Shown here in pieces: positions 1 through 64,000 of a stretch of DNA of 64,000 bases. A model generated the notes under the pieces. It saw only the letters and a list, made by a program, of their open reading frames with translations, was not told the origin of the DNA and ran no database searches. The position numbers were made by a program, and so were the translations under genes. The DNA is from a virus: IMG/VR virus record IMGVR_UViG_3300036893_000049, positions 1-64,000 of that record, one strand, 5' to 3'. Each line of letters begins with the position of its first letter. Position 1 is the first letter of the stretch.

Positions 1-2
1 GG

Positions 3-89
3 CGTGAGGTTGAGACCAATCGCCGCGCGTTACCTGGCGGCGTGACGGTTGTCGATGTTCAGTATGTTCGGGAGCGTGCCACGAATTAA
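3..89 (+). CDS. C-terminal end of a gene cut by the window edge
   Basis: One frame is open from the first base to a TAA at 87-89 and encodes a charged 28-residue tail (REVETNRRA... to VRERATN). The other two plus frames stop early. The spacing to the next start (125) and the shared orientation suggest it is the last part of an upstream gene in the same operon. Function cannot be told from this fragment. Confidence 0.45.
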   Translation, partial: REVETNRRALPGGVTVVDVQYVRERATN

Positions 90-124
90 CCCCGGCGTTC
101 GCGCCATAACACAAGGAAACCACG

Positions 125-415
125 ATGCCGAAATTCTACGAAGTTAAGGGCCGCATCCCCGTCACGGGCAACCCGATCACTGATGCCAAACTGCTCACCA
201 AATTCCAGACCGAGTACGACGCATTCGAGACCGGCTTCGTAGCGGCTGGCGGCACGCTCACCATGCGTCCGGTGACGGAAAAGGATAAGGTGGCCAAAAC
301 CGTCCCCGCCGCCCCGCCGCCCCAGAGCGCGCCAATGGCGTCCGAGCCGGAACCGCAGCCCGTCGTGACCGAACACGCTCCGCGCCATCGTGGGACGGCT
401 CAGGCGGCGGAATAA
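125..415 (+). CDS. Small hypothetical protein with Pro/Ala-rich tail
   Basis: A 96-residue protein whose ATG follows an AAGGA-type ribosome site at about 113-117. The first half (MPKFYEVKGRIPVTG...) looks folded, while the last 40 residues are Pro/Ala/Glu-rich and probably disordered. It lies upstream of the ParB-like gene in the same direction. I do not recognise a family. The N-terminal pattern is of a kind seen in small phage early proteins, but no function is inferred. Confidence 0.7.
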   Translation: MPKFYEVKGRIPVTGNPITDAKLLTKFQTEYDAFETGFVAAGGTLTMRPVTEKDKVAKTVPAAPPPQSAPMASEPEPQPVVTEHAPRHRGTAQAAE

Positions 416-477
416 GCCCATCCCCGCCGTGGGGGCGGATGGTGTCACGGCGGGTCGGCGAAACAAGGAGTGGAACA

Positions 478-1302
478 ATGACTGAAGACAGCGTTCGAGT
501 TGGCGACATCTTCGCTCGTCCCCTCGATCTGATCGACCCCGACCCGAACAATCGCAGCACCGAGACGCCCTATGCCCGCGCGCATATCGCGGAAATCGCG
601 GCGTCAATGGTGGCGCGAGGGTTCGACACAGACCGGGCAATCCTGGTCCGTAAGCAGCGGAACGGGCGCTGGATGGTGACTGACGGCCACATGCGCCTTG
701 CCGCCGCATTTCTGGCCGTGGAGATGGGCGCCAACATCAAGGGCATCCCGTGCCGATCCGAGGCCCAGGGAACGACTGAGGAAGACCGGGCGATCCTGCG
801 GTTGCGCGATCCCGGTCTGGCACCGACACAACTGGAAGCGGCCGAAGACATCAAGCGCCTGATGACGTGGGGCTGGACCCGCGCCAAAATCGCCCTGAAG
901 CTCGGCAAATCAGAATCGTGGGTTGCATCCTGTCTCGATATCGCCGGGACCACGATTGAGATACGCCAGGCCGTGACTGAGAATAAGGTCGCGACCACTG
1001 AGGCGTTGAAGATCGTGCGCGAGCACGGCGACGATGCGGGGGCCGTTATTGAAAAGGCTCACGCCAACGCGGTCGCACGCGGGAAGAAGACCGCTACCGC
1101 CAAGGATGTCAAAGCCGTTACCGAACGCCCCGCGCCTGTCCGCACCGATCCGCCATCTCTCCTCAGTTTCGCCGTAGCCGTAGTGCTTGCGTGGGAGGGT
1201 GGCATTACATCCGAACTCGATGGCGCACTTGACCAGTTGGCCGGGCATATCGGCGGGGCGGTGCTGGACGCGGCGCGGGAGAAGATGGAGATTGCGGCGT
1301 GA
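478..1302 (+). CDS. ParB/Spo0J-like nuclease-domain protein
   Basis: A 274-residue protein. Residues about 12-95 resemble a ParB N-terminal domain, starting at the line RPLDLIDPDPNNR and reaching the box VTDGHMRLAAA, the counterpart of the GERR/GHRR box that binds CTP in ParB proteins. A helix-turn-helix follows at about 120-150 (TRAKIALKLGKSESWV). The start is ATG 478, placed 9 bases after AAGGAG; an in-frame upstream ATG at 439 lacks a ribosome site. Phage ParB-like proteins are usually regulators or nucleases rather than partition proteins, and no ParA gene is nearby. Family assignment is good; the exact role is inference. Confidence 0.8.
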   Translation: MTEDSVRVGDIFARPLDLIDPDPNNRSTETPYARAHIAEIAASMVARGFDTDRAILVRKQRNGRWMVTDGHMRLAAAFLAVEMGANIKGIPCRSEAQGTTEEDRAILRLRDPGLAPTQLEAAEDIKRLMTWGWTRAKIALKLGKSESWVASCLDIAGTTIEIRQAVTENKVATTEALKIVREHGDDAGAVIEKAHANAVARGKKTATAKDVKAVTERPAPVRTDPPSLLSFAVAVVLAWEGGITSELDGALDQLAGHIGGAVLDAAREKMEIAA

Positions 1303-1379
1303 TCCGCGCCCAGGACAAGGCCAAGGCCGAGGAACTGCAAAACGATGTTGATCTGTATCAGCACGCGCTTGGCGAGTAA
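1299..1379 (+). CDS. 26-residue coupled peptide
   Basis: A GTG start overlaps the ParB-like stop as GTGA and opens a 26-codon frame (VIRAQDKAKAEELQNDVDLY...) ending in TAA. It is charged and helical, with heptad-like spacing. The overlap pattern matches the confirmed genes of this genome, which is the only support. Function unknown. Confidence 0.4.
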   Translation: MIRAQDKAKAEELQNDVDLYQHALGE

Positions 1380-1405
1380 CCGACATGCAAGAAAGGCTAA
1401 TCCTC

Positions 1406-1876
1406 ATGTGCAGCAAACCAAACAAACGCCCTACGCAGGCGACAGCCGAAATGCGGATGCGAGCGGCCATTAAGGTTGCCGCTGATCTGATCGACAGTGG
1501 TGACTTCAACGAGTCCGATACGCCGGAATCTTTGGCCGCGGATATTGTTGGCGTAAGGTGTTGGGAGCGTGACGGCTACGCTCTCGCGCGGGAACTTGAA
1601 CGCGATAAGGGATGGTCACCGGACGAACAAATGGTCGAAACGCTTGGTGGTTATTTCCATGCGTGCGATGATGAACTTAGTGCCGCCGAAAAACTCTGGG
1701 GCGAGGAAAATCCGATGGAGCCGCCATTGCCCGTGGGAACGCGCGTGAAAGCTGGCAAAGAGGAAGGCGAGATAATCGGTATCGCGAAATACTCGGTTCA
1801 TAGTTTTGCCGTGAAAGTGCCGAGTGTGGAAAACGGTTATCGTGTGGTGCGGTTCGAGGATGCGGAGGCGCTGTGA
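1406..1876 (+). CDS. Hypothetical acidic protein
   Basis: About 156 residues from ATG 1406, which follows AGAAAGG with good spacing; an ATG at 1385 is in frame but has no site. The central part (residues 40-90) is rich in Asp and Glu. The C-terminal third (VGTRVKAGKEEGEIIGIA...) looks like a small beta barrel of the KOW/Tudor kind. It lies in the early operon between the ParB-like and GapR-like genes. No family recognised. Confidence 0.7.
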   Translation: MCSKPNKRPTQATAEMRMRAAIKVAADLIDSGDFNESDTPESLAADIVGVRCWERDGYALARELERDKGWSPDEQMVETLGGYFHACDDELSAAEKLWGEENPMEPPLPVGTRVKAGKEEGEIIGIAKYSVHSFAVKVPSVENGYRVVRFEDAEAL

Positions 1877-1877
1877 C

Positions 1878-2117
1878 ATGACCCTCAACCCCCGCGACAA
1901 CACCATTTGCTACATCGCCCGTGCGAGACTGCCAACGACGAGCTATCCCACCGGAACCGTTGTGGGGGCGATCGTGGATGATGGTAAAGCGGGCTGTTCT
2001 GCCGCGGTCGGAGGATGGATTAGTGATGGCCACGTGATCGAACGCGCGCCGGTCTGGTGGTGCAGGCTGCATTTGTTCTCGACGGCGCGGTATCGCGAGG
2101 GGGATTTGCCGGGATGA
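1878..2117 (+). CDS. Hypothetical protein, 79 aa
   Basis: Begins at ATG 1878, one base after the preceding TGA, and ends at TGA 2117. The sequence (MTLNPRDNTICYIARARLP...) contains a VGAIVDDG turn and a Trp-rich VWWCRLHLF segment that could be a small beta-sheet domain. An in-frame ATG at 1824 would overlap the upstream gene and is not preferred. Function unknown. Confidence 0.65.
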   Translation: MTLNPRDNTICYIARARLPTTSYPTGTVVGAIVDDGKAGCSAAVGGWISDGHVIERAPVWWCRLHLFSTARYREGDLPG

Positions 2118-2209
2118 TCCGCTCTATCATCGCTATCATCGGCAGCCTACACATACATCGTCCAATAACCAAAGGAGAATCACATGGTATCGATGAGCAA
2201 CACACTTGA
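2114..2209 (+). CDS. Possible 31-aa hydrophobic peptide
   Basis: An ATG at 2114 overlaps the previous stop (ATGATCCGC) and opens 31 codons (MIRSIIAIIGSLHIHRP...) running into the start of the next gene in another frame. The first 12 residues are hydrophobic. Support is limited to the ATGA overlap, so it may be a leader or chance. Confidence 0.25.
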   Translation: MIRSIIAIIGSLHIHRPITKGESHGIDEQHT

Positions 2210-2849
2210 CCAGGCCGCGCTTCTTGGCTTTGTCGAGCGGATTGAGAAAATCAACGCGGAGATGATCGACCCCGGCAAGGAGGATGTAAAAGTCATTCTG
2301 GCAGAGGCCCGCGCCGCCGGATTTTTGCCTAAGGGCGTTCAACTCTGCGTGAAAGTACGAGCGAAGACGCCGCGCGAACATGAGGAAAGCGAGGAATTGC
2401 GTGACCTCTATCTTCACGGAATCGGTATGGCCGAGGTTCCGCCGTTGTTTCGGCAACTCGACGCCATGGCCGGGCAGAAACTTGGCGGTGATGCTCTGAT
2501 TGAAGGGTTGAAGGAACTGGTCCCGACCAAGGGCGAGATAACCGTTAAATTCGACGGAAAGACACCCATGCGGTTGTGGCGTGATTCGGACGGAAAAGCG
2601 CACGCGGAAGAAGTTAAGGCCACTCCAATGCCATCAGTTCGCGCGCCAGGAACGCCAGCCGCCCCTTCGCGTCCCCAGCAGGACGTGCCCACCGTGGATG
2701 ATGCCGGGGCATTGGAACTCGGCAAACAGGCCGCTCGTGACAACAAAGCCATCATCACCAACCCTTTCCCCTACGGCGACACGCGCCGTCCAAAGTTTGA
2801 CGAAGGATGGCGGCGTGAAACCGGAAACGACGGCTTTGGCCCCGGCTGA
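2184..2849 (+). CDS. GapR/DUF2312-like protein with RMF-like C-terminal tail
   Basis: A 221-residue protein with a strong ribosome site (AAAGGAGAA) before ATG 2184. Residues about 12-60 (FVERIEKINAEM... then VILAEARAAGFLPKG) match the coiled-coil helix of GapR/DUF2312, a DNA-binding protein known in alphaproteobacteria to sit on overtwisted DNA. A Pro-rich linker follows. The last 40 residues (NPFPYGDTRRPKFDEGW) resemble the ribosome modulation factor signature. Joining of the two is unusual. It could bind supercoiled DNA ahead of phage forks; the tail's role is open. Stop overlaps the next start as TGATG. Confidence 0.7.
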   Translation: MVSMSNTLDQAALLGFVERIEKINAEMIDPGKEDVKVILAEARAAGFLPKGVQLCVKVRAKTPREHEESEELRDLYLHGIGMAEVPPLFRQLDAMAGQKLGGDALIEGLKELVPTKGEITVKFDGKTPMRLWRDSDGKAHAEEVKATPMPSVRAPGTPAAPSRPQQDVPTVDDAGALELGKQAARDNKAIITNPFPYGDTRRPKFDEGWRRETGNDGFGPG

Positions 2850-3814
2850 TGTGGGGCGAAGAACGCAAGCCCGTACTTACCGGGTTCGGTGACATCTTCT
2901 GGCCGGGTGAGGCGCAAGAACCTATTCTTGCGCGCCCGGTTCGGATGGCGCTCACCGAATGGCTCACTGAGGTGTGGGCCGAACCAGAATTAAACGAAGT
3001 CGGGATCAGCGCGCGTAAGAAGGCCATTTTCGATGGTGCGCCGGGCGTCGGAAAAACGACGCTCGCACATCACCTTTCCGCACGTTTGGGTCTTCCTATG
3101 CTGGCCGTGCGCCCCGAAAGGCTGATATCAAAATGGCTTGGTGAAACGGCCCGCAATGTTGGTAATTTATTTGACCTCGCCGCGAACGGTCTTTCCGATG
3201 AGAACAAAGGATCAACCCCCGTTGTTTTGTTCATTGATGAATTCGACGCGATTTCGCACCAACGCGGGCGATCACAGACCGGCGCGGAAGAAGAGCGCAA
3301 CGCATGGGTCAACACGCTCTTGCAGTGCATCGACCGATATAAAGGATTTTTGATCGCGGCAACCAATTTTGGAGAACATGTTGACCAGGCCATTTGGCGC
3401 CGGTTTGATATGCACATCACACTGGCGCTACCTGGGCAAGATGAACGCGAGAGAATTCTCGCCCGATATCTTGTCCCGTTCGGACTGCCGCCGCGTGCCA
3501 TGACGGGACTTGCCGAAGCATTTGAGACCGCCTCTCCGGCCCTCATACGGGCGTGGTGCGAGAATTTGAAGCGGCAACTGGTAATTGGACCGAAACTCAA
3601 CAGCGATATGCGGCGTGATCCGACGATTGAACGAATCCTGGCATCTGTGCATCCCCATCCTGATCTCGGCAAGCCTCGTTTGTGGACTTTGTTGGCGCGT
3701 GATCCTTCGATGGCGCTGATACCGTGGCCCTTGCCGATGGCTGTTGATGTTGTCGCGGATGATATTGAGCCAATCGTTCCCGATAACGTGGTTTCGATTG
3801 GAACGCGGGCATGA
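2849..3814 (+). CDS. AAA+ ATPase (FtsH/Cdc48-type fold)
   Basis: A 321-residue single-module AAA+ protein. Walker A is GAPGVGKT at residues 63-70, Walker B is VVLFIDEFDA at 125-134, sensor 1 is the Asn of IAATNFG near 173, and WRRF (183-186) supplies candidate arginine fingers. The pore segment SKWLGET (about 94-100) is like that of Cdc48/FtsH-type remodellers. No protease domain is attached. The start ATG overlaps the GapR-like stop (TGATG), so they are probably co-translated. It should be a hexameric remodelling ATPase acting on a phage DNA or protein complex; the substrate is unknown. Confidence 0.85.
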   Translation: MWGEERKPVLTGFGDIFWPGEAQEPILARPVRMALTEWLTEVWAEPELNEVGISARKKAIFDGAPGVGKTTLAHHLSARLGLPMLAVRPERLISKWLGETARNVGNLFDLAANGLSDENKGSTPVVLFIDEFDAISHQRGRSQTGAEEERNAWVNTLLQCIDRYKGFLIAATNFGEHVDQAIWRRFDMHITLALPGQDERERILARYLVPFGLPPRAMTGLAEAFETASPALIRAWCENLKRQLVIGPKLNSDMRRDPTIERILASVHPHPDLGKPRLWTLLARDPSMALIPWPLPMAVDVVADDIEPIVPDNVVSIGTRA

Positions 3815-4407
3815 CCAAAGGCACCACAATCCATGCCAGGCTCAAGACACTTATCGAGGTCCCCACAACCCGGCATCTTTGGACACCACAGGATACAACT
3901 ACCTTCATCCCGCCGGTAATGAGCAAAATATACGGCGACGGGCGCGCACTTTTTAGGCTGACAACCATAAACGATCGCCCAGCCTATTGGGTGATTCGCG
4001 GTGACAGCGGCTGGCAATGTGGAGACGTGCATGCCCCTGATAATGCCCCGGATTTCGTTGATTTCCTCGACGATATTTTAACTTGCCTCGAAGATGAATT
4101 TGGGCGCGCCCTGTGCGGATATAATGGATCAAGCCTCTATACGCCGCCATCTGAACGGGATTGCACATGCGAAGAATGTTCCGATCCGGATAACGTGGCC
4201 CAATGGCCGAATGTTGATTCCTCAGAGGGTTGTTTGTGGGATAGAATAGACTGGCCAGCCGAATTCGGCACCATCGACCATCCTTGGACATGGCAGAGCA
4301 ATCTATTGGCACTGGAGGAAGAGTTGGCCTTTACCCCCGGGCACCCTCGTATCACCAATTTTTGGTTGCGGGCGGAGATTGAGCGCGCCGCAAGGATGCC
4401 GACATGA
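3811..4407 (+). CDS. Hypothetical protein with CxC..C motif
   Basis: A 198-residue protein coupled to the AAA+ gene by an ATGA overlap at 3811. It has a Trp-containing N-terminal half (PAYWVIRGDSGWQCGD) and a Cys cluster CTCEEC at about residue 117 that could bind a metal. The constant pairing with the ATPase suggests a partner or adaptor, which is inference from context only. No family recognised. Confidence 0.65.
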   Translation: MTKGTTIHARLKTLIEVPTTRHLWTPQDTTTFIPPVMSKIYGDGRALFRLTTINDRPAYWVIRGDSGWQCGDVHAPDNAPDFVDFLDDILTCLEDEFGRALCGYNGSSLYTPPSERDCTCEECSDPDNVAQWPNVDSSEGCLWDRIDWPAEFGTIDHPWTWQSNLLALEEELAFTPGHPRITNFWLRAEIERAARMPT

Positions 4408-4610
4408 CCCGCTACCGCACCCCCGCCGGTTCCCGCGTCACGATCACTGGCGAGCATCGCGGGATCACGGAAATCGTGTTCGACTGGTTCGAGGAAGGGG
4501 CATGTCCCGAGGCGCATCCAGCCGTGGAGATATTTCTCGGGGAGGCGATGTTGGTATGGGGTTGTGGGTGCTGCGAGCCTGGGTCGGCGCGGTTGGAGGG
4601 GGTGTCGTGA
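4404..4610 (+). CDS. Small hypothetical protein, 68 aa
   Basis: ATG 4404 overlaps the previous stop (ATGA). The 68-residue sequence (MTRYRTPAGSRVTITGEH...) reads like a small beta domain ending in CGCCEPGSARLEGVS. Its stop overlaps the GTG of the methyltransferase. Unknown function, probably co-translated with its neighbours. Confidence 0.6.
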   Translation: MTRYRTPAGSRVTITGEHRGITEIVFDWFEEGACPEAHPAVEIFLGEAMLVWGCGCCEPGSARLEGVS

Positions 4611-5443
4611 GGCGCGAGGTGATCGGGGATGCGGTGCTGTATTTGGGGGACGCGCGTGAGATCGCGCCAACGCTTGGTCAGATCGACATGATTTTCACCG
4701 ATCCTCCATATGGGCACAACAACAACAACAATGATCTTATACACCGCAGGGAAGCCGCTCTCGGTCAACTTCCCATCGGCGCGGACACACCGCAGGGCCG
4801 CGCGATTCTGAACGACGGTCCAGAAGCGAATGATCTGGTGCGCTGGCTTTTTTCATTTGCTAAAACGGCGCTATGGCCCGGTTCCTGCTGCTGCTGCTGC
4901 TGCGGCGGCGGCGGCGGTCCCGACCCACAATTCGCACGTTGGTCGCTTTGGATGGACGAACTGCTCAGCTTCAAGCAAATGATTGTTTGGGACAAGGGGC
5001 CGATGGGGATGGGTTGGCATTACCGCCGCTCCTACGAAACGGTCTTAGTAGGCCAGAAGCCGGGGGCGGCATGCCGCTGGTATGACGAAACCAATATGGT
5101 TGAGAACATCATTCGGCCAAACACGCTCGATATCCGGAAAATTCTGCCGTCGAAAGATGACCATCCGACGCCGAAACACTGGCGCATGGCCGCACATTTT
5201 ATGGCGCTACACACAAAACCCGGCGATCTGGTGCTTGATCCGTTCATGGGCGGGGGGTCCACACTGGAAGCTGGGATAAAAACCGGACGGCGCGTGATAG
5301 GGATTGAGATCGACCCGGAACATTTTGAACGATCAATCCTGCGGTGCGAGGCCGCATTAAAGGAACCGCGCGACCTGTTCATCGCCCCTCCCGCCGCCAC
5401 CCCCGCGCGCCAGGGCGGGTTGTTCGAGGGGGACGAGAAGTGA
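4607..5443 (+). CDS. Beta-class DNA methyltransferase (DPPY type) with poly-Asn, poly-Cys and poly-Gly runs
   Basis: About 278 residues from GTG 4607 (GTGA overlap). Motif IV is FTDPPYG near residue 29-35, and the AdoMet-binding motif I is DPFMGGGSTLEAG near the C terminus. That order (IV first, I last) defines the beta class of N6-adenine/N4-cytosine methyltransferases; DPPY favours adenine N6. Next to the catalytic loop is HNNNNND, and the middle carries six Cys followed by five Gly, both encoded by pure triplet repeats. These replace the usual target-recognition linker. No restriction enzyme is adjacent, so protection against host restriction is the likely role. Confidence 0.85.
   Translation: MRREVIGDAVLYLGDAREIAPTLGQIDMIFTDPPYGHNNNNNDLIHRREAALGQLPIGADTPQGRAILNDGPEANDLVRWLFSFAKTALWPGSCCCCCCGGGGGPDPQFARWSLWMDELLSFKQMIVWDKGPMGMGWHYRRSYETVLVGQKPGAACRWYDETNMVENIIRPNTLDIRKILPSKDDHPTPKHWRMAAHFMALHTKPGDLVLDPFMGGGSTLEAGIKTGRRVIGIEIDPEHFERSILRCEAALKEPRDLFIAPPAATPARQGGLFEGDEK
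4715..4733 (+). repeat. CAA/ACA triplet repeat in methyltransferase gene
   Basis: Five to six near-perfect AAC units directly after the DPPY codons encode the Asn run beside the active site. Triplet slippage here would change the length of the loop without changing the frame. Confidence 0.8.
4886..4918 (+). repeat. (TGC)6(GGC)5 triplet repeat in methyltransferase gene
   Basis: Six TGC units run directly into four GGC and one GGT, encoding Cys6-Gly5. It is the purest microsatellite seen in the window and lies in the region expected to contact the target DNA. Confidence 0.9.
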
Positions 5444-6822
5444 TTCGTATTCTGCAAGGCGACTGCCGCGATGTGCTGAAAACGCTGCCGGATGCGAGTG
5501 TGCAGTGCTGCGTGACGAGCCCGCCGTACTACGGCTTGCGGGACTACGGAACCGGAACATGGGATGGCGGTGATCCTGAGTGCGACCATCTCGAAGTGCA
5601 TCCACAAGAACGCGAAGGACGTGAAACACCGGGCGGTCGTGGTGGTTCGTTTCCCCAAACCGAAAGAGCGTTCAAAGGCATATGTGGCAAGTGCGGCGCT
5701 GTCCGCGTAGACCGTCAGATCGGCCTTGAACAATCACCAGAGGATTACGTCAACGAACTTGTTGGCGTGTTTCGGGAGGTGAAAAGGGTTCTGAGGGACG
5801 ACGGTGTTCTGTGGCTGAATTTAGGGGACTCATATTGTTCGGCGTCTGGTAAAGGCGATAACGTGCCTCAAACGAAGAACCCGAATGTCTCATTCCCCAA
5901 TAGTGCCCCTCATCGAAATGGGTTAAGACCTAGCAACCCTGAGAAAAACGGCGGTAATAGCAATCGCGATGGCATCCGTGTCGAAGGCATAAAACCCAAA
6001 GACCTACTTGGAATCCCCTGGATGGTAGCCTTCGCGCTCCGTGCGGACGGTTGGTGGTTGCGGCAAGATAATATCTGGGCCAAGCGGAACGTCATGCCAG
6101 AGTCCGTCCGTGACCGTACCACGCGCGCCCATGAGATTGTGTTCATGCTGACCAAGAACGCGCAGTATTATTATGACGCGACCGCGATTGAGGAAGACGG
6201 CGATATTCCAGCCGGAACCAAGGGCGCGAAAGGGAGCGTTGAGCGTGCTGAGCAAGCCAATGGTCGGCCGCCTGAATATGCGATCTACACCGGGAAACGG
6301 AATAAACGGTCGGTTTGGCATGTCGCGACACAGCCCTTTTCTGACGCTCATTTTGCTACTATGCCACCCGCGATTGTCGAGACGTGCGTTTTGGCGGGGA
6401 CTTCTGAGAAAGGGTGTTGCCCAAAATGCGGAGCGCCATGGAAACGCAATATTACAAGAAAAGACAAAGGCTTCGATGGTTCGCGTTATGGCGAACGCGT
6501 GGTTGAAGCGTCTGGCGGCGCTAAATCTGGCGGAACGGCTCATAGCACTCTAGGCTCTAGCAACGGGAAGATGACTGGTGAAACAATTACAATGGGTTGG
6601 TCGCCTGATTGCGAATGTGGCGTCGTCTCGTTAATGCAATCCTCCTGCGAACCTATCCCCTGCACCGTCCTCGACCCCTTCTCCGGTGCGGGGACAACCG
6701 CACTGGTCGCTGATCGCCTCGGCCGCGATGCCATCGGGATCGAACTCAACCCAGAGTATGCGGAAATGACCAGGCGCAGGATCGTGAAAGACGCTGGCAT
6801 GTTCGCAGACATCGCGCCATGA
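5440..6822 (+). CDS. Beta-class DNA methyltransferase (SPPY type)
   Basis: About 460 residues from GTG 5440, overlapping the previous stop as GTGA. Motif IV is TSPPYYGLRDYG near residue 27, and motif I (DPFSGAGTTALVADRLGR) is near residue 415, again the beta-class order. SPPY is typical of N4-cytosine enzymes, but this subgroup also includes N6-adenine enzymes. Two CxxC pairs (CGKCG near residue 85 and CPKCG near 320) may bind zinc. It is larger than its neighbour and shares no long identity with it, so it is not a recent duplicate. It probably protects phage DNA from host restriction or marks it for packaging or regulation. Confidence 0.88.
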   Translation: MIRILQGDCRDVLKTLPDASVQCCVTSPPYYGLRDYGTGTWDGGDPECDHLEVHPQEREGRETPGGRGGSFPQTERAFKGICGKCGAVRVDRQIGLEQSPEDYVNELVGVFREVKRVLRDDGVLWLNLGDSYCSASGKGDNVPQTKNPNVSFPNSAPHRNGLRPSNPEKNGGNSNRDGIRVEGIKPKDLLGIPWMVAFALRADGWWLRQDNIWAKRNVMPESVRDRTTRAHEIVFMLTKNAQYYYDATAIEEDGDIPAGTKGAKGSVERAEQANGRPPEYAIYTGKRNKRSVWHVATQPFSDAHFATMPPAIVETCVLAGTSEKGCCPKCGAPWKRNITRKDKGFDGSRYGERVVEASGGAKSGGTAHSTLGSSNGKMTGETITMGWSPDCECGVVSLMQSSCEPIPCTVLDPFSGAGTTALVADRLGRDAIGIELNPEYAEMTRRRIVKDAGMFADIAP

Positions 6823-6890
6823 GACACATCGCCATCGCCCTCATCGCGGATCGCACGGGTCTATCGCGTCAGGAAAGGAGAATGAAATGA
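6819..6890 (+). CDS. 23-aa peptide coupled on both sides
   Basis: ATG 6819 overlaps the methyltransferase stop (ATGA), and its own TGA overlaps the next gene's ATG in the same way. The peptide is MRHIAIALIADRTGLSRQER plus three residues. It contains the AGGAAAGGAG ribosome site of the next gene, so it may act as a coupling leader. Function unknown. Confidence 0.4.
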   Translation: MRHIAIALIADRTGLSRQERRMK

Positions 6891-7249
6891 GTTTTTGGTA
6901 TCTCGCGACCCCATACTCTAAATATCCTCACGGGATTCACGAAGCATTCGTGCTCGCGGTTCAACAGCGCGGGTTGCTTCTCCGCGCCGGTATTCCTGTG
7001 TTCAGCCCAATCATTCATAGTCATCCCGTCGCGATTCAATGCGGATTGGATCCTTTCGATCACTCGATCTGGCTTCCTTCCGAAGAACCGATCCTGCGGT
7101 GTGCTTCGGGGATAATAATGCTGAAGGCCGATTCCTGGGAGATTAGCTACGGGATGCGTGTGGAACGAGAACTATTCGAGGCCGCCGGTAAGCCGGTGGT
7201 GTGGATGACGCCTGGAACTGTGCCCGAGGAATTACGGGTTAAAAGCTGA
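6887..7249 (+). CDS. DUF1937-like protein (nucleoside deoxyribosyltransferase-like fold)
   Basis: A 120-residue protein with the pattern YLATPYSKYPHGI at residues 5-17, FSPIIHSHPVA at 39-49, and SYGMRVERELFEAAGKPVVW near 86-105. This order (Rossmann-like first strand with YL[AS][ST]PYS, SPI-HSHP, then S-G---E---A---G-P) is that of DUF1937, related to nucleoside 2-deoxyribosyltransferases and TIR-like folds. The Glu in MRVERE is a candidate catalytic residue. It may act on nucleotides during phage DNA synthesis; the reaction is not established for the family. A strong AGGAAAGGAG site precedes ATG 6887. Confidence 0.75.
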   Translation: MSFWYLATPYSKYPHGIHEAFVLAVQQRGLLLRAGIPVFSPIIHSHPVAIQCGLDPFDHSIWLPSEEPILRCASGIIMLKADSWEISYGMRVERELFEAAGKPVVWMTPGTVPEELRVKS

Positions 7250-7299
7250 ACACCTCGCCGCCGTCGCGGTGACAGCGTGGCGGGAGATGGAGGGAACCC

Positions 7300-7593
7300 A
7301 TGACGAAAGGCATCCACGGCAGCAGACAACGTGAAGATTACCCGATCCGTCCGGCGATGATGGCCGCGCAATGCCGGGTTCTGGCGGCCGATCTTCGGCG
7401 TGAGTCCGCGCAAGGGATGGCGATGGTCGCAATGACGGGGCTCGGCAATACCAACATCAGCCGCCTCGAAGCCGCCCAGATGATGGAGATGCAGGCGGCG
7501 CGCTGGCAGGCCGAATGCGATACCGGTATCGCAAATGTGATAGATCGGGCCAGGATGGACCCGGATTGGAGGAGTGATGCGAGCCGCCCCTAA
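7300..7593 (+). CDS. Hypothetical protein, 97 aa
   Basis: Starts at ATG 7300 after GATGGAGGG. The sequence is mostly helical (AAQCRVLAADLRRESAQGMAM..., MMEMQAARWQAECD) and has no recognised motif. Its end overlaps the start of the next gene by 17 bases. It continues the early operon after the DUF1937 gene. Confidence 0.6.
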   Translation: MTKGIHGSRQREDYPIRPAMMAAQCRVLAADLRRESAQGMAMVAMTGLGNTNISRLEAAQMMEMQAARWQAECDTGIANVIDRARMDPDWRSDASRP

Positions 7594-7810
7594 ACTGTTG
7601 TGCCCGATGGGCCAGGAGCGTCCCTGGGCTGAAATACCGTGCGACAGATGTTCAACTGTCGGGATCACGATCCTGGCATCGAGCATTACGCGGAATGGCG
7701 TGCTGGAACTTGGGTTCTGTGGACCGCCGTGCGCGGCGATGAACGGATGGCCGTGGTTGCGGCCGGAGGTCGGTTGGCCGTGGTTGCGGCCGGAGGACGA
7801 CGCGCCATGA
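7577..7810 (+). CDS. Hypothetical Cys-containing protein with duplicated WPWLRPE
   Basis: About 77 residues from ATG 7577, just after GGAGGAG (7567-7573); GTG 7574 is an alternative. CPMGQERPWAEIPCDRC in the first 25 residues spaces Cys as in a small zinc site. Near the C terminus the stretch GWPWLRPE occurs twice in a row, from a 27-bp tandem duplication of the DNA. Function unknown. Confidence 0.55.
   Translation: MRAAPKLLCPMGQERPWAEIPCDRCSTVGITILASSITRNGVLELGFCGPPCAAMNGWPWLRPEVGWPWLRPEDDAP
7748..7796 (+). repeat. 27-bp tandem duplication
   Basis: Two copies of TGGCCGTGGTTGCGGCCGGAGG start at 7748 and 7775, giving the doubled WPWLRPE in the encoded protein. The identity looks complete, so the event is recent. 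Confidence 0.85.
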
Positions 7811-8001
7811 CCCACCCCCATCGCACGCCCAAACCGAACTGGTCCCGGCCGCCGGTGCGAACCGACCCCGGCGCACCGATGCGGTTTCCCGCGCGTCCGG
7901 TCGTGGTCGATGCCTGCACCGAGGCCGCGCCGATCCTGCGGTGGTGCGTCGGGATTGGTTGCGGAAATACATCGAGAAAAAAGGTTGGTCGGTGCGTGTG
8001 A
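7807..8001 (+). CDS. Hypothetical protein, possibly frameshifted near its end
   Basis: ATG 7807 overlaps the previous stop (ATGA) and opens 64 codons. The first 45 residues (MTHPHRTPKPNWSRPPVRTD...) read normally, but the end (RWCVGIGCGNTSRKKVGRCV) looks like out-of-frame text. From 7941 another frame gives RRDWLRKYIEKKGWSVRVIPA and stops at 8012, a much more protein-like ending. A 1-base slip near 7935-7945, real or from assembly, would join the two. Function unknown. Confidence 0.5.
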   Translation: MTHPHRTPKPNWSRPPVRTDPGAPMRFPARPVVVDACTEAAPILRWCVGIGCGNTSRKKVGRCV

Positions 8002-8008
8002 TTCCCGC

Positions 8009-8037
8009 TTGACATTCTCACGTAACCGATAAAATAT
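8009..8037 (+). promoter_or_regulatory. Sigma70-type promoter
   Basis: TTGACA at 8009-8014, 17 bases, then AAATAT at 8032-8037 (or TAAAAT at 8030-8035). The -35 is preceded by GC, giving the CTTGAC form common in alphaproteobacteria. It points into a gene-free stretch that ends at the terminator at 8251. Confidence 0.6.
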
Positions 8038-8041
8038 GCTC

Positions 8042-8278
8042 GGGCTACGTTGTTTTTGGAATGTTGGTTGATACGGACCGGGCCGAACCCGGATGTGCAA
8101 GCGAGGGAGTCGTGACATGACAGCGCGAAGTCGGGGCTGATGCCCGTTTATCTAGACCTGCAAACAATCATGATCGCCGGCGCCGGCACCGCGGCCTGAA
8201 TACGCGGTCGGCCTGAAGTCTTCGGGTAATCCCGCCCGGAGAAACGCGTTAAGGCCCTTCCGTGTGGAGGGCCTTTTT
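8042..8278 (+). ncRNA. Candidate small RNA or leader between promoter and terminator
   Basis: A promoter at 8009 and an intrinsic terminator at 8251-8278 bracket about 235 bases with no convincing gene. Two very short frames (MTARSRG, 8117-8140, then MPVYLDLQTIMIAGAGTAA, 8140-8199, overlapping as TGATG) could instead be a coding pair. GC-rich inverted pieces around 8190-8215 suggest folding. A small RNA or attenuated leader are both possible. Confidence 0.35.
8251..8278 (+). terminator. Intrinsic terminator
   Basis: A perfect 8-bp stem (AAGGCCCT with AGGGCCTT) around a 9-base loop runs into a T tract. It separates the first early unit from the RHH regulator downstream. Confidence 0.85.
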
Positions 8279-8290
8279 GCTTTTTGGGGC

Positions 8291-8324
8291 TTGACAAGCA
8301 TACGCTCGAAACCCATCCTATAGT
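8291..8324 (+). promoter_or_regulatory. Candidate promoter of the RHH_4 gene
   Basis: TTGACA (8291-8296) and TATAGT (8319-8324) lie upstream of the RHH gene, just after the terminator. The spacing is 22 bases, longer than the usual 16-18, so either the -10 is elsewhere (CATCCT fits at 17) or the promoter needs an activator. GGGGCTTGACA is shared with the promoter at 27884. Confidence 0.4.
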
Positions 8325-8346
8325 AACCAACCGCCCGGAACCACCC

Positions 8347-8595
8347 ATGAAATCCCGCCTCGTCAGCAAAAACGTCACCCTCCCCACGGGCCGGACATCG
8401 TTCCGAATGGAGCCGGAGTTCTGGGCGGCGCTGGATGAGATCGCCAGGGTCGAGGGCGTTACGCGGAACGATCTGGTCGGGCGGGCGCAGGCAGCCTACC
8501 CAGATGGCACGCGAACCAGCGCGGTGGGAGTATTTGTTTTGGAGTGGTTCAGGGAGGGCCTTTTTGCTGTTTGGGGCTTGGCGCGGAATGTCTGA
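8347..8595 (+). CDS. Ribbon-helix-helix regulator (RHH_4 type)
   Basis: An 82-residue protein. RTSFRMEPEFWAALDEIA (about 16-33) and VTRNDLVGRAQ (37-47) followed by SAVGVFVLEWFR (about 60-71) match the RHH_4 pattern: beta strand, helix with EPEFW-AL-EIA, and a C-terminal hydrophobic strand. RHH proteins bind DNA as dimers through the beta ribbon. It is first behind its own promoter and terminator, typical of an autoregulated repressor. Its last residues come from a duplicated copy of the upstream terminator/promoter DNA (8555-8581), so the C terminus may be non-native. Confidence 0.8.
   Translation: MKSRLVSKNVTLPTGRTSFRMEPEFWAALDEIARVEGVTRNDLVGRAQAAYPDGTRTSAVGVFVLEWFREGLFAVWGLARNV
8555..8581 (+). 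repeat. Second copy of the terminator/promoter segment 8268-8294
   Basis: The 27 bases at 8268-8294 (from GAGGGCCTTTTTGC to GGGGCTTG) recur at 8555-8581 with one mismatch. The first copy is regulatory; the second encodes the end of the RHH protein. A 287-bp spaced direct repeat of this kind points to a past recombination event. Confidence 0.85.
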
Positions 8596-9103
8596 CTTCC
8601 CTCTCACCCTCCCAAACCTCGGCCTCACCGTTGTCCTCTATGCCCTGACGCTCTGGGCCGCGTTTGAGGTCGGATTGGCGGTGGCGCGGCGGAAGGATTT
8701 GCAGCGTTCCGGCTGGCTGGCAGACCAGATTGTTCAAGCGTATCGAGACGGGCGGGCGGAGGGGGTTGTAGTGGGCAAGATGTTCGGCTTCCGCGAAGGC
8801 CAGCGTTCTCGGGAGACGTGGCGCGGGCAGACCATGAAACACCTCTACACCGAAGCGGAATGGACCGAAGAAGACGGTCCCGTTCTCTGGTGGAAATTCC
8901 CGGTGACGGAACCGCCATGGGTGGGGACGCCGTTGTGTTGCGGCAGAACCATGCGTGTTCGGATTTGCTGTGGCCTAGATAGCAATGAGATCGAACTGAC
9001 GCACGATGAGCCCGGAGACGGTTGGCCCGGCTACCACACGCATTGGCAACGGATAAAAGTGCCGAAGGAACCACGGATAAAAGTGCCGAAGGAACCGAAG
9101 TGA
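8588..9103 (+). CDS. Membrane-anchored hypothetical protein, possible fusion
   Basis: A 171-residue protein from ATG 8588, overlapping the RHH stop. Residues 8-32 (LPNLGLTVVLYALTLWAAFEV) form one membrane segment, followed by a basic helix. The second half, from an internal ATG at 8834, begins MKHLYTEAEWTEEDGPVLWW and contains TEPPWVGTP and DGWPGYHTHW, a pattern seen as a stand-alone small phage protein. So this may be two genes fused or a real two-part protein. The C terminus repeats RIKVPKEP twice because of a tandem DNA duplication. Confidence 0.6.
   Translation: MSDFPLTLPNLGLTVVLYALTLWAAFEVGLAVARRKDLQRSGWLADQIVQAYRDGRAEGVVVGKMFGFREGQRSRETWRGQTMKHLYTEAEWTEEDGPVLWWKFPVTEPPWVGTPLCCGRTMRVRICCGLDSNEIELTHDEPGDGWPGYHTHWQRIKVPKEPRIKVPKEPK
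9051..9097 (+). repeat. 24-bp tandem duplication
   Basis: GGATAAAAGTGCCGAAGGAA begins at 9051 and again at 9075 in direct tandem, doubling RIKVPKEP at the end of the preceding gene and carrying its stop. Confidence 0.85.
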
Positions 9104-9648
9104 CAGCCCGAAAACACAGCCCCGCGCACGATTTTTGGCATCCCCGTGTCGAGGGTCAAATCCGTCACACCATAGGGCGCCACCCGGAATGGTTCGGCGC
9201 GCTATCATCGGCCAACCGGGTTAAGTTTGTCAATTCGCTGGCGAAGCGAATTGTCGGAGAGATCGTTGCCTGCGACCAAGGTGGGCGCGATGCCGGGCGA
9301 GTGGCGGAGAACTGCGAACCCGGCGGTTCTGGTGGTGTTGTGACGATGCCGCCAGACGCGCGGCCCATGGTCCAGTCTGTGGGCCGCGCGATACCGGCAC
9401 GCCGTCCCATCGACACCATTCCCGAGGCCATGAAAGACGGCCGCCTCGTGCTGATCTGGCACGGCAGGTCGGATGAGCCTTGGCTGGCGCGGTTCCGTGA
9501 TGGGCAGTGGTTTAACGATCAATTCCGCCGAGATCGTCGGTGGTACTTCGCGGATGTGCGGGAGTGGGCGGAGGTGCCGGGAACAACTGAGGGAGGAACA
9601 CATGAGCGATACAATCGACGGCGATCTGTTCGAGGCGCCGAAGACTGA
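9100..9648 (+). CDS. Hypothetical protein with PIDTIPEAMKDGR motif
   Basis: About 182 residues from GTG 9100 (GTGA overlap). Residues near 105-145 (RRPIDTIPEAMKDGRLVLIW) match the short 'PIETAPKDG' motif common in small phage proteins of unknown function. The N-terminal IRHTIGRHPEWFGAL looks helical. The last 15 codons overlap the next gene, whose own ribosome site (GAGGGAGGAAC) lies inside this gene. Confidence 0.55.
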   Translation: MTARKHSPAHDFWHPRVEGQIRHTIGRHPEWFGALSSANRVKFVNSLAKRIVGEIVACDQGGRDAGRVAENCEPGGSGGVVTMPPDARPMVQSVGRAIPARRPIDTIPEAMKDGRLVLIWHGRSDEPWLARFRDGQWFNDQFRRDRRWYFADVREWAEVPGTTEGGTHERYNRRRSVRGAED

Positions 9649-10831
9649 ACTGGCGGTGTTGCCGGTCAGTGCGTTACCTACGATTCTGGCGGTATATAAG
9701 ACCAATATTCTCGGTCGTCTCAAAGCTGAATTAGATGGTTGGGAGGCCGACGCCACAACACCGAAAGGCCGCGCGGAAATCGGGAGTAAGGTGCAGAAGG
9801 TCCGTGTCGCGCGTGCGGACTTCAAGCGGCTTGCCGATTCGCTCAAAGAGGACGCGATCAAGACGCAGCGTGCCGTTAATGCTGAGTTCAAAATATTGGA
9901 CGAACGCATGGAGGGCCTGATCGAGGAGATAAACGCCAGACGCGCCGAATACGAGGCGGCAGAGGCGGCACGGATCAAGGGCAATAAAGACGCCATTGAG
10001 GCCATGGAGGCGCTGGTCGTTGGGCTGGTCGATCTGTCGCCGGATGAAATACAGGCCCGTGCCGCGTCGATCCAGTCGTTCGATTATTCTGTTGAGTTTC
10101 GGGATCGGGCCGAGAAAGCGCGTGTAAGTGTTTTAGCGCAGTTGCGGGTCGCTTATAGCGATGCGGTGCAGCGGATCGCGGATGTTGAGGCTGAGCGGGT
10201 CCGGTTGGCCGAAGAAACCGAATGCCAACGCCTGGCCGATATCGAGGCACGGCGCGTGCGGGAGGAAGAAATTGCCCGTGCCGCCGCTGAACGCGCCAGG
10301 ATTGATGCGGAAGCCGAGGCTGAGCGGTTGCGGGTAGCGGCTGCGGCCGAAGCGCAACGCCTGCTGGACGAAGCGGCGGCGCGGGAGCGGGAACAGGCCG
10401 AAGCCGCGGAACGGGAACGCCGGGAAGCCGAACAACGGCTGGCGCAGGCCGAACAACGGCGCCAGGAAGCCATCGCGGCTGGCGAGCGCGCCAGACTCGC
10501 GGTGGAAGAACGGGAACGGCTTGTGGCGGCGGAGACCGAACGGCGTCGTGTGCAGGCGGCTGAACAAGCCGAACGGGATCGGCTGGCCGCCGTCGAAGCC
10601 GAACGGCAACGTGTCGCCCGTGAGACCGAGGCGCAACGGCTCGCGGATGAGAAGCGGGCGGCGGATAAGGCACACCGAGGCCAAATTAACCGCGCGGTCT
10701 TGACTGATCTCATGGCGATCCTGAATGACAACTGGAAACCGGAAGATATGCTATCGCCGGAAGTCCTGGCAAGGAAGATCGTTGAGGAGATCGCTAAGGG
10801 ACACGTTCGGCATACGAGGATTACTTATTGA
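9602..10831 (+). CDS. Long coiled-coil protein of the recombination module
   Basis: A 409-residue protein with a strong GAGGGAGGA site before ATG 9602. Residues about 190-360 are an almost unbroken charged coiled coil rich in Ala, Glu, Arg and Gln (AERERREAEQRLAQAEQ...). The flanks (residues 35-110 and 375-409) look globular. Proteins of this layout (DUF1351-like) sit beside phage recombinases and PDDEXK nucleases, exactly as here. It probably has a structural or loading role in DNA recombination; that is inferred from context. Confidence 0.7.
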   Translation: MSDTIDGDLFEAPKTELAVLPVSALPTILAVYKTNILGRLKAELDGWEADATTPKGRAEIGSKVQKVRVARADFKRLADSLKEDAIKTQRAVNAEFKILDERMEGLIEEINARRAEYEAAEAARIKGNKDAIEAMEALVVGLVDLSPDEIQARAASIQSFDYSVEFRDRAEKARVSVLAQLRVAYSDAVQRIADVEAERVRLAEETECQRLADIEARRVREEEIARAAAERARIDAEAEAERLRVAAAAEAQRLLDEAAAREREQAEAAERERREAEQRLAQAEQRRQEAIAAGERARLAVEERERLVAAETERRRVQAAEQAERDRLAAVEAERQRVARETEAQRLADEKRAADKAHRGQINRAVLTDLMAILNDNWKPEDMLSPEVLARKIVEEIAKGHVRHTRITY

Positions 10832-11709
10832 TGATCACCGACCCTGGCTGCTACAATCTTCCCGAAGACGATTACCACCGTGACCCATGTCCGACGCCCA
10901 GTCTTTCCGCTGGCATGATCAACCAAATCCTGATCGCGCCTAAGAAATGTTGGCACGCATCATCGCGGCTCAATTCGGCATGGGAAGAACCGGATGACAG
11001 CAAATTCACGATCGGCACCGTGACCCATATCATCCACCTTGAACCGCACGAATTCGACCGCAAGGTTTTGGTCTGCGACTTCAAGACATGGCAATCCAAC
11101 GATGCCAAAGCGGCGCGCGCCGACGCGAAAAAGAACGGCATGACCGCCATCCTCACACACCAGATGGAAGCAGTCCGCGAAGCCCGAGCCGCGTTCCTGG
11201 CGAACGAATTTACGCGCGAGGCATGGTCCAATGGCAAAACCGAGCAATCGCTTTTTTGGTTGCATCCGACGTTGAAAATATGGTGCCGGGCTCGGCCGGA
11301 CTTTATCTCGAACAACCATACTCATATCAATGATCACAAGGCGACGGCAGATGCTAACCCGGAGAAATTCGGGAAGCACGCTTACGATTTGGGGTACTAT
11401 AGGCGGGCCGCCTGGTACCTCGAAGGATATGAGCAGGTGTTCGGCGAGCGGCCGGACCACTACTGGTTCATATCGCAGGAAATCAAGGCCCCATATCTCA
11501 CCGCGGTCTGCGAACTGGATGAATCCGCGTTGGAGGCGGGACTCATGGAGAACGAGCGCGCGGCGCGAATCTTCACACGTTGTCTGGAACGAAATGAATG
11601 GCCCGGTTACCGGCACCGCGACCAGCCGGACAAGGATATCGCGTTTAAGACGGGTATGCCGAATTGGGCGTATATTCAGATCGATCAACGCGACGGTGTT
11701 TATCGTTAG
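10831..11709 (+). CDS. PDDEXK-like exonuclease (exodeoxyribonuclease VIII-like)
   Basis: About 292 residues from ATG 10831, overlapping the previous stop (TGATG). The N terminus DDYHRDPCPTPSLSAGMIN and the block FTIGTVTHIIHLEPHEF match RecE-like phage nucleases, which begin Y-----A-S-S-LK and then have G---H-A-L-P--F. The active-site pattern follows as IWCRARPDFIS... INDHKATADANPE (Asp, then D-K), and Y---AAWYL. Such enzymes resect double-stranded ends for single-strand annealing. The Sak4-like ATPase downstream is the likely partner. Confidence 0.75.
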   Translation: MITDPGCYNLPEDDYHRDPCPTPSLSAGMINQILIAPKKCWHASSRLNSAWEEPDDSKFTIGTVTHIIHLEPHEFDRKVLVCDFKTWQSNDAKAARADAKKNGMTAILTHQMEAVREARAAFLANEFTREAWSNGKTEQSLFWLHPTLKIWCRARPDFISNNHTHINDHKATADANPEKFGKHAYDLGYYRRAAWYLEGYEQVFGERPDHYWFISQEIKAPYLTAVCELDESALEAGLMENERAARIFTRCLERNEWPGYRHRDQPDKDIAFKTGMPNWAYIQIDQRDGVYR

Positions 11710-11721
11710 AAAGGAAATGGG

Positions 11722-11829
11722 ATGATACAGTTGTTCACGCTCTTCGTATTGGCGGTTGGGGTACTGGTCAATGCGGTCGCTCTCGCGCGAGTCAATCGAG
11801 TGCTACGGCGATTGGAGGGAGTGGTCTAA
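11722..11829 (+). CDS. 35-aa single-pass membrane peptide
   Basis: ATG 11722 follows GAAAGGAAATGGG. The peptide MIQLFTLFVLAVGVLVNAVA plus a basic tail has one membrane helix and positive residues on the other side. The TAA overlaps the next ATG (TAATG). Function unknown. Confidence 0.55.
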   Translation: MIQLFTLFVLAVGVLVNAVALARVNRVLRRLEGVV

Positions 11830-12845
11830 TGTCTCTCGTCCAAATCGCCCCGGTCACACGCCAGGGGATGAAACTCCTGATTTCTCTGTTCGGTCTGTCC
11901 GAAACAGGGAAAACCTATTCCGCCCTGAAACTCATGGCCGGGATCGAGCCCGACCCAAAGAAGCGGGGCCTACTCGATACGGAAGGCGGCGAACGTGGCC
12001 GGATGTATTTCGACGCCATTGAAGGCGGCTATATGTATGGCTCTCTGACGCCGCCGTTCACGCCTGAGCGCTATATGGAGGCGTTGCGTGATTTCGTTGA
12101 AGCGGGGGTGACGACGCTTACCGTGGATTCAGTCTCGCACGCATGGTTCGCTGCTGGCGGCATCCTCGATATGGTGGAACAAGCCACCGAAAAAAACGAT
12201 ATGGCAAAATGGGCCAAGCCGAAACGGCGGCTTGGCAAACTCTCCGGCCAATGGTTGACGTGCGGGCTGCACCTGATCCTTTGCTCGCGCGGCAAGCAGC
12301 CGATGGTCGAGGAAGTCGTAAATGGGCGCAAAGCCTATGTTCCTGGCCCCATAGTGCCGGTGCAGGAAAAGTCGCTGCGCTTCGACATGACCATTATGGC
12401 GCTGATGCTTGGTGATGGCGCATTTACGACCGACCGAAAATTCGGCGGCAAGTGTCCGGGTTCATTGCGTCCGATATTCGAGGGCCATGAAGTCATGGAT
12501 GAGAGTATTGGCCGTCAACTAATCGCGTGGATTGGCGGTCAGGACGTAAAGGCATCGGGAGATCGGGGCCTCGAACTCGATGCGGGAGAAGCCGCCGCGT
12601 TGGGCACCGACTCGTATGTGGCGTTCTGGAAAGCCCTGACCAACGAACAGCGGACCCGCTTGCTACCGGGCCACGACAACCGTAAATCGATTGCGAAGGC
12701 TGCTGACGAGGAAATCGAACGCGCGAAACAGGAAGCGGAGGGCGAAGACCGTGCCGATCCGTTTGGCGCTGGTAAGGCCCTCGAAACAGGTATCGCTTTA
12801 GTGGGAGGAACCGACGTTGGATCGACCGATGCCGCCTCAAATTAA
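11829..12845 (+). CDS. Sak4-like RecA-fold ATPase
   Basis: A 338-residue protein. Walker A is GLSETGKT at residues 22-29, an acidic strand VTTLTVDSVSHAW (about 93-105) is Walker B, and the N-terminal core is RecA-like (AAA_24 type). The region after residue 245 is a variable tail rich in Glu and Lys. Phage Sak4 proteins are ATP-dependent single-strand annealing recombinases or mediators, and the neighbouring coiled-coil and PDDEXK genes fit. Start ATG 11829 overlaps the TAA of the small membrane gene. Confidence 0.78.
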   Translation: MSLVQIAPVTRQGMKLLISLFGLSETGKTYSALKLMAGIEPDPKKRGLLDTEGGERGRMYFDAIEGGYMYGSLTPPFTPERYMEALRDFVEAGVTTLTVDSVSHAWFAAGGILDMVEQATEKNDMAKWAKPKRRLGKLSGQWLTCGLHLILCSRGKQPMVEEVVNGRKAYVPGPIVPVQEKSLRFDMTIMALMLGDGAFTTDRKFGGKCPGSLRPIFEGHEVMDESIGRQLIAWIGGQDVKASGDRGLELDAGEAAALGTDSYVAFWKALTNEQRTRLLPGHDNRKSIAKAADEEIERAKQEAEGEDRADPFGAGKALETGIALVGGTDVGSTDAASN

Positions 12846-12996
12846 GATTCGAAGTTGCGCGACTTGCGTGTTGTGGCCGAAGGATGACGAACGTCCCGGA
12901 TTGCGGCGTTGCCCGAAGTTCCGCGTGCTGACCGGCGCTTCACACGGATCGGCCTGCACGGCCTATGTCCTGGGCGCGGAGGTCCCCGCCGAATGA
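12817..12996 (+). CDS. Small four-cysteine zinc-ribbon-like protein
   Basis: A frame overlapping the end of the ATPase gene. TTG 12817 sits 6 bases after GGGAGGA and is the likely start (ATG 12829 is alternative), giving 59 residues. CATC at about 18-21, then RRC and SAC further on, place four Cys as in a small zinc ribbon. Its TGA at 12994 overlaps a following ATG. Probably a nucleic-acid-binding accessory of the recombination set; function unknown. Confidence 0.5.
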   Translation: MDRPMPPQIKIRSCATCVLWPKDDERPGLRRCPKFRVLTGASHGSACTAYVLGAEVPAE

Positions 12997-13027
12997 CTAC
13001 CGCCCCGCCGGAGCCGGAGAAGAAGCT

Positions 13028-13357
13028 ATGCGTTTGATCGCCGCGTATCGCATCTGCCATCTGATCGGCCACAAGCGGGAAGGCTACCATGCTGGGTGGT
13101 ACTACGACCGGCGTGGCCGTCAACGCGAACGCAGGCACCAGCGATGTAAGCGGTGCGGCACATCGGACGGCGGCGAGGTCTTTCGTGCAGGCGCGTTGGA
13201 ATGGATGCGGTGGTGGAATTTACGGCGCTCGTTCGAGGATCATACTCGAATAGTTCGCTTGTGGATCGGGCGAGACTGCGAGGCTTGCGGGAAGCGCCGA
13301 TCCCGATTCGGGTGCGATGTCGGGGATCATCGGGACTGTTTGGAGATACCGTTTTGA
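13028..13357 (+). CDS. Hypothetical zinc-finger-like protein, 109 aa
   Basis: ATG 13028 follows GGAGAAGAAG-type sequence. Two Cys pairs, RCKRCG near residue 40 and DCEACGKRR near 85, with a highly basic middle (RRGRQRERRHQRCKRC), suggest zinc-dependent nucleic-acid binding. The stop overlaps the TTG of the nuclease gene. No family recognised. Confidence 0.6.
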   Translation: MRLIAAYRICHLIGHKREGYHAGWYYDRRGRQRERRHQRCKRCGTSDGGEVFRAGALEWMRWWNLRRSFEDHTRIVRLWIGRDCEACGKRRSRFGCDVGDHRDCLEIPF

Positions 13358-13893
13358 GTGATGATCCGAAGCCCACCTGGATTCCCCGTGAAACCTGGCG
13401 CCAGGAAAAAGCCGTCGTATTCGCGCGGGACGCCATTGTCGGGCCGCACATCTTCATGGCTCATGATCGGTCCCGCGCGAAGTCCAGCAAGGAACATCTC
13501 TGGCAGGCCAAGCGCGGCGTCCGCAAGGGCACGCCAGACACGCAACTGATCCTCCCCGGAGGGTTGCATGCCTGGTTCGAATTCAAGGCCCCAGGGCAAC
13601 GTGTGGCGTCTGGAGACGACCAGGATTTGATGCTGGCGAAACTGCGGTCTCTTGGCGATGAAGCGGATTGGGGCGTAACAATCGAAGATATGCGCGCGTT
13701 CTGGGCCGAGCATAATGTCCCGATGGTGCCGAACGCGGCTTACCGCGCGATGGTGCTGGATGGGCTGGTCGATAGCCGCATCGCCAAGGCCGAGGGCGCG
13801 GTGCCAGTCGTTAAGAAGGCCGCGCGGCCCGGTAAAGTCCAGCCTCGATTCACGGCTGGGAAACGGATGGCGAGAAGGATTTATGCGGGATGA
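13354..13893 (+). CDS. VRR-NUC domain nuclease
   Basis: About 179 residues from TTG 13354, which overlaps the previous stop. The core KGTPDTQLILPGGLHAWFEFK has the VRR-NUC signature: G-PD---L, then an acidic strand with E-K, followed by GQRVASGDDQ. The fold is PDDEXK, and members are Holliday-junction or flap-type nucleases. It lies after the recombination genes and before the replication gene. The C terminus is basic. Assignment is good; the DNA substrate is inferred. Confidence 0.8.
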   Translation: MSDDPKPTWIPRETWRQEKAVVFARDAIVGPHIFMAHDRSRAKSSKEHLWQAKRGVRKGTPDTQLILPGGLHAWFEFKAPGQRVASGDDQDLMLAKLRSLGDEADWGVTIEDMRAFWAEHNVPMVPNAAYRAMVLDGLVDSRIAKAEGAVPVVKKAARPGKVQPRFTAGKRMARRIYAG

Positions 13894-14087
13894 CACCCCG
13901 AGAAAAAGCCCGCACATGGCACAAAGGCGGCATCCGTAGTGGCCGGATAGCCCTCGCGCTTGGCGTGTCTGCCCGCACGGTCCAGCGGTGGGTTTACGGG
14001 CACAAGGCAGTCTGGCCGTTGACGGTGACGCGGGTGCGGGCGAATGGGCGGGCGAGAGTGGTGCGATGCCTGTCCACGTCCGCCTGA
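13890..14087 (+). CDS. Small helix-turn-helix protein, 65 aa
   Basis: ATG 13890 overlaps the nuclease stop (ATGA). Residues 15-38 (GRIALALGVSARTVQRWVYG) form a clear helix-turn-helix. The remainder is basic. Likely a DNA-binding regulator or architectural protein; the target is unknown. Confidence 0.65.
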   Translation: MTPREKARTWHKGGIRSGRIALALGVSARTVQRWVYGHKAVWPLTVTRVRANGRARVVRCLSTSA

Positions 14088-14233
14088 CCCCCGCCGAACG
14101 CGCGCTCCAGCCCGAGATCGGGGACGTCATCGGCATCCTGCACGGGACAGAGAACGGCGTGGCGGAGGTCGAGTGGCCTGGGCGGAGGTCGTGGCATCGG
14201 GAGGGGGATTTGGAGCGTGTCGAACAAATCTGA
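14066..14233 (+). CDS. Small hypothetical protein, 55 aa
   Basis: ATG 14066 lies inside the end of the HTH gene, in another frame. The sequence (MPVHVRLTPAERALQPEIGD... GVAEVEWPGRRSWHREGDL) looks like a small SH3-type barrel. A short internal DNA repeat (GCGGAGGTCG twice) is visible at about 14165-14190. Function unknown. Confidence 0.5.
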   Translation: MPVHVRLTPAERALQPEIGDVIGILHGTENGVAEVEWPGRRSWHREGDLERVEQI

Positions 14234-14441
14234 CCCCCGCCAGAGTTCGCTGTTCCGCGAGCCCGCTCCACGAACCGCACCACAAGTTGTTGAAAAGAAA
14301 GGTGCACGGGACCGAAGCGTGACCTTTTTGTTGCCCGAGGACTATGGGGAGGAGACGGATTGGACGCCCGGTCCGGTTCCCGATGAACTTGATGCCTGGT
14401 TTCGTGCGCCGGAGAGAGCGTGGAACAGGGGGTTGGGGTAG
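14217..14441 (+). CDS. Hypothetical protein, 74 aa
   Basis: GTG 14217 overlaps the end of the previous gene after GGGGGATTTGGAG. The N terminus carries an SSLF motif (PRQSSLFREPAP), followed by VTFLLPEDYGEETDW. SSLF-type tails and short linear motifs are common in proteins docking on replication factors, which would suit its place before the primase; this is speculative. Confidence 0.5.
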   Translation: MSNKSDPRQSSLFREPAPRTAPQVVEKKGARDRSVTFLLPEDYGEETDWTPGPVPDELDAWFRAPERAWNRGLG

Positions 14442-14463
14442 GTAGTTTCCGAGGGGGAGGGGC

Positions 14464-14498
14464 TTGACAGACTCCCTAAACAGGCGTCAAATGGACGC
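14464..14498 (+). promoter_or_regulatory. Promoter with overlapping inverted-repeat operator
   Basis: TTGACA at 14464-14469, 17 bases, then TCAAAT at 14487-14492. The -10 lies within GCGTC-AAATG-GACGC (14484-14498), a 5-bp inverted repeat. A dimeric protein bound there would block the promoter; the RHH gene directly downstream is the obvious candidate. Confidence 0.6.
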
Positions 14499-14515
14499 TT
14501 CATAGGGAGCCGACC

Positions 14516-14728
14516 ATGATCGATGAAGGCCGGATAAACTTGCGGTTGCCACCAGTTACCGCGAATAAGGTGCGCGCTTTGGCCAAGGAGCGCAATCAGA
14601 CCCTCGTGGGGCTGGTCAGGGAAGCGGTGGGAGTTCTACAGACCGCGCATCAGGGCGGCAAGGATGGTCTTTATCTCGGTCTGGCCAAGCATCGAGAAAA
14701 CCTCGAAACCGTCCTGGTGTCGCCATGA
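14516..14728 (+). CDS. Ribbon-helix-helix (CopG-like) regulator, 70 aa
   Basis: Starts at ATG 14516 after TAGGGAG. INLRLPPVTANKVRALAKERNQ (7-28) and TLVGLVREAVGVLQ (29-42) give the strand-helix-helix of a CopG-type dimer. It is the first gene after the promoter/operator at 14464, so autoregulation is likely. It is followed, with ATGA overlap, by the gene ahead of the primase, so it may control replication timing. Confidence 0.72.
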   Translation: MIDEGRINLRLPPVTANKVRALAKERNQTLVGLVREAVGVLQTAHQGGKDGLYLGLAKHRENLETVLVSP

Positions 14729-15042
14729 GCGAACAATCCCGTATGCCGGTGACCATCTTAGAATGGAAGCCGATGAAACGGAACACGCTGCACGGGTTCG
14801 TCAAAATCCAACTCGGAGCCTTGACTATTTCCGATTGCCCCATTCACGATACCCAGGGACGCAAATGGTGTGGGTTGCCATCAAAACCAATAATTACAGC
14901 GGAGGGAACCGTGAAGAAGGGAGACGATGGCAAGGTTAAATATGTCCCGCTCCTACAGTGGGCAACAAAGGCCGCGAGCGACCGATTTAGTGATTCCGTG
15001 GTCCTCTCGCTGGAAGAAAAACACCCCGACGCCTTCGCGTAA
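14725..15042 (+). CDS. Hypothetical protein upstream of primase, 105 aa
   Basis: ATG 14725 overlaps the RHH stop. The pattern MKRNTLHGFVKIQLGALTISDCPIHD, then WCGLPSKPI, is that of a small beta-barrel phage protein usually found next to replication genes. An OB-like single-strand DNA-binding role would fit but is not proven. An internal ATG (M17, MKRNTL) could be an alternative start. Confidence 0.65.
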   Translation: MSEQSRMPVTILEWKPMKRNTLHGFVKIQLGALTISDCPIHDTQGRKWCGLPSKPIITAEGTVKKGDDGKVKYVPLLQWATKAASDRFSDSVVLSLEEKHPDAFA

Positions 15043-15053
15043 GCTATTTGCCA

Positions 15054-17480
15054 ATGGGCATCCTGGAAGTCGCGCTTGATATTGTTTTCCGCGAGAATTT
15101 GCCGGTGTTTCCGTGCGGTTCGCGTAAGACGCCTGCTATCTCGAAAGAGAAAGGCGGTCGTGGTTTTATTGATGCAAGCCGCGATGAAGATGAGGTTCGC
15201 CGCATGTTCCGGCTTGCCTCTCGCCCATCGCTGGTAGGGGTTCCAACAGGCCCTGATTCGGGTTTTGACGTTCTAGACCTGGATTACCGGCATGGTGCCG
15301 GATCATGGGAAATGGAGAACGCGCACCGGCTTCCCGAGACGCGCGTCCATCGGACGATGAGCGGTGGCCGTCATTACCTTTTCAAGCATGTTGATGGGGT
15401 CCGCAACAGCGCCAGCAAGAAAACCCTGGCCGGTGGGGTCGATATCCGAGGAGACGGCGGTTATGTCATATATCCGCCTTCCCTTGGCTACATCGTGGAT
15501 TCGGACGCTGAAATAGCGCCGTGGCCTGCGTGGCTGCTCGCCCTGGTTATGAAACATCTGGAAGATCGAAAACCAATAGAACGGCCAGCACCGGGACCGC
15601 CCGTCGAGATTTCAGAAAAAAGGCTCAAAGGCTACATTGAGACCGTTCTTTCCCGCGTTGCCGCCGCGCCCGATGGCGCGAAACATGATACGCTCAGGAA
15701 CAGCGCCAGGCTTCTCGGCGGCATCCAGCATGCCGCGGGTTTCTCGGACGCCACCGCCCTTGGCTGGTTGACCGATAAGGTTCCAAAGAGTGCGCTCGAT
15801 TGGGATAACGTCAAAAAGACCGCGCTCTGGGGTCTGGAAGACGGCCGCCAATATCCATTCGAACTGGAAGACCGCCCGAAATACGTCAACGGCCAAACCA
15901 AATCGAACGGCCATGACACATCCGGTCAACCGATTCGGGTTGTGCCTCCGAAGCCAGAAGACCCCGCGCGTCCCACGATCACGGTTTACCATGGCTTGCG
16001 TCACCAGGCCGCCGATGAGGCGCTAACGGCCATGGGTAACGCCGGAGTGCCGTTTTATCAGCGAGATCGCACACTCGTCCGCGTTTCCCTTGCCAAGGCG
16101 AAAACATCAGATGGGCATGTGATCGAGATCGCAGGGTTGATCGGCGTTACCGCTCCCATCCTCGGCCGCGCGATGGGTAAGGTGGCGGAATGGCAGAAAC
16201 TCCTGAAATCCGGCGAGCCGGTGAGAATCGACCCGCCGAAGGAGGTTGTGGAACAGGTCGCCGCGATGTCAGGAGAATGGCCGTTCCCGCCGATCACGGG
16301 TGTTATCAGCACGCCGACCCTGCGTCCGGATGGCACGCTCTTGTTGACGGAGGGATACGATGATGCGACCGGACTTGTTCTGGTCGCACCGCCGCCTATG
16401 CCGACGATCCCCGATCATCCGACGAAAAGGGACGCCGCCGCCGCGCTCAACGCCTTGGCTGAACTATTGGTTGAGTTCCCATTTGTTGACGACAGCAGCC
16501 GTTCCGTTGCTTTTTCGATGATATTGACTACCGTGTTGCGCGGCGCGCTTCTCCCGGCCGTGCCCATGCATGTCGCCACCGCGCCGCAACCCGGCACCGG
16601 CAAATCTTTTCTTTCGGATATCGCCTCGGTAATATCGACTGGCGAGCGTTGTGCCGTGATCGCCTGGGCGCCGAACATGGAAGAGACCGAAAAACGGTTG
16701 ATCGGGGCGGCTCTGACGGGTCAGCAAATCATCGCGATCGACAACGTTTCGGAGATGATGTCCGGCGACTTTCTCAACCAACTGACCGAACGGCCGATCC
16801 TCCAGCCGCGTGGCCTGGGCTCCAGCGCCATGCCACGTATCGCCAATAGCTTTACCGTTTTCGCCAACGGCAACAACCTCTCTGCGCCGGCCGATCTGGT
16901 GCGACGCACGCTGATTTGCCGCCTGGATGCGAACCTGGAAAACCCGGAGGAACGCGAATTCAAGGGCAATCCGGTTCGCGATGTCCTGGAAAACCGGGGG
17001 AAATATGTCGCGGCCGCCCTGACCATCGGGCGCGCCTACATCACCGCCGGTTCGCCCGAAAAATGCAAAACGCTTCCCAGTTTCGACCGATGGTCCGATT
17101 TGGTCCGGTCAGCACTCGTTTGGCTCCAAATGCCGGACCCCTGTCTTTCGATGGACATGGCCCGCGCCGAAGACCCTATCCGCGCATCACGTGGCGCGCT
17201 CTTCAAGGCATGGGAATCGGAGATCGGGCTCAATCCAGGCGGTCTCACAACGTCTCATTTAGTTGAAGAGACCGAATCGCGGGATGGATTCGGCTTTTCC
17301 CATCCCCTTTTCCGCGAGGCGTGTCTTGGCATCGCTTCGGAGCGCGTTGGTTCGGGTGTTTCGCCAAGAAGACTTGGTAAGTGGTTGGCAAAAAACAATA
17401 ATAACCGCGTTGGAAACCTCAAGATGACCGTGAATCTGGAAGACCCGACACGCCCAAGGTGGGTTCTGAGCCGGGACTGA
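15054..17480 (+). CDS. Primase-polymerase fused to AAA+/helicase domain
   Basis: About 808 residues. The N-terminal 180 form a prim-pol domain: FDVLDLDYRHG (catalytic D-D near 75-77), TMSGGRHYLF, and GVDIRGDGGYVIYPPS. The middle (about 190-270) contains a helical PriCT-like segment. The C-terminal part has Walker A PQPGTGKS near residue 510 and a following acidic strand (QIIAIDNVSEMM), matching the ATPase of phage D5/SF3-type primase-helicases. One protein can thus prime and unwind. Start: ATG 15054, or TTG 15048; neither has a clear ribosome site. This is the main replication protein, directly upstream of the origin-like repeats. Confidence 0.85.
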   Translation: MGILEVALDIVFRENLPVFPCGSRKTPAISKEKGGRGFIDASRDEDEVRRMFRLASRPSLVGVPTGPDSGFDVLDLDYRHGAGSWEMENAHRLPETRVHRTMSGGRHYLFKHVDGVRNSASKKTLAGGVDIRGDGGYVIYPPSLGYIVDSDAEIAPWPAWLLALVMKHLEDRKPIERPAPGPPVEISEKRLKGYIETVLSRVAAAPDGAKHDTLRNSARLLGGIQHAAGFSDATALGWLTDKVPKSALDWDNVKKTALWGLEDGRQYPFELEDRPKYVNGQTKSNGHDTSGQPIRVVPPKPEDPARPTITVYHGLRHQAADEALTAMGNAGVPFYQRDRTLVRVSLAKAKTSDGHVIEIAGLIGVTAPILGRAMGKVAEWQKLLKSGEPVRIDPPKEVVEQVAAMSGEWPFPPITGVISTPTLRPDGTLLLTEGYDDATGLVLVAPPPMPTIPDHPTKRDAAAALNALAELLVEFPFVDDSSRSVAFSMILTTVLRGALLPAVPMHVATAPQPGTGKSFLSDIASVISTGERCAVIAWAPNMEETEKRLIGAALTGQQIIAIDNVSEMMSGDFLNQLTERPILQPRGLGSSAMPRIANSFTVFANGNNLSAPADLVRRTLICRLDANLENPEEREFKGNPVRDVLENRGKYVAAALTIGRAYITAGSPEKCKTLPSFDRWSDLVRSALVWLQMPDPCLSMDMARAEDPIRASRGALFKAWESEIGLNPGGLTTSHLVEETESRDGFGFSHPLFREACLGIASERVGSGVSPRRLGKWLAKNNNNRVGNLKMTVNLEDPTRPRWVLSRD

Positions 17481-17646
17481 TTTGCGGGTTTCGCTTGTTT
17501 TGCGGGTTTCCCCAGCCGGAGTCTCGCGTGAGAGTACTGACAAAATGAGACGAAATACGCAAATAATAGAATGAGTCCTACAAGAAGCACGTATGCAATC
17601 TGGGCCAGCGGTGGAACAAACCCGCAAAACCCGCCAAACCCGCAAA
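17481..17646 (+). repeat. Paired 9-bp repeats, candidate replication origin
   Basis: Right after the primase stop, TTTGCGGGTTT occurs at 17481 and 17499 (18 bp apart). Its inverse, AAACCCGC[A/C], occurs as three direct tandem 9-bp units at 17618, 17627 and 17636. Between the two clusters is an AT-richer stretch with a promoter-like sequence. The two clusters can pair across a loop of about 110 bases. Iterons, an AT-rich core and the adjacent replication gene are features of phage origins; a transcriptional regulator site or terminator is the alternative. Confidence 0.55.
17537..17567 (+). promoter_or_regulatory. Candidate promoter inside the repeat region
   Basis: CTGACA (17537-17542) is followed after 18-19 bases by AAATAA/AATAAT in the only A-rich patch of this region. 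It would drive the small membrane genes at 17671-18181 or an origin transcript. Confidence 0.35.
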
Positions 17647-17670
17647 GCGGATAACTGATTGGAGACACCC

Positions 17671-17880
17671 ATGCCCCTCGTCCCCCCGCTCGACCTGCGA
17701 GCCGCCCAGGAGCCGGACACCACCGGATACACCACCACCGGCGACCATGAACTGGCCATCATCGCCGCCTTGCGCCGGGCCGCCACGGCCCCGGAGCCAC
17801 CTGTGAGCCACTGGGCTCCGTTCCTGCTGGCCATCGCCCTGAGCGGGCTCGTGGCGGGGCTGACGGGGGTGGTGGGGTGA
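17671..17880 (+). CDS. Small membrane-anchored protein, 69 aa
   Basis: ATG 17671 follows GGAGA with proper spacing. Soluble N terminus of about 45 residues, then one membrane segment at the very end (WAPFLLAIALSGLVAGLTGV). The stop overlaps the next GTG. Tail-anchored layout; function unknown. Confidence 0.6.
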   Translation: MPLVPPLDLRAAQEPDTTGYTTTGDHELAIIAALRRAATAPEPPVSHWAPFLLAIALSGLVAGLTGVVG

Positions 17881-17936
17881 CCCCGGCCCTTATCGCGCTG
17901 CTATCCGGCATGATCTTCGCGTCGGTCTTTTGGTAG
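17877..17936 (+). CDS. 19-aa hydrophobic peptide
   Basis: GTG 17877 overlaps the previous stop (GTGA). The peptide TPALIALLSGMIFASVFW would span a membrane once. The only support is the overlap and the hydrophobic content. Confidence 0.3.
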   Translation: MTPALIALLSGMIFASVFW

Positions 17937-17977
17937 GTGGTCCTGGCATGCGGGTTGGTTTTTTGGAGATTCTGGCC

Positions 17978-18181
17978 ATGACCGACCCCGAAGAATGGGC
18001 CTTCGTCCCAAACGGCACCCGCGCGCCCCTGGTGACCGCGTGGTGGCGTGTCAGCCTGTTCGCCCGGATCGTGGGGCGGGAATGGCATGCGGGCCGTGTG
18101 GGGCCTCTGACGGCCTGGGAGACGTGCCGGATCATTCATCCCTGGCACGAGCCGGTTAAGGTGTGGAGGCGGGTGGTATGA
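17978..18181 (+). CDS. Hypothetical protein, 67 aa
   Basis: ATG 17978 follows GGAG at 17966-17969; earlier in-frame starts lack a site. The sequence MTDPEEWAFVPNGTRAPLVT... WRRVV is rich in Trp and Arg. It is the last clear plus-strand gene before the minus-strand block; its stop overlaps an ATG at 18178. Confidence 0.55.
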   Translation: MTDPEEWAFVPNGTRAPLVTAWWRVSLFARIVGREWHAGRVGPLTAWETCRIIHPWHEPVKVWRRVV

Positions 18182-18252
18182 CCGCTGCCCAACGCCGCGC
18201 CCTGGCCTGGCTCCCCCCCCCGGCCGGTCCTGGTGCCAGCCGGGGATCTTTG
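18178..18252 (+). pseudogene. Possible truncated gene at the convergent junction
   Basis: ATG 18178 overlaps the previous stop (ATGA) and starts MTAAQRRALAWLPP, an opening often seen in small phage proteins. It then hits a run of nine C and continues only as antisense of minus-strand genes. A broken remnant or a homopolymer slip would explain it. Confidence 0.3.
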
Positions 18253-18253
18253 T

Positions 18254-18511
18254 TTACGCCAGCCGCCGCCGGTTCGCACGCAACTGGATCAGCGGCGGCG
18301 GACATTCGGCGATGCACGGCCATTCGTAGAACCGTCCCCGCGCGGATTCCCGGATTACAACACCGAGACCGTTGCAATACGGGCAGGCGTTCGGCGGGGT
18401 ATGGACCAGACCATCCACGATCTCCGCCAGTTCCAGGAGCGCGCCGGTGGTCTTTTCCGCCGCGTGAGGTTTCCATTCCGTCGCGCGGAGGACGGCTTCG
18501 ATCGGGTTCAT
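18254..18511 (-). CDS. Hypothetical protein with CPYC motif
   Basis: An 85-residue protein, last gene of the minus-strand accessory block. HTPPNACPYCNGLGVVIRES (about 37-56) has a CxxC pair with NGLG, a half of the DnaJ-like CxxCxGxG element. Its ATG overlaps the stop of the gene before it. Function unknown. Confidence 0.65.
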   Translation of the reverse strand: MNPIEAVLRATEWKPHAAEKTTGALLELAEIVDGLVHTPPNACPYCNGLGVVIRESARGRFYEWPCIAECPPPLIQLRANRRRLA

Positions 18512-18819
18512 GTTTCCAACTCCTTCAACAATCTCCGCGCCGCCAGAATCACGTTCGGATCGGGATAAACGACGCGTGCCTCAAGGTCCGCGTCCTTTAT
18601 TCTGTTCCATGGCGCGATCAGCGCGGCGAGGACGGTTTCAAGGCGCGGCGCAATTTGCAGGAACCGCCGCACCGCATTGGCTGGATTCGGGCCAGTGCCA
18701 TTCCAGTCGGGGGTAACGACGGGGATGGTTTCGTATTCGATGATAATTTTGTCTCTCGTGTTACCGCGAACGACGCGGTGGTTGAGAGACCCACCGACGG
18801 TGTATCGTAGCGTTTCCAT
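18508..18819 (-). CDS. Hypothetical protein, 103 aa
   Basis: Starts METLRYTVGGSLNHRVVRGN at 18819 and ends with an ATGA overlap at 18508. The second half is helical (NAVRRFLQIAPRLETVLAALIA). No family recognised; it lies in the accessory block two bases after the upstream stop. Confidence 0.6.
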   Translation of the reverse strand: METLRYTVGGSLNHRVVRGNTRDKIIIEYETIPVVTPDWNGTGPNPANAVRRFLQIAPRLETVLAALIAPWNRIKDADLEARVVYPDPNVILAARRLLKELET

Positions 18820-18820
18820 G

Positions 18821-19084
18821 TTATTCTCCCTTCGCCTGTTGCAGCGCCGCGCGGGCGTTGGCCATGTGCCGGTCGAGTTCGTCCAGCGTGCCGCCGTTGT
18901 CGTGGTGGCCGATCAGCGCTTCCAGCGCGCGACACAGAGCGGTGGCGGAACCCGGCATGGGTACGAAGCATATCGCGTTTCCATACCCGTAATAATAAAT
19001 CCATCCGCCCGGCACGGGATGGCGCGAAACATCGCTAGAAACGGCTTCCCATTTTGAGGTGGGAATTGAGGTGTCAATTAACAT
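18821..19084 (-). CDS. Hypothetical protein, 87 aa
   Basis: Start chosen at MLIDTSIPTSKWEAVSSDVS because GGAGAA lies 6 bases upstream; longer starts at MENT or MKYR contain that site. The middle (GGWIYYYGYGNAICFVP) is Tyr/Gly-rich and looks like a beta sheet, followed by a helical end. Function unknown. Confidence 0.6.
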   Translation of the reverse strand: MLIDTSIPTSKWEAVSSDVSRHPVPGGWIYYYGYGNAICFVPMPGSATALCRALEALIGHHDNGGTLDELDRHMANARAALQQAKGE

Positions 19085-19109
19085 TGTGTTCTCCATGGGT
19101 CGGGGTAAG

Positions 19110-19994
19110 CTACGATATTTCAACGATCCCGGCGACGGCTCGGGCGCTGGCGTTTATGATCGCCGATGGCGCCCATCCTGGCCCATTGATAAACGCCAGC
19201 CATATCCCATACGACGTGCCAGCATCGCCACCCCGCCGCACATCGCTCATGTACCGGGCGAGTTCCTCGGGTGTCGCGAACGGTGGACTGATCGGGCTGC
19301 CCTCACTTACGGTCTGCCAGATTTGGTAGGCGTCTCCGGCTGGGGGTGGTGTCGGTTTCCACGCTTCATATGCGGACTTTGCCTCGGGAGACGGCCATAT
19401 CTTTCCGTTGCCTTCGCAGGACGAACAATAACAGGACGCGCCAAGCCGTTCGCATTCCGCCGCGATTACGATGCCGCTGTTAATACTATCATGGCCGAAT
19501 CCCATGACCGACCGCTCATTGACCTGTCGCGGCGTTGGGATGACAGCCGGGATTTTTGGCTGCCATCCTTTTTCAGGTGTGAATGTATGGGTGAAATCAT
19601 ACAGTCGCCCCTTCTCGATCAGCGCCGCCACGTCATTTTCGTTCAAATGATGGCACCATTGGGCATTCCACAGTTTACACAGACGTAGGGCGTTGCGCCG
19701 AATCGAGGCGTGATCGAGGCCAAAATATTCCGGGTTTTGCTGAGATTGCAGTCGCGACCGCGTGAAGGCGATGGAATCGTCATCCGATGTGAATGGCACG
19801 CTGCCGCGATCTTTCGGACGGAAAGATTCGTATCCATACCAGAGATTACGCAGGCGGCGAGCCGTCGCGGAATAGCCGTCTCCACCACACACCGCGCAAT
19901 CTTGAGCGGTGTAAAGCGGATTGATGTATCCCCGCCATGGCTCGTTTAAGGGCCAATCGAAGTCAGGCGGTACCCGTTTTAGCACATATCCCAT
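19110..19994 (-). CDS. Conserved phage protein with MGYxLKRVPxDFDWP start
   Basis: A 294-residue protein preceded by AAGGAACC. It begins MGYVLKRVPPDFDWPLNEPW, a start I recognise from many phage proteins of unknown function, followed by CAVCGGDGYSATA. A second Cys group (SCYCSSCEGNG, about residue 185) forms the other half of a likely zinc site. The role may involve RNA or protein handling given the DnaJ-like Cys/Gly knuckles, but no activity is established. It is the largest gene of the minus-strand block. Confidence 0.7.
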   Translation of the reverse strand: MGYVLKRVPPDFDWPLNEPWRGYINPLYTAQDCAVCGGDGYSATARRLRNLWYGYESFRPKDRGSVPFTSDDDSIAFTRSRLQSQQNPEYFGLDHASIRRNALRLCKLWNAQWCHHLNENDVAALIEKGRLYDFTHTFTPEKGWQPKIPAVIPTPRQVNERSVMGFGHDSINSGIVIAAECERLGASCYCSSCEGNGKIWPSPEAKSAYEAWKPTPPPAGDAYQIWQTVSEGSPISPPFATPEELARYMSDVRRGGDAGTSYGIWLAFINGPGWAPSAIINASARAVAGIVEIS

Positions 19995-20025
19995 TGGATT
20001 GGTTCCTTGTGTTTTAGTCTGGTTG

Positions 20026-20226
20026 TCAGGTCACATTCCGCTTTTTCGCCGCCAGTGCGCACAGATCGCGTGTGATCTCTTCCTCGGTTCGCCTATAGAT
20101 ATCCGCGACAAGGTAGGCGGTGATGGAAGGAGTTTCATCAGGAAGCCACTCGATATCGTCATTGTCCACGATCCATTTGAGTGCGGATTTGTATGGGATT
20201 GGAGTGCGGCGTTCAGGGGTCGGCAC
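20026..20226 (-). CDS. Hypothetical protein, 66 aa
   Basis: Start set at GTG 20226 because CAGGAG lies 8 bases before it; an in-frame ATG at 20268 is upstream of that site. The protein (PTPERRTPIPYKSALKWIVD...) has an acidic middle NDDIEWLPDE and a helical end EEEITRDLCALAAKK. Function unknown. Confidence 0.55.
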   Translation of the reverse strand: MPTPERRTPIPYKSALKWIVDNDDIEWLPDETPSITAYLVADIYRRTEEEITRDLCALAAKKRNVT

Positions 20227-20240
20227 TGGGGAAACTCCTG

Positions 20241-20894
20241 TCAGGAATGATAATCGACCGTCACACACAACCAGTCCGGCCGAACGGTGTGTATCGCGCG
20301 ATAGTCCTCCTTCGCATTAGCAAGGAACGAGGTATGTTTGGCAAGCGCACTACTAATAAGCCGATCCCAATTCGTGGGCTGTACGGATACGCCGTTGTAA
20401 ATAGAATCGATCAGCATGGTTTTGGCTTCCAGGTCGCCGCTTTGCCATGCGGGGCCAGCGATGATGACGTGGTCAGCCTCAAGATCGCCGGGGATTTTAC
20501 TGACCACCATCACGTCTCCATATTCTCCTGAGTAGTGATCGAAAAGCGGACACACCTTTATAGGCGATTCAGGAAAGGCGGCACTCCACATCGCATCAAC
20601 CCTGCTGATTTGCGATGCCGGTGAGAGCGTTTCCTTACCAAACACGAGGCCGCTTACCGTGATGCCCTCGGTATTGAGTTGCTTGCGAAAATCTTCCATC
20701 CGTTCAACCCCGAAGGATTTCATCAGTTTGTGGCCGCTCCAACGCCCACCGATCCTCCAATAATCCCAGAAGGCGTGCCCATGCGTTATATTGTAACCTG
20801 GCGCCCCATTCTCGTCGAATGGCTTCATGATTTGGTCGATCGCGGATTTGATATCCGAGACCGGTGGCAGGATTATTTCGGTATGATAGTGCAT
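20241..20894 (-). CDS. Hypothetical protein, 217 aa
   Basis: Starts MHYHTEIILPPVSDIKSAID, with GGAGAATACA before the ATG. Segments GHAFWDYWRIGGRWSG (about 47-62) and FDHYSGEYGDVMVVSK are typical of a widespread family of phage proteins of unknown function with a WRIGGRW block. The fold is probably alpha/beta. It sits in the accessory block without an obvious partner. Confidence 0.65.
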   Translation of the reverse strand: MHYHTEIILPPVSDIKSAIDQIMKPFDENGAPGYNITHGHAFWDYWRIGGRWSGHKLMKSFGVERMEDFRKQLNTEGITVSGLVFGKETLSPASQISRVDAMWSAAFPESPIKVCPLFDHYSGEYGDVMVVSKIPGDLEADHVIIAGPAWQSGDLEAKTMLIDSIYNGVSVQPTNWDRLISSALAKHTSFLANAKEDYRAIHTVRPDWLCVTVDYHS

Positions 20895-20983
20895 TGTATT
20901 CTCCTGTGTGGGGAGGAAGAGCAAACCCGCGCGACCTGGATCGCGAGACCGGCGCGGAACATATCAAGGAATTCTTCGTTCAT
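20873..20983 (-). CDS. 36-aa peptide coupled to the next gene
   Basis: ATG at 20983 overlaps the previous stop (ATGA) and follows AAGGAACC. The peptide MNEEFLDMFRAGLAIQVARV continues to a basic tail and overlaps the start of the 217-aa gene by 22 bases. Real but tiny, or a coupling leader. Confidence 0.4.
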   Translation of the reverse strand: MNEEFLDMFRAGLAIQVARVCSSSPHRRIQCTIIPK

Positions 20984-21162
20984 TGGGTTGGTTCCTTCAA
21001 CCTGGCCAACGCCGAACGCCCAAACGTCCTCCGGTATGGTAGCCCATCGATCTCGACTTCAACGGTGGCACTCCATTCGTTGCACCAGACGACGGACCCG
21101 ATCTTGCCATTGAATGGGCCGTCAGCCGCATCCGTTACTCGTACTTTATCGTTATTTTTCAT
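20980..21162 (-). CDS. KOW-like small protein, 60 aa
   Basis: ATG 21162 follows AGGAGGC. NDKVRVTDAADGPFNGKIGSV and FGRSALARLKEP give the beta-barrel pattern of a KOW/SH3-like domain (V-V, G-F-GK-G-V). KOW domains bind RNA or proteins. A second KOW-like gene lies in the cassette at 29907-30080. Function unknown. Confidence 0.6.
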   Translation of the reverse strand: MKNNDKVRVTDAADGPFNGKIGSVVWCNEWSATVEVEIDGLPYRRTFGRSALARLKEPTQ

Positions 21163-21217
21163 GTTTGAGCCTCCTGACCGGGTGGGCCGGGTCGCCGGTG
21201 AAAGTGGATTCTGACAT
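21152..21217 (-). CDS. 21-aa peptide
   Basis: ATG 21217 follows AAAGGAAAC. The peptide MSESTFTGDPAHPVRRLKHE ends just inside the KOW-like gene and contains its ribosome site in the Arg-Arg codons. A leader role is possible. Confidence 0.35.
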   Translation of the reverse strand: MSESTFTGDPAHPVRRLKHEK

Positions 21218-21235
21218 GGGGAGTTTCCTTTCGTG

Positions 21236-21526
21236 TTAAAACGTTTTCACCCAACACACCTTCCGTCCGTTCCACTTGTCATCCAGCGCCGTGTCAGACC
21301 AATCGTAAAGTTCGCGCATCACGGCATCGAATTCCTCGGTATTGATAGAAGGGTCGCGAGCCATATCAGCGAATTCCTCGCGGAGTTCGTCGCGCCGCTC
21401 GTCAATGTATGCGTCCCCGAGCGGCGGTAGCAGGCCGAGACGATCGGAGATGGTGCGGGCGATCAGCGGGATATCGTGGGTATCCCATACGTCTTTGATG
21501 TTGAGGGTGCGTTGCCATTGGGCCAC
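21236..21526 (-). CDS. Hypothetical protein, 96 aa
   Basis: GTG 21526 follows CAGGAG. The protein is acidic and helical (YIDERRDELREEFADMARD, NTEEFDAVMRELYDW) with a Trp-rich end (WNGRKVCWVKTF). No family recognised. Small acidic proteins in such blocks are often inhibitors of host systems, but nothing here shows that directly. Confidence 0.6.
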   Translation of the reverse strand: MAQWQRTLNIKDVWDTHDIPLIARTISDRLGLLPPLGDAYIDERRDELREEFADMARDPSINTEEFDAVMRELYDWSDTALDDKWNGRKVCWVKTF

Positions 21527-21563
21527 GGGGAGTCTCCTGGGGTTGTACTCGTTTTCGCGAAGG

Positions 21564-21962
21564 TTAATTCACATCCCCCGCCGGGCCATTCTCGATATCG
21601 AACTCAACCTCGATATCCAGAGCCTCGGGAGCCTCGATGGCTGGCAGTTCCAGCGATGTCGCGAATTCTTCCCAGGCCGATATCCAGGCCGCGACTTCCT
21701 GGCCTTTGTCGCTCTCCTGCCATTTTTCCGACTTCTCCTCGAATTCGGATAGCTGGTCGGCGTGGAACTGCTCGGCGAATTCGCGGAGATCGGCTACGGC
21801 ATTCTCTGCTGTCCGATACGCGGTTTCCAGGTCTGCGTAGGCGGTTAGCACGGCCTCGTTAAATGTTTCCCGTGCTTCTTCCATTGCCTCGGTCGCATCC
21901 CGAACCGCCGATGACAGATCGTCGTATTGCTTGGTCTCGCGTTTGTCCATTTTGAAGGGCAT
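21564..21962 (-). CDS. Acidic coiled-coil protein, 132 aa
   Basis: Start chosen at MPFKMDKRETKQYDDLSS because GGAGAAC precedes it by 4-5 bases. Residues 10-100 form a strongly acidic helical rod (AVRDATEAMEEARETFNEAV...), ending in an acidic tail. It resembles a common phage protein of unknown function. The net negative charge suggests possible DNA mimicry, which is speculation. Confidence 0.62.
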   Translation of the reverse strand: MPFKMDKRETKQYDDLSSAVRDATEAMEEARETFNEAVLTAYADLETAYRTAENAVADLREFAEQFHADQLSEFEEKSEKWQESDKGQEVAAWISAWEEFATSLELPAIEAPEALDIEVEFDIENGPAGDVN

Positions 21963-22314
21963 CTTTGTTCTCCATCGCCGGACCATCCCGGCGGGTTGAT
22001 GTTAAGTCCGGTCTCGTCTCACGCGGGCGTCTCTCGTGCCCGCGTGCGCAGCGCCACAGGTGCACACCGTAATGCCAGGATCGGCACATGTTGCCGGTGC
22101 CAGAGTTTGCGCTGAACCAATACCAGCGCCCGCGCGTGCCGCCGGCCAGGAGTGCCGCTTTCACGGCCTCCGAGGTGTACGGGCGCGCCTCGTAAGCGCC
22201 ATCACGTCTACGGAACACAAGCCAGTCCCGATGGCCTTTCATGGCTTTGCGGCGCGCTTCAACAAAGGCGGAAGTGTCGGCGGTGACGATCAACGTCGCG
22301 GCTGGCGTCGGCAT
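21859..22314 (-). CDS. Hypothetical protein with long 3' overlap, 151 aa
   Basis: ATG 22314 lies 4 bases after the stop of the upstream gene. The first 100 residues (MPTPAATLIVTADTSAFVEA... RGRWYWFSANSGTGNMCRSW) look genuine. The last 35 overlap the next gene by about 100 bases in another frame and read poorly, so the true end may be earlier, lost by a frameshift near 21970-22010. Confidence 0.5.
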   Translation of the reverse strand: MPTPAATLIVTADTSAFVEARRKAMKGHRDWLVFRRRDGAYEARPYTSEAVKAALLAGGTRGRWYWFSANSGTGNMCRSWHYGVHLWRCARGHERRPRETRPDLTSTRRDGPAMENKDALQNGQTRDQAIRRSVIGGSGCDRGNGRSTGNI

Positions 22315-22317
22315 CGC

Positions 22318-22494
22318 TCAGACCCTCCTGAGATATTGAGCCGCCTCAATAATCGCGGCCTCTTTGTTGTTGGCGCCAAGCAAAACCGGCTCGCCGGGGA
22401 CCGAAAAAATAATGACATCTTCCGGGCCTATCAGGACCCAATCGCCGTCACTGTCCTGGCAGACCTTATATCCAATGGGGAGTTTGTTTGGCAT
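22318..22494 (-). CDS. Hypothetical protein, 58 aa
   Basis: ATG 22494 follows CCAGGAGGA. The sequence MPNKLPIGYKVCQDSDGDWV then VLLGANNKEAAIIEAAQYLR resembles a compact alpha/beta domain, with a DGDW turn and a final helix. It is clearly coding by ribosome site and amino-acid pattern. Function unknown. Confidence 0.6.
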   Translation of the reverse strand: MPNKLPIGYKVCQDSDGDWVLIGPEDVIIFSVPGEPVLLGANNKEAAIIEAAQYLRRV

Positions 22495-22550
22495 TTTGTA
22501 TCCTCCTGGTGTTCAACCCTGATCCGGTCGGGCCGGATCAAGGCAGAGCG

Positions 22551-22835
22551 TCAGGCGTCTACGGCGCGGATAAGCGCCAATGCGCCCCGATAGACCGGTT
22601 CCATGGTGCCGTTCTGTTCGTGGGAATTGGTGCTTTCCACCCAGGCCCGCAGATACTTCAACAGGTCAGGCGCGGCGGCTATCAGCCGAACGTTGGCCGC
22701 TTGCTCTGGCGTACGTTTACCCAAACCGGAACAATCTGCCACGATCTGGTAATCCTGTTCTGGGCCGGGCGAATATCTGACCAGACAACCACCATATTCT
22801 AAATCGGCCTCCCATGGTCCTGGCGTATGCGACAT
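22551..22835 (-). CDS. Conserved small phage protein (HTPGPW / LIAAAPDLL type)
   Basis: A 94-residue protein from ATG 22835 after AGGAGGACTGAACG. It begins MSHTPGPWEAD and contains ANVRLIAAAPDLLKYLRAWV, the two signatures of a widespread phage family of unknown function. A paralogue lies at 24527-24847. The family is helical and often found in accessory gene arrays. Confidence 0.72.
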   Translation of the reverse strand: MSHTPGPWEADLEYGGCLVRYSPGPEQDYQIVADCSGLGKRTPEQAANVRLIAAAPDLLKYLRAWVESTNSHEQNGTMEPVYRGALALIRAVDA

Positions 22836-22838
22836 CGT

Positions 22839-23126
22839 TCAGTCCTCCTGGTTGTCAAGACTGCCACCCCTCGCGGGACAGTCAGCCCAGATCATCCGCA
22901 TGTTATCCCGGCGCCGACTCCGGGCATGGAACCCAGTGGGCAGTTCCGCACCCGCGAGTAATGCTGACACGACGCCTTCAAGGCCGGGGAGATGCCAGAC
23001 GTGCGTCACGTCGATCTGTTCGCCCGTGCTGTCCACCGTCAGTTCGCGTGGGCTGGTGCCATTGATCCGAGACGAAAGGCGCGTCGTCCCGCAAGAGATT
23101 GAGCCGTCAGCGTATATTTTAAGCAT
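22839..23126 (-). CDS. Hypothetical protein, 95 aa
   Basis: ATG 23126 follows CAGGAGGATACACA. It starts MLKIYADGSISCGTTRLSSR, likely a beta-rich domain, and ends in GGSLDNQED. The DNA of the last codons is one copy of a 27-bp repeat that also supplies the ribosome site of the next gene. Function unknown. Confidence 0.6.
   Translation of the reverse strand: MLKIYADGSISCGTTRLSSRINGTSPRELTVDSTGEQIDVTHVWHLPGLEGVVSALLAGAELPTGFHARSRRRDNMRMIWADCPARGGSLDNQED
22843..22869. repeat. 27-bp direct repeat at gene junctions (second copy 23133-23159)
   Basis: A perfect 27-base copy lies at 22843-22869 and 23133-23159. Read on the minus strand it ends in GACAACCAGGAGGA, the ribosome site of the following gene. 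In one copy it is also coding. It suggests that small genes in this array are shuffled by recombination at their leader sequences. Confidence 0.85.
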
Positions 23127-23197
23127 TGTGTATCCTCCTGGTTGTCAAGACTGCCACCCTCGGGGGTGACAATCCAAACGATCAGGCTGCGAGCAGA

Positions 23198-23866
23198 TCA
23201 CCATCCGAATTTGTCGCGACATATCGGCCCGATACCGAGGTCGATACTTTCTTTGTTCGTCAACTCACGCCCGCAGCATCCGCACGATCCGGTTTTCTGC
23301 CCATAGGCAACCGCCGCTTTGTGTGGGTCAGACGCCACCTTAATCACACTGGCCGTGGTCGCGCTGTCGCAGGCGAACGATGGCCGGAACCGCCCCTCGG
23401 ATACCTTGCCGAGGTACTCGCCGGACTGTTTAACGTAGATCGCCCCCGCGTTGTTGCCGTGGTCAGGCGCGCGGGAGAAAACAAAAGTGGCCAGTCTGAG
23501 TTTCGGCCGCTTGATTCCATTCGCACGCGCCGCCTCGAACGCGGTTACGATGGCATCTACCGTAATTTCAGCAGTTTCAACCTCGCGGCCAGTGCCATTG
23601 CAGGCGAAACATGCGCGGCCACGACGCCACTCGCCAGACCCGAGGCACTTCACACAATCGCCGGGTTGCAATTCAACCGCGATGTGCCGCTGTAGTCCGG
23701 AGCCGTCGCAAGCGAAGCATGGTCCGAAGGGTTTGCCGTTGCGGCCGAGGAACTTACCGCCTCCGCCGCACTTCGCACAGAGAATGTCAGGCACAGGAGC
23801 GTCGTCGCCGATGTCCATTTCGATGCCGAATAGCGCGGACAGATTGGTGTCTGTCAAACGATCCAT
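23198..23866 (-). CDS. DnaJ-like zinc-knuckle protein with DUF6011-like end
   Basis: A 222-residue protein. CAKCGGGGKF, CFACDGSG, CVKCLGSG and CFACNGTG (about residues 30-92) are four CxxCxGxG-type knuckles, as in the zinc domain of DnaJ. The C terminus, CGCCGRELTNKESIDLGIGPICRDKFGW, has the C-CGR-L---S---GIGP-C pattern of DUF6011. There is no J domain. It may be a scaffold for protein or nucleic-acid binding; function is not known. Ribosome site AGGAGGACAC precedes ATG 23866. Confidence 0.7.
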   Translation of the reverse strand: MDRLTDTNLSALFGIEMDIGDDAPVPDILCAKCGGGGKFLGRNGKPFGPCFACDGSGLQRHIAVELQPGDCVKCLGSGEWRRGRACFACNGTGREVETAEITVDAIVTAFEAARANGIKRPKLRLATFVFSRAPDHGNNAGAIYVKQSGEYLGKVSEGRFRPSFACDSATTASVIKVASDPHKAAVAYGQKTGSCGCCGRELTNKESIDLGIGPICRDKFGW

Positions 23867-23913
23867 TTTTGTGTCCTCCTATGGAAAGGCCACCCGTCGC
23901 CGGGGATGGCGGG

Positions 23914-24093
23914 TCAGGCCGCCGCTTTCTGATAAACCCGGTCCCATCCATTGGTCTGGGTTGGCGTCTCTACGCCAACGCACCGCGTGGCGAAGGACCA
24001 CACCATATCCATCAGCGCCGCCTTGCTCATGCTTTCGATTTCCGGCTGGCAGGTAGTCGGGATCAAAACGGGTCTTTGATTTTTCAGGTTCAT
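23914..24093 (-). CDS. Hypothetical protein, 59 aa
   Basis: ATG 24093 overlaps the stop of the upstream gene (ATGA) and follows AGGAGGC. The protein MNLKNQRPVLIPTTCQPEIE then ALMDMVWSFATRCVGVETP is helical with two Cys. Function unknown. Confidence 0.55.
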   Translation of the reverse strand: MNLKNQRPVLIPTTCQPEIESMSKAALMDMVWSFATRCVGVETPTQTNGWDRVYQKAAA

Positions 24094-24329
24094 CGTAAGG
24101 GCCTCCTGTAGTGGATTGCCTCATGCTCATCAGGAAGATCATCACCGGGTCTCTGGCAGCCCCAATATCCGTCGAGAAGCTGCACCCACTCGATAGGGCC
24201 ATCCTTGGCCATCGCGTCCCAGAATGACCGTGCTGCTTCACAGTTCGCGGGAGGACGGGAATGATATCGTTTTCCAGTCCCCATGCGGAACACTGCTGAA
24301 AGGTTCCAACCGGCTGGCAGCCCGCTCAC
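24090..24329 (-). CDS. Hypothetical protein, 79 aa
   Basis: Start set at GTG 24329, which overlaps the upstream stop (GTGA); a more upstream ATG would overlap that gene by 67 bases. Contains CEAARSFWDAMAKDGPIEWV and LLDGYWGCQRPGDDLPDE. No family recognised. Confidence 0.55.
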   Translation of the reverse strand: MSGLPAGWNLSAVFRMGTGKRYHSRPPANCEAARSFWDAMAKDGPIEWVQLLDGYWGCQRPGDDLPDEHEAIHYRRPLR

Positions 24330-24523
24330 GCTGGTTGCCAAACTCTCGGCCCCTTGGAATGGCCCAGATGCACGGTCATGGCTCGCACGCACCCGCCTCT
24401 CTTGTTCAGTATCCGCCGCGCGCCAAGTTCAGTCTTCGCGTATCCGAGCACGTAGCGGTCACCTTCCCCCTTGCTGTATGCGGGGTGCGTGACGGGCAAT
24501 GCGGTTGTTTCGACCTGTTTCAT
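24326..24523 (-). CDS. Hypothetical protein, 65 aa
   Basis: ATG 24523 lies four bases after the upstream stop. The sequence (MKQVETTALPVTHPAYSKGE, RYVLGYAKTELGARRILN) looks like a small alpha/beta fold ending in a basic tail. Function unknown. Confidence 0.58.
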   Translation of the reverse strand: MKQVETTALPVTHPAYSKGEGDRYVLGYAKTELGARRILNKRGGCVRAMTVHLGHSKGPRVWQPA

Positions 24524-24526
24524 GGC

Positions 24527-24847
24527 TCAGCCCTCCACTTTGGCAATGATGCGGTCGGCATCGACCAGACACAGATCAGCCCGGCTTTCCGACCATCCGA
24601 GGTCAATGAGCGCCTTCCGGTAGCGGGTGCGCATCTTACGCAGTTCCATCAGCATGTCGGGAGCCGCTGCAATCAGCCGCCCGTCCGCGTCCGCTTTCGG
24701 CTGGTCTGTGTTCTCGAAATTGACGGTGGCCACCAGGGCTTGGATGTCCTCCCCGCTGCGGTCGTCCATCTGAACGGCACCGCTTTCACGGTCATAGAAC
24801 CAGGGGCCTGTGGTGTGGGTCATGCTGTTGTGGTAGAACGGGTCCAT
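24527..24847 (-). CDS. Paralogue of the HTPGPW / LIAAAPDLL family, 106 aa
   Basis: ATG 24847 follows AGGAGAGACGAAG. MTHTTGPWFYDRESGAV and ADGRLIAAAPDMLMELRKM match the family signatures also seen at 22551-22835, though the two are diverged. Both occur within 2 kb in the same array, which points to an old duplication. Function of the family is unknown. Confidence 0.68.
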   Translation of the reverse strand: MDPFYHNSMTHTTGPWFYDRESGAVQMDDRSGEDIQALVATVNFENTDQPKADADGRLIAAAPDMLMELRKMRTRYRKALIDLGWSESRADLCLVDADRIIAKVEG

Positions 24848-24904
24848 CTTCGTCTCTCCTGTTTGGGATGGCGGGGAAGCCGGACGGGGCCGGAGCCCCG
24901 TTGT

Positions 24905-25111
24905 CTATGCTGACGCGAAGCCGACCATTTCGCCGCGCCAGTAGTTGGCTGTCGCCGCGAAAAATGCCGCGTTATCCCGCGCCTGTTTCGCGTGTCCGGG
25001 TTGTCCTTCTTCGATTGCCAGGACGGCGCGGCCCTCGGCATGGGCTGCCCAGAGATCGTATTGAGCGATCCATGCCGGGACGCGATCAAGGTTGATTTCG
25101 TTGAGTGTCAT
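24905..25111 (-). CDS. First gene of the minus-strand block, 68 aa
   Basis: ATG 25111 follows AGGAGGATGAG. It is helical (WIAQYDLWAAHAEGRAVLAI, QARDNAAFFAATANYWRGE) with many aromatic residues. It lies nearest to the minus promoter at 25279-25252, so it would be made first and most strongly. Function unknown; position makes it a good candidate for an early host-takeover protein. Confidence 0.58.
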   Translation of the reverse strand: MTLNEINLDRVPAWIAQYDLWAAHAEGRAVLAIEEGQPGHAKQARDNAAFFAATANYWRGEMVGFASA

Positions 25112-25251
25112 CTCATCCTCCTATCCAAAACCCCAGGACGATCCGGGGGCTTGAGAGAGTAGGCTGTCCGGGAGGTCCCGATCTTGAAGCAGGCGTTAAT
25201 CCTGCGAACGATCCGGGAGGCCCGATCGCCTGTCGTCCGGCGATAGGGGGA

Positions 25252-25279
25252 ATGTAGCGAAAGCGTATTGCGCCGTCAA
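25252..25279 (-). promoter_or_regulatory. Promoter of the minus-strand accessory block
   Basis: On the minus strand TTGACG (25279-25274), 16 bases, then TACATT (25257-25252). ATTGCGC copies lie over the -35 and the spacer. Transcription would enter the 68-aa gene at 25111 after a leader of about 130 bases that contains GGGAGG/ATCCGG inverted pieces (25140-25250). Confidence 0.5.
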
Positions 25280-25321
25280 TTGCGCTTTTCGCATACCTGT
25301 ATTGCGCTAGGCGTATTGCGC
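25267..25321 (+). promoter_or_regulatory. Four ATTGCGC operator repeats over divergent promoters
   Basis: ATTGCGC occurs at 25267, 25279, 25301 and 25315, all in the same orientation, three of them as GTATTGCGC. Copies 1-2 cover the minus promoter and copy 4 is the plus -35. Direct operator repeats are typical for ribbon-helix-helix repressors; the RHH gene at 25351 is the natural candidate. Confidence 0.65.
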
Positions 25322-25344
25322 TACCGCGTCCGAATCGGTATGGT
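25316..25344 (+). promoter_or_regulatory. Promoter of the RHH-tnpB operon
   Basis: TTGCGC (25316-25321), 17 bases, TATGGT (25339-25344), followed 6 bases later by the ATG at 25351. The -35 is part of the last ATTGCGC repeat. The transcript would have almost no leader, so the RHH mRNA may be leaderless. Confidence 0.5.
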
Positions 25345-25350
25345 CCGCCC

Positions 25351-25596
25351 ATGAGCAACGCCCAGATCACCCGAAACACACGCAACCTCACGATGCGCCT
25401 CCCGCTCGACCTCTATAATAAGGCGCGGGAGAAGGCGTCTGGGGGTAGCCTGAAGCCGGTCATCGAGGCTGGACTCCGTGAGGCGTGGGATATGCCGGTG
25501 GTAATATCTGGTGAGGGGGCTGACACGTCGGTGAGCGAACCTACTGAGGAAATCGAGGTCACGTCCGAGATGATCGAGGCGCGGAAGGTGGGATGA
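25351..25596 (+). CDS. Ribbon-helix-helix protein coupled to tnpB
   Basis: An 81-residue protein. RNLTMRLPLDLYNKAREKAS (about 11-30) and SLKPVIEAGLREAW (32-45) give the strand-helix-helix of a CopG/Arc-like DNA-binding dimer; the rest is an acidic tail. Its stop overlaps the tnpB start (ATGA), so both are translated together. The four direct repeats just upstream are its likely operators. It could repress both divergent promoters and so hold down the nuclease and the accessory block; that is inferred. Confidence 0.75.
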   Translation: MSNAQITRNTRNLTMRLPLDLYNKAREKASGGSLKPVIEAGLREAWDMPVVISGEGADTSVSEPTEEIEVTSEMIEARKVG

Positions 25597-26819
25597 GGGT
25601 GGTCATGCAGGCCACGAAAGGACGGCTCTACGGCGGCGGACTCGGAACCGTCGCGCGGATCGGCGGCCAGTGCCGGGCCGTGTGGAACCTGTTCGTTGCG
25701 GAGAGCGCCGAACGCTATAAGGCCGAGGGCAAGTTCGTTTTCTATGCTGAAATGTCGGCTCGGCTGCCGAAGTTGTTGAAGGAAGACGCGCGCCTTGCCG
25801 GGTTGCCGCACCGCGCGGCACAGATGACCGTGCAGAAGCTGGATCGGGCGTTGCGCGACTGCGCCAAGAGCAAGGGGAAGGCGCGACGCGGCTTTCCGCG
25901 CTTCAAGAAATACGCTGACAGGTCCGACGCTTTTTCGTTCGTTGGCCGCGAGGTCCGCGTTGAACCGGGTCGCATCCGACTGCCGAAGGTCGGCTGGCTT
26001 CGCGTGCGCGGCATGACCTTGCCCGATGGCGCTGACATGAAGCAGGTCGCCGTGACGCAAGAGCCGAATGGCTGGCACGTCTCCATCCAGTTCGAAGCCG
26101 CGCCGAAGCTCTACGCCGTGCCGACGCTTCCTGCGGTCGGTATCGACGGCGGCTTGATCCATCTGGCGACACTGAGCGACGGCACCCTCATTCCGCATCC
26201 ACGGCTTGCCAGGAAGGCCGCGAAGCGGCTGCGCCGGTTGAACCGGGAACGCGATCGGCGGCGCAAGGGCAGCGTGAACCGCCGACGCACCGTGGCCAAA
26301 CTCGGGCGCGCACATCGCGCGCTGGGCAACGCCCGCAAGGATGCGATGCACAAGGCCACCCGGAAACTGGTGGACACATACGGCGGCTTCGCCGTCGAGG
26401 ATTTGAGCCTGCGAGGCATGATGCGGACCCGGATGGCGGGTTCGCTGGCCGATGCTGGGCTGGGAGAGTTCGTCAGGACGCTCCACTACAAGGCCGATTG
26501 GGCGGGGCGAACGTGGCACGTTCACGGGCGCTTCGAACGCAGCACGGGCGTCTGTCCGGACTGCGGCCAAGTCGGCGGCAAGCTTGCCCTGTCCGTCAGG
26601 AGTTGGGTTTGCGATAGCTGCGGCGCGGTTCACGATCGCGACGTTGCCGCCGCCAGGGTGATCCTGGCTGGCGCGGTACTGCCAGTGGGGCAGGAACCGT
26701 CGGCTGCGATGCCGAGAAAGCGAGGCGCTGCCGCTCGTGGCGGGGATCGGGCATCCGCTCGGTCTAGTCACGGCGGGCCACCTCCGAATGTTGCCGATGC
26801 TCTGCCGGAGGCTGCATGA
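25593..26819 (+). CDS. tnpB: TnpB RNA-guided endonuclease with intact RuvC site
   Basis: A 408-residue protein of full TnpB length. RuvC-I is AVGIDGGLIHLATLSDG (Asp 185), RuvC-II is GGFAVEDLSLRGM (Glu 269), and RuvC-III is HDRDVAAARVIL (348-356), so the D-E-D set is kept. A zinc finger has CPDC (321-324) and CDSC (340-343). TnpB cuts DNA next to a TAM using an omega RNA made from the 3' end of its own gene. No TnpA or serine recombinase is adjacent, and both ends are fused into the phage operon by ATGA overlaps, which suggests domestication. The gene looks more GC-rich than its neighbours, a sign of transfer. Confidence 0.92.
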   Translation: MRVVMQATKGRLYGGGLGTVARIGGQCRAVWNLFVAESAERYKAEGKFVFYAEMSARLPKLLKEDARLAGLPHRAAQMTVQKLDRALRDCAKSKGKARRGFPRFKKYADRSDAFSFVGREVRVEPGRIRLPKVGWLRVRGMTLPDGADMKQVAVTQEPNGWHVSIQFEAAPKLYAVPTLPAVGIDGGLIHLATLSDGTLIPHPRLARKAAKRLRRLNRERDRRRKGSVNRRRTVAKLGRAHRALGNARKDAMHKATRKLVDTYGGFAVEDLSLRGMMRTRMAGSLADAGLGEFVRTLHYKADWAGRTWHVHGRFERSTGVCPDCGQVGGKLALSVRSWVCDSCGAVHDRDVAAARVILAGAVLPVGQEPSAAMPRKRGAAARGGDRASARSSHGGPPPNVADALPEAA

Positions 26820-26901
26820 GCAAAAGCAATAACCCCGATCCCGATCTTGACAAAATCACGGAATCGCCCCGATTGTCCGTCCCGCGCAATGTGGAGCCGA
26901 C

Positions 26902-27078
26902 ATGCCGGACACCATTCCAATCGCCGCTGCGGACATCCCGCCGGATGATAAATACGATGCTATCCTGGCAATGCTGCACCGGATCGATGCCCGGGTTGAG
27001 GCGCAGGGACGGGAGATACGGACGCTGGTCGAGATGCTGCGGTCGCGGGCTACCCTTCCGCCGGTCGGGTATCGTTGA
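26902..27078 (+). CDS. Small coiled-coil protein, 58 aa
   Basis: ATG 26902 follows GTGGAG. MPDTIPIAAADIPPDDKYDA leads into a coiled helix (ILAMLHRIDARVEAQGREIR, TLVEMLRSR). Its TGA overlaps the next ATG. Such short helical proteins often precede small terminase genes. The 82 bases between tnpB and this gene could hold the end of an omega RNA. Confidence 0.6.
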   Translation: MPDTIPIAAADIPPDDKYDAILAMLHRIDARVEAQGREIRTLVEMLRSRATLPPVGYR

Positions 27079-27887
27079 TGGCCACAATCGCCGAAAGCGC
27101 CGTTACCAAACCCGCCCGAATCGCCGAAAGCGCCGCCACCAAACCCGCCCGTAAACGACAGCGCCGCTCAGCCGAGTGCCAGCGGGAGCAGGTTCGCCGA
27201 AACCGCGAACGCCGGGCCGCCCGTGCGGAGGCGGATCGAATCGCCGCGGCGGAGGCGGAGCAGCGCCGGGCCGATGACAGGGAACGCCGGGCCGAGGCCA
27301 TCGCTCCGGCATTTCTTCGCAACCCGGTGGTCGTCCCCAAGGGTCGCATGATTGTTGGCCCGCGAATCCAGATCAATGGCAACCATGCTGTTCGAGGTGT
27401 CGAATTTCCATTCGCCTCCCGCCGCGCGCGCCGGGCTATTTCCATGCTCCGGCAGGACTGGGCCGATGTGGGCGCCGGTCTCACCGCGGGCACGGCAAAC
27501 TATGTGGGAATCACCGGGGGCGGATCGGATGCGCCGATCTCAGGCAAGGACTCCGCCATGCTGGCCCAGATCGAAATGCGAGCCCGGCTTGACGGTGCGA
27601 TGACATACGTCGGGGCATTCGCCCCGTGTCTCGCCAGGATCGTGCTGGATTGCATCCCCGTCGCGACATGGGCGATAGAACAGGCCATCCCAATTACGCC
27701 CGACGCCGCCATGAAGCACGTCCTCGCGGCGTTCAACCGGCTCGCGGATTGGTATTGTCCCACGAAACTCGTCGAAATCGGAACCCGCACGTTCGTCATC
27801 GCGCCGCCGCGCGAAGCCTATGCGGTGCCAGGCCAGGACTATGCCGGTCCCGAATATGATGAGCGGGGACGGCAGATTGGGGCTTGA
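27078..27887 (+). CDS. Basic N-terminus protein with DUF6456-like end
   Basis: A 269-residue protein from ATG 27078 (TGATG overlap). The first 80 residues are Arg/Ala-rich, starting with IAESAVTKPAR repeated twice. The C-terminal half (AMLAQIEMRARLDGAMTYVG, then AMKHVLAAFNRLADWY) resembles the DUF6456 pattern, a small helical DNA-binding-type domain of alphaproteobacteria. It is just before the terminase genes, and its last codons contain the -35 of their promoter. Possibly a DNA-binding packaging or regulatory protein. Confidence 0.62.
   Translation: MATIAESAVTKPARIAESAATKPARKRQRRSAECQREQVRRNRERRAARAEADRIAAAEAEQRRADDRERRAEAIAPAFLRNPVVVPKGRMIVGPRIQINGNHAVRGVEFPFASRRARRAISMLRQDWADVGAGLTAGTANYVGITGGGSDAPISGKDSAMLAQIEMRARLDGAMTYVGAFAPCLARIVLDCIPVATWAIEQAIPITPDAAMKHVLAAFNRLADWYCPTKLVEIGTRTFVIAPPREAYAVPGQDYAGPEYDERGRQIGA
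27086..27151 (+). repeat. 33-bp tandem duplication
   Basis: Two units beginning AATCGCCGAAAGCGCCG start at 27086 and 27119, with two mismatches, giving the doubled IAESA[VA]TKPAR at the N terminus of the encoded protein. Confidence 0.85.
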
Positions 27888-27912
27888 CACGATACCCCAC
27901 AATGCAATAGAG
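27884..27912 (+). promoter_or_regulatory. Promoter of the packaging/structural operon
   Basis: TTGACA (27884-27889) preceded by GGGGC, 17 bases, then ATAGAG (27907-27912). The upstream stop codon lies inside the -35. The 60 bases to the small terminase gene include the motif ATAGTAAACAGATAGTGAGATAGTG, with the triplet ATAGT[A/G] repeated; no stronger late promoter was seen. Confidence 0.5.
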
Positions 27913-27973
27913 AATCGGACAGGGTCGTATTTTGCGGCCTGTCTCAAATAGTAAACAGATAGTGAGATAGTGA

Positions 27974-28360
27974 ATGCCTGCTGGTGCCGCCCCCGGTGAG
28001 CGGCGGGGTGGTCGGCAAAAAGGTACAACCAACAAACTGACCAAGGCCCGCGATGAATCTGAGAAGGCCGCTCGCGCCGTTGCCTTTGGAAGTTTGACCG
28101 AAGATCAGATTCAAGCCCTGACGCCGAAGGATATCTTTCGTCTTGTGGCACACCATGCGGTGCGGACGATGGATATCCCTCTGATGCTCAAGGCCGCGTC
28201 TGAACTGGCCCCATACGTACATCCGCGCCTGACCGCGACCACGTTGGAAGCTAATGTCCGTAGCAGCCCGAGCGATTACACGGATGCCGAACTCCTGGCG
28301 CTCGCAAGTGCCGGAATGGGCGAAGAAGGAGATGGCGAGGCGATCAGCGGCCCGCACTAA
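27974..28360 (+). CDS. Terminase small subunit-like protein
   Basis: A 128-residue protein beginning PAGAAPGERRGGRQKGTTNK, the basic GGRQKGTPNK opening shared by many phage small-terminase-type proteins. A helical region follows (DIFRLVAHHAVRTMDIPLML). It immediately precedes and overlaps the large terminase gene by 29 bases. It would recognise the phage packaging site. No typical HTH is obvious, so the call rests on the N-terminal motif and position. Confidence 0.68.
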   Translation: MPAGAAPGERRGGRQKGTTNKLTKARDESEKAARAVAFGSLTEDQIQALTPKDIFRLVAHHAVRTMDIPLMLKAASELAPYVHPRLTATTLEANVRSSPSDYTDAELLALASAGMGEEGDGEAISGPH

Positions 28361-29759
28361 GCTGCTCGGATTTGTCCAGTATACGTATCCCACTTATATC
28401 CCAGCCGGACACCACGGACTGATCTGTGAAAAACTGGAGGCGGTCGAACGCGGTGAATGTAAGCGGCTTATGATTCTAATGCCGCCGCGCCATGGGAAAA
28501 GCCAGCTTGTCTCTCGACATTTCCCGGCATGGTATATCGGCCGGAATCCAACAAAGCAGATTATTAGTGCCTCCTACGCCTCGGACCTTGCATCTGGCTT
28601 TGGCCGCGATGTCCGCAATCTGGTTGCCAGCCAAGAGTTCGCCGCGATCTTTCCCGGCGTTCGTTTGGCTGATGACAGTGCGGCGAAAAATCTCTGGCAC
28701 ACCACACAGGGCGGTATCTATGTCGCGGCGGGGGTGGGCACGGGCATCACCGGCAAGGGAGCCGACATTTTGAACATTGACGATCCGGTAAAGGACCGGG
28801 CGGAGGCGGAAAGTCAGACTATCCGGGATGGTATCCTCGCGTGGTACACGTCAACTTCATACACGCGATTGATGCCCGGTGCCGCGGTAATCCTGACCAT
28901 GACTCGCTGGCATGAAGACGATCTCGGCGGCACGTTGTTGCAGATGGCCGGGGGTGACAAGTGGGACGTGCTGTCACTCCCCGCACTGGCATCAGCCAAC
29001 GACGACCCGCTTGGCCGAGCCGCGAATGAAGCTCTCTGGCCAGCGTGGTACGATGAGACCGCGCTTGCGAAGATCCGGGCGAACATAGGCGAGCGGGATT
29101 TCGGTGCGCTTTATCAACAAGACCCTCGACCGGCCGGGACATCCTTTTTCGATGTTCAATGTTGCCTCGTCGATGGCCAGCCGGTTGATGCGCCAAAAAA
29201 CTGCGAAAGTGTATTCGCTGTCATGGACACGGCGATTAAGACCGGCACGAAAAACGATGGGACCGGCATTCTGTATTGTGCTTTTTCTCCACATTTCGGC
29301 TACCAACTAACGATTCTGGATTGGGAAATTCAGCAGATCGAAGGTGCGATGTTGGAGACGTGGTTTCCTGTCATTTACGAAACCCTGGAAGGCTACGCCA
29401 AGGCTCAGCGGGCGCGAATGGGCGCGCTGGGAGTCTATATCGAGGACAAGGCGAGCGGAAGCATTCTTCTTCAGCAAGCCGCTCGGCGGGGTTGGCCAGC
29501 GAAAGCGATCGAAAGCGGGTTGACCGCGGTCGGTAAGGACGAACGAGCGATATCCGTCTCGGGATACGTTACCAGGGGCGATGTTAAAATATCACGTCAC
29601 GCCTATGAGAAGATCACGAATTACAAAGGCCGGAACGGCAACCATTTCCTGATGCAGGTGTTTCGATTCCAGGTCGGTGTGAAGGATCAGGCGGACGACC
29701 TGCTAGACTGCTTTACATATTCCGCGGCGCTGGCTTTGGGTAACTCAGACGGGTATTGA
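28332..29759 (+). CDS. terL: Terminase large subunit
   Basis: About 475 residues from ATG 28332 (GTG 28308 is an alternative). Walker A is MPPRHGKS near residue 50-57, Walker B is ADILNIDDP near 143-151, and TMTRWHEDDLGG is the motif III/coupling region. The C-terminal nuclease fold shows VFAVMDTAIKTGTKNDGTG (first acidic residue), IEDKASG and QADDLLDCFTYS. It drives DNA translocation into the prohead and cuts concatemers. Length and motif order are normal for a myovirus or siphovirus TerL. Confidence 0.93.
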   Translation: MARRSAARTKLLGFVQYTYPTYIPAGHHGLICEKLEAVERGECKRLMILMPPRHGKSQLVSRHFPAWYIGRNPTKQIISASYASDLASGFGRDVRNLVASQEFAAIFPGVRLADDSAAKNLWHTTQGGIYVAAGVGTGITGKGADILNIDDPVKDRAEAESQTIRDGILAWYTSTSYTRLMPGAAVILTMTRWHEDDLGGTLLQMAGGDKWDVLSLPALASANDDPLGRAANEALWPAWYDETALAKIRANIGERDFGALYQQDPRPAGTSFFDVQCCLVDGQPVDAPKNCESVFAVMDTAIKTGTKNDGTGILYCAFSPHFGYQLTILDWEIQQIEGAMLETWFPVIYETLEGYAKAQRARMGALGVYIEDKASGSILLQQAARRGWPAKAIESGLTAVGKDERAISVSGYVTRGDVKISRHAYEKITNYKGRNGNHFLMQVFRFQVGVKDQADDLLDCFTYSAALALGNSDGY

Positions 29760-29787
29760 TAACTCTTGGGGACTCAGACGGGATTGC

Positions 29788-29910
29788 TTAGCTGGTCACC
29801 GCAAAAATCCACCAGATTATCGCTCCCGCGATCAACAGGGATGCCAGCGACCGCGCCCATCGGAAGAGGACCAGGGCCGCGAAGATGACGGGGAACCAGA
29901 GCAGGGTCAC
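29788..29910 (-). CDS. 40-aa membrane peptide of the minus-strand cassette
   Basis: GTG 29910 overlaps the stop of the KOW-like gene (GTGA). The peptide TLLWFPVIFAALVLFRWARS... LIAGAIIWWIFAVTS has two membrane segments with a basic turn between. This is holin-like or toxin-like in shape. It is last in a three-gene operon read against the structural genes. Confidence 0.55.
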   Translation of the reverse strand: MTLLWFPVIFAALVLFRWARSLASLLIAGAIIWWIFAVTS

Positions 29911-30080
29911 GACGCCAACGACTCTAATTGACTCGCCACGAACAGTTCCACGCGCTCGGGTAATCGCACCGCACATAGGGTGCCATCTCGATCCGCGATC
30001 TTCCCGATGCGTCCGACGTATGCGGAATTCACATCGCGCACCACTCTGACGAGTTCGCCGGATTCGACGGTTTGGGTCAC
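29907..30080 (-). CDS. KOW-like small protein, 57 aa
   Basis: GTG 30080 overlaps the RHH stop (GTGA). TVESGELVRVVRDVNSAYVG, IGKIADRDGTLCAVRLPE and LFVASQLESL fit a small beta barrel of the KOW/SH3 kind. It lies between the RHH regulator and the membrane peptide. Function unknown. Confidence 0.58.
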   Translation of the reverse strand: MTQTVESGELVRVVRDVNSAYVGRIGKIADRDGTLCAVRLPERVELFVASQLESLAS

Positions 30081-30229
30081 TTCGCTTTCCTTTCCTTATC
30101 CTCAACCCGAGCCGCCTCGACCAATCGCCTGACGATTTCAGCGACCGGCACTTCGGCTTCGCGGGCGACATGTGCCAGCCAGGTATCCTGTGGCGCGGTG
30201 AATGTGATTGTGGTTCTCGGGTTGCTCAT
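30077..30229 (-). CDS. Ribbon-helix-helix regulator of the minus-strand cassette, 50 aa
   Basis: MSNPRTTITFTAPQDTWLAH then EAEVPVAEIVRRLVEAARVE is a minimal RHH protein: strand TTITFTA and two helices. The start at 30229 is preferred over 30235 because the promoter's -10 (TAATGT, 30242-30237) would place the first transcribed base within 1-2 bases of this ATG, giving a leaderless message. Downstream it is coupled to the KOW-like gene. It probably controls its own cassette. Confidence 0.7.
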   Translation of the reverse strand: MSNPRTTITFTAPQDTWLAHVAREAEVPVAEIVRRLVEAARVEDKERKAK

Positions 30230-30236
30230 ACGCATC

Positions 30237-30266
30237 ACATTAGCATCGCCTGAGCGAGGTTGTCAA
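30237..30266 (-). promoter_or_regulatory. Promoter of the minus-strand cassette
   Basis: On the minus strand TTGACA (30266-30261), 18 bases, then TAATGT (30242-30237). It is one of the best sigma70-type matches in the window and faces away from the portal genes, whose first gene starts at 30266. Confidence 0.68.
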
Positions 30267-30457
30267 TGTCCCTATCCGCCGCCCTCTGTGAAGAACTGGC
30301 CCGGCGCGGGCTGGCGAGGTTGTCTGCCGCCGAACTGGAGGCCGCTCTGAGGGCCCGTGGACTCTCCCTCACCGGGGGTGCCAGGGATGCGGTGAACGCT
30401 CATTTGGCTGCGGTGCGAGGGCTCAGTGCGGATGGTCTGGCGGAACGCGGCGCATGA
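30266..30457 (+). CDS. Small hypothetical protein, 63 aa
   Basis: ATG 30266 follows GCGAGG. The sequence MSLSAALCEELARRGLARLS then EAALRARGLSLTGGARDAV is Ala/Leu/Arg-rich and helical. It resumes the plus-strand structural operon after the inverted cassette; the stop overlaps the next ATG. Function unknown. Confidence 0.6.
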   Translation: MSLSAALCEELARRGLARLSAAELEAALRARGLSLTGGARDAVNAHLAAVRGLSADGLAERGA

Positions 30458-30621
30458 TCGATCCTGTTGCCGCGGTCGTGACTGCCTTGGCGGAACGTGG
30501 CATCGCAATCGATCCGGCCATACTCGCGGACGCGATTCATGCCGCTGGGGCTCAATTCATCCCGCAGGCCGAAGCGCATGACACCGCGAAAGCATGGGAA
30601 CGCGGCATAAAAAATGGCTGA
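30454..30621 (+). CDS. Small hypothetical protein, 55 aa
   Basis: ATG 30454 overlaps the previous stop (ATGA), and its own end overlaps the portal start. MIDPVAAVVTALAERGIAID then HAAGAQFIPQAEAHDTAKAW is helical and acidic. Its fixed place before the portal suggests an assembly accessory, by context only. Confidence 0.58.
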   Translation: MIDPVAAVVTALAERGIAIDPAILADAIHAAGAQFIPQAEAHDTAKAWERGIKNG

Positions 30622-32152
30622 GATTACAATTACGGGGGTGAATCTAAGCACGACCCTTCAAAACCTGTTGATGGCCGATGATATCGTCCCCGGCGCGGAA
30701 CCGTCGTATCAACTTTGTCAAGAAATTTACGTTTCGCATCCGCTAGGAAAAAAATTGTGCGACACTCCAATCGCGCTGGCGCAGTCGCAACCTCGCGAAA
30801 TCGCGATCCCAGGTGCGCCGGAACGGGTCAAAGAACAATTCCTGAAACAATGGAAGTCGGATGGATGCGACGGCCATATCTTTAATGTCGGTTCGGCATC
30901 CCGCCGTCTCGGTGTTGCTGCGATTGGTATCCTGATACGGGGCGTTGAGCCAATGGCTCCCCTCGATCTCGAAAAGATCGCGAATGCCGAGATTTCATTT
31001 AATATGTGGGATGCCCTCAATCTGGCGGGATCGCAGGTTCTCGACCTCGATCCGAACTCGATGGACTTCCTCAAGCCGACCAAAGTATCGGCGGCCGGGA
31101 CGCCGTATCATCGCAGCCGTGCCATTGTGCTGATGCACGAAAAACCGCTGTATCTGAAATATAGCAATCCGGCTTATGGGTTCACGGGCCGTTCGGTTTA
31201 CCAGCGAGCCTTGTTTCCGCTGAAATCGTTTGTTCTGACGATGGTCACGGATGCGATGGTTGCCCGCAAGGCCGGGCTTTTGATCGCGGCGATGAAACAG
31301 GCCGGGTCCGTCATCAGTCAGGCGATGCAAAAACTGTTTAGTGTTAAGCGCGGGATGCTGGAAGACGGCGCTACGAACAATGTGCTTGGCATCGGGGCTG
31401 AAGACCGCATTGAGTCTCTGAACCTACAGAACGTCAACGGCGCGATGAGCGAGTCCCGTAAGAATATTCTCGATAACATCGCGACCGCCGCCGATATGCC
31501 AGCTATTATGCTGAACCAGGAGACTTTCGCGGAAGGGTTCGGCGAAGGCATCGAGGACGCCAAGTCGGTTGCCCGTTATGTCGGTGGCGTCCGCGCCGAA
31601 CTCGAACCAATCTATTCCTGGTTCGATACCATCATCATGCACCGGGCCTGGACGAAGGAATTCTTCAAGACGTTGCAGGCGGAAGAAGAAAATTCCCCTG
31701 ACGTGGAACCGGTTTATTCCGGTATGGAGTATCGCGAAGCATTTTATCAATGGAAGAACGCTTTCTCCGCGATCTGGCCGTCTCTGATCGAGGAGCCGGA
31801 ATCGGAGGCCGTCATGGTCGAGGATGTGAAAATCAAGGGTGTGATCGCCACTGTCCAGGTCTTCGATCCCTTGATGCCGGATCAACACAACAAGGCGGAA
31901 CTGATCGAGTGGGCGCAGGACAATCTGAATTCCAGCGAGACATTGTTCAGGACGCCTCTTAATATCAGCCTCGATCTGATCGCGGATTATGAACCGCCGG
32001 TGCCGATTGCCATACCCGGCGAAGACGAAGGGGAAGGCAAAGAACCGCCGGAACCAAGACCCTTCAGCCGCCAGGACGCGGATGCGCGTGTCGCGGGATG
32101 GCTGGCCGCGGTGCCGGTGTTGGGAAAGAAGAGAGGCCGTGCCGCCGCTTGA
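30614..32152 (+). CDS. Portal protein (DUF1073-like)
   Basis: A 512-residue protein. The N-terminal half has QEIYVSHPLGKKLCDTPIAL and AAIGILIRGVEP, and the middle helix has TDAMVARKAGLLIAAMKQAG. The segment SESRKNILDNIATAADMPAIMLN followed by FAEGFGEGIEDAKSVARYV matches the stem/wing region of DUF1073-type portals (the M--S----S---A-DIP---L-G---GG----GE-D---Y pattern). The C terminus is an acidic disordered tail. It forms the dodecameric vertex for DNA entry. The gene order terL-portal-morphogenesis supports the call. Confidence 0.85.
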   Translation: MAEITITGVNLSTTLQNLLMADDIVPGAEPSYQLCQEIYVSHPLGKKLCDTPIALAQSQPREIAIPGAPERVKEQFLKQWKSDGCDGHIFNVGSASRRLGVAAIGILIRGVEPMAPLDLEKIANAEISFNMWDALNLAGSQVLDLDPNSMDFLKPTKVSAAGTPYHRSRAIVLMHEKPLYLKYSNPAYGFTGRSVYQRALFPLKSFVLTMVTDAMVARKAGLLIAAMKQAGSVISQAMQKLFSVKRGMLEDGATNNVLGIGAEDRIESLNLQNVNGAMSESRKNILDNIATAADMPAIMLNQETFAEGFGEGIEDAKSVARYVGGVRAELEPIYSWFDTIIMHRAWTKEFFKTLQAEEENSPDVEPVYSGMEYREAFYQWKNAFSAIWPSLIEEPESEAVMVEDVKIKGVIATVQVFDPLMPDQHNKAELIEWAQDNLNSSETLFRTPLNISLDLIADYEPPVPIAIPGEDEGEGKEPPEPRPFSRQDADARVAGWLAAVPVLGKKRGRAAA

Positions 32153-32987
32153 CGGCGGGTTCGGTCCCGCGACAGGCTTCTATGCGGTTTTGACCGCGGC
32201 CATCAACAGTCTGATGGAAACGGGATACGACTCGCCGGAGCAGATCGCGGCATGGGTTGCTCAGATCAGACGGGCCGCCTTGCTCAATATGATCCCGGAG
32301 AGCGTGCTACAAAAATCGCTCAACGACACCATGCGGGCGATCTATCGAAACAAAATTGAACGAGGCGGCATTCTCACTCAACACCCAGGCATCGCACGAT
32401 TCACGCTGGAACGGGTCGAGCCGAAGCTGAGAGCGGAACTTGATCGCCGCATCGTTGCCTCGGCCAATCTGATCCGGCTCAACCGGCAAGAGGCCATTGA
32501 AACGACATTACGGCGGTTTTCCGGGTGGTCCACCTCGATCCCCGCTGGCGGCATAAGCGAAACGAGCCGCCGCGCGACGAAGGAAAAAATCCGTAAGCCG
32601 CTGGCTTCGTTACCGTTTGAGGAACGTCGCGTAGCGGTAGATCAAGGCCACAAGTTCGTTGCGAACCTGTCGGAAATTCTCGCCGCTAACGGTGGGGCAA
32701 TCGCGGTCAAATGGAATTCGCACTGGCGGCAGCAAAATTATGACTATCGCGAAGACCACAAAGAGCGGGATGGAAAGATATATCTCTTGCGCGGAAATTG
32801 GGCGAAGGAAAAGGGCCTCGTGAAACCTGGGTCGGCTGGGTATTATGAGGACATTACATCGTTCGGCCAGGAAGTTTTTTGCCGGTGTTTTGGGACCTAT
32901 ATCCATTCGCTTCGGCGGCTTCCCGAAGATATGCTGACCGAGAAGGGTCAAGAGGCCGTTGCCAACAGAATTAATATGGCGGCCTAG
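32139..32987 (+). CDS. Head morphogenesis protein (Mu F / SPP1 gp7-like)
   Basis: About 282 residues from GTG 32139, which follows AAGAGAGG and overlaps the portal end. The C-terminal segment RDHKERDGKIYLLRGNWA... and FCRCFGTYIHSLRRLPED, in form DH---DG---L then W------EVFCRC, is the minor head (Mu F) signature. These proteins sit with the portal inside the prohead and may go into the cell with DNA. The N-terminal region is helical. Confidence 0.8.
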   Translation: MPPLDGGFGPATGFYAVLTAAINSLMETGYDSPEQIAAWVAQIRRAALLNMIPESVLQKSLNDTMRAIYRNKIERGGILTQHPGIARFTLERVEPKLRAELDRRIVASANLIRLNRQEAIETTLRRFSGWSTSIPAGGISETSRRATKEKIRKPLASLPFEERRVAVDQGHKFVANLSEILAANGGAIAVKWNSHWRQQNYDYREDHKERDGKIYLLRGNWAKEKGLVKPGSAGYYEDITSFGQEVFCRCFGTYIHSLRRLPEDMLTEKGQEAVANRINMAA

Positions 32988-32996
32988 GAGAACACC

Positions 32997-35066
32997 ATGC
33001 CGCTGAAATCGGGATCGTCTCAGAAAACGATTTCAGAAAACATCGCCGAAATGATCCGCGCCGGTCACGATCCGAAACAGGCAGAGGCAGCCGCGTACCG
33101 CATGGCGCGGGGGGATGCCGATTCAACTATCGGTGCCGCGGGCATCATGTTTCTGACGGCTGGCGGCGAGACGTTACTGTTGAAGCGCGGCCCTGGCGGA
33201 GATTTCCCTGGCGCGTGGTGCTTCCCTGGCGGAACATCCGAGGGCGATGAAACCGCGGAACAAACCGCCGAACGCGAAACGATTGAGGAACTTGGCTTTC
33301 TGCCGGAAGGCGAGCGGATGCTTCTGACACGTCAGATGCGCGCCGATCTGCCGCATGATCCTGGCGTTGTGGATGCGCTGAACCCCGTCGATTACACGAC
33401 ATTCCTCCAACGGGTGCCGGAACGATTTGAACCGAAACTGAACGGGGAACATACCGGATTCGCGTGGTGCAAACCATCCGAACCGCCGCAACCCCTTCAT
33501 CCCGGTTGCCGACTCGCGCTCGAACGCCTTGGAATGAACGAACTGGATATCGCCCGCGGCATGGCCGCCGGTGAATTGACCAGCCCGCAACGGTATTACA
33601 ACGTTTGGCTTTTCGATATCAGGATTTCTGGCACCGGTTATGCTCATCGGGGCGCCGTCAAGAACAAAGACGGAAAGGTGATTCGAGAGGCCGAACATGC
33701 GTGGCGGCGGCCTGAGAACTATCTGACAGAAGACTATCTCGCTCGCACGAACGGATTGCCCGTCATCTGGGTCCATCCGAAAGACTCCATGCTCAACAGC
33801 AAGGAATTCAGAAACCGGATAATCGGAACCTGTTTCCTTCCGTATATTCGAGACGAATCTGTCTGGTCCATAGTTAAAATATGGGACCAGGAGTCCGCCG
33901 CCGATATGGCGACGATGGATTTGTCAACATCGCCCGGCGTTGTGTTGAGCGGAGACGATGATATCCGCGTGAGACTTCCCGATGGTTCGCCGTTGTTGAT
34001 TGAAGGCGATCCGACCATAAACGATCACATTGCCATAGTTCCTCAGGGAGTCTGGGACCTCGGCGGCCCACCGTCTGGAATTCGAACCGACAGCGTAAAG
34101 GAAAGCACCATGCCGCAAGAGACCGAAGAAGAGAAGGCCGCCCGCGAGACGCGAGAGGCGAAAGACGCCGCGCGCGATGCCAAGATGGACAAGATCATGG
34201 ATGCGCTCGCATCCATGGCGGATAATTTCGGCAGGCGTTTGGACGCGGCCGAAACGCGCGACACCAAGCGTGACGCGGATGAGGCGAAGGCGCGAGCCGA
34301 TGCGGAGGCCGCCGAAGAAGAGCGGAAGAAGGCCGATGCCGCACACCGCCTTGACGCGAAGGGCCGCCGCGATGCCGAGCGCGAAGCCTGGATGAAGGCC
34401 GATGCTGGCGTGTGCGCCGATGAGGACGCCCAGGAGGCCATGGAACTCGATGCCATGGTCAAGGATGGCGCCGATCCCGACGAGGCCGCCGACAAGGCTC
34501 GCAAGGACCGCCGCGACAGGATGGACAAGCGCCGCAAGGACGCCGCGTCCGAGGAAGAAAGGAAGATCGCGGACAAAGCCCGCGCGGATAGCGTGGCGAC
34601 TCTTGACGCCGCCGCTGTCGCCAAGATTGTCGCGGACACGCTGGCGAAGCAGAACCGGTCGGAGGCGGATACCACGACGCTCAGCCTTGAGCAGGCCCGC
34701 GCCGATGCCGTTTTCACCGCGTTTGGAAGCGGCGCGGCCCGGCGTCCGATGTCCGGTGAAACTCCGGCGGACTATCAGATCGCCATGGCGCGCGAATTCC
34801 AGAAGCACTCAAAGCGCTGGAAGGACACCAACCTTGGCCTTCTGGACAGTTCGACGCGTGGCGTCGTGATCGCGGACATCTATAACGATGCCATCGCGGC
34901 ATCGAAAAACACCGACGATCTTGAGCCGGGCCAACTGGTCTACATCACCCGTTCCGGCGAGGGTGGACACCAGATCACCGAGGCCCGCGGCAACGGCACC
35001 TTTATCCATGGGCTGAAGCGAGATTCGATGCGGGTCACGAAATTCATGACCGAACGGAGGGCTTAA
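32997..35066 (+). CDS. Nudix hydrolase - DUF2213 - scaffold fusion protein
   Basis: A 689-residue protein with four parts. Residues 1-38 (SGSSQKTISENIAEMI...) are a phage motif. Residues 45-180 are a Nudix domain with the box from G79 to F101 (E85, R93-E94, E97-E98, G100), so the metal site is intact. Residues 195-375 resemble DUF2213, found in head-maturation proteins of Mu-like phages (RPENYLTEDYLARTNGLPV, DLSTSPGVVL). Residues 380-560 are a charged coiled coil like a scaffold, ending in a small folded region. It may guide capsid assembly; the Nudix activity is unexplained. Single open frame with AGGAGAACACC before ATG 32997. Confidence 0.8.
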   Translation: MPLKSGSSQKTISENIAEMIRAGHDPKQAEAAAYRMARGDADSTIGAAGIMFLTAGGETLLLKRGPGGDFPGAWCFPGGTSEGDETAEQTAERETIEELGFLPEGERMLLTRQMRADLPHDPGVVDALNPVDYTTFLQRVPERFEPKLNGEHTGFAWCKPSEPPQPLHPGCRLALERLGMNELDIARGMAAGELTSPQRYYNVWLFDIRISGTGYAHRGAVKNKDGKVIREAEHAWRRPENYLTEDYLARTNGLPVIWVHPKDSMLNSKEFRNRIIGTCFLPYIRDESVWSIVKIWDQESAADMATMDLSTSPGVVLSGDDDIRVRLPDGSPLLIEGDPTINDHIAIVPQGVWDLGGPPSGIRTDSVKESTMPQETEEEKAARETREAKDAARDAKMDKIMDALASMADNFGRRLDAAETRDTKRDADEAKARADAEAAEEERKKADAAHRLDAKGRRDAEREAWMKADAGVCADEDAQEAMELDAMVKDGADPDEAADKARKDRRDRMDKRRKDAASEEERKIADKARADSVATLDAAAVAKIVADTLAKQNRSEADTTTLSLEQARADAVFTAFGSGAARRPMSGETPADYQIAMAREFQKHSKRWKDTNLGLLDSSTRGVVIADIYNDAIAASKNTDDLEPGQLVYITRSGEGGHQITEARGNGTFIHGLKRDSMRVTKFMTERRA

Positions 35067-35069
35067 CCA

Positions 35070-35969
35070 ATGGTCGCGACCATATCAAACAATCCCTATG
35101 CTACCACGAATGGCTTTGGTGGTTTCAATATCGAAAGCACCGGTTTTTGGCAGGGCATGTCGGTCGATGAACCCGATCTCCGGAATCGCCTCGCTGGCGG
35201 GTATCTGTCCAATGCCGAGACGATTCCGATGTGGGGCGGCGTTATGATCAGCGAAGCCATCCCCGGCGGGTCGGGAACGCCAAACACCGCATTAGGCGGC
35301 CTGATTACGCGCGCTACGACACTGACCGCCACATCGACCAACGGCTATACGGGTTTTTCGGTCTTCGATCAAAACTTCGCGATGGTCAGCAGCCCGTCGA
35401 GTCGAGTCCCATTGATCGGGTCCGGGGGGCAGGTGAACTTCTACCGGAAGGGATCGGGCAAGCGAATCATCGTCGCGATGGACCCGTCCCTGGTCAGTAT
35501 CGATGGCAGCATCATCACCTCTCAGGTCTCGTGGGACTTCAACAACTCGCTATTGACGGCATACGATGCCTCAACGGCGACCTATTCGTTGACCTCGATC
35601 ACATCGACTTATGCGGCCGGCGTTTATACGATGGTCGTGGTTGCCGCCGCCGCCACGCCGGTTGGCGGAATTGGCGACTCAATCAACGTGAGTGGCGTGA
35701 CCGGCACCGGGGCTTCTCTGGTCAACGGCGATCAGGTTGTGACCGCGTTCACCGATAACGAGCATTTCACTTTCCAGGTGTTGGCCGGTTCCGGCGCGAT
35801 CGCCACGGGCGCATTGTCCGGGACCCTGGTGCTGAACTACGGGACCGGCGCGCTGCCCGTGCAGGTGCTGGAAACTCAGGCCGGAAACAGCGGCACCGTC
35901 CAATACAACGCGGTGACCAACTCAGCATCGTGGAATCAATCCGGCGCCGTCGCCATGATTTTGATATAA
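35070..35969 (+). CDS. Head structural (decoration/cement-like) protein
   Basis: A 299-residue protein three bases after the previous stop. It begins MVATISNNPYATTNGFGGFN, is rich in Gly, Ser, Thr and Ala, and contains an inserted Ig-like/carbohydrate-type piece (GIGDSINVSGVTGTGASLVN, ...VVTAFTDNEHFTFQV). It lies between the scaffold fusion and the major capsid gene, where capsid-binding structural cement proteins are usual in this class. Family by context. Confidence 0.62.
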   Translation: MVATISNNPYATTNGFGGFNIESTGFWQGMSVDEPDLRNRLAGGYLSNAETIPMWGGVMISEAIPGGSGTPNTALGGLITRATTLTATSTNGYTGFSVFDQNFAMVSSPSSRVPLIGSGGQVNFYRKGSGKRIIVAMDPSLVSIDGSIITSQVSWDFNNSLLTAYDASTATYSLTSITSTYAAGVYTMVVVAAAATPVGGIGDSINVSGVTGTGASLVNGDQVVTAFTDNEHFTFQVLAGSGAIATGALSGTLVLNYGTGALPVQVLETQAGNSGTVQYNAVTNSASWNQSGAVAMILI

Positions 35970-35984
35970 CAGGGAGCCCAGAAC

Positions 35985-37001
35985 ATGCTTATCGCCCCCG
36001 CTCAACAAATGATTCATCCGTCATATGTCATGCCGGAAATCGTGCTGCCTTACAGTCAGGCATCGGGTGCGTTCGACGCGCTTCCGACCGGCGAACCGTT
36101 GGTGAGGCTTGGTGAAGACGATCTCGCCGTCTATATGCGCCAGATCGCCGTGCGAACGAAACTCGCCGCCGGGCAGGCCACTTTCAATTCTCTGCCATCG
36201 GCGGACGTGATCGTTTGGCAGATGAGCACCCCGGCTTACCGGTTGCGGTCGCAGTCGATCTTCGACCATCACGAAAGCGCCGCCGCCGGACGCAACGGTT
36301 TCTCGTTGAGTGAGGCATATCGTCTCGCCAATCAGCAGGGCTTCGCGCAGCTTGCTCGTGTCGGCTTGCTCTATGGGTTCAACCCCGCCAACGGCGAAGG
36401 CATCATAAACGCGGCGAATATCACCACGCTCAATTTGCCCGCGGACAGTTTCAGCAATACGACTGTGACGACCTATGATAACGGTCAGATGGCATTCTTT
36501 CTGATGAACCAGGTGCTGGGGATCAAATCCCGGACCAACCAACTCGGAATGGGTCGCAAATTTGTCTTTATCGGGCCTCAGCGGACACTCGGATCATTCG
36601 AGTACAACGTGGTCCAACTCGTGCAGTATCAGCGCCCCGGCGCCGGCACGGCATCCACGGTCGAGACGGTGCGAAACGTTCTGATGTCGAACGGCGACGA
36701 GGTGATCTGGGCCTATGATGATACTCTGATCGGCAAGGGCGCCGGAGGCACCGATGCCGTTGTCATTGTCATGCCCGAGGTCGAACGGCCGAAGCGCGGT
36801 GCGTGGAATACCAACAAATTCGCGGAATTGCAGCCGGGCCAGGAGGCGATGCTTCTGCAAATCTGCGACATGGCGGCGCCGCGCGAAATCACCGTTCCGC
36901 TGGCATTGGGCGCGATCAGCACGCTCTATGAACTGTCGACAACTTCGGGTTGGGCATTCCGTCCGGAGGGCGTTACGGTTGTTTCAATGCCGTACCCGTA
37001 A
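35985..37001 (+). CDS. Major capsid protein (DUF2184-like)
   Basis: A 338-residue protein with AGGGAG before ATG 35985. IHPSYVMPEIVLPYSQASGA, SEAYRLANQQGFAQLARVGL and EMLLQI..., together with KSRTNQLGMGRKFVFIGPQR and the position after the maturation protein, match DUF2184-type HK97-fold capsid proteins. There is no separate scaffold domain in it. It should be the most abundant virion protein. Confidence 0.78.
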   Translation: MLIAPAQQMIHPSYVMPEIVLPYSQASGAFDALPTGEPLVRLGEDDLAVYMRQIAVRTKLAAGQATFNSLPSADVIVWQMSTPAYRLRSQSIFDHHESAAAGRNGFSLSEAYRLANQQGFAQLARVGLLYGFNPANGEGIINAANITTLNLPADSFSNTTVTTYDNGQMAFFLMNQVLGIKSRTNQLGMGRKFVFIGPQRTLGSFEYNVVQLVQYQRPGAGTASTVETVRNVLMSNGDEVIWAYDDTLIGKGAGGTDAVVIVMPEVERPKRGAWNTNKFAELQPGQEAMLLQICDMAAPREITVPLALGAISTLYELSTTSGWAFRPEGVTVVSMPYP

Positions 37002-37039
37002 TAAACCCTTAACATCCGCACCATGCCTTAGGAATTCCA

Positions 37040-37585
37040 ATGAAGCTGTTCATAGGCAACCCCACGACTCAAAATCACGTCTTCCTCTACCGTCTCGCTG
37101 AAAATGCCAAGATCGTTGAGCGGCCAATTCCGGCCGGTAAGCAGATCGACATCGAATGCGACACGCGCGACGAGATTGACAGCATCATCAAACAACACGC
37201 CAGATACGGTTTGATCGATGCGAATGAAGTAACCCGAATCCGCAAATTCCATGGCCTTTGTTACGCGCTCGACAAGCCGATACCGGCCGACAAGCTGAAC
37301 TATTTTCGGGAACACAACACCGGCGAACTGATTGAGCAGGGCCGCGAGTTGCGCCAGATCGCCGCCATCGCGGGAAACGATCTCATGGAGACCGCGTTGC
37401 TGGAAAACGATCGGCACGAACGCGTCGACCGCTTCGATCTCTATATCCAGGAAGATCGGCAGGGTGATAGCCCCTTTCCGCAACTGTCGGATCAGATCAC
37501 GGTGACGAAGAACCCTGATAAGGTGGGGCCGATTTCCGATCCGGTTGCGACACGCACCAAGTCAGGACGACGCAGGGCCGCGTGA
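37040..37585 (+). CDS. Hypothetical head-tail region protein, 181 aa
   Basis: Starts MKLFIGNPTTQNHVFLYRLA with a weak site. Contains GKQIDIECDTRDEIDSIIKQ, typical of a small capsid-associated protein whose N terminus repeats an N-P-T--N--F-YR motif seen beside capsid genes. The C terminus is basic. Probably a head completion or capsid-binding protein, by position. Confidence 0.62.
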   Translation: MKLFIGNPTTQNHVFLYRLAENAKIVERPIPAGKQIDIECDTRDEIDSIIKQHARYGLIDANEVTRIRKFHGLCYALDKPIPADKLNYFREHNTGELIEQGRELRQIAAIAGNDLMETALLENDRHERVDRFDLYIQEDRQGDSPFPQLSDQITVTKNPDKVGPISDPVATRTKSGRRRAA

Positions 37586-37767
37586 GCATGTCAGAGACGA
37601 TTGAGGACATGCTCACGCTAACCGATGCGCGGCGGCTTCTGGGACGCGCCAGGGCCGTTCTGCGGACGGTGGCGGAGTGGGATCGGGACGAACCGCAATC
37701 GGCCATGACGCTTGTCGTGGCGGCGCATTTACATCGCGATATCGTCAACGCATTGTCGCCAAAATGA
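37582..37767 (+). CDS. Small hypothetical protein, 61 aa
   Basis: GTG 37582 overlaps the previous stop (GTGA); ATG 37588 is in frame. MSETIEDMLTLTDARRLLGR and AEWDRDEPQSAMTLVVAAHL form two or three helices. The stop overlaps the next ATG. Unknown, in the connector gene group. Confidence 0.58.
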   Translation: MSMSETIEDMLTLTDARRLLGRARAVLRTVAEWDRDEPQSAMTLVVAAHLHRDIVNALSPK

Positions 37768-38234
37768 GCAGCACACTCGGTCCAACGCTCGCCGGGTTCA
37801 CGACGTTCGTTTACAACGTTATGCAGATAGACCCGCTCAATTTGCCTACGGATTCGGCTATAATCGAGTATGCGTTCGATAACGCCATGACGATAGTCAA
37901 TCAGGCTCTGTGTGTTGTCTGTGGACCGCCGAATGGGCAATGGTCGTACTATGCCATCGCGGTTTATAATCTTGGCGGGTCGAATATTATCAATTTCGCT
38001 CAGGATCAGACCGGTCGGACATATTTCGCCGATCTTCGCGCGCTGTATGGGATCGGGAAATTTCCGGCTGGTGTGGTTGCCGGAACGTCTGATGCCGGAT
38101 CATCGACCTCGCTTCTCAACCCGGAGTTCATGAAGACGCTCACGATGCGCGACCTCCGGACGCTCAAGGACCCCTGGGGGCGGGCTTATATGGAGGCGGC
38201 GATGGACTACGGGGAAATCTGGGGACTCACGTGA
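37764..38234 (+). CDS. Head-tail connector-like protein (DUF4054-like)
   Basis: A 156-residue protein from ATG 37764 (ATGA overlap). The N-terminal helix-turn (LPTDSAIIEYAFDNAMTIVN), the QWSYYAIAVYNLGGSNIINF segment and the Asp/Arg-rich end (MTLRDLRTLKDPWGRAY... type) fit DUF4054 proteins, which are adaptor-type head completion proteins in phages with DUF2184 capsids. Assignment is moderate and depends on gene order. Confidence 0.6.
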   Translation: MSSTLGPTLAGFTTFVYNVMQIDPLNLPTDSAIIEYAFDNAMTIVNQALCVVCGPPNGQWSYYAIAVYNLGGSNIINFAQDQTGRTYFADLRALYGIGKFPAGVVAGTSDAGSSTSLLNPEFMKTLTMRDLRTLKDPWGRAYMEAAMDYGEIWGLT

Positions 38235-38740
38235 AGCTCATCCTCGGCGTGTACGACGTACCGTATTCCGATGCATCGTATAATCCAGTTCGCGCCTCGA
38301 AGAATCCGAAATATCGTCGCGGCCGGGCGAGGCGCCCCACCGCTGACGTGGCGGCTTCGAATCATAAAACCACGGGCGATGTCGCGGTCATCCTTGAGGA
38401 TGAATACCACATCATGGAGACGTTTTTCGAACTCCATGAGGACATGATTGGCGACATGCTTTGTCAATCCATGAGCGATACGCTGGATGAACTGGCGGAT
38501 GGTGCGCCGGGCGATTTGAGCCTTACCGCGGCTGCCACCAGCAAGATCGAAGAGACCTTTAAGCGGTGGTTGTCAGAACGCGGCATGGACGCGACCGCGA
38601 CTGCTGGCGTGCCAACCAAGGCCGCGATGATGGGAGTTTCGCATCGGTTTCTGCATCCTTATGCGAAGCGGCCGAGCCGCCCGAGTTTTATAGACACAGG
38701 TCTCTACGAAGCCAGTTTTGTTGCCTGGACTGAGATATAA
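38231..38740 (+). CDS. Tail completion / neck protein, 169 aa
   Basis: GTG 38231 overlaps the previous stop. TGDVAVILEDEYHIMETFFE, MIGDMLCQSMSDTLDELADG and GVSHRFLHPYAKRPSRPSFI suggest a neck or tail-terminator type protein: a helical body and a C-terminal strand with PRPSF-DTG-Y--SF--W, which is typical of gp10-like neck proteins. Its stop overlaps the next start. Confidence 0.6.
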   Translation: MKLILGVYDVPYSDASYNPVRASKNPKYRRGRARRPTADVAASNHKTTGDVAVILEDEYHIMETFFELHEDMIGDMLCQSMSDTLDELADGAPGDLSLTAAATSKIEETFKRWLSERGMDATATAGVPTKAAMMGVSHRFLHPYAKRPSRPSFIDTGLYEASFVAWTEI

Positions 38741-39666
38741 TGTCTTACGCGATCCCCCAGGACACGTTAAACCCCACGCTCGATACTGGCCTGGAACAAC
38801 TCTCCGGCTACGCACAAATTCCGTTCACGCAATATATCCGGCGCGTGCTTCCCCTGGATGGATACGTGTTCTGGCAGGCGACGCAACAGACCACATTCCC
38901 GGGCTCGCTTCATTACGATGCCCGTGCGGTGCAAAACGACGACGAATCATTTTCGATCAACCGGGTTATCCTGACGACAAGTTCGCCGATTCAGCCATTC
39001 GAGAAAATCGGTCCTAACGAAATGTGGATTGGCATCTGGGACGGCATGAAGTTCGCGTTTTCCTCTCGCGGATATTTTTATCCCAACGCCGGGCTTTTCC
39101 ACTACGCGGGCGATGCAGTTTATCCGATCATGGAATCGCAACTTATCGATATCGGCGCCGGGCCGTCCGATGATACTCTGATCGTATCCAACAGCCTCCC
39201 GGCATGGCTGACGCTCGTTACTTATGATCCGGTCTGGCTTGTCGCGGGGAACCCTGGGATCACGCTTTATCCGTCATTCCTGGTGCCGGACAATCTTCGT
39301 CCTCCATACGGTTCGGTGCATATTCCGGCGGAGCAGACAAATCCGATGGCCGGGCTTCCGGTTATCGGAAACAGGGGCGCGCATTCGCAACTGGCCTGCG
39401 ATGTCGTGGATGTCACGCTTTACGGCACAACGAACGCCGAGGCTCTCGCGTTTCTCGATCTCGTCAATCAGTTCAGTCTCGATACCGACATATTTGGGAT
39501 AATGGGTGCCACGGTGGCGCGCGATCCGAAACGGATACAGACAGAACTTAGCGTGATCGCGATGAAGAAAACGTTCCGATTCGAGGTTAATTACCTCCAG
39601 GAGTCCATGGTCGATACGGCGCTTCAACTGATCGAATCGGCGCCGATCACATATATCCTTCAATAA
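38740..39666 (+). CDS. Neck/tail structural protein, 308 aa
   Basis: Starts at ATG 38740 one base into the previous stop. MSYAIPQDTLNPTLDTGLEQ, FTQYIRRVLPLDGYVFWQAT and HSQLACDVVDVTLYGTT... ALAFLDLVNQFSLDTDIFGI resemble tail or connector structural proteins found in DUF3383-sheath phages. It ends with QESMVDTALQLIESAPITYI. The exact role (neck or tail completion) is not certain. Confidence 0.6.
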   Translation: MSYAIPQDTLNPTLDTGLEQLSGYAQIPFTQYIRRVLPLDGYVFWQATQQTTFPGSLHYDARAVQNDDESFSINRVILTTSSPIQPFEKIGPNEMWIGIWDGMKFAFSSRGYFYPNAGLFHYAGDAVYPIMESQLIDIGAGPSDDTLIVSNSLPAWLTLVTYDPVWLVAGNPGITLYPSFLVPDNLRPPYGSVHIPAEQTNPMAGLPVIGNRGAHSQLACDVVDVTLYGTTNAEALAFLDLVNQFSLDTDIFGIMGATVARDPKRIQTELSVIAMKKTFRFEVNYLQESMVDTALQLIESAPITYILQ

Positions 39667-39676
39667 GGAGTCTAAA

Positions 39677-40270
39677 ATGCCTCAGAACCCTCTTGGTGTT
39701 GTTTTCGGACAGAACCCCGCTGGAGCGCTGCAACCGCTCACCACCGATGGCGATGGTGGGCTTATCGTCTCCCAGGCCGAGGCCAATACGTTCATTGGCG
39801 CCAATCCGTCCGGCGTCACGACCTCCGCTGGGCTGGCGACAACCTATGTCGGCATCTGCCTCTCCAATCCGGCGGGTAGCGGCGTCAATCTGATCTTGCG
39901 GCGTATCGCCGGGCAGTTCATCGTGGCCCCCTCCACCGTGACCGGGTTTAATCTGATCACCGGCTATGCGGCCGGGGGTATCACGGTCCACACGACGCCT
40001 CTGACCCCGTTCAGCGGCATCATCGGCACCGGTCCTACGCCAAAAGGACTGCTGGACAGCGCCGCGACGTTGGTTGGGACGCCGGTCTACACGATGCCCC
40101 TTGGCGAGACTCTGGTCGCCACCGATCTGCCTGCTTTCAATACCGATCTTGAGGGATCGATTGTTCTGCCGCCGGGTGCCTATGCGGCAATCGGCACGAC
40201 CATCGCCGGACCCGCGAGCGGCTTCATGGGGTCGATCCAGTGGGAAGAAAAAGCTGGCGCCGTGATCTGA
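39677..40270 (+). CDS. Small structural protein, 197 aa
   Basis: ATG 39677 follows AAGGAG. It begins MPQNPLGVVFGQNPAGALQP, is Gly/Thr-rich and beta-rich, and ends FMGSIQWEEKAGAVI. It resembles decoration or baseplate-associated structural proteins and lies before the tail sheath gene. No motif gives more. Confidence 0.58.
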   Translation: MPQNPLGVVFGQNPAGALQPLTTDGDGGLIVSQAEANTFIGANPSGVTTSAGLATTYVGICLSNPAGSGVNLILRRIAGQFIVAPSTVTGFNLITGYAAGGITVHTTPLTPFSGIIGTGPTPKGLLDSAATLVGTPVYTMPLGETLVATDLPAFNTDLEGSIVLPPGAYAAIGTTIAGPASGFMGSIQWEEKAGAVI

Positions 40271-40296
40271 TCCTCTGATCATCCGGGAGGTGGAGT

Positions 40297-41727
40297 ATGA
40301 CAAACGGCTATAACCCGATCGTGCAGGTAAACGTATCGGTGCAACAGGCACCGGCGCCCAGCACGTTGCAGCGGAACGTGGCGTTCATTTCGCAGGGCGC
40401 CACTAATCTGGCGGCTGGCACTTATTCTTTGTTGACCGTCGCATCGAGCCTCACGCCGCTCCTAAGTGGCGCGTTATCCCTGACCGGGATTACGCAGAGC
40501 GCGGGTACCGCGACGGCCACGGCCGCCGCGCCGCACGGCTATACCATAGGCGACCAGGTGTTTCTGATAATGACGGGCGGCACGGGGTCGTCGGTCGCCT
40601 ATAATGGCGCCTTTATCTGCACCGCAACGACAACGACGCAGTTCACCTATCCGGTTCCTGGCGGAACCCCGGCGACCGGTGTCGGCACGTTCATTTATAC
40701 CCCACAAGATGTTGCCGAACTTGTCGCGATGAACACGACATTTTTCGCGCAGGGTAGCGCGGCCTCGGTTTACGTTCTGGAACTCGGCATCCTTCAACCC
40801 ACGTTAGGGCCGACCGAACTCCAGACCTGGATCACGGCCAACCCAGGAGTGTTCTATGCGTATCTGGTGCCGCGGTTGTGGTGCGTCCTGACCTCGTTCT
40901 ATACGCTCGCCGCGAATTACACGAGCCCAACAGCGAAGACCTATTTTCACCTTACGACCACGCTTGCCTATTGGCAGGCGAATCCTTCGAGTTTCGCGAC
41001 AACGCTGAAAAGTGTTATCGCGAGCATTGAGGCGCCAGCCGTGGCTGCCGCCGCCGTCTCTGGAACGGCGACCGAGTTCAGCGCCGCCGCGTTCTTTTAT
41101 TCGACAGCGAACCTCAATCCGAATGCTGGTATTCCGGTCACTCAGGCAGCCTATACTTTCCTGTATGGTGTGACGCCATACCCCGTGGCGGGAAATTCGG
41201 CATTGTTCGCATCGCTGAAAACCGCCAATATCAACTATGTCGGGACCGGAGCCGAAGGCGGTCTCGCCTCCAATCTGATTGAGTTCTACGGCAAGACGCT
41301 TGACGGAAACGACTTCAACAAGTTTTGGTTTTCCATCGATAATGTGCAGATCAATCTTGAGTTAAACACCGCGAATGCCATCATCAACGGGTCGAATAAT
41401 ACTCTGGCCCCCCTTAACTATAACCAGTCCGGCGTCAACACTTTGCAAGCCGTCGCGGGACAGACCATGCAATCTGAAATTGGTCTCGGTCTTGCCCTTG
41501 GCGCGCTGGTCCTGACGCAGATGACCGCCGCGAACTTCGCCGCCGCCGTCGCCAACGGACAATTCATCGGACAGGTCGTGGTCAATGCGGTGCCGTTCCA
41601 GTCGTATGTGACGCTGAATCCGACACAGTACCCTCTTGGGGTCTATGGCGGCCTGTATGTCGCCTATACGGTGCAACTTGGCTTCGAACAAATCATCTAT
41701 AACATCACCGCTTCGACGTTCGCGTAA
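40297..41727 (+). CDS. Tail sheath protein (DUF3383-like)
   Basis: A 476-residue protein with GGGAGG before ATG 40297. It starts NPIVQVNVSVQQAPAPSTLQ and contains VVNAVPFQSYVTLNPTQYPL and a C-terminal strand pair (GLYVAYTVQLGFEQIIYNIT) like that of contractile sheath subunits. There is an Ig-like insertion near residues 60-125 (HGYTIGDQVFLIMTGGTG..., TQFTYPVPGG). The next gene is the tube. The contractile tail identifies the phage as a myovirus. Confidence 0.82.
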   Translation: MTNGYNPIVQVNVSVQQAPAPSTLQRNVAFISQGATNLAAGTYSLLTVASSLTPLLSGALSLTGITQSAGTATATAAAPHGYTIGDQVFLIMTGGTGSSVAYNGAFICTATTTTQFTYPVPGGTPATGVGTFIYTPQDVAELVAMNTTFFAQGSAASVYVLELGILQPTLGPTELQTWITANPGVFYAYLVPRLWCVLTSFYTLAANYTSPTAKTYFHLTTTLAYWQANPSSFATTLKSVIASIEAPAVAAAAVSGTATEFSAAAFFYSTANLNPNAGIPVTQAAYTFLYGVTPYPVAGNSALFASLKTANINYVGTGAEGGLASNLIEFYGKTLDGNDFNKFWFSIDNVQINLELNTANAIINGSNNTLAPLNYNQSGVNTLQAVAGQTMQSEIGLGLALGALVLTQMTAANFAAAVANGQFIGQVVVNAVPFQSYVTLNPTQYPLGVYGGLYVAYTVQLGFEQIIYNITASTFA

Positions 41728-41738
41728 GGAGCCCGAAA

Positions 41739-42200
41739 ATGTCAGGCACGAATAGCGGCAATCCGCAAATCCCGCAGGGCGTCATCAATCTTGGCCGCGT
41801 TAGTTTTCAGGTGCCGAATTATCAAAATCTGAATGTCACGCCTCCGTTCATGGGCGCGGGCGGCCTGTCGTTCTCTCGGGGTGGTCCTTCCACGACATTC
41901 ATTAACACCCTGACTGGACGGGTCAGATCGCCGGAGCCCTTTCAGCCAGTCACGATCACCGTCCATCTGGTGCGCTCTCAGGCACTCGCGGCGGCATGGG
42001 AAGCACAATTACAGTTGTGGTCCCTCCTCGGACCCACGACGGTCTATACCGACTCCCGCATGTTGCCGACTTACAGTTTTTACGAGTGCGCCATCGATAA
42101 CGTCGGTGAGATCGTTTCAAACGCGAAGTCGGCCGAGTACATGGTCACCATTGGCGGGACGCTCCCGATCAATAGTAATCTTTGGGCGCTGATTGCGTGA
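41739..42200 (+). CDS. Tail tube protein
   Basis: A 153-residue protein with AAGGAG before the ATG, directly after the sheath gene. GVINLGRVSFQVPNYQNLNV, VTITVHLVRSQALAAAWEAQ and YSFYECAIDNVGEIVSNAKS, ending YMVTIGGTLPINSNLW, fit a tube subunit (strand, alpha helix, strands). The order sheath-tube-chaperone-tape measure supports it. Confidence 0.72.
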   Translation: MSGTNSGNPQIPQGVINLGRVSFQVPNYQNLNVTPPFMGAGGLSFSRGGPSTTFINTLTGRVRSPEPFQPVTITVHLVRSQALAAAWEAQLQLWSLLGPTTVYTDSRMLPTYSFYECAIDNVGEIVSNAKSAEYMVTIGGTLPINSNLWALIA

Positions 42201-42781
42201 AAATCGACCGGAAACTAAACCTCGTCCAGACCTTTGATACCTCCGCGGGGACGGTTCACGTCCATTCGGTGCCGATATCATACGAAACCTGCCGCCAGTA
42301 TTCTTTCATCATACGAAAGACATACTCGCAAATCGTCAACAACGGATTGTTTCCCAGCGGCGGCGCGTCGGTTGCCATCGAAATGATGGAGAGGATCGCG
42401 AAACTCGATAACGTCTGGGAAGGTTCCGATGGCGTCCGCGATGGGTTGCGGGCGGAAATCCGGCAGCGAACAAATGTCATTATCCCGACACCCCAGGGCT
42501 GGAAGACGATTCCCTACGCCCATGCTTTGGAACAAAATCTTTTCGACCAGGAAGATGTCGATGAGATGGAAGGCGCCATCGTTTTTTTTACCTGTGCCTC
42601 TTTAGTGTTGAGGAGCCAGAACGATCAACAGAGGATGACGATTCTGTTGAACGTGATGGAATTTCAGTGGCACACGCGGACTACATCGTTGGATTGTATG
42701 GCGCACGCCGCTTCCTTGCCGATGTCGATGCCGGTCGAGAGTTCTGGCGAGACGATGCCGGTATCGTCGGTGCCACGCTAG
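42197..42781 (+). CDS. Tail assembly chaperone (0-frame product)
   Basis: About 194 residues from GTG 42197 (GTGA overlap). It lies between tube and tape measure, where the chaperone pair of long-tailed phages is encoded. Codons 129-131 read GTT TTT TTT, a slippery T run; past it, ribosomes staying in frame finish at 42781. The N-terminal domain (SYETCRQYSFIIRKTYSQIV) would be shared by the short and the frameshifted long form, which together load the tape measure protein. Confidence 0.78.
   Translation: MKIDRKLNLVQTFDTSAGTVHVHSVPISYETCRQYSFIIRKTYSQIVNNGLFPSGGASVAIEMMERIAKLDNVWEGSDGVRDGLRAEIRQRTNVIIPTPQGWKTIPYAHALEQNLFDQEDVDEMEGAIVFFTCASLVLRSQNDQQRMTILLNVMEFQWHTRTTSLDCMAHAASLPMSMPVESSGETMPVSSVPR
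42583..42589 (+). other. Programmed -1 frameshift site T-TTT-TTT
   Basis: The 0-frame reading G-TTT-TTT-TTA places the heptamer T TTT TTT at 42583-42589, the X-XXY-YYZ form. The -1 frame from 42589 is open for 102 codons to 42897 and merges with a segment that has its own GTG at 42667. This is the classic layout of the tail chaperone G/GT fusion. Confidence 0.75.
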
Positions 42782-42897
42782 ACTGGGCGGCGACCGATGG
42801 GTTCATGGAGTGCGTCGGCGCCAAGGCGCGGGGTCAATGGACTGATGTCAGTTCATTCCGCCAACGGCATCTGATCGCGGCGTTAAGGAGGGTGTGA
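42589..42897 (+). CDS. -1 frame extension of the tail chaperone (GT product)
   Basis: Reading in -1 from 42589 gives YLCLFSVEEPERSTEDDDSV and then VAHADYIVGLYGARRFLAD... to TGA 42895-42897, with no stops. The acidic hinge and the compact C-terminal domain suit the T part of the chaperone. The slip at 42583-42589 would give a fusion of about 233 residues. It ends with TGATG overlap on the tape measure start. An independent start at GTG 42667 is possible but less likely. Confidence 0.7.
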   Translation, partial: YLCLFSVEEPERSTEDDDSVERDGISVAHADYIVGLYGARRFLADVDAGREFWRDDAGIVGATLDWAATDGFMECVGAKARGQWTDVSSFRQRHLIAALRRV

Positions 42898-44621
42898 TGC
42901 CGCGCACGGTATTTTCTGTGGATGTGGATCGATCTCAATTCGATTCGTATGTATCCGCATTCAATGACTATCAGGCTCAACTCGGCAAGATGGAGGGATC
43001 GTGGAATGCGGCCAGCAATGCCGCGGTGGGTGCCGAAAGCGCCTCTCTCGGTATGGTCGATACCCTCGCGGCGAGCGCTGCGTCGGCAGTTCTGATTGGG
43101 GATGCTCTGCAACGAACCGAGGCCGCCAGCGGAAGGGCGTCAAACAATTTCGGCAAACTCGCGGAGCATGCCAAGGGAATCGCCTCGTCCCTGCTTTCCG
43201 CGACGGTCAGTCTCGCGAAATGGTCTGTCCTGTCCCTGGGCGCGGGACTTATCGGCGGCGGGGTCGGTCTCTTCGGATTGGACCGTCTCGGGGAGTCGGT
43301 CGCCGCGACGCGCCGGACCTCGCAGGGGCTTGGCATTTCGGCCGGTGAACTACAGGCGTTCAATGTCAATTACGGAACGCGGCTTGGGCTTGGCACGGAT
43401 TTTCTGAATACGGTTCAGGGCGCGCAATCGGACCTCGGCCAACAATGGAAATTCTCTGCCCTTGGTATTCCGCAATCCGAGGTGGGTGGCGACACCGCGA
43501 CCTTGACGACCGATGTAATTCGCCGCGCCCACGCGCTCTGGCAACAGGCTGGACCTCAAGGGCATAACGTTCAATGGATGCAGGCTCATGGTCTTGATGG
43601 GATCATGGGATTCAACCAATGGCAGGCTATCGGCCGTCAGTCAGATAGCGATCTGGACAGGTGGGGCGCTCAATACCGACGCGATGCCGGGACAATGAAT
43701 CCGACCGATCCGACGCAAAAAGCCTGGGTCGAATTTACGACGCAACTTGATCGGGCGGCGAAGCAGATCGAGGCGGTATTTATTACAGGCGCGAGTCCGT
43801 TGCTTCCGGCCCTGGAAACATTCTCAAAATCCATTGAGAAAATGATCGCTAACTTTTTTGGCAATGCGAGCATCGAACAGCATATCAAAAACCTTGGCAA
43901 GGCATTGGAGGGGTTTGGAACCTATCTCGGGTCGGATAAGTTTATTGACGATGTGAAGAAGTTCGCTGATGGAATCAGTTATGCAGTCGATAAGGTCGAG
44001 AATATCTTACGCATTCTTGGCATCATGGCACCAACGGCGGCGCAACAGGCGATGCAGGGGCTGCCCTCGGCTTTCAAGTCGGGAGAGGATACGATCGGCG
44101 GATTGACGTTCCGGCAGACGATTGGGCTCGATCCGAAGCCCGCTGGGTATGATATGGATTTTGGGCCACTCGAACAGAAAGTCGGTCTTCCGCCAGGAGT
44201 ATTGAGGGGCCTTGCGATAACTGAGTCCGGCATGACACCGCATCCTTCTGATCGCTTCGCCGCTGGAGAGTTGCATCGCGGCATGTTCCAAATGTCAGAC
44301 ACCATGCTCGGCCGCTATGGAATCCAAAATCCCTATGATGCGGATCAGGAATCCAAGGCCGCGGCGATTGAGGAAAGCGCCTATCTTCAACGGTTCAATG
44401 GCAACATCGCGGCGGCTATCGCGGCTTGGAATGAAGGTCCTGGCGCGGTTGAATCGCAGATGGAAAAGGCACGGCGGCAGGGCGGTAACTGGCTCGATTA
44501 TGCCGGTAAGGGCGTGCAGAAATATGTCAACGATGTCGCCGGACGCATGAATATCAGTGTCCAGGTCCTAAACCAAACCGGCGCCGCTGTCGCGGTCCTC
44601 TTGAACGGTGCCCGGCAGTGA
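42897..44621 (+). CDS. Tape measure protein with lytic transglycosylase domain
   Basis: A 574-residue protein from ATG 42897. The N-terminal 130 residues contain helices and a hydrophobic segment (WSVLSLGAGLIGGGVGLFGL). The region from about 430 is an SLT-type lysozyme domain: GLAITESG (catalytic Glu), GMFQMSDTMLGRYGI, and NIAAAIAAWNEGPGAVESQM. It fixes tail length and probably opens the host cell wall during DNA entry. It is short for a tape measure, so the tail should be short (tens of nm). Confidence 0.83.
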   Translation: MPRTVFSVDVDRSQFDSYVSAFNDYQAQLGKMEGSWNAASNAAVGAESASLGMVDTLAASAASAVLIGDALQRTEAASGRASNNFGKLAEHAKGIASSLLSATVSLAKWSVLSLGAGLIGGGVGLFGLDRLGESVAATRRTSQGLGISAGELQAFNVNYGTRLGLGTDFLNTVQGAQSDLGQQWKFSALGIPQSEVGGDTATLTTDVIRRAHALWQQAGPQGHNVQWMQAHGLDGIMGFNQWQAIGRQSDSDLDRWGAQYRRDAGTMNPTDPTQKAWVEFTTQLDRAAKQIEAVFITGASPLLPALETFSKSIEKMIANFFGNASIEQHIKNLGKALEGFGTYLGSDKFIDDVKKFADGISYAVDKVENILRILGIMAPTAAQQAMQGLPSAFKSGEDTIGGLTFRQTIGLDPKPAGYDMDFGPLEQKVGLPPGVLRGLAITESGMTPHPSDRFAAGELHRGMFQMSDTMLGRYGIQNPYDADQESKAAAIEESAYLQRFNGNIAAAIAAWNEGPGAVESQMEKARRQGGNWLDYAGKGVQKYVNDVAGRMNISVQVLNQTGAAVAVLLNGARQ

Positions 44622-45328
44622 GTGCGTCTATCCTCTCTCCGGTTTTCGCCGCGGCATACGAAATTTCACCGATATTCCTGACCGGCGGCATCGCGGCAAC
44701 GATCGGCTCGGCCGCCGGTTCCGCGTTCGGCGGCAGCATTGGGGCCGGCGTATCATCGGTCATCGGTGGTGCATTGCCACTGATTGCGTTTACCGAGGGG
44801 GTTGATTTTCTCGCGGCGGCCTTGGCCGGCGGTTTGCCATCCTCGCCGTTCGCCCGGTTCACCGTCATCCCCTCAGGAAAACTGATATCACAGCAAATCG
44901 CGCACTATCCGTTTGCCAATCAGGCGGTCGCTGCCAATGCGGTCATTACGGAGCCCCTGACGGTCTCTGTGCGGATGGACTGCCCCGCCGCCGAACCTGG
45001 GGCCTATGTGTCCAAACTGGCCGTTATGACCGCCCTACAGGCCGCGCTGAGTGCTCATAATGCGTCGGGTGGTCTCTATACGGTCCTGACACCGTCCTTC
45101 CCTTACGTCAATCTCATCATGACGGCCTTCACGGATATCTCCGGCAGCGGATCGAACCAGGTGCAATATCAGTGGCAGTTCGACTTTGAACAGCCTCTGG
45201 TAACCCTGGCGGCGGCGCAACAGGCATATTCGTCGCTATTGAACAAGTTCAGCGGCGGGACACAGATCACCGGAATGCCGTCATGGACCGCACCGGGGAA
45301 TGTTGGCCCGGCGGTGCCGGTATCATGA
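44618..45328 (+). CDS. Tail/baseplate protein, 236 aa
   Basis: GTG 44618 overlaps the tape-measure stop. The N terminus is hydrophobic and Gly/Ala-rich (IAATIGSAAGSAFGGSIGAG), then a beta-rich part (FARFTVIPSGKLISQQIAHY) and a C-terminal helix. It lies between tape measure and baseplate plug, the place of distal-tail or tail-tube initiator type proteins. The exact role is inferred from position. Confidence 0.62.
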   Translation: MSASILSPVFAAAYEISPIFLTGGIAATIGSAAGSAFGGSIGAGVSSVIGGALPLIAFTEGVDFLAAALAGGLPSSPFARFTVIPSGKLISQQIAHYPFANQAVAANAVITEPLTVSVRMDCPAAEPGAYVSKLAVMTALQAALSAHNASGGLYTVLTPSFPYVNLIMTAFTDISGSGSNQVQYQWQFDFEQPLVTLAAAQQAYSSLLNKFSGGTQITGMPSWTAPGNVGPAVPVS

Positions 45329-45597
45329 GCGGATTGATTTCGTTTACGCCAACCAGTACGGCGCCATTTCAGTTCGGCGCCACACTCGACGGGACGAACT
45401 ACACCTGTCAGGTCCGATGGAACGTATCGGCGCAGCGCTGGTATCTTTTCATTTTCGATATCTCGGGATCGGTGGTTCTGACGCGGGCGCTGATCGCGAG
45501 TCCGCCGGGATATGGAATCAATATGATATATGGGTTGTTTCTGACCTCGGTTATGTATTTCTGGGATGCGACGCAGAGTTTTCAGGTGATTCCGTAG
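45325..45597 (+). CDS. Baseplate plug-like protein, 90 aa
   Basis: ATG 45325 overlaps the previous stop. FQFGATLDGTNYTCQVRWNV, then WYLFIFDISGSVVLTRALIA and a Trp/Phe end, match the baseplate plug family (T--A---F-V-L-G--Y---LRWN----WYLDI). Such plugs close the tail tube in simple contractile baseplates. Confidence 0.72.
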   Translation: MSGLISFTPTSTAPFQFGATLDGTNYTCQVRWNVSAQRWYLFIFDISGSVVLTRALIASPPGYGINMIYGLFLTSVMYFWDATQSFQVIP

Positions 45598-45605
45598 GAG
45601 GAACG

Positions 45606-45818
45606 ATGGATACGCTTAATCTTAACGATGTGGTTTCTGTGGAACCGGGTGTCTCTGGGAAATCCGTTATGATGATGCTTGTCGAAGTTGAGGCTATTGA
45701 TGGAAAGATCGTGGGGTCTGCACTATCCGCTGGTTATCATATCGATCAATGTGCGTTGCCTGGGCGGCTCATTTATACGATCACGTCTCCAATTGATCGC
45801 GAGAAATGTCCGAAATGA
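45606..45818 (+). CDS. Hypothetical protein, 70 aa
   Basis: ATG 45606 follows TAGGAGGAACG. MDTLNLNDVVSVEPGVSGKS then GSALSAGYHIDQCALPGRLI is probably a small beta domain. It is followed by the long non-coding stretch holding the RNA-like structure at 45902-46032. Function unknown. Confidence 0.6.
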   Translation: MDTLNLNDVVSVEPGVSGKSVMMMLVEVEAIDGKIVGSALSAGYHIDQCALPGRLIYTITSPIDREKCPK

Positions 45819-45901
45819 CCCGCTCATGCCACAAGATGTAGTATCGGCGGGGCGTGACAAGCCGGGTTTGCAATCCTCAACATTAAGGCATATAATAAAT
45901 T

Positions 45902-46032
45902 TGCTTATCCGTCTATCATACCAGAAGAGGCGGTATCTGGTTGTCGGTCCAGGCAGCCCACGCGCGGAGAACGGACCTGATACTCCGCCAGGGCAAGCGT
46001 CCGGTTCAATTCCACGCATAGCCGGATAAGCA
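45902..46032 (+). ncRNA. Strongly paired RNA-like structure between tail genes
   Basis: GCTTATCCG-T-CTAT at 45903-45916 pairs with ATAG-C-CGGATAAGC at 46018-46031: 13 of 14 positions, plus an outer T-A at 45902/46032. Inside are hairpins ATACC/GGTAT (45918-45936), CTGG/CCAG (45937-45952), GCGGAG/CTCCGC (45964-45988) and GCGT/ACGC (45997-46017) with a TTCAATT T-loop; CGGAC in the third loop can pair with GTCCG (45999-46003). The 3' end is 3 bases before the next start, so it may be a riboswitch-like control element or an independent RNA. Confidence 0.55.
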
Positions 46033-46034
46033 TT

Positions 46035-47072
46035 TTGCGTTATTATCTGATCCAAATTTTTCCGCCCGGCTCGGACCCTGGTTCCGCGCCGGTATTCCGG
46101 GAATACACGTCATTTCCAAACGGGCAAAGCGATCCTGGTGCTCTGAATATCGTTTTGGATATCTATCAATACACCTTTGGCGATGCCCTACCATTAAGTG
46201 TCGTGCAAATTTACGGTATAGATATCCGGGATGTTTCCCAGGTCAGCAATTTTACGAACTGCAATATTATGATCTGGGCGGGTTTCCAAAAAGGCTTGCC
46301 ACTCAATAACTCAGCGCAAGCCGGGCTGCTCTTATCAGGCATCATCTGGCAGGCGTTCGGTAATTGGCAGGGCACGGAAATGGTCCTGGATTTCGTGGTC
46401 TCTCCGCCGGGCGCCATCGCGGCACAGAACACGAATTTCTCTTTCAGTTGGACGGCTGGAACCCCGCTTTCTTCCGCTTTGGCGACCACGCTCACGAACG
46501 GTTTCCCGAAAATCAAGCAGAACATCCAGATCAGCCCAAATTTAATTATTGGGCATGACGAGAACGGCGTCTACCAGTCCATGCCGCCATTCGCGCAAAC
46601 CCTGAAATCCCTCACGGCGGCGGCCATCGGTGGCACTTATCCCGGCGTCGATATTATCTGGACGCCAACCCAGATCAATGTGTTCGACGGCACGGCGCAG
46701 CAGACACCGAAACAGATCGCATTTCAGGACCTCATCGGACAGCCGGTGTGGATCGGGCCGCTCACGATACAGTTCATGTGCCCCATGCGCGCCGATATCA
46801 GTGTCGGAACATTCGTCACGATGCCGAAAGCGTCAACCGGAGGCGCATATCCAGCCTATTCTCCTGGTGCCGCCGTTACAACATCAGCCGCGCAACCGCA
46901 GGCACGGCAGAGCAGCATCTTCAACGGAACCTTCAACGTGATCCTCGTGCATCACATGGGCATCTTTCGGCAGCCTGACGGAACAGCATGGGTAACGGTA
47001 TTCAACGCCTATGTGACGACACCGGAGCCCGTTCCGACTGTCACCATTGAATCGTTATCGTTCGGCCCATGA
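46035..47072 (+). CDS. Baseplate hub protein (gp27-like)
   Basis: A 345-residue protein from TTG 46035, which follows the stem of the RNA-like structure without a clear ribosome site. Strand-rich N terminus (RYYLIQIFPPGSDPGSAPVF), GLPLNNSAQAGLLLSGIIWQ, and HDENGVYQSMPPFAQTLKSL then TYPGVDIIWTPTQINVFDG fit hub proteins (gp27/late control D-like), next to spike and gp25-like genes. The start codon and structured leader suggest translation control. Confidence 0.72.
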   Translation: MRYYLIQIFPPGSDPGSAPVFREYTSFPNGQSDPGALNIVLDIYQYTFGDALPLSVVQIYGIDIRDVSQVSNFTNCNIMIWAGFQKGLPLNNSAQAGLLLSGIIWQAFGNWQGTEMVLDFVVSPPGAIAAQNTNFSFSWTAGTPLSSALATTLTNGFPKIKQNIQISPNLIIGHDENGVYQSMPPFAQTLKSLTAAAIGGTYPGVDIIWTPTQINVFDGTAQQTPKQIAFQDLIGQPVWIGPLTIQFMCPMRADISVGTFVTMPKASTGGAYPAYSPGAAVTTSAAQPQARQSSIFNGTFNVILVHHMGIFRQPDGTAWVTVFNAYVTTPEPVPTVTIESLSFGP

Positions 47073-47635
47073 ACGGCAATTTTCAGCGTACCCCTATCGG
47101 CGAATCGATTCAACGGATCGCGCGGGAAGGCGTTGGGACGCAGCTACAGCGCGAGGCCAAGGCACTTCCTTGTTCCGTGGTCTCTGTCAACGGCCAATTC
47201 GTTACCGTGAAATTCGAGGTGAACTCTGGAATATTCACGTTGCCGAACATCACGATTCCGATCAATACCAGTGAATACGATTGGATTCCGGTTCAGGTCG
47301 GGGACCTGGGCTACACTCAGGCCGCCGATGTCGCGCTCGCGGCGGTGAGTGGGGTTAGCTCGAATGTCCCCAATCTGGTGCAGGGGATGAACCTGACCTC
47401 TTTGGTGTTCCAACCGATATCCAATATGGCGTGGACGGTCGCGAACTCCAATCAGCGGATTGTGCAGGGTCCATCTGGCGCGGTGATACAGGTAACCGGC
47501 GGCGCGACAAGCCTGACCGTCACATCGAGTGGCATTTTCCTGAAAACAACAAGGCTCAATGTGGCGACGCTTCCAACTTCTCCTGGTGCGGCAGGGGATA
47601 TCTATAACCATTCTGGGACCCTGATGGTATCATGA
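47069..47635 (+). CDS. Baseplate spike protein (gpV/Gp138-like)
   Basis: ATG 47069 overlaps the hub stop. ALPCSVVSVNGQFVTVKFEV, then LPNITIPINTSEYDWIPVQV and GDLGYTQAADVALAAVSG give the OB-fold and needle start of a Gp138-like spike, with the usual P-A-V-------V-V and D-G-----D. The end (LNVATLPTSPGAAGDIYN) is typical of such spike C termini. It pierces the outer membrane at injection. Confidence 0.75.
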   Translation: MNGNFQRTPIGESIQRIAREGVGTQLQREAKALPCSVVSVNGQFVTVKFEVNSGIFTLPNITIPINTSEYDWIPVQVGDLGYTQAADVALAAVSGVSSNVPNLVQGMNLTSLVFQPISNMAWTVANSNQRIVQGPSGAVIQVTGGATSLTVTSSGIFLKTTRLNVATLPTSPGAAGDIYNHSGTLMVS

Positions 47636-47982
47636 GAATCTGGGGAAGAATCCCAGCATCGCCCGGCGCACCGCCGACGATATGGGTTGAGGTCACAACA
47701 GATGCCAATGGTGAGAACGGGAATGTCTATCTGACGAATCTGTGCCAATGCCTGGCACTCAATCTCAATGAAGACCCATTTTTCAGTCAGTACGGAATCC
47801 CGGCGCAACCATCTGTTCTCAGTCAGATATTCCCAGATTACAACACGAATTTAACGCAGCAACAGTTCCAGCAGTATTTCGCGCTTCTGACGATTAAGAA
47901 GCGGTCTTCGCCGACGCCAACATACGACATCACCGCGATTACATTTTCCGGGACCATTCTGACAGCACAGGTGCCGGTATGA
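47632..47982 (+). CDS. Baseplate wedge protein (gp25-like)
   Basis: A 116-residue protein overlapping the spike stop (ATGA). TNLCQCLALNLNEDPFFSQY and GIPAQPSVLSQIFPDYNTNL match the gp25-like helix and loop; the lysozyme-like fold of gp25 is present in outline. It lies before the J-like gene, as expected of simple baseplates. Confidence 0.7.
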   Translation: MRIWGRIPASPGAPPTIWVEVTTDANGENGNVYLTNLCQCLALNLNEDPFFSQYGIPAQPSVLSQIFPDYNTNLTQQQFQQYFALLTIKKRSSPTPTYDITAITFSGTILTAQVPV

Positions 47983-49403
47983 GCGAATCGACGCTTCCTA
48001 ATGTGATGACCCCACTGGGACTCCAGCCGCAGACGCCAGCGCAATTGAACAACCAAATTTATACGGTGGCCTTGTCGCTTTCTCCTGGCCTTACGGTCCT
48101 CCCAGGGACGCTGGTCGCGGATATGGGAGGCACGGCGACTGGCGCCGCTGTCGTGATGGAATATATGCGAGTCGATGTCGTCAATTCCATCTCGCCGCTA
48201 CTCGCGAACCCTTTCCTGCTCTACCAACTCGGAGCGGTTTACGGTGTGCAGCAGGGACAAGGCAGCAATGCTTCGGTTTACGTCGTCTTCACGGGATCGT
48301 CGGCCGGGTTTGTCATCCCAATCGGGTTCACCGTCTCGGACGGATCGAATAATTACACTATTCAGGACGGCGGCATCATCGGGTCGAGTTTGCAAAGCCC
48401 GCCGCTTTTCGCGCTCTGCACGAATTCAAATCAGTTCGCTATTCCCGCCGGATCGGTCACGACGATCAGAACGTCAGTCCCAGGCGGATATACGCTCAGT
48501 GTCACAAATCCCCTCGCGGGGACGCCACTGGAATCGCAACAGACGATCGCCAGTTTCCGGTCCCAGGTCGTACAGGCTGGCCTTGTCGCTTCGGTTGGAA
48601 CGCCCGCTTTTCTGAAGACATTGATTACCAACGTCTCAGGTGTGAATCCATTCCTGGTGTCGGTTGCCTCCGTCCCTGGTACGGGATGGAAAATCATTGT
48701 TGGCGGGTCCGGCGACCCTTATCAGATCGCGAACGCGATCCTACAGGGGGTGGGGTCCGTTGCCTTTTTAACGGGCTCGACCATCGGCGTGGCAAATTTC
48801 ACTGCCGCCGCGAATGGTGTCTGTACAACCACGATCAATCACGGTTATTCGACCGGACAGGCCGTTACGGTTGCTGGTGCCTCGCCGGGTGGATATAATC
48901 AGACCTACGCTTCAATTACGGTCGTGGACGAAAAAACGTTCCAGTCCAACGTAAATACGTCAGGGTATGGTGCATGGACGAGCGGGGGCGTCTGCACGCC
49001 GAACTTCCGAAATCAATCAGTTAGCATCAATGATTATCCTGACACCTATACAATTCCATTTGTTGTTCCGCCCTCCCAGACTGTTGCGATGTCGGTGTCA
49101 TGGAATACGATATCCGTCAATTTTGTCTCCGCGACGGCAGTTGCCTCTTTGGCGGGCGCGGCGCTGGCGAATTATGTGAACAGTCTACCTATTGGTGCGC
49201 CGTTGAATGTTGACGTGATGATCCAGATATTCCAGACCGCCGTTGTTTCGATCCTCCCGGCGGCGCTGATTTCCATCGTGACGTTCTCAGTGACCATCAA
49301 TGGCGTCGCGACCTCTCCCGCTGGCGGAACGGTTCTTGTGTACGGCGACCCTGAGTCCTTCTTCACAACGACCGCGGCTTCAATCGTGGTGACGCAGATA
49401 TGA
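47979..49403 (+). CDS. Baseplate protein J-like
   Basis: A 474-residue protein with ATGA overlap. Near residues 125-180 it has the J-like entry (TVSDGSNNYTIQDGGIIGSS... IPAGSVTTIRTSVPGGYTLS), GTPLESQQTIASFRSQVVQA and YVNSLPIGAPLNVDVMIQIF near the end. An Ig-like insertion (NHGYSTGQAVTVAGASPGGY, about 285-340) resembles those in the sheath protein. J-like proteins form the wedge that connects to fibres. Confidence 0.78.
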   Translation: MSESTLPNVMTPLGLQPQTPAQLNNQIYTVALSLSPGLTVLPGTLVADMGGTATGAAVVMEYMRVDVVNSISPLLANPFLLYQLGAVYGVQQGQGSNASVYVVFTGSSAGFVIPIGFTVSDGSNNYTIQDGGIIGSSLQSPPLFALCTNSNQFAIPAGSVTTIRTSVPGGYTLSVTNPLAGTPLESQQTIASFRSQVVQAGLVASVGTPAFLKTLITNVSGVNPFLVSVASVPGTGWKIIVGGSGDPYQIANAILQGVGSVAFLTGSTIGVANFTAAANGVCTTTINHGYSTGQAVTVAGASPGGYNQTYASITVVDEKTFQSNVNTSGYGAWTSGGVCTPNFRNQSVSINDYPDTYTIPFVVPPSQTVAMSVSWNTISVNFVSATAVASLAGAALANYVNSLPIGAPLNVDVMIQIFQTAVVSILPAALISIVTFSVTINGVATSPAGGTVLVYGDPESFFTTTAASIVVTQI

Positions 49404-50059
49404 GCGAGACACAATACGTCTCCCCCAACGCGGTTTATGATGGAGGCTTAACGTATGTGCCTGGAATACTTCCAGCATATGTTTATCAGGAATATGCTGA
49501 CGACGACAATATCCGAGCGTTTTTCACGTCATATAATAACCTGGCGACGCAATATCTCCTTTGGTTCAGTTCGCTCAACCTGCCGATCTATACCGGCGGC
49601 ATCATCGCGGGTGCGCTGCTTGATTGGGTCGCGCTCGGATTGTATGGGATCATCCGGCCATCGATCACGACGGGCTCTGTGTTTTATGAGGGTGCCACGA
49701 ACACTGTGCCGACAAACGTTGTCGCCACGAACAGCCAGCTTCAAAGTTCGACCGAAGCGTTGCAATCGACCTCGGACGATATCTTCCGCCGCGTTATCAC
49801 TTGGAATTTCTACAAAGGCGATGGATTCGTGTTCAATATGCAGTGGTTGAAACGGCGCGTATTCCGGTTCCTGAATGGTCCGAACGGTGTCTCTCCGGTT
49901 ATAGACCAGACCTATACCGTGAGTTGCACCGTAACAGGAAATACGTTCGCCGTTGTTGTCGCGACCGGAGATGCCGGGACAATCGCGTTACTCAATAATC
50001 TGATCGGTTCCGGCGCCTGCGCGATTCCGTTTCAATATGTAGTGACGGTGGCGACATGA
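49400..50059 (+). CDS. Baseplate/tail-fibre attachment protein, 219 aa
   Basis: ATG 49400 overlaps the J stop. DDDNIRAFFTSYNNLATQYL, IAGALLDWVALGLYGIIRPS and ITWNFYKGDGFVFNMQWLKR resemble gpI-type proteins that follow J in P2-like order. The last 70 residues are an added beta-rich module (VDQTYTVSCTVTGNTFAVVV). It probably links baseplate and fibre. Confidence 0.65.
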   Translation: MSETQYVSPNAVYDGGLTYVPGILPAYVYQEYADDDNIRAFFTSYNNLATQYLLWFSSLNLPIYTGGIIAGALLDWVALGLYGIIRPSITTGSVFYEGATNTVPTNVVATNSQLQSSTEALQSTSDDIFRRVITWNFYKGDGFVFNMQWLKRRVFRFLNGPNGVSPVIDQTYTVSCTVTGNTFAVVVATGDAGTIALLNNLIGSGACAIPFQYVVTVAT

Positions 50060-51249
50060 TACTCCTTTCCTCGAATGATGCTTCGACGACGCTCGGTGCC
50101 GGGATCAGTTCCAGTACAACCACCATTGTTCTGGCGCCGGGGGGCGGGGGTTTGTTCCCGTCGCCCGCCGCGAACGAATATTTCACACTCACGCTGAACG
50201 ATGCGGCGACGCGAGCGAATTATGAAATCTGCAACTGCACCGCGCGCACGGGCGATAGTCTGACGGTTACGCGCGGCGCGGAGGGCACGACGGCACGCTC
50301 ATGGCTCTTGGGCGACTTCGCTTACAACACGAATACCGCGAACAGTATCGGCACCGCGCGTGCCTATGCCGCTGGAAACACGCCAACGCTCCCGTTCACG
50401 ATTCCCGCCGCGCATCAGGGCGTTGTTCAGTATTGCGGCACCGCGGGCACGATCACGTTGCCAGCCGTTGCCGGGATTCAGGATGGGTTTCTTTGTGCGA
50501 TATGCTGCACGTCGAACGCGGCGACGATCACGGTCAATACGAATTCGGCGACGGTGGTTTTGCCATCTGGCAACGTAACCTCGACGTTTACCCTCACCGC
50601 GCTACAGCAGACTGTTACGCTACAATGGAATGCGGGGGCTTCGCTTTGGTATGGACTAAATAGCAGCGCGGCACCGCCGCCGCCGCCGGTGCCTGGAAGT
50701 TGGGTGATTACCGCAAGTACAACGTTTACCGTTCCCACAGGTGTCGGAACTCTTGAAATTGAATTGTGGGGCGGCGGTAGCGGCGGGGTTGGCGGAACAG
50801 GTGCGGCTGGCAGTGCGGGAGGTTACGCCTGGGGGGTGTACTCGGTGACACCCGGAACAGAATATACCGTATTGATCGGCGCGGGTGGCGCGGGCGTCAC
50901 AGGTGCCAGCGGTAGTTCCTCAGGTGCGGGAGGGGAAACGAGTTTTGGGGGAACGTTAATATACGCAACGGGGGGCCTGTCAGTTGGCCCATCCTCTCTT
51001 GGTATCCCTTCTGAGGGGGGTATGGGCTTTGGTGGGGATCTAAATTTGCCGGGCGGTAGCGGCGGCGATCTATGCAGCACCTTCTTTGTCGCGATTGGCG
51101 GCGCGGCACCCAGAGGCGCGGCGGGGGGGTTTGGTCAACCCGGCCAGACGGCGGGTTATGGTGCGGGAGGAGGCGCGGCTGCTAACCAAACGCTCTTAAT
51201 TGACTACGGGGGCAACGGCGGCGGGGGATTGGTCATCGTCAGATGGTGA
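50056..51249 (+). CDS. Tail fibre with glycine-rich receptor tip
   Basis: A 397-residue protein with ATGA overlap. The N-terminal 190 residues are a shaft-like region of beta repeats with Cys (CAICCTSNAATITVNTNSA). After PPPPPVPG (about 210) comes a strand-rich domain and then a polyglycine region (GGGSGGVGGTGAAGSAGGY..., ending GGNGGGGLVIVRW) as in T4-type gp38 and related adhesins. The tip would bind the host surface and vary between phages. Confidence 0.75.
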   Translation: MILLSSNDASTTLGAGISSSTTTIVLAPGGGGLFPSPAANEYFTLTLNDAATRANYEICNCTARTGDSLTVTRGAEGTTARSWLLGDFAYNTNTANSIGTARAYAAGNTPTLPFTIPAAHQGVVQYCGTAGTITLPAVAGIQDGFLCAICCTSNAATITVNTNSATVVLPSGNVTSTFTLTALQQTVTLQWNAGASLWYGLNSSAAPPPPPVPGSWVITASTTFTVPTGVGTLEIELWGGGSGGVGGTGAAGSAGGYAWGVYSVTPGTEYTVLIGAGGAGVTGASGSSSGAGGETSFGGTLIYATGGLSVGPSSLGIPSEGGMGFGGDLNLPGGSGGDLCSTFFVAIGGAAPRGAAGGFGQPGQTAGYGAGGGAAANQTLLIDYGGNGGGGLVIVRW

Positions 51250-51401
51250 GTGTGACCTTGGGAGCGTGCCAGGGAAGCCCCTCGACCGGTAGCACCATAA
51301 CGAGGCTCGTGGTGCTGCTCGGCGGCGCGGGCGGCGGCCCGACAACCGGCGGGACGGGCGCGGCTGGTTTCCTGACAATTATTGAGTATTGCACCTCATG
51401 A
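51243..51401 (+). CDS. Short Gly-rich protein, possibly a fibre-tip remnant
   Basis: ATG 51243 (or GTG 51246, overlapping the fibre stop) opens 52 codons ending GGAGGGPTTGGTGAAGFLTI plus IEYCTS, similar in composition and end to the fibre tip just upstream. It may be a small coupled gene or the 3' end of a second adhesin whose rest was lost. Contains one copy of the 12-mer GGGAGCGTGCCA. Confidence 0.45.
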   Translation: MVSVTLGACQGSPSTGSTITRLVVLLGGAGGGPTTGGTGAAGFLTIIEYCTS

Positions 51402-52111
51402 CGCCCTACGTCTGCACCGCGATTCCTGGCAATCCCTTATGGTTTCCCGCGCGCGGCAACGATGCGTCTCTCGACTATTCGCTCAACATCGCATCGGCGT
51501 TGGATGCCGGGACCGACTTCCCCGCCTCGGCGACGTTCGCGATAGCCCCGTCCGGTGCCGGGGAAGCGGTCGCCAGCAGCCTCACATACAGCGGCGGAGG
51601 CGGAATACCGGTCTTCACCGTCACGCTGTCAGGGGGCGTTCAGGGCCGCATCTACACATGGCAGTTGGTCGTGACGTGCTTTAACGGGTTAATTTATGAA
51701 TTTATCGGCTACCAGGGCGTGATCCCAGGTCTGCCGGGATATCCGGTTCCGGTCGCGCCATCGCCAGGATTTGGAACGCCGATCACGTGGACAGCGGGGA
51801 CAACCATGCAAGAGGTCGTCACGGGATTGATCGGGACTGGAACGAATCAGGCCACGGCCACGCTGCTGTATGGATTCACGAGCATAATTTCCTCGGCTCC
51901 ATCTGGCACCGGGTTCATTCTGCCTGGATATATTCAGGAGGGGACAATTATTGTCCAGGACATGGACCTTACGCACAACGCGACGATTTATCCTCCCGTG
52001 GGGGCTCATATCAACAACCTCGCGGTCAATGTTCCGTTCACCGTTGGCTCAAACGGTGGCCGGATCAGTTTTTCCACCAACGCACCGGCAACGCAATGGT
52101 ATGCAGGATGA
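51398..52111 (+). CDS. Fibre-region structural protein, 237 aa
   Basis: ATG 51398 overlaps the previous stop. PGNPLWFPARGNDASLDYSL, TFAIAPSGAGEAVASSLTYS and YTWQLVVTCFNGLIYEFIGY form an Ig-like domain; TTMQEVVTGLIGTGTNQATA suits a fibre. It ends in the small strand motif NAPATQWYAG. No signal peptide, unlike the next three proteins. Confidence 0.62.
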   Translation: MTPYVCTAIPGNPLWFPARGNDASLDYSLNIASALDAGTDFPASATFAIAPSGAGEAVASSLTYSGGGGIPVFTVTLSGGVQGRIYTWQLVVTCFNGLIYEFIGYQGVIPGLPGYPVPVAPSPGFGTPITWTAGTTMQEVVTGLIGTGTNQATATLLYGFTSIISSAPSGTGFILPGYIQEGTIIVQDMDLTHNATIYPPVGAHINNLAVNVPFTVGSNGGRISFSTNAPATQWYAG

Positions 52112-53469
52112 TGAAATATATCTGGGGGCTTCTGGCCGGGATTTTTATTGGTGCCGCCGTAGTGGCGCAAACGCCACTTAGCGGCCCGCTGCTTATTCAA
52201 AAGAATTTCAGCGAGATCGCGACAAACGGAACGCAGGCGGCAGCGATTGCTAATCTCGGGCTCGCGCCGATTTCTCCTGGCACCGGGACTGGCAATCTTT
52301 TGATTGGCGCGACAGGAAATACCGGACTGTCGGCATCATACAACATCTTTGGCGGCTACAGGACCGGCGTAAATGTCACGACATGCACAACCGGCCTTCC
52401 GCCGGGGTTCGATGTCGCGCTTGGGTATAACGACCTTCCCAACGATGCCGGGTGTGAAAATATCGCGGTGGGCGGCCAGATTTTAGGGGCCAATATCGGC
52501 GGGCATAATAACGGCGGCCTCGGGGAGGATGTTCTTGGCGGTGTCACGTCAGGGGTTGGAATTTGGGGTTTTGGTCATGGCGTCGGTGGTCAGGACGGCA
52601 CGTATGCGATCACCGGAGCCATGGACCTTTGGATGCTGGAAGGGGCCTGCGGTTATTGCAGCGGCGCGATATCGGATACAATCTATATAGGCCGGTACGC
52701 CGGAGCAGGGGCACCGGCAAATCACAACACGGCAAGCGGAAACATCGGCATAGGAAGTCTTTCGCTGGAGAATGTTTCAACGGGAACCGGTGAAGTCGCC
52801 GTGGGTGCCGGGACATTGACAGGCTCGTCGTCCGCGCCATTGACAGGTACTAATAATACCGCGATCGGAAACGGCGCTGGAAATGCGGTCCAGGGATCGG
52901 GGAACGCTAATACAATGATAGGAGATCAGGTTTTTTCTCAGTTGACAACAGGACAACAAAACGCGGGGCTCGGAGCCTTCGTTGGTTTTAATTGCATAAC
53001 CTGTATTTCCGACATTCTGATCGGGTACAATACGGCATCTTCGATCCTGACCAGCGGGTCCGGCAATATCATGATCTGTAACAACTGCGATGTTCCAGCG
53101 TCAAATACGAGCAACTGGCTCAACATTGGGAACGCCGTCATGGCGGTTTTGAGTCCGCCGACAGTTGCATCTGGGTTCGGAACAAGCCCCAGCATCCCGA
53201 AGGGCGCCAGCACGCGCGCGTTCACGGTCAATGTCGGATCGGGTGGAAGTGCCACGACTGGCGTTTTGAATATGTCGCAAGCCATGCCAAACGGTTATAT
53301 CTGCAAGGCGACCGATATCACCCACGCCGGTTCGTTCGTCACCGAGGCCGTTCCAGACGGGAGTAATCCGACGTTTGAAATTGACTTGTTGAACTACAGC
53401 CGGACAACGGGGCTCGCCATTGCCTGGACGGCAAACGATGTGATCACGGTAATGTGTGAGGGGTATTGA
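52108..53469 (+). CDS. Fibre-region protein with Sec signal peptide, 453 aa
   Basis: ATG 52108 overlaps the previous stop. MMKYIWGLLAGIFIGAAVVA followed by QT is a typical Sec signal peptide. The body is a beta-solenoid-like Gly/Asn/Thr-rich region (NTASGNIGIGSLSLENVSTG..., GTNNTAIGNGAGNAV) with repeated [AG]xGxGAG turns, like trimeric adhesin or head-domain repeats, and several Cys pairs. A C-terminal strand domain follows. A signal peptide on a phage structural protein is odd; see findings. Confidence 0.65.
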   Translation: MMKYIWGLLAGIFIGAAVVAQTPLSGPLLIQKNFSEIATNGTQAAAIANLGLAPISPGTGTGNLLIGATGNTGLSASYNIFGGYRTGVNVTTCTTGLPPGFDVALGYNDLPNDAGCENIAVGGQILGANIGGHNNGGLGEDVLGGVTSGVGIWGFGHGVGGQDGTYAITGAMDLWMLEGACGYCSGAISDTIYIGRYAGAGAPANHNTASGNIGIGSLSLENVSTGTGEVAVGAGTLTGSSSAPLTGTNNTAIGNGAGNAVQGSGNANTMIGDQVFSQLTTGQQNAGLGAFVGFNCITCISDILIGYNTASSILTSGSGNIMICNNCDVPASNTSNWLNIGNAVMAVLSPPTVASGFGTSPSIPKGASTRAFTVNVGSGGSATTGVLNMSQAMPNGYICKATDITHAGSFVTEAVPDGSNPTFEIDLLNYSRTTGLAIAWTANDVITVMCEGY

Positions 53470-53470
53470 A

Positions 53471-53590
53471 ATGGTTGGCCTGAGGACGGCATCTGCTCAA
53501 CGCATGAATCGCGGTGCGAATGTATCATCACAAGATCGAGCGGTTTCTGTTCAGCCTTCGAACCGAACCGCGTCGTCAGGCCCTCAGTAG
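53471..53590 (+). CDS. Possible 39-aa peptide
   Basis: ATG 53471 is one base after the previous stop and opens 39 codons (MVGLRTASAQRMNRGANVSS...). It is Ser/Arg/Gln-rich and lacks a ribosome site. The next gene's AGGAG site lies at its end. It may be non-functional spacer. Confidence 0.25.
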   Translation: MVGLRTASAQRMNRGANVSSQDRAVSVQPSNRTASSGPQ

Positions 53591-53600
53591 GAGCGTTCGT

Positions 53601-53993
53601 ATGCGTAAAGGAATTATTTTTGCCGCGGGTCTGATGTGGACCGGATCGGTATTGGCGCAAGGCGTTCCAGGCGCTTATACCGGAAACGGATCGTTGTCGG
53701 TCACCACGACGCCCGCGCTCGTCAACACGATGACCGTGAATTCAACGGGTAAACCGCTCCCCGCGAATTTGAACAATGTCACGGTGTCCAATCCCGGTGG
53801 CGGAACGGTCGCGGTTTGTCCATCTGCCGGATCGGCGTCATGCACATGCTCGCAAAATGGCGTCGCGAACACCAACGGTCTGACGATCGGCGGCGGTCTG
53901 GGGGCATGGAGTTATGTGCTTCAAGGGGTCGCGTCCAATCTTCCAAAGATTGTCGCGTGTTCCGTGACTACCGTCGTGGAGTTTCAGTGGTGA
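53601..53993 (+). CDS. Small exported protein with Sec signal peptide, 130 aa
   Basis: Start ATG 53601 follows AGGAG. MRKGIIFAAGLMWTGSVLAQ is a signal peptide with an AQ cleavage site. The mature part (about 110 residues) is Thr/Asn/Gly-rich with CPSAGSASCTCSQN, suggesting a small disulfide-bonded beta domain. Its role is unknown; periplasmic or virion-surface location is inferred. Confidence 0.6.
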   Translation: MRKGIIFAAGLMWTGSVLAQGVPGAYTGNGSLSVTTTPALVNTMTVNSTGKPLPANLNNVTVSNPGGGTVAVCPSAGSASCTCSQNGVANTNGLTIGGGLGAWSYVLQGVASNLPKIVACSVTTVVEFQW

Positions 53994-56692
53994 TGAAATA
54001 TGCTCTCGCTGCTCTGTTCGTTCTGATCGCCGGAACGGCCCAGGCGCAAATGGGTGCCGCGCCTGGTCCGCGCCCGCCGCAGGGTGGTGCGCCGGGAACG
54101 CTGGCTTGTTCTCTCGCCAATCCATCGCAATGTCCCGCCGCCGGTTCGCCAGGACAGATACAGGTCAACATCGCTGGCGTGCTGGGCGCTTATTCAGGAC
54201 TGACTTATAACGGCACGACATTGACGCTGCCCAGCGGTTCAACGTTTACATCGTCGGGCCAAACGCTCGCGGGCAGCACGACCGCGACTGGCCCATTCTA
54301 CACCGCCGCCGGTTGGCCCCTCCCTCCCTCCAATCTCCGCTCCCCAACCTCCTACGACGCCGCCCAATACGTATCCGGCCTCGCTTATTGGCTCGATCCG
54401 ATCAGCGGGACGATCATGCTCAACAATGGCACTCAGGCCGCCGGGGGCGCGTTTTGGGAACCTCGCGCCGTCGTAAGCGGTGCGGTCTACGATTTTACCG
54501 CGGCGAAGGTTGGCGATCTTCCTAACGCGATACATTGCGCCGGTCCTCGCGTCCTTAGCACCAGATATTGGAGCGGCGCGCTCAGCGGGGGTCCGGCCGG
54601 GCCGACAACTGCCTATATTCGTGAGTTGATCCGTGCCAGCGATGGCACGACCCTTCTCACGACCTCAATCGACGGGTCGAAAGAATACACGGCGGCGATT
54701 GACTCGTTCGGCGGGACCGTCGCGCAGGACTGGGTCGCCGAGATCGTCCGGTTTGGTCAATGTGGGCCGACCACATACACGGATTACAATGAGACGGAAT
54801 GGGAAGTTCCCCTTACGACCGCCTCGACCAGCACAACCGGAAATCCTCTGGTTTTCACGGTGCCGACCGCGACCGCGAGCGGTTCCGCTGCCAGTGCGAC
54901 GCTTACCGCCGTCTCATCTTTTCCGGCGTGGTTGCCTGTTTCAAACTCATCGGTTTTTGATGCGGTGAATGGTCCCGGAGGATTGAACCTCGCGACGATT
55001 ACAGGCACCAACCTTTCGGCCAGTGGCACATGGTCGATCAGCGGGACGACGCTAACCACTCCAAGTGCTACGGGAACCATTCAGATCGGCCAACAGCTTT
55101 CGTCAACGGCTGTCGCCAGTGGAAATAAAGTTGTCGTCGCCGGGACCATTATCACGGGCGGCAGCGGAACCAGTTGGACGGTTTCCATTTCTCAGACCGT
55201 TCCAAGTTCGCCCATGCTGGCCGCTACTCGGATCACCAATTACAGCACCGTGGCCTCGACGCTGACGGTCTCGCCCAATCCGTCAGGAACGATCACGGCG
55301 GGGACGATATCCTACCAGCTTCCCGTCGCGCCGGGGATGGACATTTACGCTGCGGGGACGCTGTTTTGCGAGGGGTTCCATGTCACTTACGTTTCGGGCG
55401 GGAACGTAGGACAGGCGAACTACGACCTCGAAACATCTTGCTATCTGGCGTCGGGGAGCAACGTCCTCATCGGGACCGGTGCGCTGGTCACTCCGCAGGC
55501 TATGGTCGGCAATCAACGCGCGTCCTGGTTCGACGAAGTGAACGATAACCGGGCGGTAGCGAGTGGGTATGCCGCTGGCGCGCTCCAACACGCCGACTTG
55601 TCGCCCAACACAACCGTCGCCGCTACCAACAATATGACAGTCCTCATGGAGGTCGGCACCCGGAACGTCGGGCAGATATTCGATGGGTTTAGTCTGCTGT
55701 CATCTGGCCTCAATTCCAACGCTCTTGCGTTCTCTACAGGAGGCAATGGATACTCGGCTTTCCTCTACCCGCAACCCGGCCTTGGCGCATGGACCAGCGC
55801 GTTCGTTCACCGTGCGCCAGGACACCAGGGAGGATCGCTGATCTGGTTCAACGCAGCCTATGCGAACTCGACAACAGGCAATATGACCGGCGGCATAGAC
55901 GGCCTCGCGGTTGTTCCGGCGAACTATCAGGATGGGAACACGTCGCTCGCGGGTGGCTCGATGTGCGGAAATTTGGGCTTGCAATCGCAAACACCTCTGG
56001 CTTACGGGAATTGCTTATTGGGTGCCGATGTTATTTTCAGCCCGGCGGTGCCACCGGCTTTGCTTCCCCTCGCCAAAGCGGCGATGTATCGCGACAGCGG
56101 CATCATCCCTCAGTATGACGTGAGCATTCTCTTATACGACGGGTTCGCAGGCATAACGGGTATCAGTCAGACTTTTGCTGACCAACTTGAGGCCAAACAC
56201 CCCAACTGGCACATCAACAATATATCGCCCCTTAGCTCCATGTGCAGCCAGGTGACGCATTTTGCCAATTTGGCCACGGCACAGATTGACCCGGCCGCGG
56301 TAAATATCATCATCACGGGGATCAACCCGAACGATGCGTCAACGTCACTGGACCCGACGGTTCAGGAAGCCTGTATCGCTACTTTTATCACGGATGCGGT
56401 GGCGGCGGGGTTTGCAAAACCGTTCATCGTAGTCTGGAACTATAACTCCGGCTCGTGGAATGGGACGACCCTCACCTATAATAATGCGCTGATCGCATGG
56501 GGAAACAGCGGCGCCATCGAGACCCTTGGCGGCATTCATATCGACACGACGGCGTGCGCCGTATCCTACACGCCGAACTCTATTTGGTCGCAGGATGGGT
56601 ACTCGCAGATGCCGCACTGGCACGCTTGCGCCGCGACGATTATTGAAAAGCAGATCATGGATAACCTGCCCGTAGCGTTGAAGGGATATTGA
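53993..56692 (+). CDS. Large exported fibre-like protein with SGNH-like C terminus, 899 aa
   Basis: ATG 53993 overlaps the previous stop (TGATG). MMKYALAALFVLIAGTAQAQ is a signal peptide cleaved after AQA. Residues about 40-95 are a Gly/Ser/Thr-rich linker. A large beta-rich part contains YVSGLAYWLDPISGTIMLNN and YSAFLYPQPGLGAWTSAFVH. The C-terminal 190 residues resemble an SGNH/GDSL hydrolase with changed block I (SILLYDGFAG), a GxND-like IITGINPND and a final D-x-x-H-like stretch (DGYSQMPHWH). It may be a tailspike-like esterase acting on surface glycans. Function inferred. Confidence 0.65.
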   Translation: MKYALAALFVLIAGTAQAQMGAAPGPRPPQGGAPGTLACSLANPSQCPAAGSPGQIQVNIAGVLGAYSGLTYNGTTLTLPSGSTFTSSGQTLAGSTTATGPFYTAAGWPLPPSNLRSPTSYDAAQYVSGLAYWLDPISGTIMLNNGTQAAGGAFWEPRAVVSGAVYDFTAAKVGDLPNAIHCAGPRVLSTRYWSGALSGGPAGPTTAYIRELIRASDGTTLLTTSIDGSKEYTAAIDSFGGTVAQDWVAEIVRFGQCGPTTYTDYNETEWEVPLTTASTSTTGNPLVFTVPTATASGSAASATLTAVSSFPAWLPVSNSSVFDAVNGPGGLNLATITGTNLSASGTWSISGTTLTTPSATGTIQIGQQLSSTAVASGNKVVVAGTIITGGSGTSWTVSISQTVPSSPMLAATRITNYSTVASTLTVSPNPSGTITAGTISYQLPVAPGMDIYAAGTLFCEGFHVTYVSGGNVGQANYDLETSCYLASGSNVLIGTGALVTPQAMVGNQRASWFDEVNDNRAVASGYAAGALQHADLSPNTTVAATNNMTVLMEVGTRNVGQIFDGFSLLSSGLNSNALAFSTGGNGYSAFLYPQPGLGAWTSAFVHRAPGHQGGSLIWFNAAYANSTTGNMTGGIDGLAVVPANYQDGNTSLAGGSMCGNLGLQSQTPLAYGNCLLGADVIFSPAVPPALLPLAKAAMYRDSGIIPQYDVSILLYDGFAGITGISQTFADQLEAKHPNWHINNISPLSSMCSQVTHFANLATAQIDPAAVNIIITGINPNDASTSLDPTVQEACIATFITDAVAAGFAKPFIVVWNYNSGSWNGTTLTYNNALIAWGNSGAIETLGGIHIDTTACAVSYTPNSIWSQDGYSQMPHWHACAATIIEKQIMDNLPVALKGY

Positions 56693-56724
56693 CATGCGCT
56701 GGCCCGCGACCGTGAAAGCGGGCA

Positions 56725-57081
56725 GTGTCCGGGGATGACGATCTCATCGGCCCTGAGTTTCCGCACGCCCCCGCCAACGACCGGTCGTTGCGCTCGCAAA
56801 CCGACGCAAATTCTCATAAAAAAGACGTTAATCGCGCGTCAATGGAGGACGATACATCAATTACGAGGCGTTCCGAGGATGAATCCGACCGGGCCTGGCT
56901 TCATGCACAGCGTGTCTCCGCTCTGGCGCATGCGGCGCGCAAGGCCAGCCGTTGGCGTGCGGTTAAACGGTTCGCGACCGCCGTTGGACTCGCCGCCACA
57001 ACCGGAATGCCATGGACGGCATGGTTGACATGGATATGGGATCATCTCCGTCCAATCATTCACGCGGCTACTGGCCCATGA
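56725..57081 (+). CDS. Membrane protein, 118 aa, possible lysis gene
   Basis: GTG 56725 (or ATG 56840 for a 79-residue form). The N-terminal half is acidic and polar, the end has a membrane segment (FATAVGLAATTGMPWTAWLT). Follows the fibre genes, the usual place of lysis genes, and overlaps the next ATG. The topology of one C-terminal helix fits an accessory holin or antiholin but is not diagnostic. Confidence 0.5.
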   Translation: MSGDDDLIGPEFPHAPANDRSLRSQTDANSHKKDVNRASMEDDTSITRRSEDESDRAWLHAQRVSALAHAARKASRWRAVKRFATAVGLAATTGMPWTAWLTWIWDHLRPIIHAATGP

Positions 57082-57242
57082 AATTGTTCGATTCCTGGTG
57101 TTCGATGTCCGACCGGCATCCGGTCAGATGTTCGATTTTACAGTTCGGTGGCGTCTCGTGCGTGTTCGTGGCGGTCTGTCTCTGGGCGGGGTCGGAGAAT
57201 GCGCTGTTGACGCTGTGGCGGATGGTACGGGGATGGTGGTAA
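57078..57242 (+). CDS. Small Cys-containing membrane protein, 54 aa
   Basis: ATG 57078 overlaps the previous stop. MKLFDSWCSMSDRHPVRCSI then LQFGGVSCVFVAVCLWAGSE contains one membrane helix and four Cys. Could be a holin or spanin-like component; none of the standard signatures is present. Confidence 0.5.
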   Translation: MKLFDSWCSMSDRHPVRCSILQFGGVSCVFVAVCLWAGSENALLTLWRMVRGWW

Positions 57243-57243
57243 C

Positions 57244-57567
57244 GTGGAGGCCGAGATCAAAGAATGGCTCCAAACGGTCGCGCCCTACATCGCAATCTTC
57301 GTGTCACTCTATATTGCGATTCGCGTTCAGGCCGTTCACAAGTTGGTCAATTCGGAAATGGACCAGTTCCGGGCCACGCTAAAGCGGTTGGCCGAGGCGA
57401 ACGAGGCCAGCGTCTTTCGTGCCGGGCAACAAAACGTCAGGGATGCCAATCGCAATACGGTGGTCGTCGCCGGGCAGGCTACGAGAGCGGCGGCAGAGGC
57501 AACGACAGCGGCGGCATCGGCGGTCGAGGCTGTCCAGGTTGGTCGTGATGGTCTCGGCCCCCAATAG
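57244..57567 (+). CDS. Membrane plus coiled-coil protein, 107 aa
   Basis: GTG 57244, 1-2 bases after the previous stop. MEAEIKEWLQTVAPYIAIFV starts with a membrane helix (about 10-32), then a long Ala/Glu-rich coil (LVNSEMDQFRATLKRLAEAN..., AEATTAAASAVEAVQ). One N-terminal helix with a long coil resembles an i-spanin (Rz-like) or a holin-type protein. The gene is the last of the late operon. Confidence 0.55.
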   Translation: MEAEIKEWLQTVAPYIAIFVSLYIAIRVQAVHKLVNSEMDQFRATLKRLAEANEASVFRAGQQNVRDANRNTVVVAGQATRAAAEATTAAASAVEAVQVGRDGLGPQ

Positions 57568-57771
57568 CCTGACCGAATCGATGTCACTCAAGATGACCCC
57601 ATCCCTGGCTCCAAACGGTCGCGAATCATGGCTTAGAGGTACGGTTGGAGCCTTCAACTCACCCCCGGCGGCCGTGGCGGATGGGCGAAGGCGTTGCATT
57701 TCGGGGCCGGTATCGGTAGGATACAACCCATCGCCGCCCAGCGATTTCGTTGCAGCCCCCGTGATACCGTT

Positions 57772-57791
57772 CCCCGGTGTCCGGGGGTTTT
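57772..57791 (+). terminator. Terminator of the late operon
   Basis: CCCCGG-TGT-CCGGGG followed by GTTTTG. It lies about 200 bases after the last late gene and faces the convergent minus-strand gene at 57795. The 57568-57771 stretch holds no clear gene. Confidence 0.7.
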
Positions 57792-57794
57792 GCA

Positions 57795-58022
57795 TTACGC
57801 GGCCACGGCCTCAGCCGCACGGTGCTTGTAGGTTCGGGCGGCAATCCAACCATCGACATCATTGCGCCGATAGAGAACGCGCCGTTGGCCTACCCGAACG
57901 AAGGGCGGTCCCTCACCGTCAATTCGCCACCGCAGCGTGGTACGATCATCAACGTGCAACAAGGCGCACAATTGCGCATCGGTCAGGAATTCCCCTGACA
58001 GGTCCACAGTGTCATGCAACAT
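57795..58022 (-). CDS. AlpA/excisionase-like HTH protein, 75 aa
   Basis: MLHDTVDLSGEFLTDAQLCA, then LLHVDDRTTLRWRIDGEGPP and FVRVGQRRVLYRRNDVDGWI form the MerR-type helix-turn-helix of AlpA/excisionase proteins (DRTTLRWR... G-P---VG-R--Y--DVD-W). RBS AAAGGACAG precedes the ATG. No integrase is near; it may be a regulator rather than an excisionase. Confidence 0.75.
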   Translation of the reverse strand: MLHDTVDLSGEFLTDAQLCALLHVDDRTTLRWRIDGEGPPFVRVGQRRVLYRRNDVDGWIAARTYKHRAAEAVAA

Positions 58023-58229
58023 ATCTCTGTCCTTTGGTGACTGGGGCCGACGTGGCCCGCCGTCAAGGACATAGCGAACGGCAGTGTCCGCCCTCTACTG
58101 TCCGCAATCGCATGATTTTCAGACCGATTCCGGTCCTCTTTCAGGTGACGCTGCCATCTGAGTAATTTCCGATCCTCTCGCCCTCTCCTCTCCCGTGACA
58201 TGGTGCGCCCATAATCTCGGGAGCGTGCC

Positions 58230-58424
58230 ATGATCGGTCTGTTGGTCAATCTGCTGATTCTGTGCCTCATCGTGGGGCTGATCTGGTGGGTCATCACCAT
58301 GATCCCGCTTCCCGCGCCGTTCGCACTGATTGTCCGCGTCGTGTTCGCGGTGATCCTCGTCATCGCCCTCATAGATTGGCTGACCGGGTTTACTGGTGTT
58401 GGGCGGCGGTATCATATTCTTTGA
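58230..58424 (+). CDS. Thivi_2564-like small membrane protein, 64 aa
   Basis: Two membrane helices: MIGLLVNLLILCLIVGLIWW and FALIVRVVFAVILVIALIDW, joined by TMIPLPAPF. This pattern (LLINLLI--LI-GLIWWI-T-IPLP-PF---VR-V--VI--I-LI--L) matches the Thivi_2564 type membrane family found in phages and proteobacteria. Possibly a holin, as two-helix small holins look like this. The GGGAGCGTGCC before ATG 58230 is a repeated 12-mer and may serve as ribosome site. Confidence 0.7.
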   Translation: MIGLLVNLLILCLIVGLIWWVITMIPLPAPFALIVRVVFAVILVIALIDWLTGFTGVGRRYHIL

Positions 58425-58470
58425 GGGGTGGCGGCCCCCTAAGAATGTGCTATATGTTGAAAGGCCATAG

Positions 58471-58541
58471 GGCGAGCGCAGAGAGTCGAACCCTGGTCTC
58501 GGGGGTACGAGCCCCGCGTCCTACCGCTGAACGACGCTCGC
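58471..58541 (-). tRNA. tRNA-Thr(CGU)
   Basis: The 71-base cloverleaf is complete: acceptor GCGAGCG/CGCTCGC, D arm GTTC-AGCGGTA-GGAC, anticodon stem CGGGG/CCCCG with loop CTCGTAC (anticodon CGT, reads ACG), variable AGAC, T arm CAGGG-TTCGACT-CTCTG, and C at position 73. CCA is not encoded. A further G at 58542 can pair with C73, giving an 8-bp acceptor like tRNA-His. ACG is a common Thr codon in the GC-rich genes here. Confidence 0.85.
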
Positions 58542-58580
58542 CATATTGGCCGCCATAGCACCATCTGGTGCCGACTATCC

Positions 58581-58630
58581 GGGCCGCTCCCTTCCACTTT
58601 CCTAGGGCGTTGGGGAGCGGCCCTTCTTAT
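58581..58630 (+). terminator. Intrinsic terminator-like hairpin
   Basis: GGGCCGCTCCC (58581-58591) pairs perfectly with GGGAGCGGCCC (58613-58623), an 11-bp stem with a 21-base loop, followed by TTCTTAT. It would end transcription from the 58230 gene. Around it, 58425-58804 holds only the tRNA and no clear gene. Confidence 0.65.
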
Positions 58631-58804
58631 CCTCACCCCCGGCACGGGTAGTGACTCAGTTTGATTTTGGCTGCGGACGGAAGTCCTAGAGGCCAGGTAC
58701 AAACATAGCTGTGTTGCGGGGTACGTTGCGAAGACGTTCTGTTTATCCTGTCTATTCTCTCAGATATCTACCACAATCATCGCTAGGCAACCAGCGGTGG
58801 AACC

Positions 58805-59017
58805 ATGCAACAAGCAGACCCTACGCATCCCAAACGTGATGCAGAGTTCACACACATCTCCGGTGGCAACGATAACGACGAGCCTCCGGTCAACGCGGTA
58901 GCGTTCACTGATTTGGCATCAGCGATGGGGATGGATGAGGACGCCTTGTTGCAGAGGTTTGCCGCGATCCTCCGCAAAAGAGAGGGTGGCGAAGATACAA
59001 CCCCGGCGGAAGAGTGA
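58805..59017 (+). CDS. Hypothetical protein, 70 aa
   Basis: ATG 58805 follows GGTGGAACC. MQQADPTHPKRDAEFTHISG then TDLASAMGMDEDALLQRFAA has a helical C-terminal half (possible HTH-like) and an acidic end. The stop overlaps a GTG. No family recognised. Confidence 0.5.
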   Translation: MQQADPTHPKRDAEFTHISGGNDNDEPPVNAVAFTDLASAMGMDEDALLQRFAAILRKREGGEDTTPAEE

Positions 59018-59220
59018 CGCCGATGGACTGGGGTCAACTCCTGGATGGGGATCATCCAGGAGTCGCCAGTTCCGGGTCCTCGCGGAGAGAGCGTCTATCC
59101 CCCGCGCGAGAAACGGAGTCCAGGCGTGTGCGCGCTTGGCCCCACAGGTTCCCTGTGAGTCTGGTAGCACAAGTCTTGGCTCCTATCAAAGGGACTTTTG
59201 GGCTTTTGTGGCGTTTTTGA
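59014..59220 (+). CDS. Doubtful 68-aa frame
   Basis: GTG 59014 overlaps the previous stop (GTGA) and opens 68 codons (MTPMDWGQLLDGDHPGVASS...). The codons do not look strongly coding, and an 11-bp inverted repeat lies near its start. Otherwise 59018-59382 contains no clear gene. Confidence 0.22.
   Translation: MTPMDWGQLLDGDHPGVASSGSSRRERLSPARETESRRVRAWPHRFPVSLVAQVLAPIKGTFGLLWRF
59037..59063. repeat. 11-bp perfect inverted repeat
   Basis: ACTCCTGGATG-GGGAT-CATCCAGGAGT. A short-loop hairpin or dyad operator without T tract, in the gap between the small gene at 58805 and the terminator at 59355. Confidence 0.75.
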
Positions 59221-59354
59221 TTCTGAGGTATGTGCCGCGACACTCGGTTGAGACGGCTGCCTTCGCGGTCGATTGGGCGTTTGGTCCACTCGGCTGAATT
59301 ATAGACCCGATCACCTGACCACGCCATACGTCACCAGAACCACCTGAGGGGCGG

Positions 59355-59388
59355 ACGCTCCGGGGGAAACTCCGGGGCGTTTTTATTT
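59355..59388 (+). terminator. Intrinsic terminator
   Basis: ACGCTCCGG pairs with CCGGGGCGT (one G-T) around GGGAAACT and leads into TTTTTATTT. It ends plus-strand transcription and lies right at the convergent end of the RtcB operon. Confidence 0.82.
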
Positions 59389-59544
59389 GTCCTCCGCGAT
59401 TCGCGCGATCTCCGCCAGCCTCTTCCGCAATCGCTCGATTTCCGCGGCGGCGTCAGCCAGCAAGACGTAGCCGATGCCGACTTCCTCCGCGGTCAGGCGG
59501 GGGTGGAGGCGGTAGAATCTCAGGCGATCGATCAGTCCGGGCAT
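59383..59544 (-). CDS. Small coiled protein downstream of rtcB, 53 aa
   Basis: ATG 59544 is 2 bases after the rtcB stop, with GGAAAG inside the end of rtcB; ATG 59565 is another option. MPGLIDRLRFYRLHPRLTAE then LADAAAEIERLRKRLAEIAR is a short helical, coiled-coil-like protein. Tight coupling suggests it works with RtcB. Confidence 0.58.
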   Translation of the reverse strand: MPGLIDRLRFYRLHPRLTAEEVGIGYVLLADAAAEIERLRKRLAEIARIAEDK

Positions 59545-59545
59545 C

Positions 59546-60907
59546 TCAGTCTTTCCAAGGATCATCGATTCCGTCTCCCGCCATCGCCACGGCGAATGGC
59601 CGTAGTGTGTGCAGCACTCGCGTCGAGGCCGCGTGGTGAGCCAGCACTTCCGGCAAACGGCGATAAGCCATCGGACTTTCGTCCAGACCGCCGCCCGCCA
59701 GTAACACGCCGCGATCTTGCAACCACGCCTCCATCTGGGTACGGGTGAACGTGCGAATCGCTTGTTTCCGCCCGAATAATCGCCCGGCACCGTGGACCGT
59801 CGAGTAGAGCGCATCCTTCGCTTCTTGGCAGTCAACACCTTCCAAGATCACAGCGTCATCGCCCATGGAGCCGCCAACAAAGCCCTTTTGGCCGGGGAAG
59901 GCTGGAGTTGCACCTTTTCGAACTACCCAGAGATCACGGCCGTTATGCGTTTCGCGCCACGCGTAATTATGATGGTTGTGAACCATTTCGGTCACTGAGC
60001 CGCCGATGATCTGGCGAACACGTTCAACCACCCATTCACGACCGGCGTAAGAGTACCTTCCGGCCAATTGCATCGCCGCGATATAACGGCGGCCGACTTC
60101 ACTATCTTCATCGACCACGGCGGGTGCAACGTTCATGCCGTCTTTCCCGCCAGCCGCTTTCAGATATCGTGTCGCGCTGGTGTGACCGAAACCGCGAGAA
60201 CCGAAGTGGACGCCGATCCAAACGAAATCGTCTTCATCTCGCATGAGATCGACATAATGGTTGCCTGATCCGACCGTTCCTAGCTGTGCGACGGCTTTTG
60301 AGCGGTATTCACCCATGTCGGATTCGCGCCATGCGTCGCTGTCGTCAAAGAGTTCATGTTCCACGCGCTCCTCATTGGTGCGACCGACGCCGAATGAAAT
60401 AACCTTGCGGACATCTTCAAGGATTGGATGGATACGATCCTGGATATCGGAAAATGGCGTGTCCAGGCGAACGGCCATGTTGCCGCATCCGATATCGAAA
60501 CCGACACCGGAAATGCTGATCTGCTTTTCATAAGCGATCACGCCCCCAACAGGTTGCGCGTAACCAAGATGACCGTCCGCGCAAATCACGCCCTTAACCG
60601 CGTTGCCGATAGCCATGCAGTTTCGCATCTGAGCGATGGTGTTGGGATCGTGATCGCCGAAGATCGTCAGAGGACTGTCGCGGAATCGTTCCTCCTGCGG
60701 GCGCAGATTGACGATGCTGGCCGCGAGGTCCGCTGCCTCCCTGGCGTTTTGCGCCGAACGGGCAGCATCGCGGAAATCGCACCATGCGGGCATACCCCGC
60801 TCACTGCCGGGTTTCGCGACACGCGAATCCGGATCGATGCCTTTAGCCTGGCACATTTCGCGTGCGGCGACTTCCAATGGATCGGCTCGACGTGTTGAAA
60901 CAGACAT
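59546..60907 (-). CDS. rtcB: RtcB-type RNA ligase
   Basis: A 453-residue protein with all RtcB landmarks: GDHD (84-87), ADGHLGYAQPVGGVIA (110-125), GVGFDIGCGNMAVR with metal ligands D138 and C141, GSGNHYVD (H216), VHFGSRGFGH (H233), HNHHNYAW (H309-H312), VRKGATPA, GGSMGDDAVILEG and STVHGAGR with the guanylated His 371. RtcB joins 2',3'-cyclic phosphate and 5'-OH RNA ends using GTP and Mn2+, reversing cuts in tRNA anticodon loops. Start ATG 60907 follows GAAGGAGAGAG. A tRNA-like sequence lies just upstream and a nucleotidyltransferase gene before it. Confidence 0.93.
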   Translation of the reverse strand: MSVSTRRADPLEVAAREMCQAKGIDPDSRVAKPGSERGMPAWCDFRDAARSAQNAREAADLAASIVNLRPQEERFRDSPLTIFGDHDPNTIAQMRNCMAIGNAVKGVICADGHLGYAQPVGGVIAYEKQISISGVGFDIGCGNMAVRLDTPFSDIQDRIHPILEDVRKVISFGVGRTNEERVEHELFDDSDAWRESDMGEYRSKAVAQLGTVGSGNHYVDLMRDEDDFVWIGVHFGSRGFGHTSATRYLKAAGGKDGMNVAPAVVDEDSEVGRRYIAAMQLAGRYSYAGREWVVERVRQIIGGSVTEMVHNHHNYAWRETHNGRDLWVVRKGATPAFPGQKGFVGGSMGDDAVILEGVDCQEAKDALYSTVHGAGRLFGRKQAIRTFTRTQMEAWLQDRGVLLAGGGLDESPMAYRRLPEVLAHHAASTRVLHTLRPFAVAMAGDGIDDPWKD

Positions 60908-60927
60908 AACTCTCTCCTTCTATAAGG

Positions 60928-61004
60928 CATCGCCGCACGGGACTCGAACCCGCCGCCTATCCGTTAGTGGCCACTGTGCAGTTCCGACGTTTGCACACGG
61001 CGAT
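60928..61004 (-). ncRNA. tRNA-like element between nucleotidyltransferase and rtcB
   Basis: Read on the minus strand, acceptor TCGCCGT/GCGGCGA (or ATCGCCG/CGGCGAT) and T arm GCGGG-TTCGAGT-CCCGT are canonical, and a D arm with TCGG in its loop can form (TGCA or GCA/TGC). The part that should be the anticodon arm (CAGTGGCCACTAACGGATAG) does not form a normal 5-bp stem with a U33 loop. Length (75-77 bases) is that of a tRNA. It may be a decayed tRNA, a tRNA with an unusual arm, or a decoy/substrate for the adjacent repair enzymes. Confidence 0.6.
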
Positions 61005-61010
61005 ATGGGA

Positions 61011-61991
61011 TCACAAAATCGCGGTTCGATAAGCATCCTTCACGATAGCGTCGATCACGCCGTGGTCCGGCGTCTCGGGCAGTGCGGATACCTCCTCCTC
61101 TGCTTCTACTCGTTCCAACAAATCCTCGATTTCCTCCGCGACGGCGGCATAGGGCAGTTCGCCTTTCTTGATCGCCAGAATATGCTTGGCGTTCAGCAGT
61201 GGAAAGGTGATATGGCCAGATCGCAACAGTTCCAGAGCCTCGCCGCCAACTCGCACCGCATGAGAAAGCGCCTTCCAATCGACGTTTTCGTTACGTTCGG
61301 CCTGCAACGCGCGGGCGCCATATTCGTCCAGTAGTCGAACATAGATCGCGCGCGTATCCTTCAACGATGTGAAGAACGGTGCCTTACGGTTACAGCATTC
61401 AAGATGCGGGATCGGATCGGGACGGCTTGGATGCGGGATAAATATGATCGCGGTATGATCGAGTTTATGTTCCGCGATGAACGTAGGCAGCGTGTCTGCC
61501 GCGATCTCCAACTTTGCCAGATGCCCGTATTCCATGATGGCCTGGTCAAACCAATTCACGATCTCGCGGGCGGCATGAACGCGCGAGCCTTTGATTCCAT
61601 ATTTGTTTGCCTGAGTTCGGCAATAGCCAATGAAGCTGGCGGCACGACGGCTCAACAACTGATGGCGACAATCCCAGATACGGCCCCAGATCGGATCGGG
61701 ATCGCATGTCATAGCCCATCGTGGCGCAAACAGCATGTCCAGAGCAACGGTCTGCCCTTCTGCCAGCAATGACAAATACCGATGGAGCGCATAAGCCTCC
61801 CGGTCGATATCGCCCGCGACGTTCTTTTCGCCAGTCTGCTTGGGTCGTTTGTCTGTTACCGTCGCTTTAACGCGTTGCAATAGGATCGCGTCCGCGTCTG
61901 GCACAAACACGGTTTTGTAATCCACGTCCGACGCTGGCGTGGACGTGCCGTAGAGGTGCGAGCCAAACTTGATCTCGACAAGGGTTTTCAC
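61011..61991 (-). CDS. Polymerase-beta-fold nucleotidyltransferase (YcgL-like)
   Basis: A 326-residue protein. The opening EIKFGSHLYGTSTPASDVDY (6-25) is the GS-x-Y-G-x(4)-SD-D motif of the Pol beta superfamily, with metal-binding D22 and D24. A helical region follows (FIGYCRTQANKYGIKGSRVH, then WFDQAIMEYGHLAKL), and an acidic end. This type, with GSHLYG-----SD-DY, occurs in phages and bacteria; its nucleotide transfer target is unknown. Position before a tRNA-like element and rtcB suggests RNA-end processing. ATG 61991 overlaps the upstream stop (ATGA). Confidence 0.8.
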   Translation of the reverse strand: MKTLVEIKFGSHLYGTSTPASDVDYKTVFVPDADAILLQRVKATVTDKRPKQTGEKNVAGDIDREAYALHRYLSLLAEGQTVALDMLFAPRWAMTCDPDPIWGRIWDCRHQLLSRRAASFIGYCRTQANKYGIKGSRVHAAREIVNWFDQAIMEYGHLAKLEIAADTLPTFIAEHKLDHTAIIFIPHPSRPDPIPHLECCNRKAPFFTSLKDTRAIYVRLLDEYGARALQAERNENVDWKALSHAVRVGGEALELLRSGHITFPLLNAKHILAIKKGELPYAAVAEEIEDLLERVEAEEEVSALPETPDHGVIDAIVKDAYRTAIL

Positions 61992-62404
61992 GACTTATCT
62001 CCAAACATCGCCGCGAACCGTTCTCGTAGAATTTGCTCGGCCTTAGCAGTCAGGATTTGTTCAATTGCGGGGTTCAATTCTTTCCACGTCTCATTGATAC
62101 GTTCGAGGATCATCTTATTGATCGCACCATGCGTCACATCGTTGATGAACGCCGCCGCCATCGCGGTCATGGTGTCCGCGAGCATCTTTTGATATTTGGT
62201 CGCGATGGTTTTTTTATACCAATCGTCTTGAATCATCTCGCTCTTGAGGAACGAATTAATATGGGCTTCAACCGCCTCTCGTGTGGTGCGGCGCGCGATT
62301 TCCTGCGCTACCTGAGCCGCGCCAGTTCTGGCCAATTCAACCGTGGCTTCGGGGTCCAGTTCCAGCAATTTCGCGATTGCCGGTGCGCTCAGCAGCAGTT
62401 TCAT
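61988..62404 (-). CDS. Helical hypothetical protein, 138 aa
   Basis: ATG 62404 overlaps the upstream stop; the longer in-frame start lies inside the other gene. MKLLLSAPAIAKLLELDPEA then AQEIARRTTREAVEAHINSF and QKMLADTMTAMAAAFINDVT is all-helical and may be a structural or adaptor protein. It is coupled to the nucleotidyltransferase. No family recognised. Confidence 0.6.
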   Translation of the reverse strand: MKLLLSAPAIAKLLELDPEATVELARTGAAQVAQEIARRTTREAVEAHINSFLKSEMIQDDWYKKTIATKYQKMLADTMTAMAAAFINDVTHGAINKMILERINETWKELNPAIEQILTAKAEQILRERFAAMFGDKS

Positions 62405-62598
62405 AAAAAAGCACTCGCTCTCATGGCTTTCCGAACGGCATGGTCCCACGGTTCGGAATTGTGTGGCAGCACGACGGCATACTCGCCGCCCTTCTTATCG
62501 ACCCGGTAGCGGATCGCGATGTGATCGCCGGACGGCTCGTGGAGATACACGCTCAGTTCCCCGGCGCGGTCGAAAATGGTCAGTTGCGTGCCAGACAT
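62401..62598 (-). CDS. Small hypothetical protein, 65 aa
   Basis: ATG 62598 follows GGAGGGTGGG. MSGTQLTIFDRAGELSVYLH then DHIAIRYRVDKKGGEYAVVL forms a compact beta domain. It overlaps the next gene (ATGA). Its promoter could lie in the GC-rich stretch upstream. Function unknown. Confidence 0.58.
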   Translation of the reverse strand: MSGTQLTIFDRAGELSVYLHEPSGDHIAIRYRVDKKGGEYAVVLPHNSEPWDHAVRKAMRASAFL

Positions 62599-62618
62599 CC
62601 CACCCTCCAAAATCCCCG

Positions 62619-62681
62619 CCCCGGCCAGCGCAGACGCGGGGTGTCTGTAGAGCCGGGACTATTCCCCGTCGCTGGCCGGGG
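62619..62681. repeat. 12-bp perfect inverted repeat
   Basis: CCCCGGCCAGCG (62619-62630) and CGCTGGCCGGGG (62670-62681) are perfect inverses 39 bases apart, in the intergenic region between two minus-strand genes. A terminator-like stem, operator or attachment role are all possible. Further along, TTGACA at about 62704 reads on the plus strand. Confidence 0.75.
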
Positions 62682-62749
62682 AGTGGTGGATACGACGATT
62701 GGGGTTGACAGATCAATGCACCCGATCTTTTGAAGCAACCGGACGGTTT

Positions 62750-63241
62750 TCATACCGCCCCCATCTTTCTCAAAAAATCCCGGGCGACCTCCGCGACCGG
62801 CAGCGGGTGAGTGGCCCCCTCCGCTACATCCGGCTTGCTCCGGTCCTTAGCCGTATGCTCGATCAGACCAAGTATCGATTGTTCCCGCAACGCTTCACGC
62901 AGTGCAGGTGGCGAAATGTCATTGGCCTTGGCGAGACCATTAGATATGGTACGAAATCCCCGCCGCGCCTGACTACGAATACGGGCACGAGCCGTTTGAC
63001 CGATTTTGTGCAGATCGTCAGGAACGACGCGTTTATATCCAACACGGCGCACGGAAGCGAATACCGCGCCATTTTCTCGTTCAACGACAAAAATCGCGCG
63101 ATAAAGAAGATACCGGCATACGTTAATGTTCCGGCCGATTGCCTTACTGAAATCGTCGAATGTCAACGTTTCGCCAAAAGGACAAGCGGCGAGAAGGTCC
63201 GCGAGGATGCGGGTGTCCTGGTGTAACTCCATGACGATCAT
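62750..63241 (-). CDS. Hypothetical phage protein with winged-helix-like N terminus
   Basis: A 163-residue protein; ATG 63241 follows CAGGAG at good spacing. MELHQDTRILADLLAACPFG then ETLTFDDFSKAIGRNINVCR, and a C-terminal helix, resemble a family of phage proteins with a possible HTH. The middle (GQTARARIRSQARRGFRTIS) is very basic, as in nucleic-acid binding. Role unknown. Confidence 0.6.
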   Translation of the reverse strand: MIVMELHQDTRILADLLAACPFGETLTFDDFSKAIGRNINVCRYLLYRAIFVVERENGAVFASVRRVGYKRVVPDDLHKIGQTARARIRSQARRGFRTISNGLAKANDISPPALREALREQSILGLIEHTAKDRSKPDVAEGATHPLPVAEVARDFLRKMGAV

Positions 63242-63258
63242 GGGAAGGCTCCTGTATT

Positions 63259-63333
63259 GTGTCGTGCTGTGCGGTGGTGTGGCGTGACGTGTCGTGCGGT
63301 GCCGTGGTGTGGAGTGGTGTGCTGTGGTGTGAT
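63259..63333. repeat. Pentamer-phased (GTGNN)15 array
   Basis: From 63259 to 63333 every fifth base begins GTG: gtgtc gtgct gtgcg gtggt ... gtgat, 15 units without a break, with only the last two bases varying. The plus strand is nearly free of A. It lies in the 162-base gap between two minus-strand genes (63242-63403) and is not a microsatellite of a fixed unit. Confidence 0.9.
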
Positions 63334-63403
63334 GATTTTGGCAGTCCCAACAGAAGCGAGAACGATTCCGTTGGGATTGCCGATGATGTGCCGTGGCGTG
63401 GTA

Positions 63404-63997
63404 TCATGCAACCATCTGGCGATTATCCTGCCAGACCAGTTTATCCAGAACGAAGCGGCCATTGTGACCGCCATTTTGTGGCCGGAACTGGCCGATTCCA
63501 ATAAAGAGGCCAGCAAGTTCCACCATGTCCCGGAAAACGGGCTCGACGATGATCGGGTCCAGGATGATGATTTCGAATGTCGATGACCATTCCCGAACCA
63601 CGGGAAAGCGGCGCACGACTCGTTTGCCTGAACCCCGGACACCATCGGCGTTGGCTGAGATCGTAACCATCATCGCCTCTGAGGGATCGATATTCAGGAT
63701 TGGTGCGGCGGGGATCATCACGCCGCTGGTGAACTTGGCGGACCATGTGGCCTTCCCCTGGCCCGGGATTTGGATTTTTGAATATTTCGCCGCCGCGATC
63801 AGGCATTGGTGAAAACCGTGCGGTGGAATAATGATGGTTTTTTTGCCGTCGTGTTCCTCGATGGACAATTTGCTACGCCATGTCCTGGCGTCATAGGCAT
63901 CTGGCGACTCGCCTTCGAGCCGCGGGTCATTGTGTTGCCGGGACTGACTGTACGGCGCGGTGCCACGGAGGGTCAGTTGAGCGATGGTGTATTGCAT
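63404..63997 (-). CDS. Conserved phage protein, possible RAMP-like fold
   Basis: A 197-residue protein that begins at 63997. LTLRGTAPYSQSRQHNDPRL, YDARTWRSKLSIEEHDGKKT, IIPPHGFHQCLIAAAKYSKI, GVRGSGKRVVRRFPVVREW and GLFIGIGQFRPQNGGHNGRF match a widespread phage family of unknown function. The C-terminal Gly-rich loop after a hydrophobic strand resembles the G-loop of RAMP/Cas7-type RNA-binding proteins. This similarity is suggestive only. It may act on RNA next to the RNA-repair genes. Confidence 0.7.
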   Translation of the reverse strand: MQYTIAQLTLRGTAPYSQSRQHNDPRLEGESPDAYDARTWRSKLSIEEHDGKKTIIIPPHGFHQCLIAAAKYSKIQIPGQGKATWSAKFTSGVMIPAAPILNIDPSEAMMVTISANADGVRGSGKRVVRRFPVVREWSSTFEIIILDPIIVEPVFRDMVELAGLFIGIGQFRPQNGGHNGRFVLDKLVWQDNRQMVA

Positions 63998-64000
63998 GGA

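What the first reader, a model, noticed from the sequence alone, without database searches (positions are those of the whole stretch)
25252..26819. RHH-TnpB operon with four direct operator repeats and divergent promoters
An intact TnpB (D185, E269, D350 region and zinc finger kept) is translated in an ATGA-coupled operon with a ribbon-helix-helix gene and lies behind four ATTGCGC repeats that cover both divergent promoters. There is no TnpA and no clear element end, and TnpB is coupled to phage frames on both sides. This looks like a TnpB taken into phage regulation rather than a mobile element. Known TnpB-derived repressors lose the RuvC residues, so this one may still cut DNA, for example rival phage, plasmid or host genes.
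Basis: partly seen in the sequence, partly recalled or inferred. Interest (0 to 1): 0.72.

Follow-up and report, generated by a model that had tools for sequence, protein, structure and literature searches.

The report
Phage-trapped TnpB from a DDE transposon
A phage carries a still-intact RNA-guided DNA cutter (TnpB) that came in as cargo of an IS1595-type jumping gene, a kind of transposon not usually linked to TnpB, and then lost its transposase and left end while keeping the nuclease, its guide-RNA scaffold and the right end.

Summary
The genes and four ATTGCGC repeats are real, and TnpB keeps D185/E269/D350 and its zinc finger. Two parts of the reading fail. There is a clear element end: 26820-26837 is the right terminal inverted repeat of an IS1595-family (DDE) transposon. 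The ATGA overlap is not a new RHH-TnpB coupling: relatives have the same overlap between the IS1595 transposase stop and the tnpB start. Of nine distinct family loci, five carry tnpA+tnpB (two with 8-bp target duplications: L002, G798); four, including the window, lack tnpA. At all five sites with a left end the target is preceded by CGNNCA; six of six tnpB-less IS1595 copies lack it. The right repeat forms the 3' half-stem of the predicted omegaRNA, and fourfold sites in that part of tnpB are nearly frozen. So the guide should start at 26838, and CGNNCA behaves like a TAM at the empty site. Best explanation: a TnpB captured by a bacterial DDE transposon, stranded in a phage operon, still able to cut the uninserted allele. 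The ancestry is well supported. RNA, TAM and cleavage are inferred; phage exaptation is possible, not shown. My searches found no paper linking IS1595 and TnpB.

The parts
25593..26819 (+). tnpB, 408 aa, RuvC D185/E269/D350 and CxxC/CxxC zinc finger intact
   Evidence: body dN/dS 0.078 against L002
26712..26837 (+). predicted omegaRNA scaffold, overlapping the tnpB 3' end and the right inverted repeat
   Evidence: fourfold sites nearly frozen in alignment codons 381-407; consensus fold with 5 double-changed pairs of 35; no Rfam hit
26820..26837 (+). right terminal inverted repeat of an IS1595-family transposon, GCAAAAGCAATAACCCCG; its GCAATA pairs with TGTTGC upstream as the 3' stem of the predicted omegaRNA
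   Evidence: end fixed by the 8-bp target duplication in L002
26838..26857 (+). predicted guide (right flank), ATCCCGATCTTGACAAAATC
   Evidence: inferred from the element end; no CGNNCA-ATCCCGAT in the 85-kb record at up to 1 mismatch
25351..25596 (+). 81-aa ribbon-helix-helix-like phage gene upstream; its ATGA overlap occupies the position of the ancestral tnpA stop/tnpB start overlap; not part of the transposon
   Evidence: no relative in phages or viral contigs
25267..25321 (+). four ATTGCGC repeats in the divergent intergenic region, candidate operators of the RHH-like gene
25251..25279 (-). minus-strand promoter-like site under two of the repeats
26902..27078 (+). 58-aa ORF downstream of the element end, codirectional with tnpB

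Best explanation
The window TnpB is the surviving right part of an IS1595-family DDE transposon that carried tnpB as a passenger overlapping the transposase stop codon. Shown: in intact copies the element runs from a left repeat (GG...TATTG...) through tnpA and tnpB to a right repeat, is flanked by an 8-bp target duplication (L002, G798), and the target is preceded by CGNNCA. In the window the left end and tnpA are gone; tnpB, the predicted omegaRNA and the right repeat remain. Inferred: TnpB processes its mRNA into an omegaRNA that ends at the right repeat, so the guide is the flanking DNA from 26838. The guide then matches the uninserted allele, where CGNNCA would act as TAM. In the transposon this would cut the donor or sister site after excision, so that the element is copied back, as in IS200/605. 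In the phage it would act as an RNA-guided homing nuclease: it cuts co-infecting phages that lack the insertion and is spread by recombination, without a transposase. Expression is probably from the upstream phage (RHH) transcript.
For: DNA identity to relatives spans 25600-26839 and stops. In L002, L003, L005 and L006=L008 the upstream gene is IS1595 tnpA (NCBIfam transpos_IS1595 2.1e-53 and 1.1e-51 for L002 and L005; tblastn for the others); likewise G798. L002 has TSD ATCATCTG; L003 holds the same 2200 bases at another site. G798 has TSD TTAAAAGT, and 11 of 11 sister loci examined are empty at that point (30 of 249 genomes matched, G798 itself among them). CGNNCA before the target: 5 of 5; four invariant columns within six never reached in 200,000 random draws; tnpB-less IS1595 with clear ends: 0 of 6. 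Fourfold changes in the omegaRNA part: 1/17, 1/17, 1/15, 1/15 against 69/200, 77/189, 77/186, 68/133 in the body (window against L002, L004, L005, G798). The window's own motif-plus-target is absent from its record.
Against: No small-RNA, TAM or cleavage data. Only five sites support CGNNCA; L005 has no matching target duplication, and the right ends of L006=L008 and L003 are cut off by contig ends. The tail is not frozen against L007 (5/12 against 64/141). The GCAATA stem is weak in L007 and not kept in G798. Folding energy of the scaffold is unremarkable (z -1.19). No phage lacking the window insertion was found, so homing in phages is untested. When tnpA was lost relative to the measured purifying selection is unknown.
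Confidence: 0.66

Rival explanations
1. Decaying remnant: the transposon inserted in the phage, a deletion removed the left end and tnpA, and TnpB has no function now.
For: Left end and tnpA are missing (no close tnpA in the record); the deletion edge differs in each tnpA-less copy (0, about 21, about 27 and about 80-90 nt of tnpA tail, partly by eye).
Against: The ORF, the catalytic residues and the omegaRNA part are intact; tnpA-less copies recur (4 of 9 loci), keep the right end, lie in line with neighbouring ORFs (by eye), and three of the four keep the family tnpB open (in L106 the open tnpB is an IS607-like replacement).
Confidence: 0.22
2. Exapted weapon or regulator: TnpB was taken into the RHH operon and acts on rival phage, plasmid or host genes under RHH control.
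For: Position directly behind an RHH-like gene with clustered repeats in its promoter region; intact RuvC.
Against: The ATGA overlap is ancestral to tnpA-tnpB; other tnpA-less copies have other ORFs upstream; the 18-nt guide gave 2 unrelated matches in viral contigs, neither with CGNNCA.
Confidence: 0.1
3. TldR-like RNA-guided repressor, for instance of the divergent promoter region, where 12 bases of the guide recur at 25176-25187.
For: 12-base match TCCCGATCTTGA upstream of the RHH gene.
Confidence: 0.02

Closest known systems
IS200/IS605 and IS607 TnpB elements
   Same: TnpB with an omegaRNA from the tnpB 3' end and a guide from DNA beyond the right end; target next to a TAM (PMC10711439, passages read)
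   Different: Transposase here is an IS1595 DDE enzyme with inverted repeats and 8-bp duplications, not Y1 or serine recombinase; the window copy has lost it
IS1595-family transposons with passenger genes
   Same: tnpA type, inverted repeats, 8-bp duplication, passenger overlapping the tnpA stop (tnpB-less sisters L124, L128 carry other passengers in that place)
   Different: Passenger is an RNA-guided nuclease and insertions follow CGNNCA
Fanzor nucleases captured by eukaryotic DDE transposons (hAT, Mariner)
   Same: RNA-guided nuclease carried by a DDE transposon with target duplications (PMC10711439, passages read)
   Different: Bacterial, TnpB not Fanzor; no descent implied
TldR, phage-borne TnpB-derived RNA-guided repressors (PMC13418256, start of abstract in search listing)
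   Same: TnpB-derived gene resident in a phage without transposase
   Different: RuvC residues intact here; no promoter target found
TnpB gene drive on plasmids (PMC11870625, abstract read)
   Same: Proposed logic: cut copies lacking the insertion
   Different: Shown for IS200/605 on plasmids, not for DDE elements or phages

Membership tests
TnpB RNA-guided nuclease | RuvC D-E-D triad and zinc finger in an OrfB_IS605/TNB protein | tested here: met
TnpB RNA-guided nuclease | omegaRNA from the 3' end of tnpB and beyond | tested here: inconclusive
   frozen fourfold sites and conserved fold; no RNA data; no Rfam hit
TnpB RNA-guided nuclease | TAM-dependent cleavage | not testable with these tools
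   CGNNCA in 5 of 5 left flanks is indirect
IS200/IS605 or IS607 element | Y1 transposase or serine recombinase beside tnpB | tested here: not met
   RHH-like gene in the window, IS1595 tnpA in the relatives that have a transposase; only the chimeric L106 has an IS607-like recombinase tail (by eye)
IS1595-family transposon (the window copy) | IS1595 DDE transposase | tested here: not met
   absent beside tnpB; the one IS1595 domain in the record (74075-74509) is 27% identical to L002 tnpA
IS1595-family transposon (the window copy) | paired terminal inverted repeats | tested here: not met
   right repeat exact at 26820-26832, no left partner in 24086-26819 at up to 3 mismatches; one exact core in 85 kb
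IS1595-family transposon (relatives L002, G798) | tnpA, both ends and 8-bp duplication | tested here: met
TldR | loss of RuvC catalytic residues | tested here: not met
ribbon-helix-helix regulator (25351-25596) | strand-helix-helix fold and operator binding | tested here: inconclusive
   binding not tested

The most novel reading that the evidence does not exclude
A bacterial DDE transposon family has merged its right inverted repeat with the 3' end of a TnpB omegaRNA and is kept (or placed) only where a TAM precedes the target, so an RNA-guided nuclease polices or steers a DDE transposon; in phages the nuclease part repeatedly sheds the transposase and lives on as a transposase-free RNA-guided homing endonuclease.
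Probability: 0.42. Interest if true: 0.82.

Novelty: new variant of a known kind. Interest (0 to 1): 0.62.

Why it matters
TnpB is described with IS200/605 and IS607. In eukaryotes its Fanzor relatives were captured by DDE transposons (PMC10711439). A bacterial DDE case with defined ends, target duplications, an empty site and a TAM-like flank makes testable how an RNA-guided nuclease adapts to a new transposase, and whether phages keep transposase-free TnpBs as homing nucleases.

Tried and rejected
Guide target search: the 18-mer from 26838 gave two unrelated viral contigs without CGNNCA. The 12-base repeat at 25176 is within chance (14% of random 20-mers). Self-target with motif in the record: none.

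Phage empty site: terminase relatives (80 kept of 598) are too diverged upstream (the script compared 20 of the 80 loci, and its protein rows were printed for six). RHH, the 27078-27887 protein and the downstream L106 gene gave no other phage.

More members: 3 of 395 genomes of the order (G001 and two of 33-41% identity), 1 of 385 of the class (only G001), 2 of 397 of the family (G001 and G798). Phages and plasmids: no match at 60% identity or more (324 and 3304 records). Viral contigs: 6 loci, 7 with the alignment; genome contigs: 2, one of them L008.

ATTGCGC as a degenerate left end: rejected; it shares only ATTGC with the repeat, and nothing in 24086-26819 fits the repeat within 3 mismatches.

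Trans-mobilisation by the second IS1595 transposase of the record (74075): unlikely, 27% identity and no ends found around it.

tnpB-less control set: ends were sought around 27 IS1595 loci and again around 21 of them with a longer reach. Six were taken as clear (8 of 8 duplication with a good inverted repeat, chosen by eye: L114, L124, L128, L129, L131, L135). L127 also has an 8 of 8 duplication with 10 of 14 repeat positions in AT-rich DNA, and L133 an 8 of 8 with 8 of 14; I dropped both as doubtful. L127's flank (tcttggttga) and L133's (gccgcatggt) do not have the motif either.

Papers: searches list none that joins IS1595 and TnpB by title or abstract start; the five hits and the five were not opened. 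One outline with abstract and passages of two papers were read.

Full report
What is there. The window is bases 1-64000 of an 85,259-base IMG/VR virus record. TnpB runs 25593-26819 and overlaps an 81-aa ORF (25351-25596) by ATGA. Downstream lie phage packaging genes: a terminase at 28254-29759 (Pfam 4.8e-14) and a portal at 30614-32152 (8.6e-13). TnpB is a full RNA-guided nuclease by family models and alignment. Four ATTGCGC words lie in 25267-25321. The RHH call is plausible but weak.

Element ends. Close relatives share DNA with the window only from 25600 to about 26839, so this is a module. Upstream of tnpB in L002, L003, L005 and L006=L008 lies an IS1595-family transposase whose stop codon overlaps or abuts the tnpB start (in L006=L008 the junction holds an undetermined base). 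L002 is complete: left end GGGAATTATTGCTTTTAC at 2066, right end ..GCAAAAGCAATAACCCCG at 4264, duplication ATCATCTG on both sides; L003 has the same 2200 bases in other surroundings. G798, found in a family search, has tnpA and a 66%-identical tnpB between ORFs that I read as cysN and cysD (by eye), ends at 4070 and 6271 of the reversed L146, duplication TTAAAAGT. 30 of 249 family genomes, G798 included, matched the joined flanks; all 11 sister loci examined are uninterrupted at that point.

The window copy. Its right end is exact (26820-26837). No left repeat is found between 24086 and 26819 with up to three mismatches, and only one repeat core exists in 85 kb. Three further copies lack tnpA: L004 (tail of about 26 codons left), L007 (about 21 nt, by eye) and L106 (about 27 nt, by eye). 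L106 also carries an IS607-like recombinase tail and tnpB recombined into the family tnpB, with the right end kept. So 4 of 9 distinct loci (window, L002, L003, L004, L005, L006=L008, L007, L106, G798) have no tnpA, with different break points; these look like independent losses. The ATGA or GTGA overlap occurs with tnpA in G798 (ATGA) and L005 (GTGA), as TGATG in L002, and at the same place in the tnpA-less L004, L007, L106 and window. The RHH-TnpB overlap is therefore inherited.

Guide RNA. In the tnpB codons that precede the right end, fourfold sites hardly change between window and L002, L004, L005, G798 (1/17, 1/17, 1/15, 1/15) while the body changes freely (69/200, 77/189, 77/186, 68/133; Fisher p 0.01 to 0.0007); against L007 there is no difference (5/12, 64/141). 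The consensus fold of five sequences has 35 pairs, 92.5% of cells paired, five pairs with double changes (1 of 500 shuffles as high). The last stem joins TGTTGC to GCAATA of the right repeat; it is kept in window, L002, L004, L106 and one of two L005 folds, weak in L007, and not kept in G798. Single-sequence energies are mostly unremarkable (L004 alone stands out, z -4.15). The element boundary set by the duplications thus coincides with the end of the conserved RNA, as for IS200/605, whose scaffold ends at the transposon boundary (PMC10711439, passages).

TAM-like flank. Taking the left end by the repeat alone, the bases before the 8-bp target are CGTTCA (L002), CGTTCA (L003), CGGGCA (G798), CGCACA (L005), CGATCA (L006=L008): four invariant columns, C at -6, G at -5, C at -2, A at -1. 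At least four invariant columns in 20 arose in a fraction 2e-5 of 200,000 random draws, and four in the last six never. The right side is not a mirror image (L002, G798). Six tnpB-less IS1595 copies with clear repeats and duplications (L114, L124, L128, L129, L131, L135) have no such flank, though L129, L131 and L135 belong to another subgroup by their ends, and the set was chosen by eye. Caveat: only L002 and G798 have both duplications; L005 has a mismatched right side, and the others end at contig edges. An asymmetric motif exactly where a TAM must lie is what TnpB selection predicts; a transposase preference is not excluded.

Selection. Window against L002: dN/dS 0.078 in the body. This spans time inside the transposon, so it does not date or prove selection after tnpA loss.

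Function. Most likely the nuclease still recognises the uninserted allele and would act as a homing nuclease between phages, by the logic shown for IS200/605 on plasmids (PMC11870625, abstract). No phage empty site was found, so this step is inference. Control by the RHH-like protein is possible because tnpB is codirectional and overlapping, but is untested.

Novelty. Searches for IS1595 with TnpB or RNA-guided and others show no paper on this pairing by title or abstract start; most subscription journals are not held. Capture by DDE transposons is known for eukaryotic Fanzors (PMC10711439). I rate it a new variant of a known kind.

Noticed in passing
G000:C1:74075-74509 (outside the window; L161): A second, distant IS1595-family transposase (27% identical to L002 tnpA) sits among ORFs of the same record, with no recognisable ends or duplication around it.
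   Followed up: partly
L106:3974-5470: Chimera: an IS607-like serine recombinase tail and tnpB are recombined into the N-terminal part of an IS1595-type tnpB, while the right end TAAAAGCAATAATCACG is kept.
   Followed up: partly
L124, L128, L114: tnpB-less IS1595 elements with clear repeats and 8-bp duplications carry other passenger ORFs overlapping or following the tnpA stop (319 and 320 aa in L124 and L128).
   Followed up: partly
L005 tnpB: The second cysteine of the first zinc-finger pair is lost (CPAT instead of CPDC), although RuvC residues are kept.
   Followed up: no
window:25138-25227: Short intergenic repeats around CGATCCGGGAGG and CCCGATC between the minus-strand genes and the RHH-like gene.
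   Followed up: no
window:25316-25351: The plus-strand promoter-like site before the RHH-like gene would place the transcript start at about the ATG, suggesting a leaderless message or another start.
   Followed up: no

Follow-up and report, generated by a model that had tools for sequence, protein, structure and literature searches.

Viral genes for the RNA ligase RtcB are repeatedly flanked, within 150 bp, by a gene for tRNA-Pro, and this tRNA-Pro nearly always carries A37 in place of the G37 that is normal in bacteria. The rtcB gene analyzed here is preceded by a tRNA-like element and by rlaP, which encodes a predicted nucleotidyltransferase, and we give about an even chance to the reading that the locus is a phage tRNA-repair cassette of a known kind, with a tRNA companion that has degenerated or been remodeled. 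The window, i.e., the whole stretch of DNA that was analyzed, comprises bases 1–64000 of a viral record of 85,259 bases in total.

Gene content of the rtcB locus

The genes lie on the minus strand in the transcription order p65, p138, rlaP, tRNA-like element, rtcB, and p61, as follows, with an intact tRNA gene farther downstream:

62401–62598, minus strand: p65, 65 aa; homologues lie directly 5' of rlaP in L113, L023, and L160
61988–62404, minus strand: p138, 138 aa; 4-nt overlap with the rlaP start; no family match in Pfam or PHROG
61011–61991, minus strand: rlaP, 326 aa, GTG start; predicted Pol-beta nucleotidyltransferase of the RlaP family
60929–61004, minus strand: tRNA-like element, 76 nt; lies after the rlaP stop and before the ribosome-binding site of rtcB
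59546–60907, minus strand: rtcB, 453 aa; predicted RNA 2',3'-cyclic phosphate/3'-phosphate to 5'-OH ligase
59383–59568, minus strand: p61, 61 aa; overlaps the rtcB end; no family match in Pfam
58470–58541, minus strand: tRNA-Thr(CGU), intact; about 1 kb downstream of rtcB on the same strand; detected with ARAGORN and Rfam (55.6 bits)

An earlier note on this DNA had placed an RNA-repair cassette at 59383–62404. Its coordinates were right, the Pfam and PHROG assignments agreed with the gene families and orientation it gave, and the small coupled genes it saw on each side are p138 and p61, which overlap the rlaP start and the rtcB end, respectively. The complete RtcB that it described, with its metal ligands, was also borne out. 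The protein matched the Pfam RtcB profile (PF01139) with 216.5 bits (cut-off 27; E = 9.9e-64), as well as PHROG 1075 and the solved RtcB structures 4dwr and 1uc2 in the PDB. The Asp, Cys, and His metal ligands and the guanylated His of the catalytic core are all in place, with D138, C141, N216, H217, H234, H310/H312/H313, and H372 invariant across 17 aligned sequences; the histidine given as number 371 is present but is H372 in a numbering that includes the start Met. A ribosome-binding site, AGGAG, lies 5' of the gene.

The nucleotidyltransferase was identified as RlaP from its matches to PF10127 (54 bits, cut-off 23) and PHROG 388 (E = 9e-76), and nrdC.11 of the T4 relative RB16 belongs to the same family. 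Its Pol-beta GS...SD.D motif, noted earlier as GS-x-YG-SD-D, was confirmed, with G10, S11, D22, and D24 invariant in 20 aligned sequences. An AlphaFold2 model of the protein was confident (pLDDT 92), and the predicted structure weakly resembled Hailong HalB and kanamycin nucleotidyltransferase (E about 1.5e-3); a sequence search of the PDB with RlaP returned no match. Homologues of p65 were found in three relatives (phmmer E = 3.6e-21, 1.1e-8, and 2.3e-8), including a 65-aa protein at L023:5819–6001, and their position directly upstream of rlaP in all three makes p65–rlaP the conserved pair and probably the older unit. No homologue of p138 or p61 was found among the fetched loci.

The association of rlaP with an RNA ligase gene, evident in the window from the adjacent rtcB, is rare among its relatives. 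Conservation of the gene pair in other phages had been named beforehand as a check, and the outcome was mostly against it: in the fetched stretches, which extended up to about 6 kb per side, rlaP occurred at 5 of 174 viral rtcB loci; it was found in none of the contigs of the 18 first-found rtcB relatives; and the closest relatives of rlaP (77% and 44% identical) had no rtcB. Among 47 records searched whole, many of them fragments, four contained rlaP, the window's own record included. In Erythrobacter phage XM05, both genes are present in one genome, about 26 kb apart. A conserved rlaP–tRNA–rtcB trio was therefore rejected, as rlaP is seldom near rtcB and the tRNA-like element has no detected relatives.

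Because rlaP stands apart from rtcB in nearly all relatives, which counts against a cassette, the adjacency in the window may be due to chance. On that explanation, the two genes and a decayed tRNA were gained separately in a region that collects accessory genes and have no joint function. The counts above favor it, as do the failure to find a further copy of the tRNA-like element and the lack of detected homologues of p138 and p61, whereas the tight same-strand packing with coupled starts, the recurrence of the linkage between viral rtcB and tRNA genes, and the co-distribution of RlaP and RNA ligases described in a published account (PMC7824862) argue against it. We regard chance neighborhood as possible but rather doubtful.

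Outside the cassette, the Rfam DUF3800-VI RNA motif was detected on the plus strand at 59245–59296 (50.3 bits, cut-off 35), with a terminator-like hairpin on its 3' side (59353–59382, plus strand). A DUF3800 gene, which was looked for as its partner, was absent from the record, and the motif and hairpin may constitute a stand-alone small RNA. A low-complexity, G/T-rich intergenic stretch occupies window positions 63255–63335.

The tRNA-like element

The tRNA-like sequence claimed between the two genes withstood closer analysis. Its fold is a cloverleaf, in which an acceptor of 8 bp (AUCGCCGU/GCGGCGAU), a D arm (UGCA/UGCA), and a T arm (GCGGG-UUCGAGU-CCCGU) are paired. The anticodon arm is mispaired, with a 3-bp stem and an 11-nt loop, its 17 nt being the canonical length, and CCA is not encoded. 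Standard ARAGORN made no call at the element, and its best Rfam score, to tRNA-Sec, was 19.7 bits, below the cut-off of 47. A covariance model trained on 28 tRNAs from the window and related loci gave the element 19.9 bits (E = 7.5e-4 across the 64-kb window) and the window's tRNA-Thr, itself among the 28, 62.7 bits. The fold energy was no better than that of shuffled sequence (z = 0.2), so the evidence for the element is its tRNA layout, not its stability. The element does not combine the four arms, U33, anticodon, and detection by standard models that mark a functional tRNA; judged from its layout, it is tRNA-derived and, by these tests, is no working tRNA.

Neither relatives nor a second copy of the element were found with nhmmer in the fetched loci, with blastn in phages and plasmids, or with an exact pattern in viral contigs. 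An isotype could not be assigned by similarity, Pro ranking low and being no closer than other isotypes. Two ARAGORN calls, a "tRNA-Ser(act)" in mitochondrial mode and a Pro with a 1.9-kb intron in intron mode, were treated as artefacts.

The earlier note had proposed that the element is a built-in tRNA substrate or decoy. That specific role received no direct support, but the linkage to tRNA-Pro described below unexpectedly supports a broader version, namely that a tRNA accompanies phage rtcB. A decoy or inhibitor would be a tRNA mimic that lacks an anticodon and is under selection, and it might occupy a host anticodon nuclease or bind RtcB or RlaP. The paired acceptor, D, and T arms, with mispairing limited to the anticodon arm, would suit such a mimic, and there is a possible parallel in the tRNA-like YrlA of the Salmonella rsr-yrlBA-rtcBA operon, for which competitive inhibition of a nuclease has been put forward as a suggestion (Hughes et al. 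2020, PMC7790460). Against this stand the single copy, with no relatives for covariation or conservation comparison, the fold energy that matches shuffled sequence, and the absence of a match to a Ro60/TROVE protein from the 85-kb record, and we consider a decoy unlikely. We think it similarly improbable that the element is a processing signal (a spacer between rlaP and rtcB cut by RNase P/Z) or an attP remnant from a host tRNA: it fills the intergenic gap exactly, before the rtcB ribosome-binding site, and in L006, the space between an integrase gene and rtcB holds the 3' fragment of a tRNA, about 0.1 kb upstream of rtcB, but no tyrosine integrase was found in the 85-kb record, and attP normally retains only the 3' part of a tRNA, whereas the element has kept its D arm and 5' acceptor strand as well.

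Linkage of viral rtcB to tRNA-Pro with A37

An intact tRNA-Pro was located within 150 bp of rtcB at 18 of the 174 viral loci, with a truncated copy at L007 in addition (about 11%), and at none of 80 rtcB loci from bacterial genomes, where the tRNAs within this distance were 12 of other isotypes. In Fisher tests that counted tRNAs, some of them from related contigs, so that the p-values are optimistic, the clade of the window's RtcB had 12 Pro and 5 other tRNAs within 150 bp (a cut-off picked after this first set had been seen; 800 bp was also tried) versus 10 Pro and 85 others farther away (p = 5.5e-7), and a sample of distant viral RtcBs, gathered after the first set and tested at 150 bp, had 7 Pro and 1 other versus 8 and 67 farther away (p = 1.1e-5). 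None of 82 rlaP loci had a tRNA-Pro within 150 bp of rlaP, although this locus-level comparison is weaker (p = 0.001).

The 19 linked rows corresponded to 15 changes on the RtcB tree (FastTree), and the linked tRNA-Pro genes lay on either side of rtcB and on either strand, most of them downstream, indicating that the linkage is not one inherited block; on this tree, it may have had about 15 separate origins. The mean pairwise identity of the linked tRNA-Pro was 69%. Relatedness was rejected as the cause of the linkage, as 15 changes were still needed for the 19 linked loci (FastTree only). An attachment site was likewise rejected as a general cause: an integrase was detected in 4 of the 27 contigs searched, the window's record among them and many of them fragments, and A37 is unlike host tRNA-Pro.

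Bacterial tRNA-Pro normally carries G37 (as m1G37; PMC8643618). Of the rtcB-adjacent tRNA-Pro, 17 of 19 had A37, compared with 25 of 127 in a viral background sample drawn by sequence pattern, in which T4 is included and the remaining 102 have G37 (Fisher p = 4e-9). When both sets were drawn under one identical pattern, the counts were 9/9 and 20/112 (p = 9e-7). A tRNA-Pro(UGG) with A37 occurred within 100 bp of rtcB in L006, L009, L044, L052, L053, L055, L084, L085, L092, and L095 and also in L197, L210, L212, L256, L258, L260, and L268. In L044, whose RtcB is the nearest relative of the window's on the RtcB tree, it lies 4 bp after rtcB. The 5' end of the tRNA gene apparently contains the rtcB stop codon in both L055 and L007.

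Named phages gave a more restricted picture. A close-range look at roughly 16 named isolated phages revealed the linkage in one, Tunturiibacter phage Tunturi_5, in which a tRNA-Pro with G37 lies 51 bp from rtcB. In none of eight named phages that were checked was a tRNA-Pro annotated immediately beside rtcB, and in Rhodococcus phage Peregrin, a tRNA-Pro lies about 1.3 kb from it. The linkage thus characterizes only some viral rtcB genes. Tunturi_5 also has a second tRNA-Pro-like gene 134 bp after rtcB (L043:7304–7385), with an 11-nt anticodon loop, ACGGTAGCAGA, which can also be called as a tRNA-Cys with a 4-nt insert. A literature search, with most subscription journals outside its scope, found no account that links RtcB, phage, and tRNA-Pro, and the linkage is apparently unreported so far.

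A proposed repair cassette and its relation to known systems

In the repair cassette that we favor, the ligase would mend tRNAs of the host or the phage, or other RNAs, by joining the 2',3'-cyclic phosphate and 5'-OH ends left by a metal-independent host nuclease, and RlaP would first put back nucleotides lost at the break. The tRNA-like element would most likely be a degenerated or remodeled form of a tRNA gene of the kind that viral rtcB has repeatedly gained as a companion, most often tRNA-Pro(UGG) with A37; this companion may replace the tRNA repaired by the ligase or be a nuclease-resistant version of it. The placement of the window's RtcB among the tRNA-Pro-linked RtcBs suggests that the element may be such a degenerated companion; its position upstream of rtcB speaks against this origin, given that most linked tRNA-Pro genes are downstream, and so does its sequence, which resembles tRNA-Pro no more than it does other isotypes. 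The restriction of the linkage to about 11% of viral rtcB loci and to one of the named phages seen at close range also counts against the favored reading.

More broadly, and only tentatively, viral rtcB and A37 tRNA-Pro may form a repeatedly re-assembled counter-defence, in which the ligase repairs tRNA-Pro cut in the anticodon loop by a host nuclease and the altered companion escapes or outlasts that nuclease, the window's companion having no anticodon arm. We know of no nuclease that matches the rtcB-linked tRNA-Pro. The strong and recurrent linkage to one isotype, with an unusual base by the anticodon, makes tRNA-Pro a concrete candidate for the physiological substrate of RtcB enzymes from phages, predicts a class of host nucleases, and renders the question of the substrate directly testable.

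Taken alone, the window's trio is mostly a known kind of cassette. RlaP, "RNA ligase-associating Pol-beta," is predicted to be a co-worker of RNA ligases in phage RNA repair (PMC7824862, citing Burroughs and Aravind 2016). The earlier reading of an RNA-repair cassette agrees with this prediction, and RtcB and a nucleotidyltransferase are not a newly recognized pairing, since the partnership of RlaP with RNA ligases is already published there. In the RlaP and RNA ligase kits, as that account presents them (Iyer et al. 2021, PMC7824862), a PF10127 nucleotidyltransferase and an RNA ligase likewise occur in one phage, with predicted restoration of nucleotides ahead of ligation; the window differs in that the ligase is RtcB and is adjacent, an arrangement rare elsewhere, with a tRNA-like element between the two. 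The Salmonella rsr-yrlBA-rtcBA operon (PMC7790460) also clusters rtcB with a tRNA-like noncoding RNA. However, that operon is chromosomal, whereas the window is from a phage, with no Rsr/TROVE protein in the record, no RtcA beside rtcB, and no Y-RNA domain seen; a Y-RNA/Ro60-type RtcB operon was rejected, as no TROVE match was found in the 85-kb record and Rfam gave no Y RNA hit.

Phage tRNAs with anticodon-loop changes evade tRNA-cutting defences (PMC10264068; PMC11555353). The rtcB-linked tRNA-Pro resembles them in its changed anticodon-loop base (A37 for G37) and differs in being absent from the accounts found. The closest working analogy for the linkage is T4, which mends PrrC-cut tRNA-Lys with Pnkp/Rnl1 and also encodes a tRNA-Lys (PMC10264068). 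The mechanism proposed here would be analogous to this repair and to the evasion of anticodon nucleases by phage tRNAs, with the differences that RtcB would join cyclic-phosphate and 5'-OH ends directly, without Pnkp, and that the isotype would be proline.
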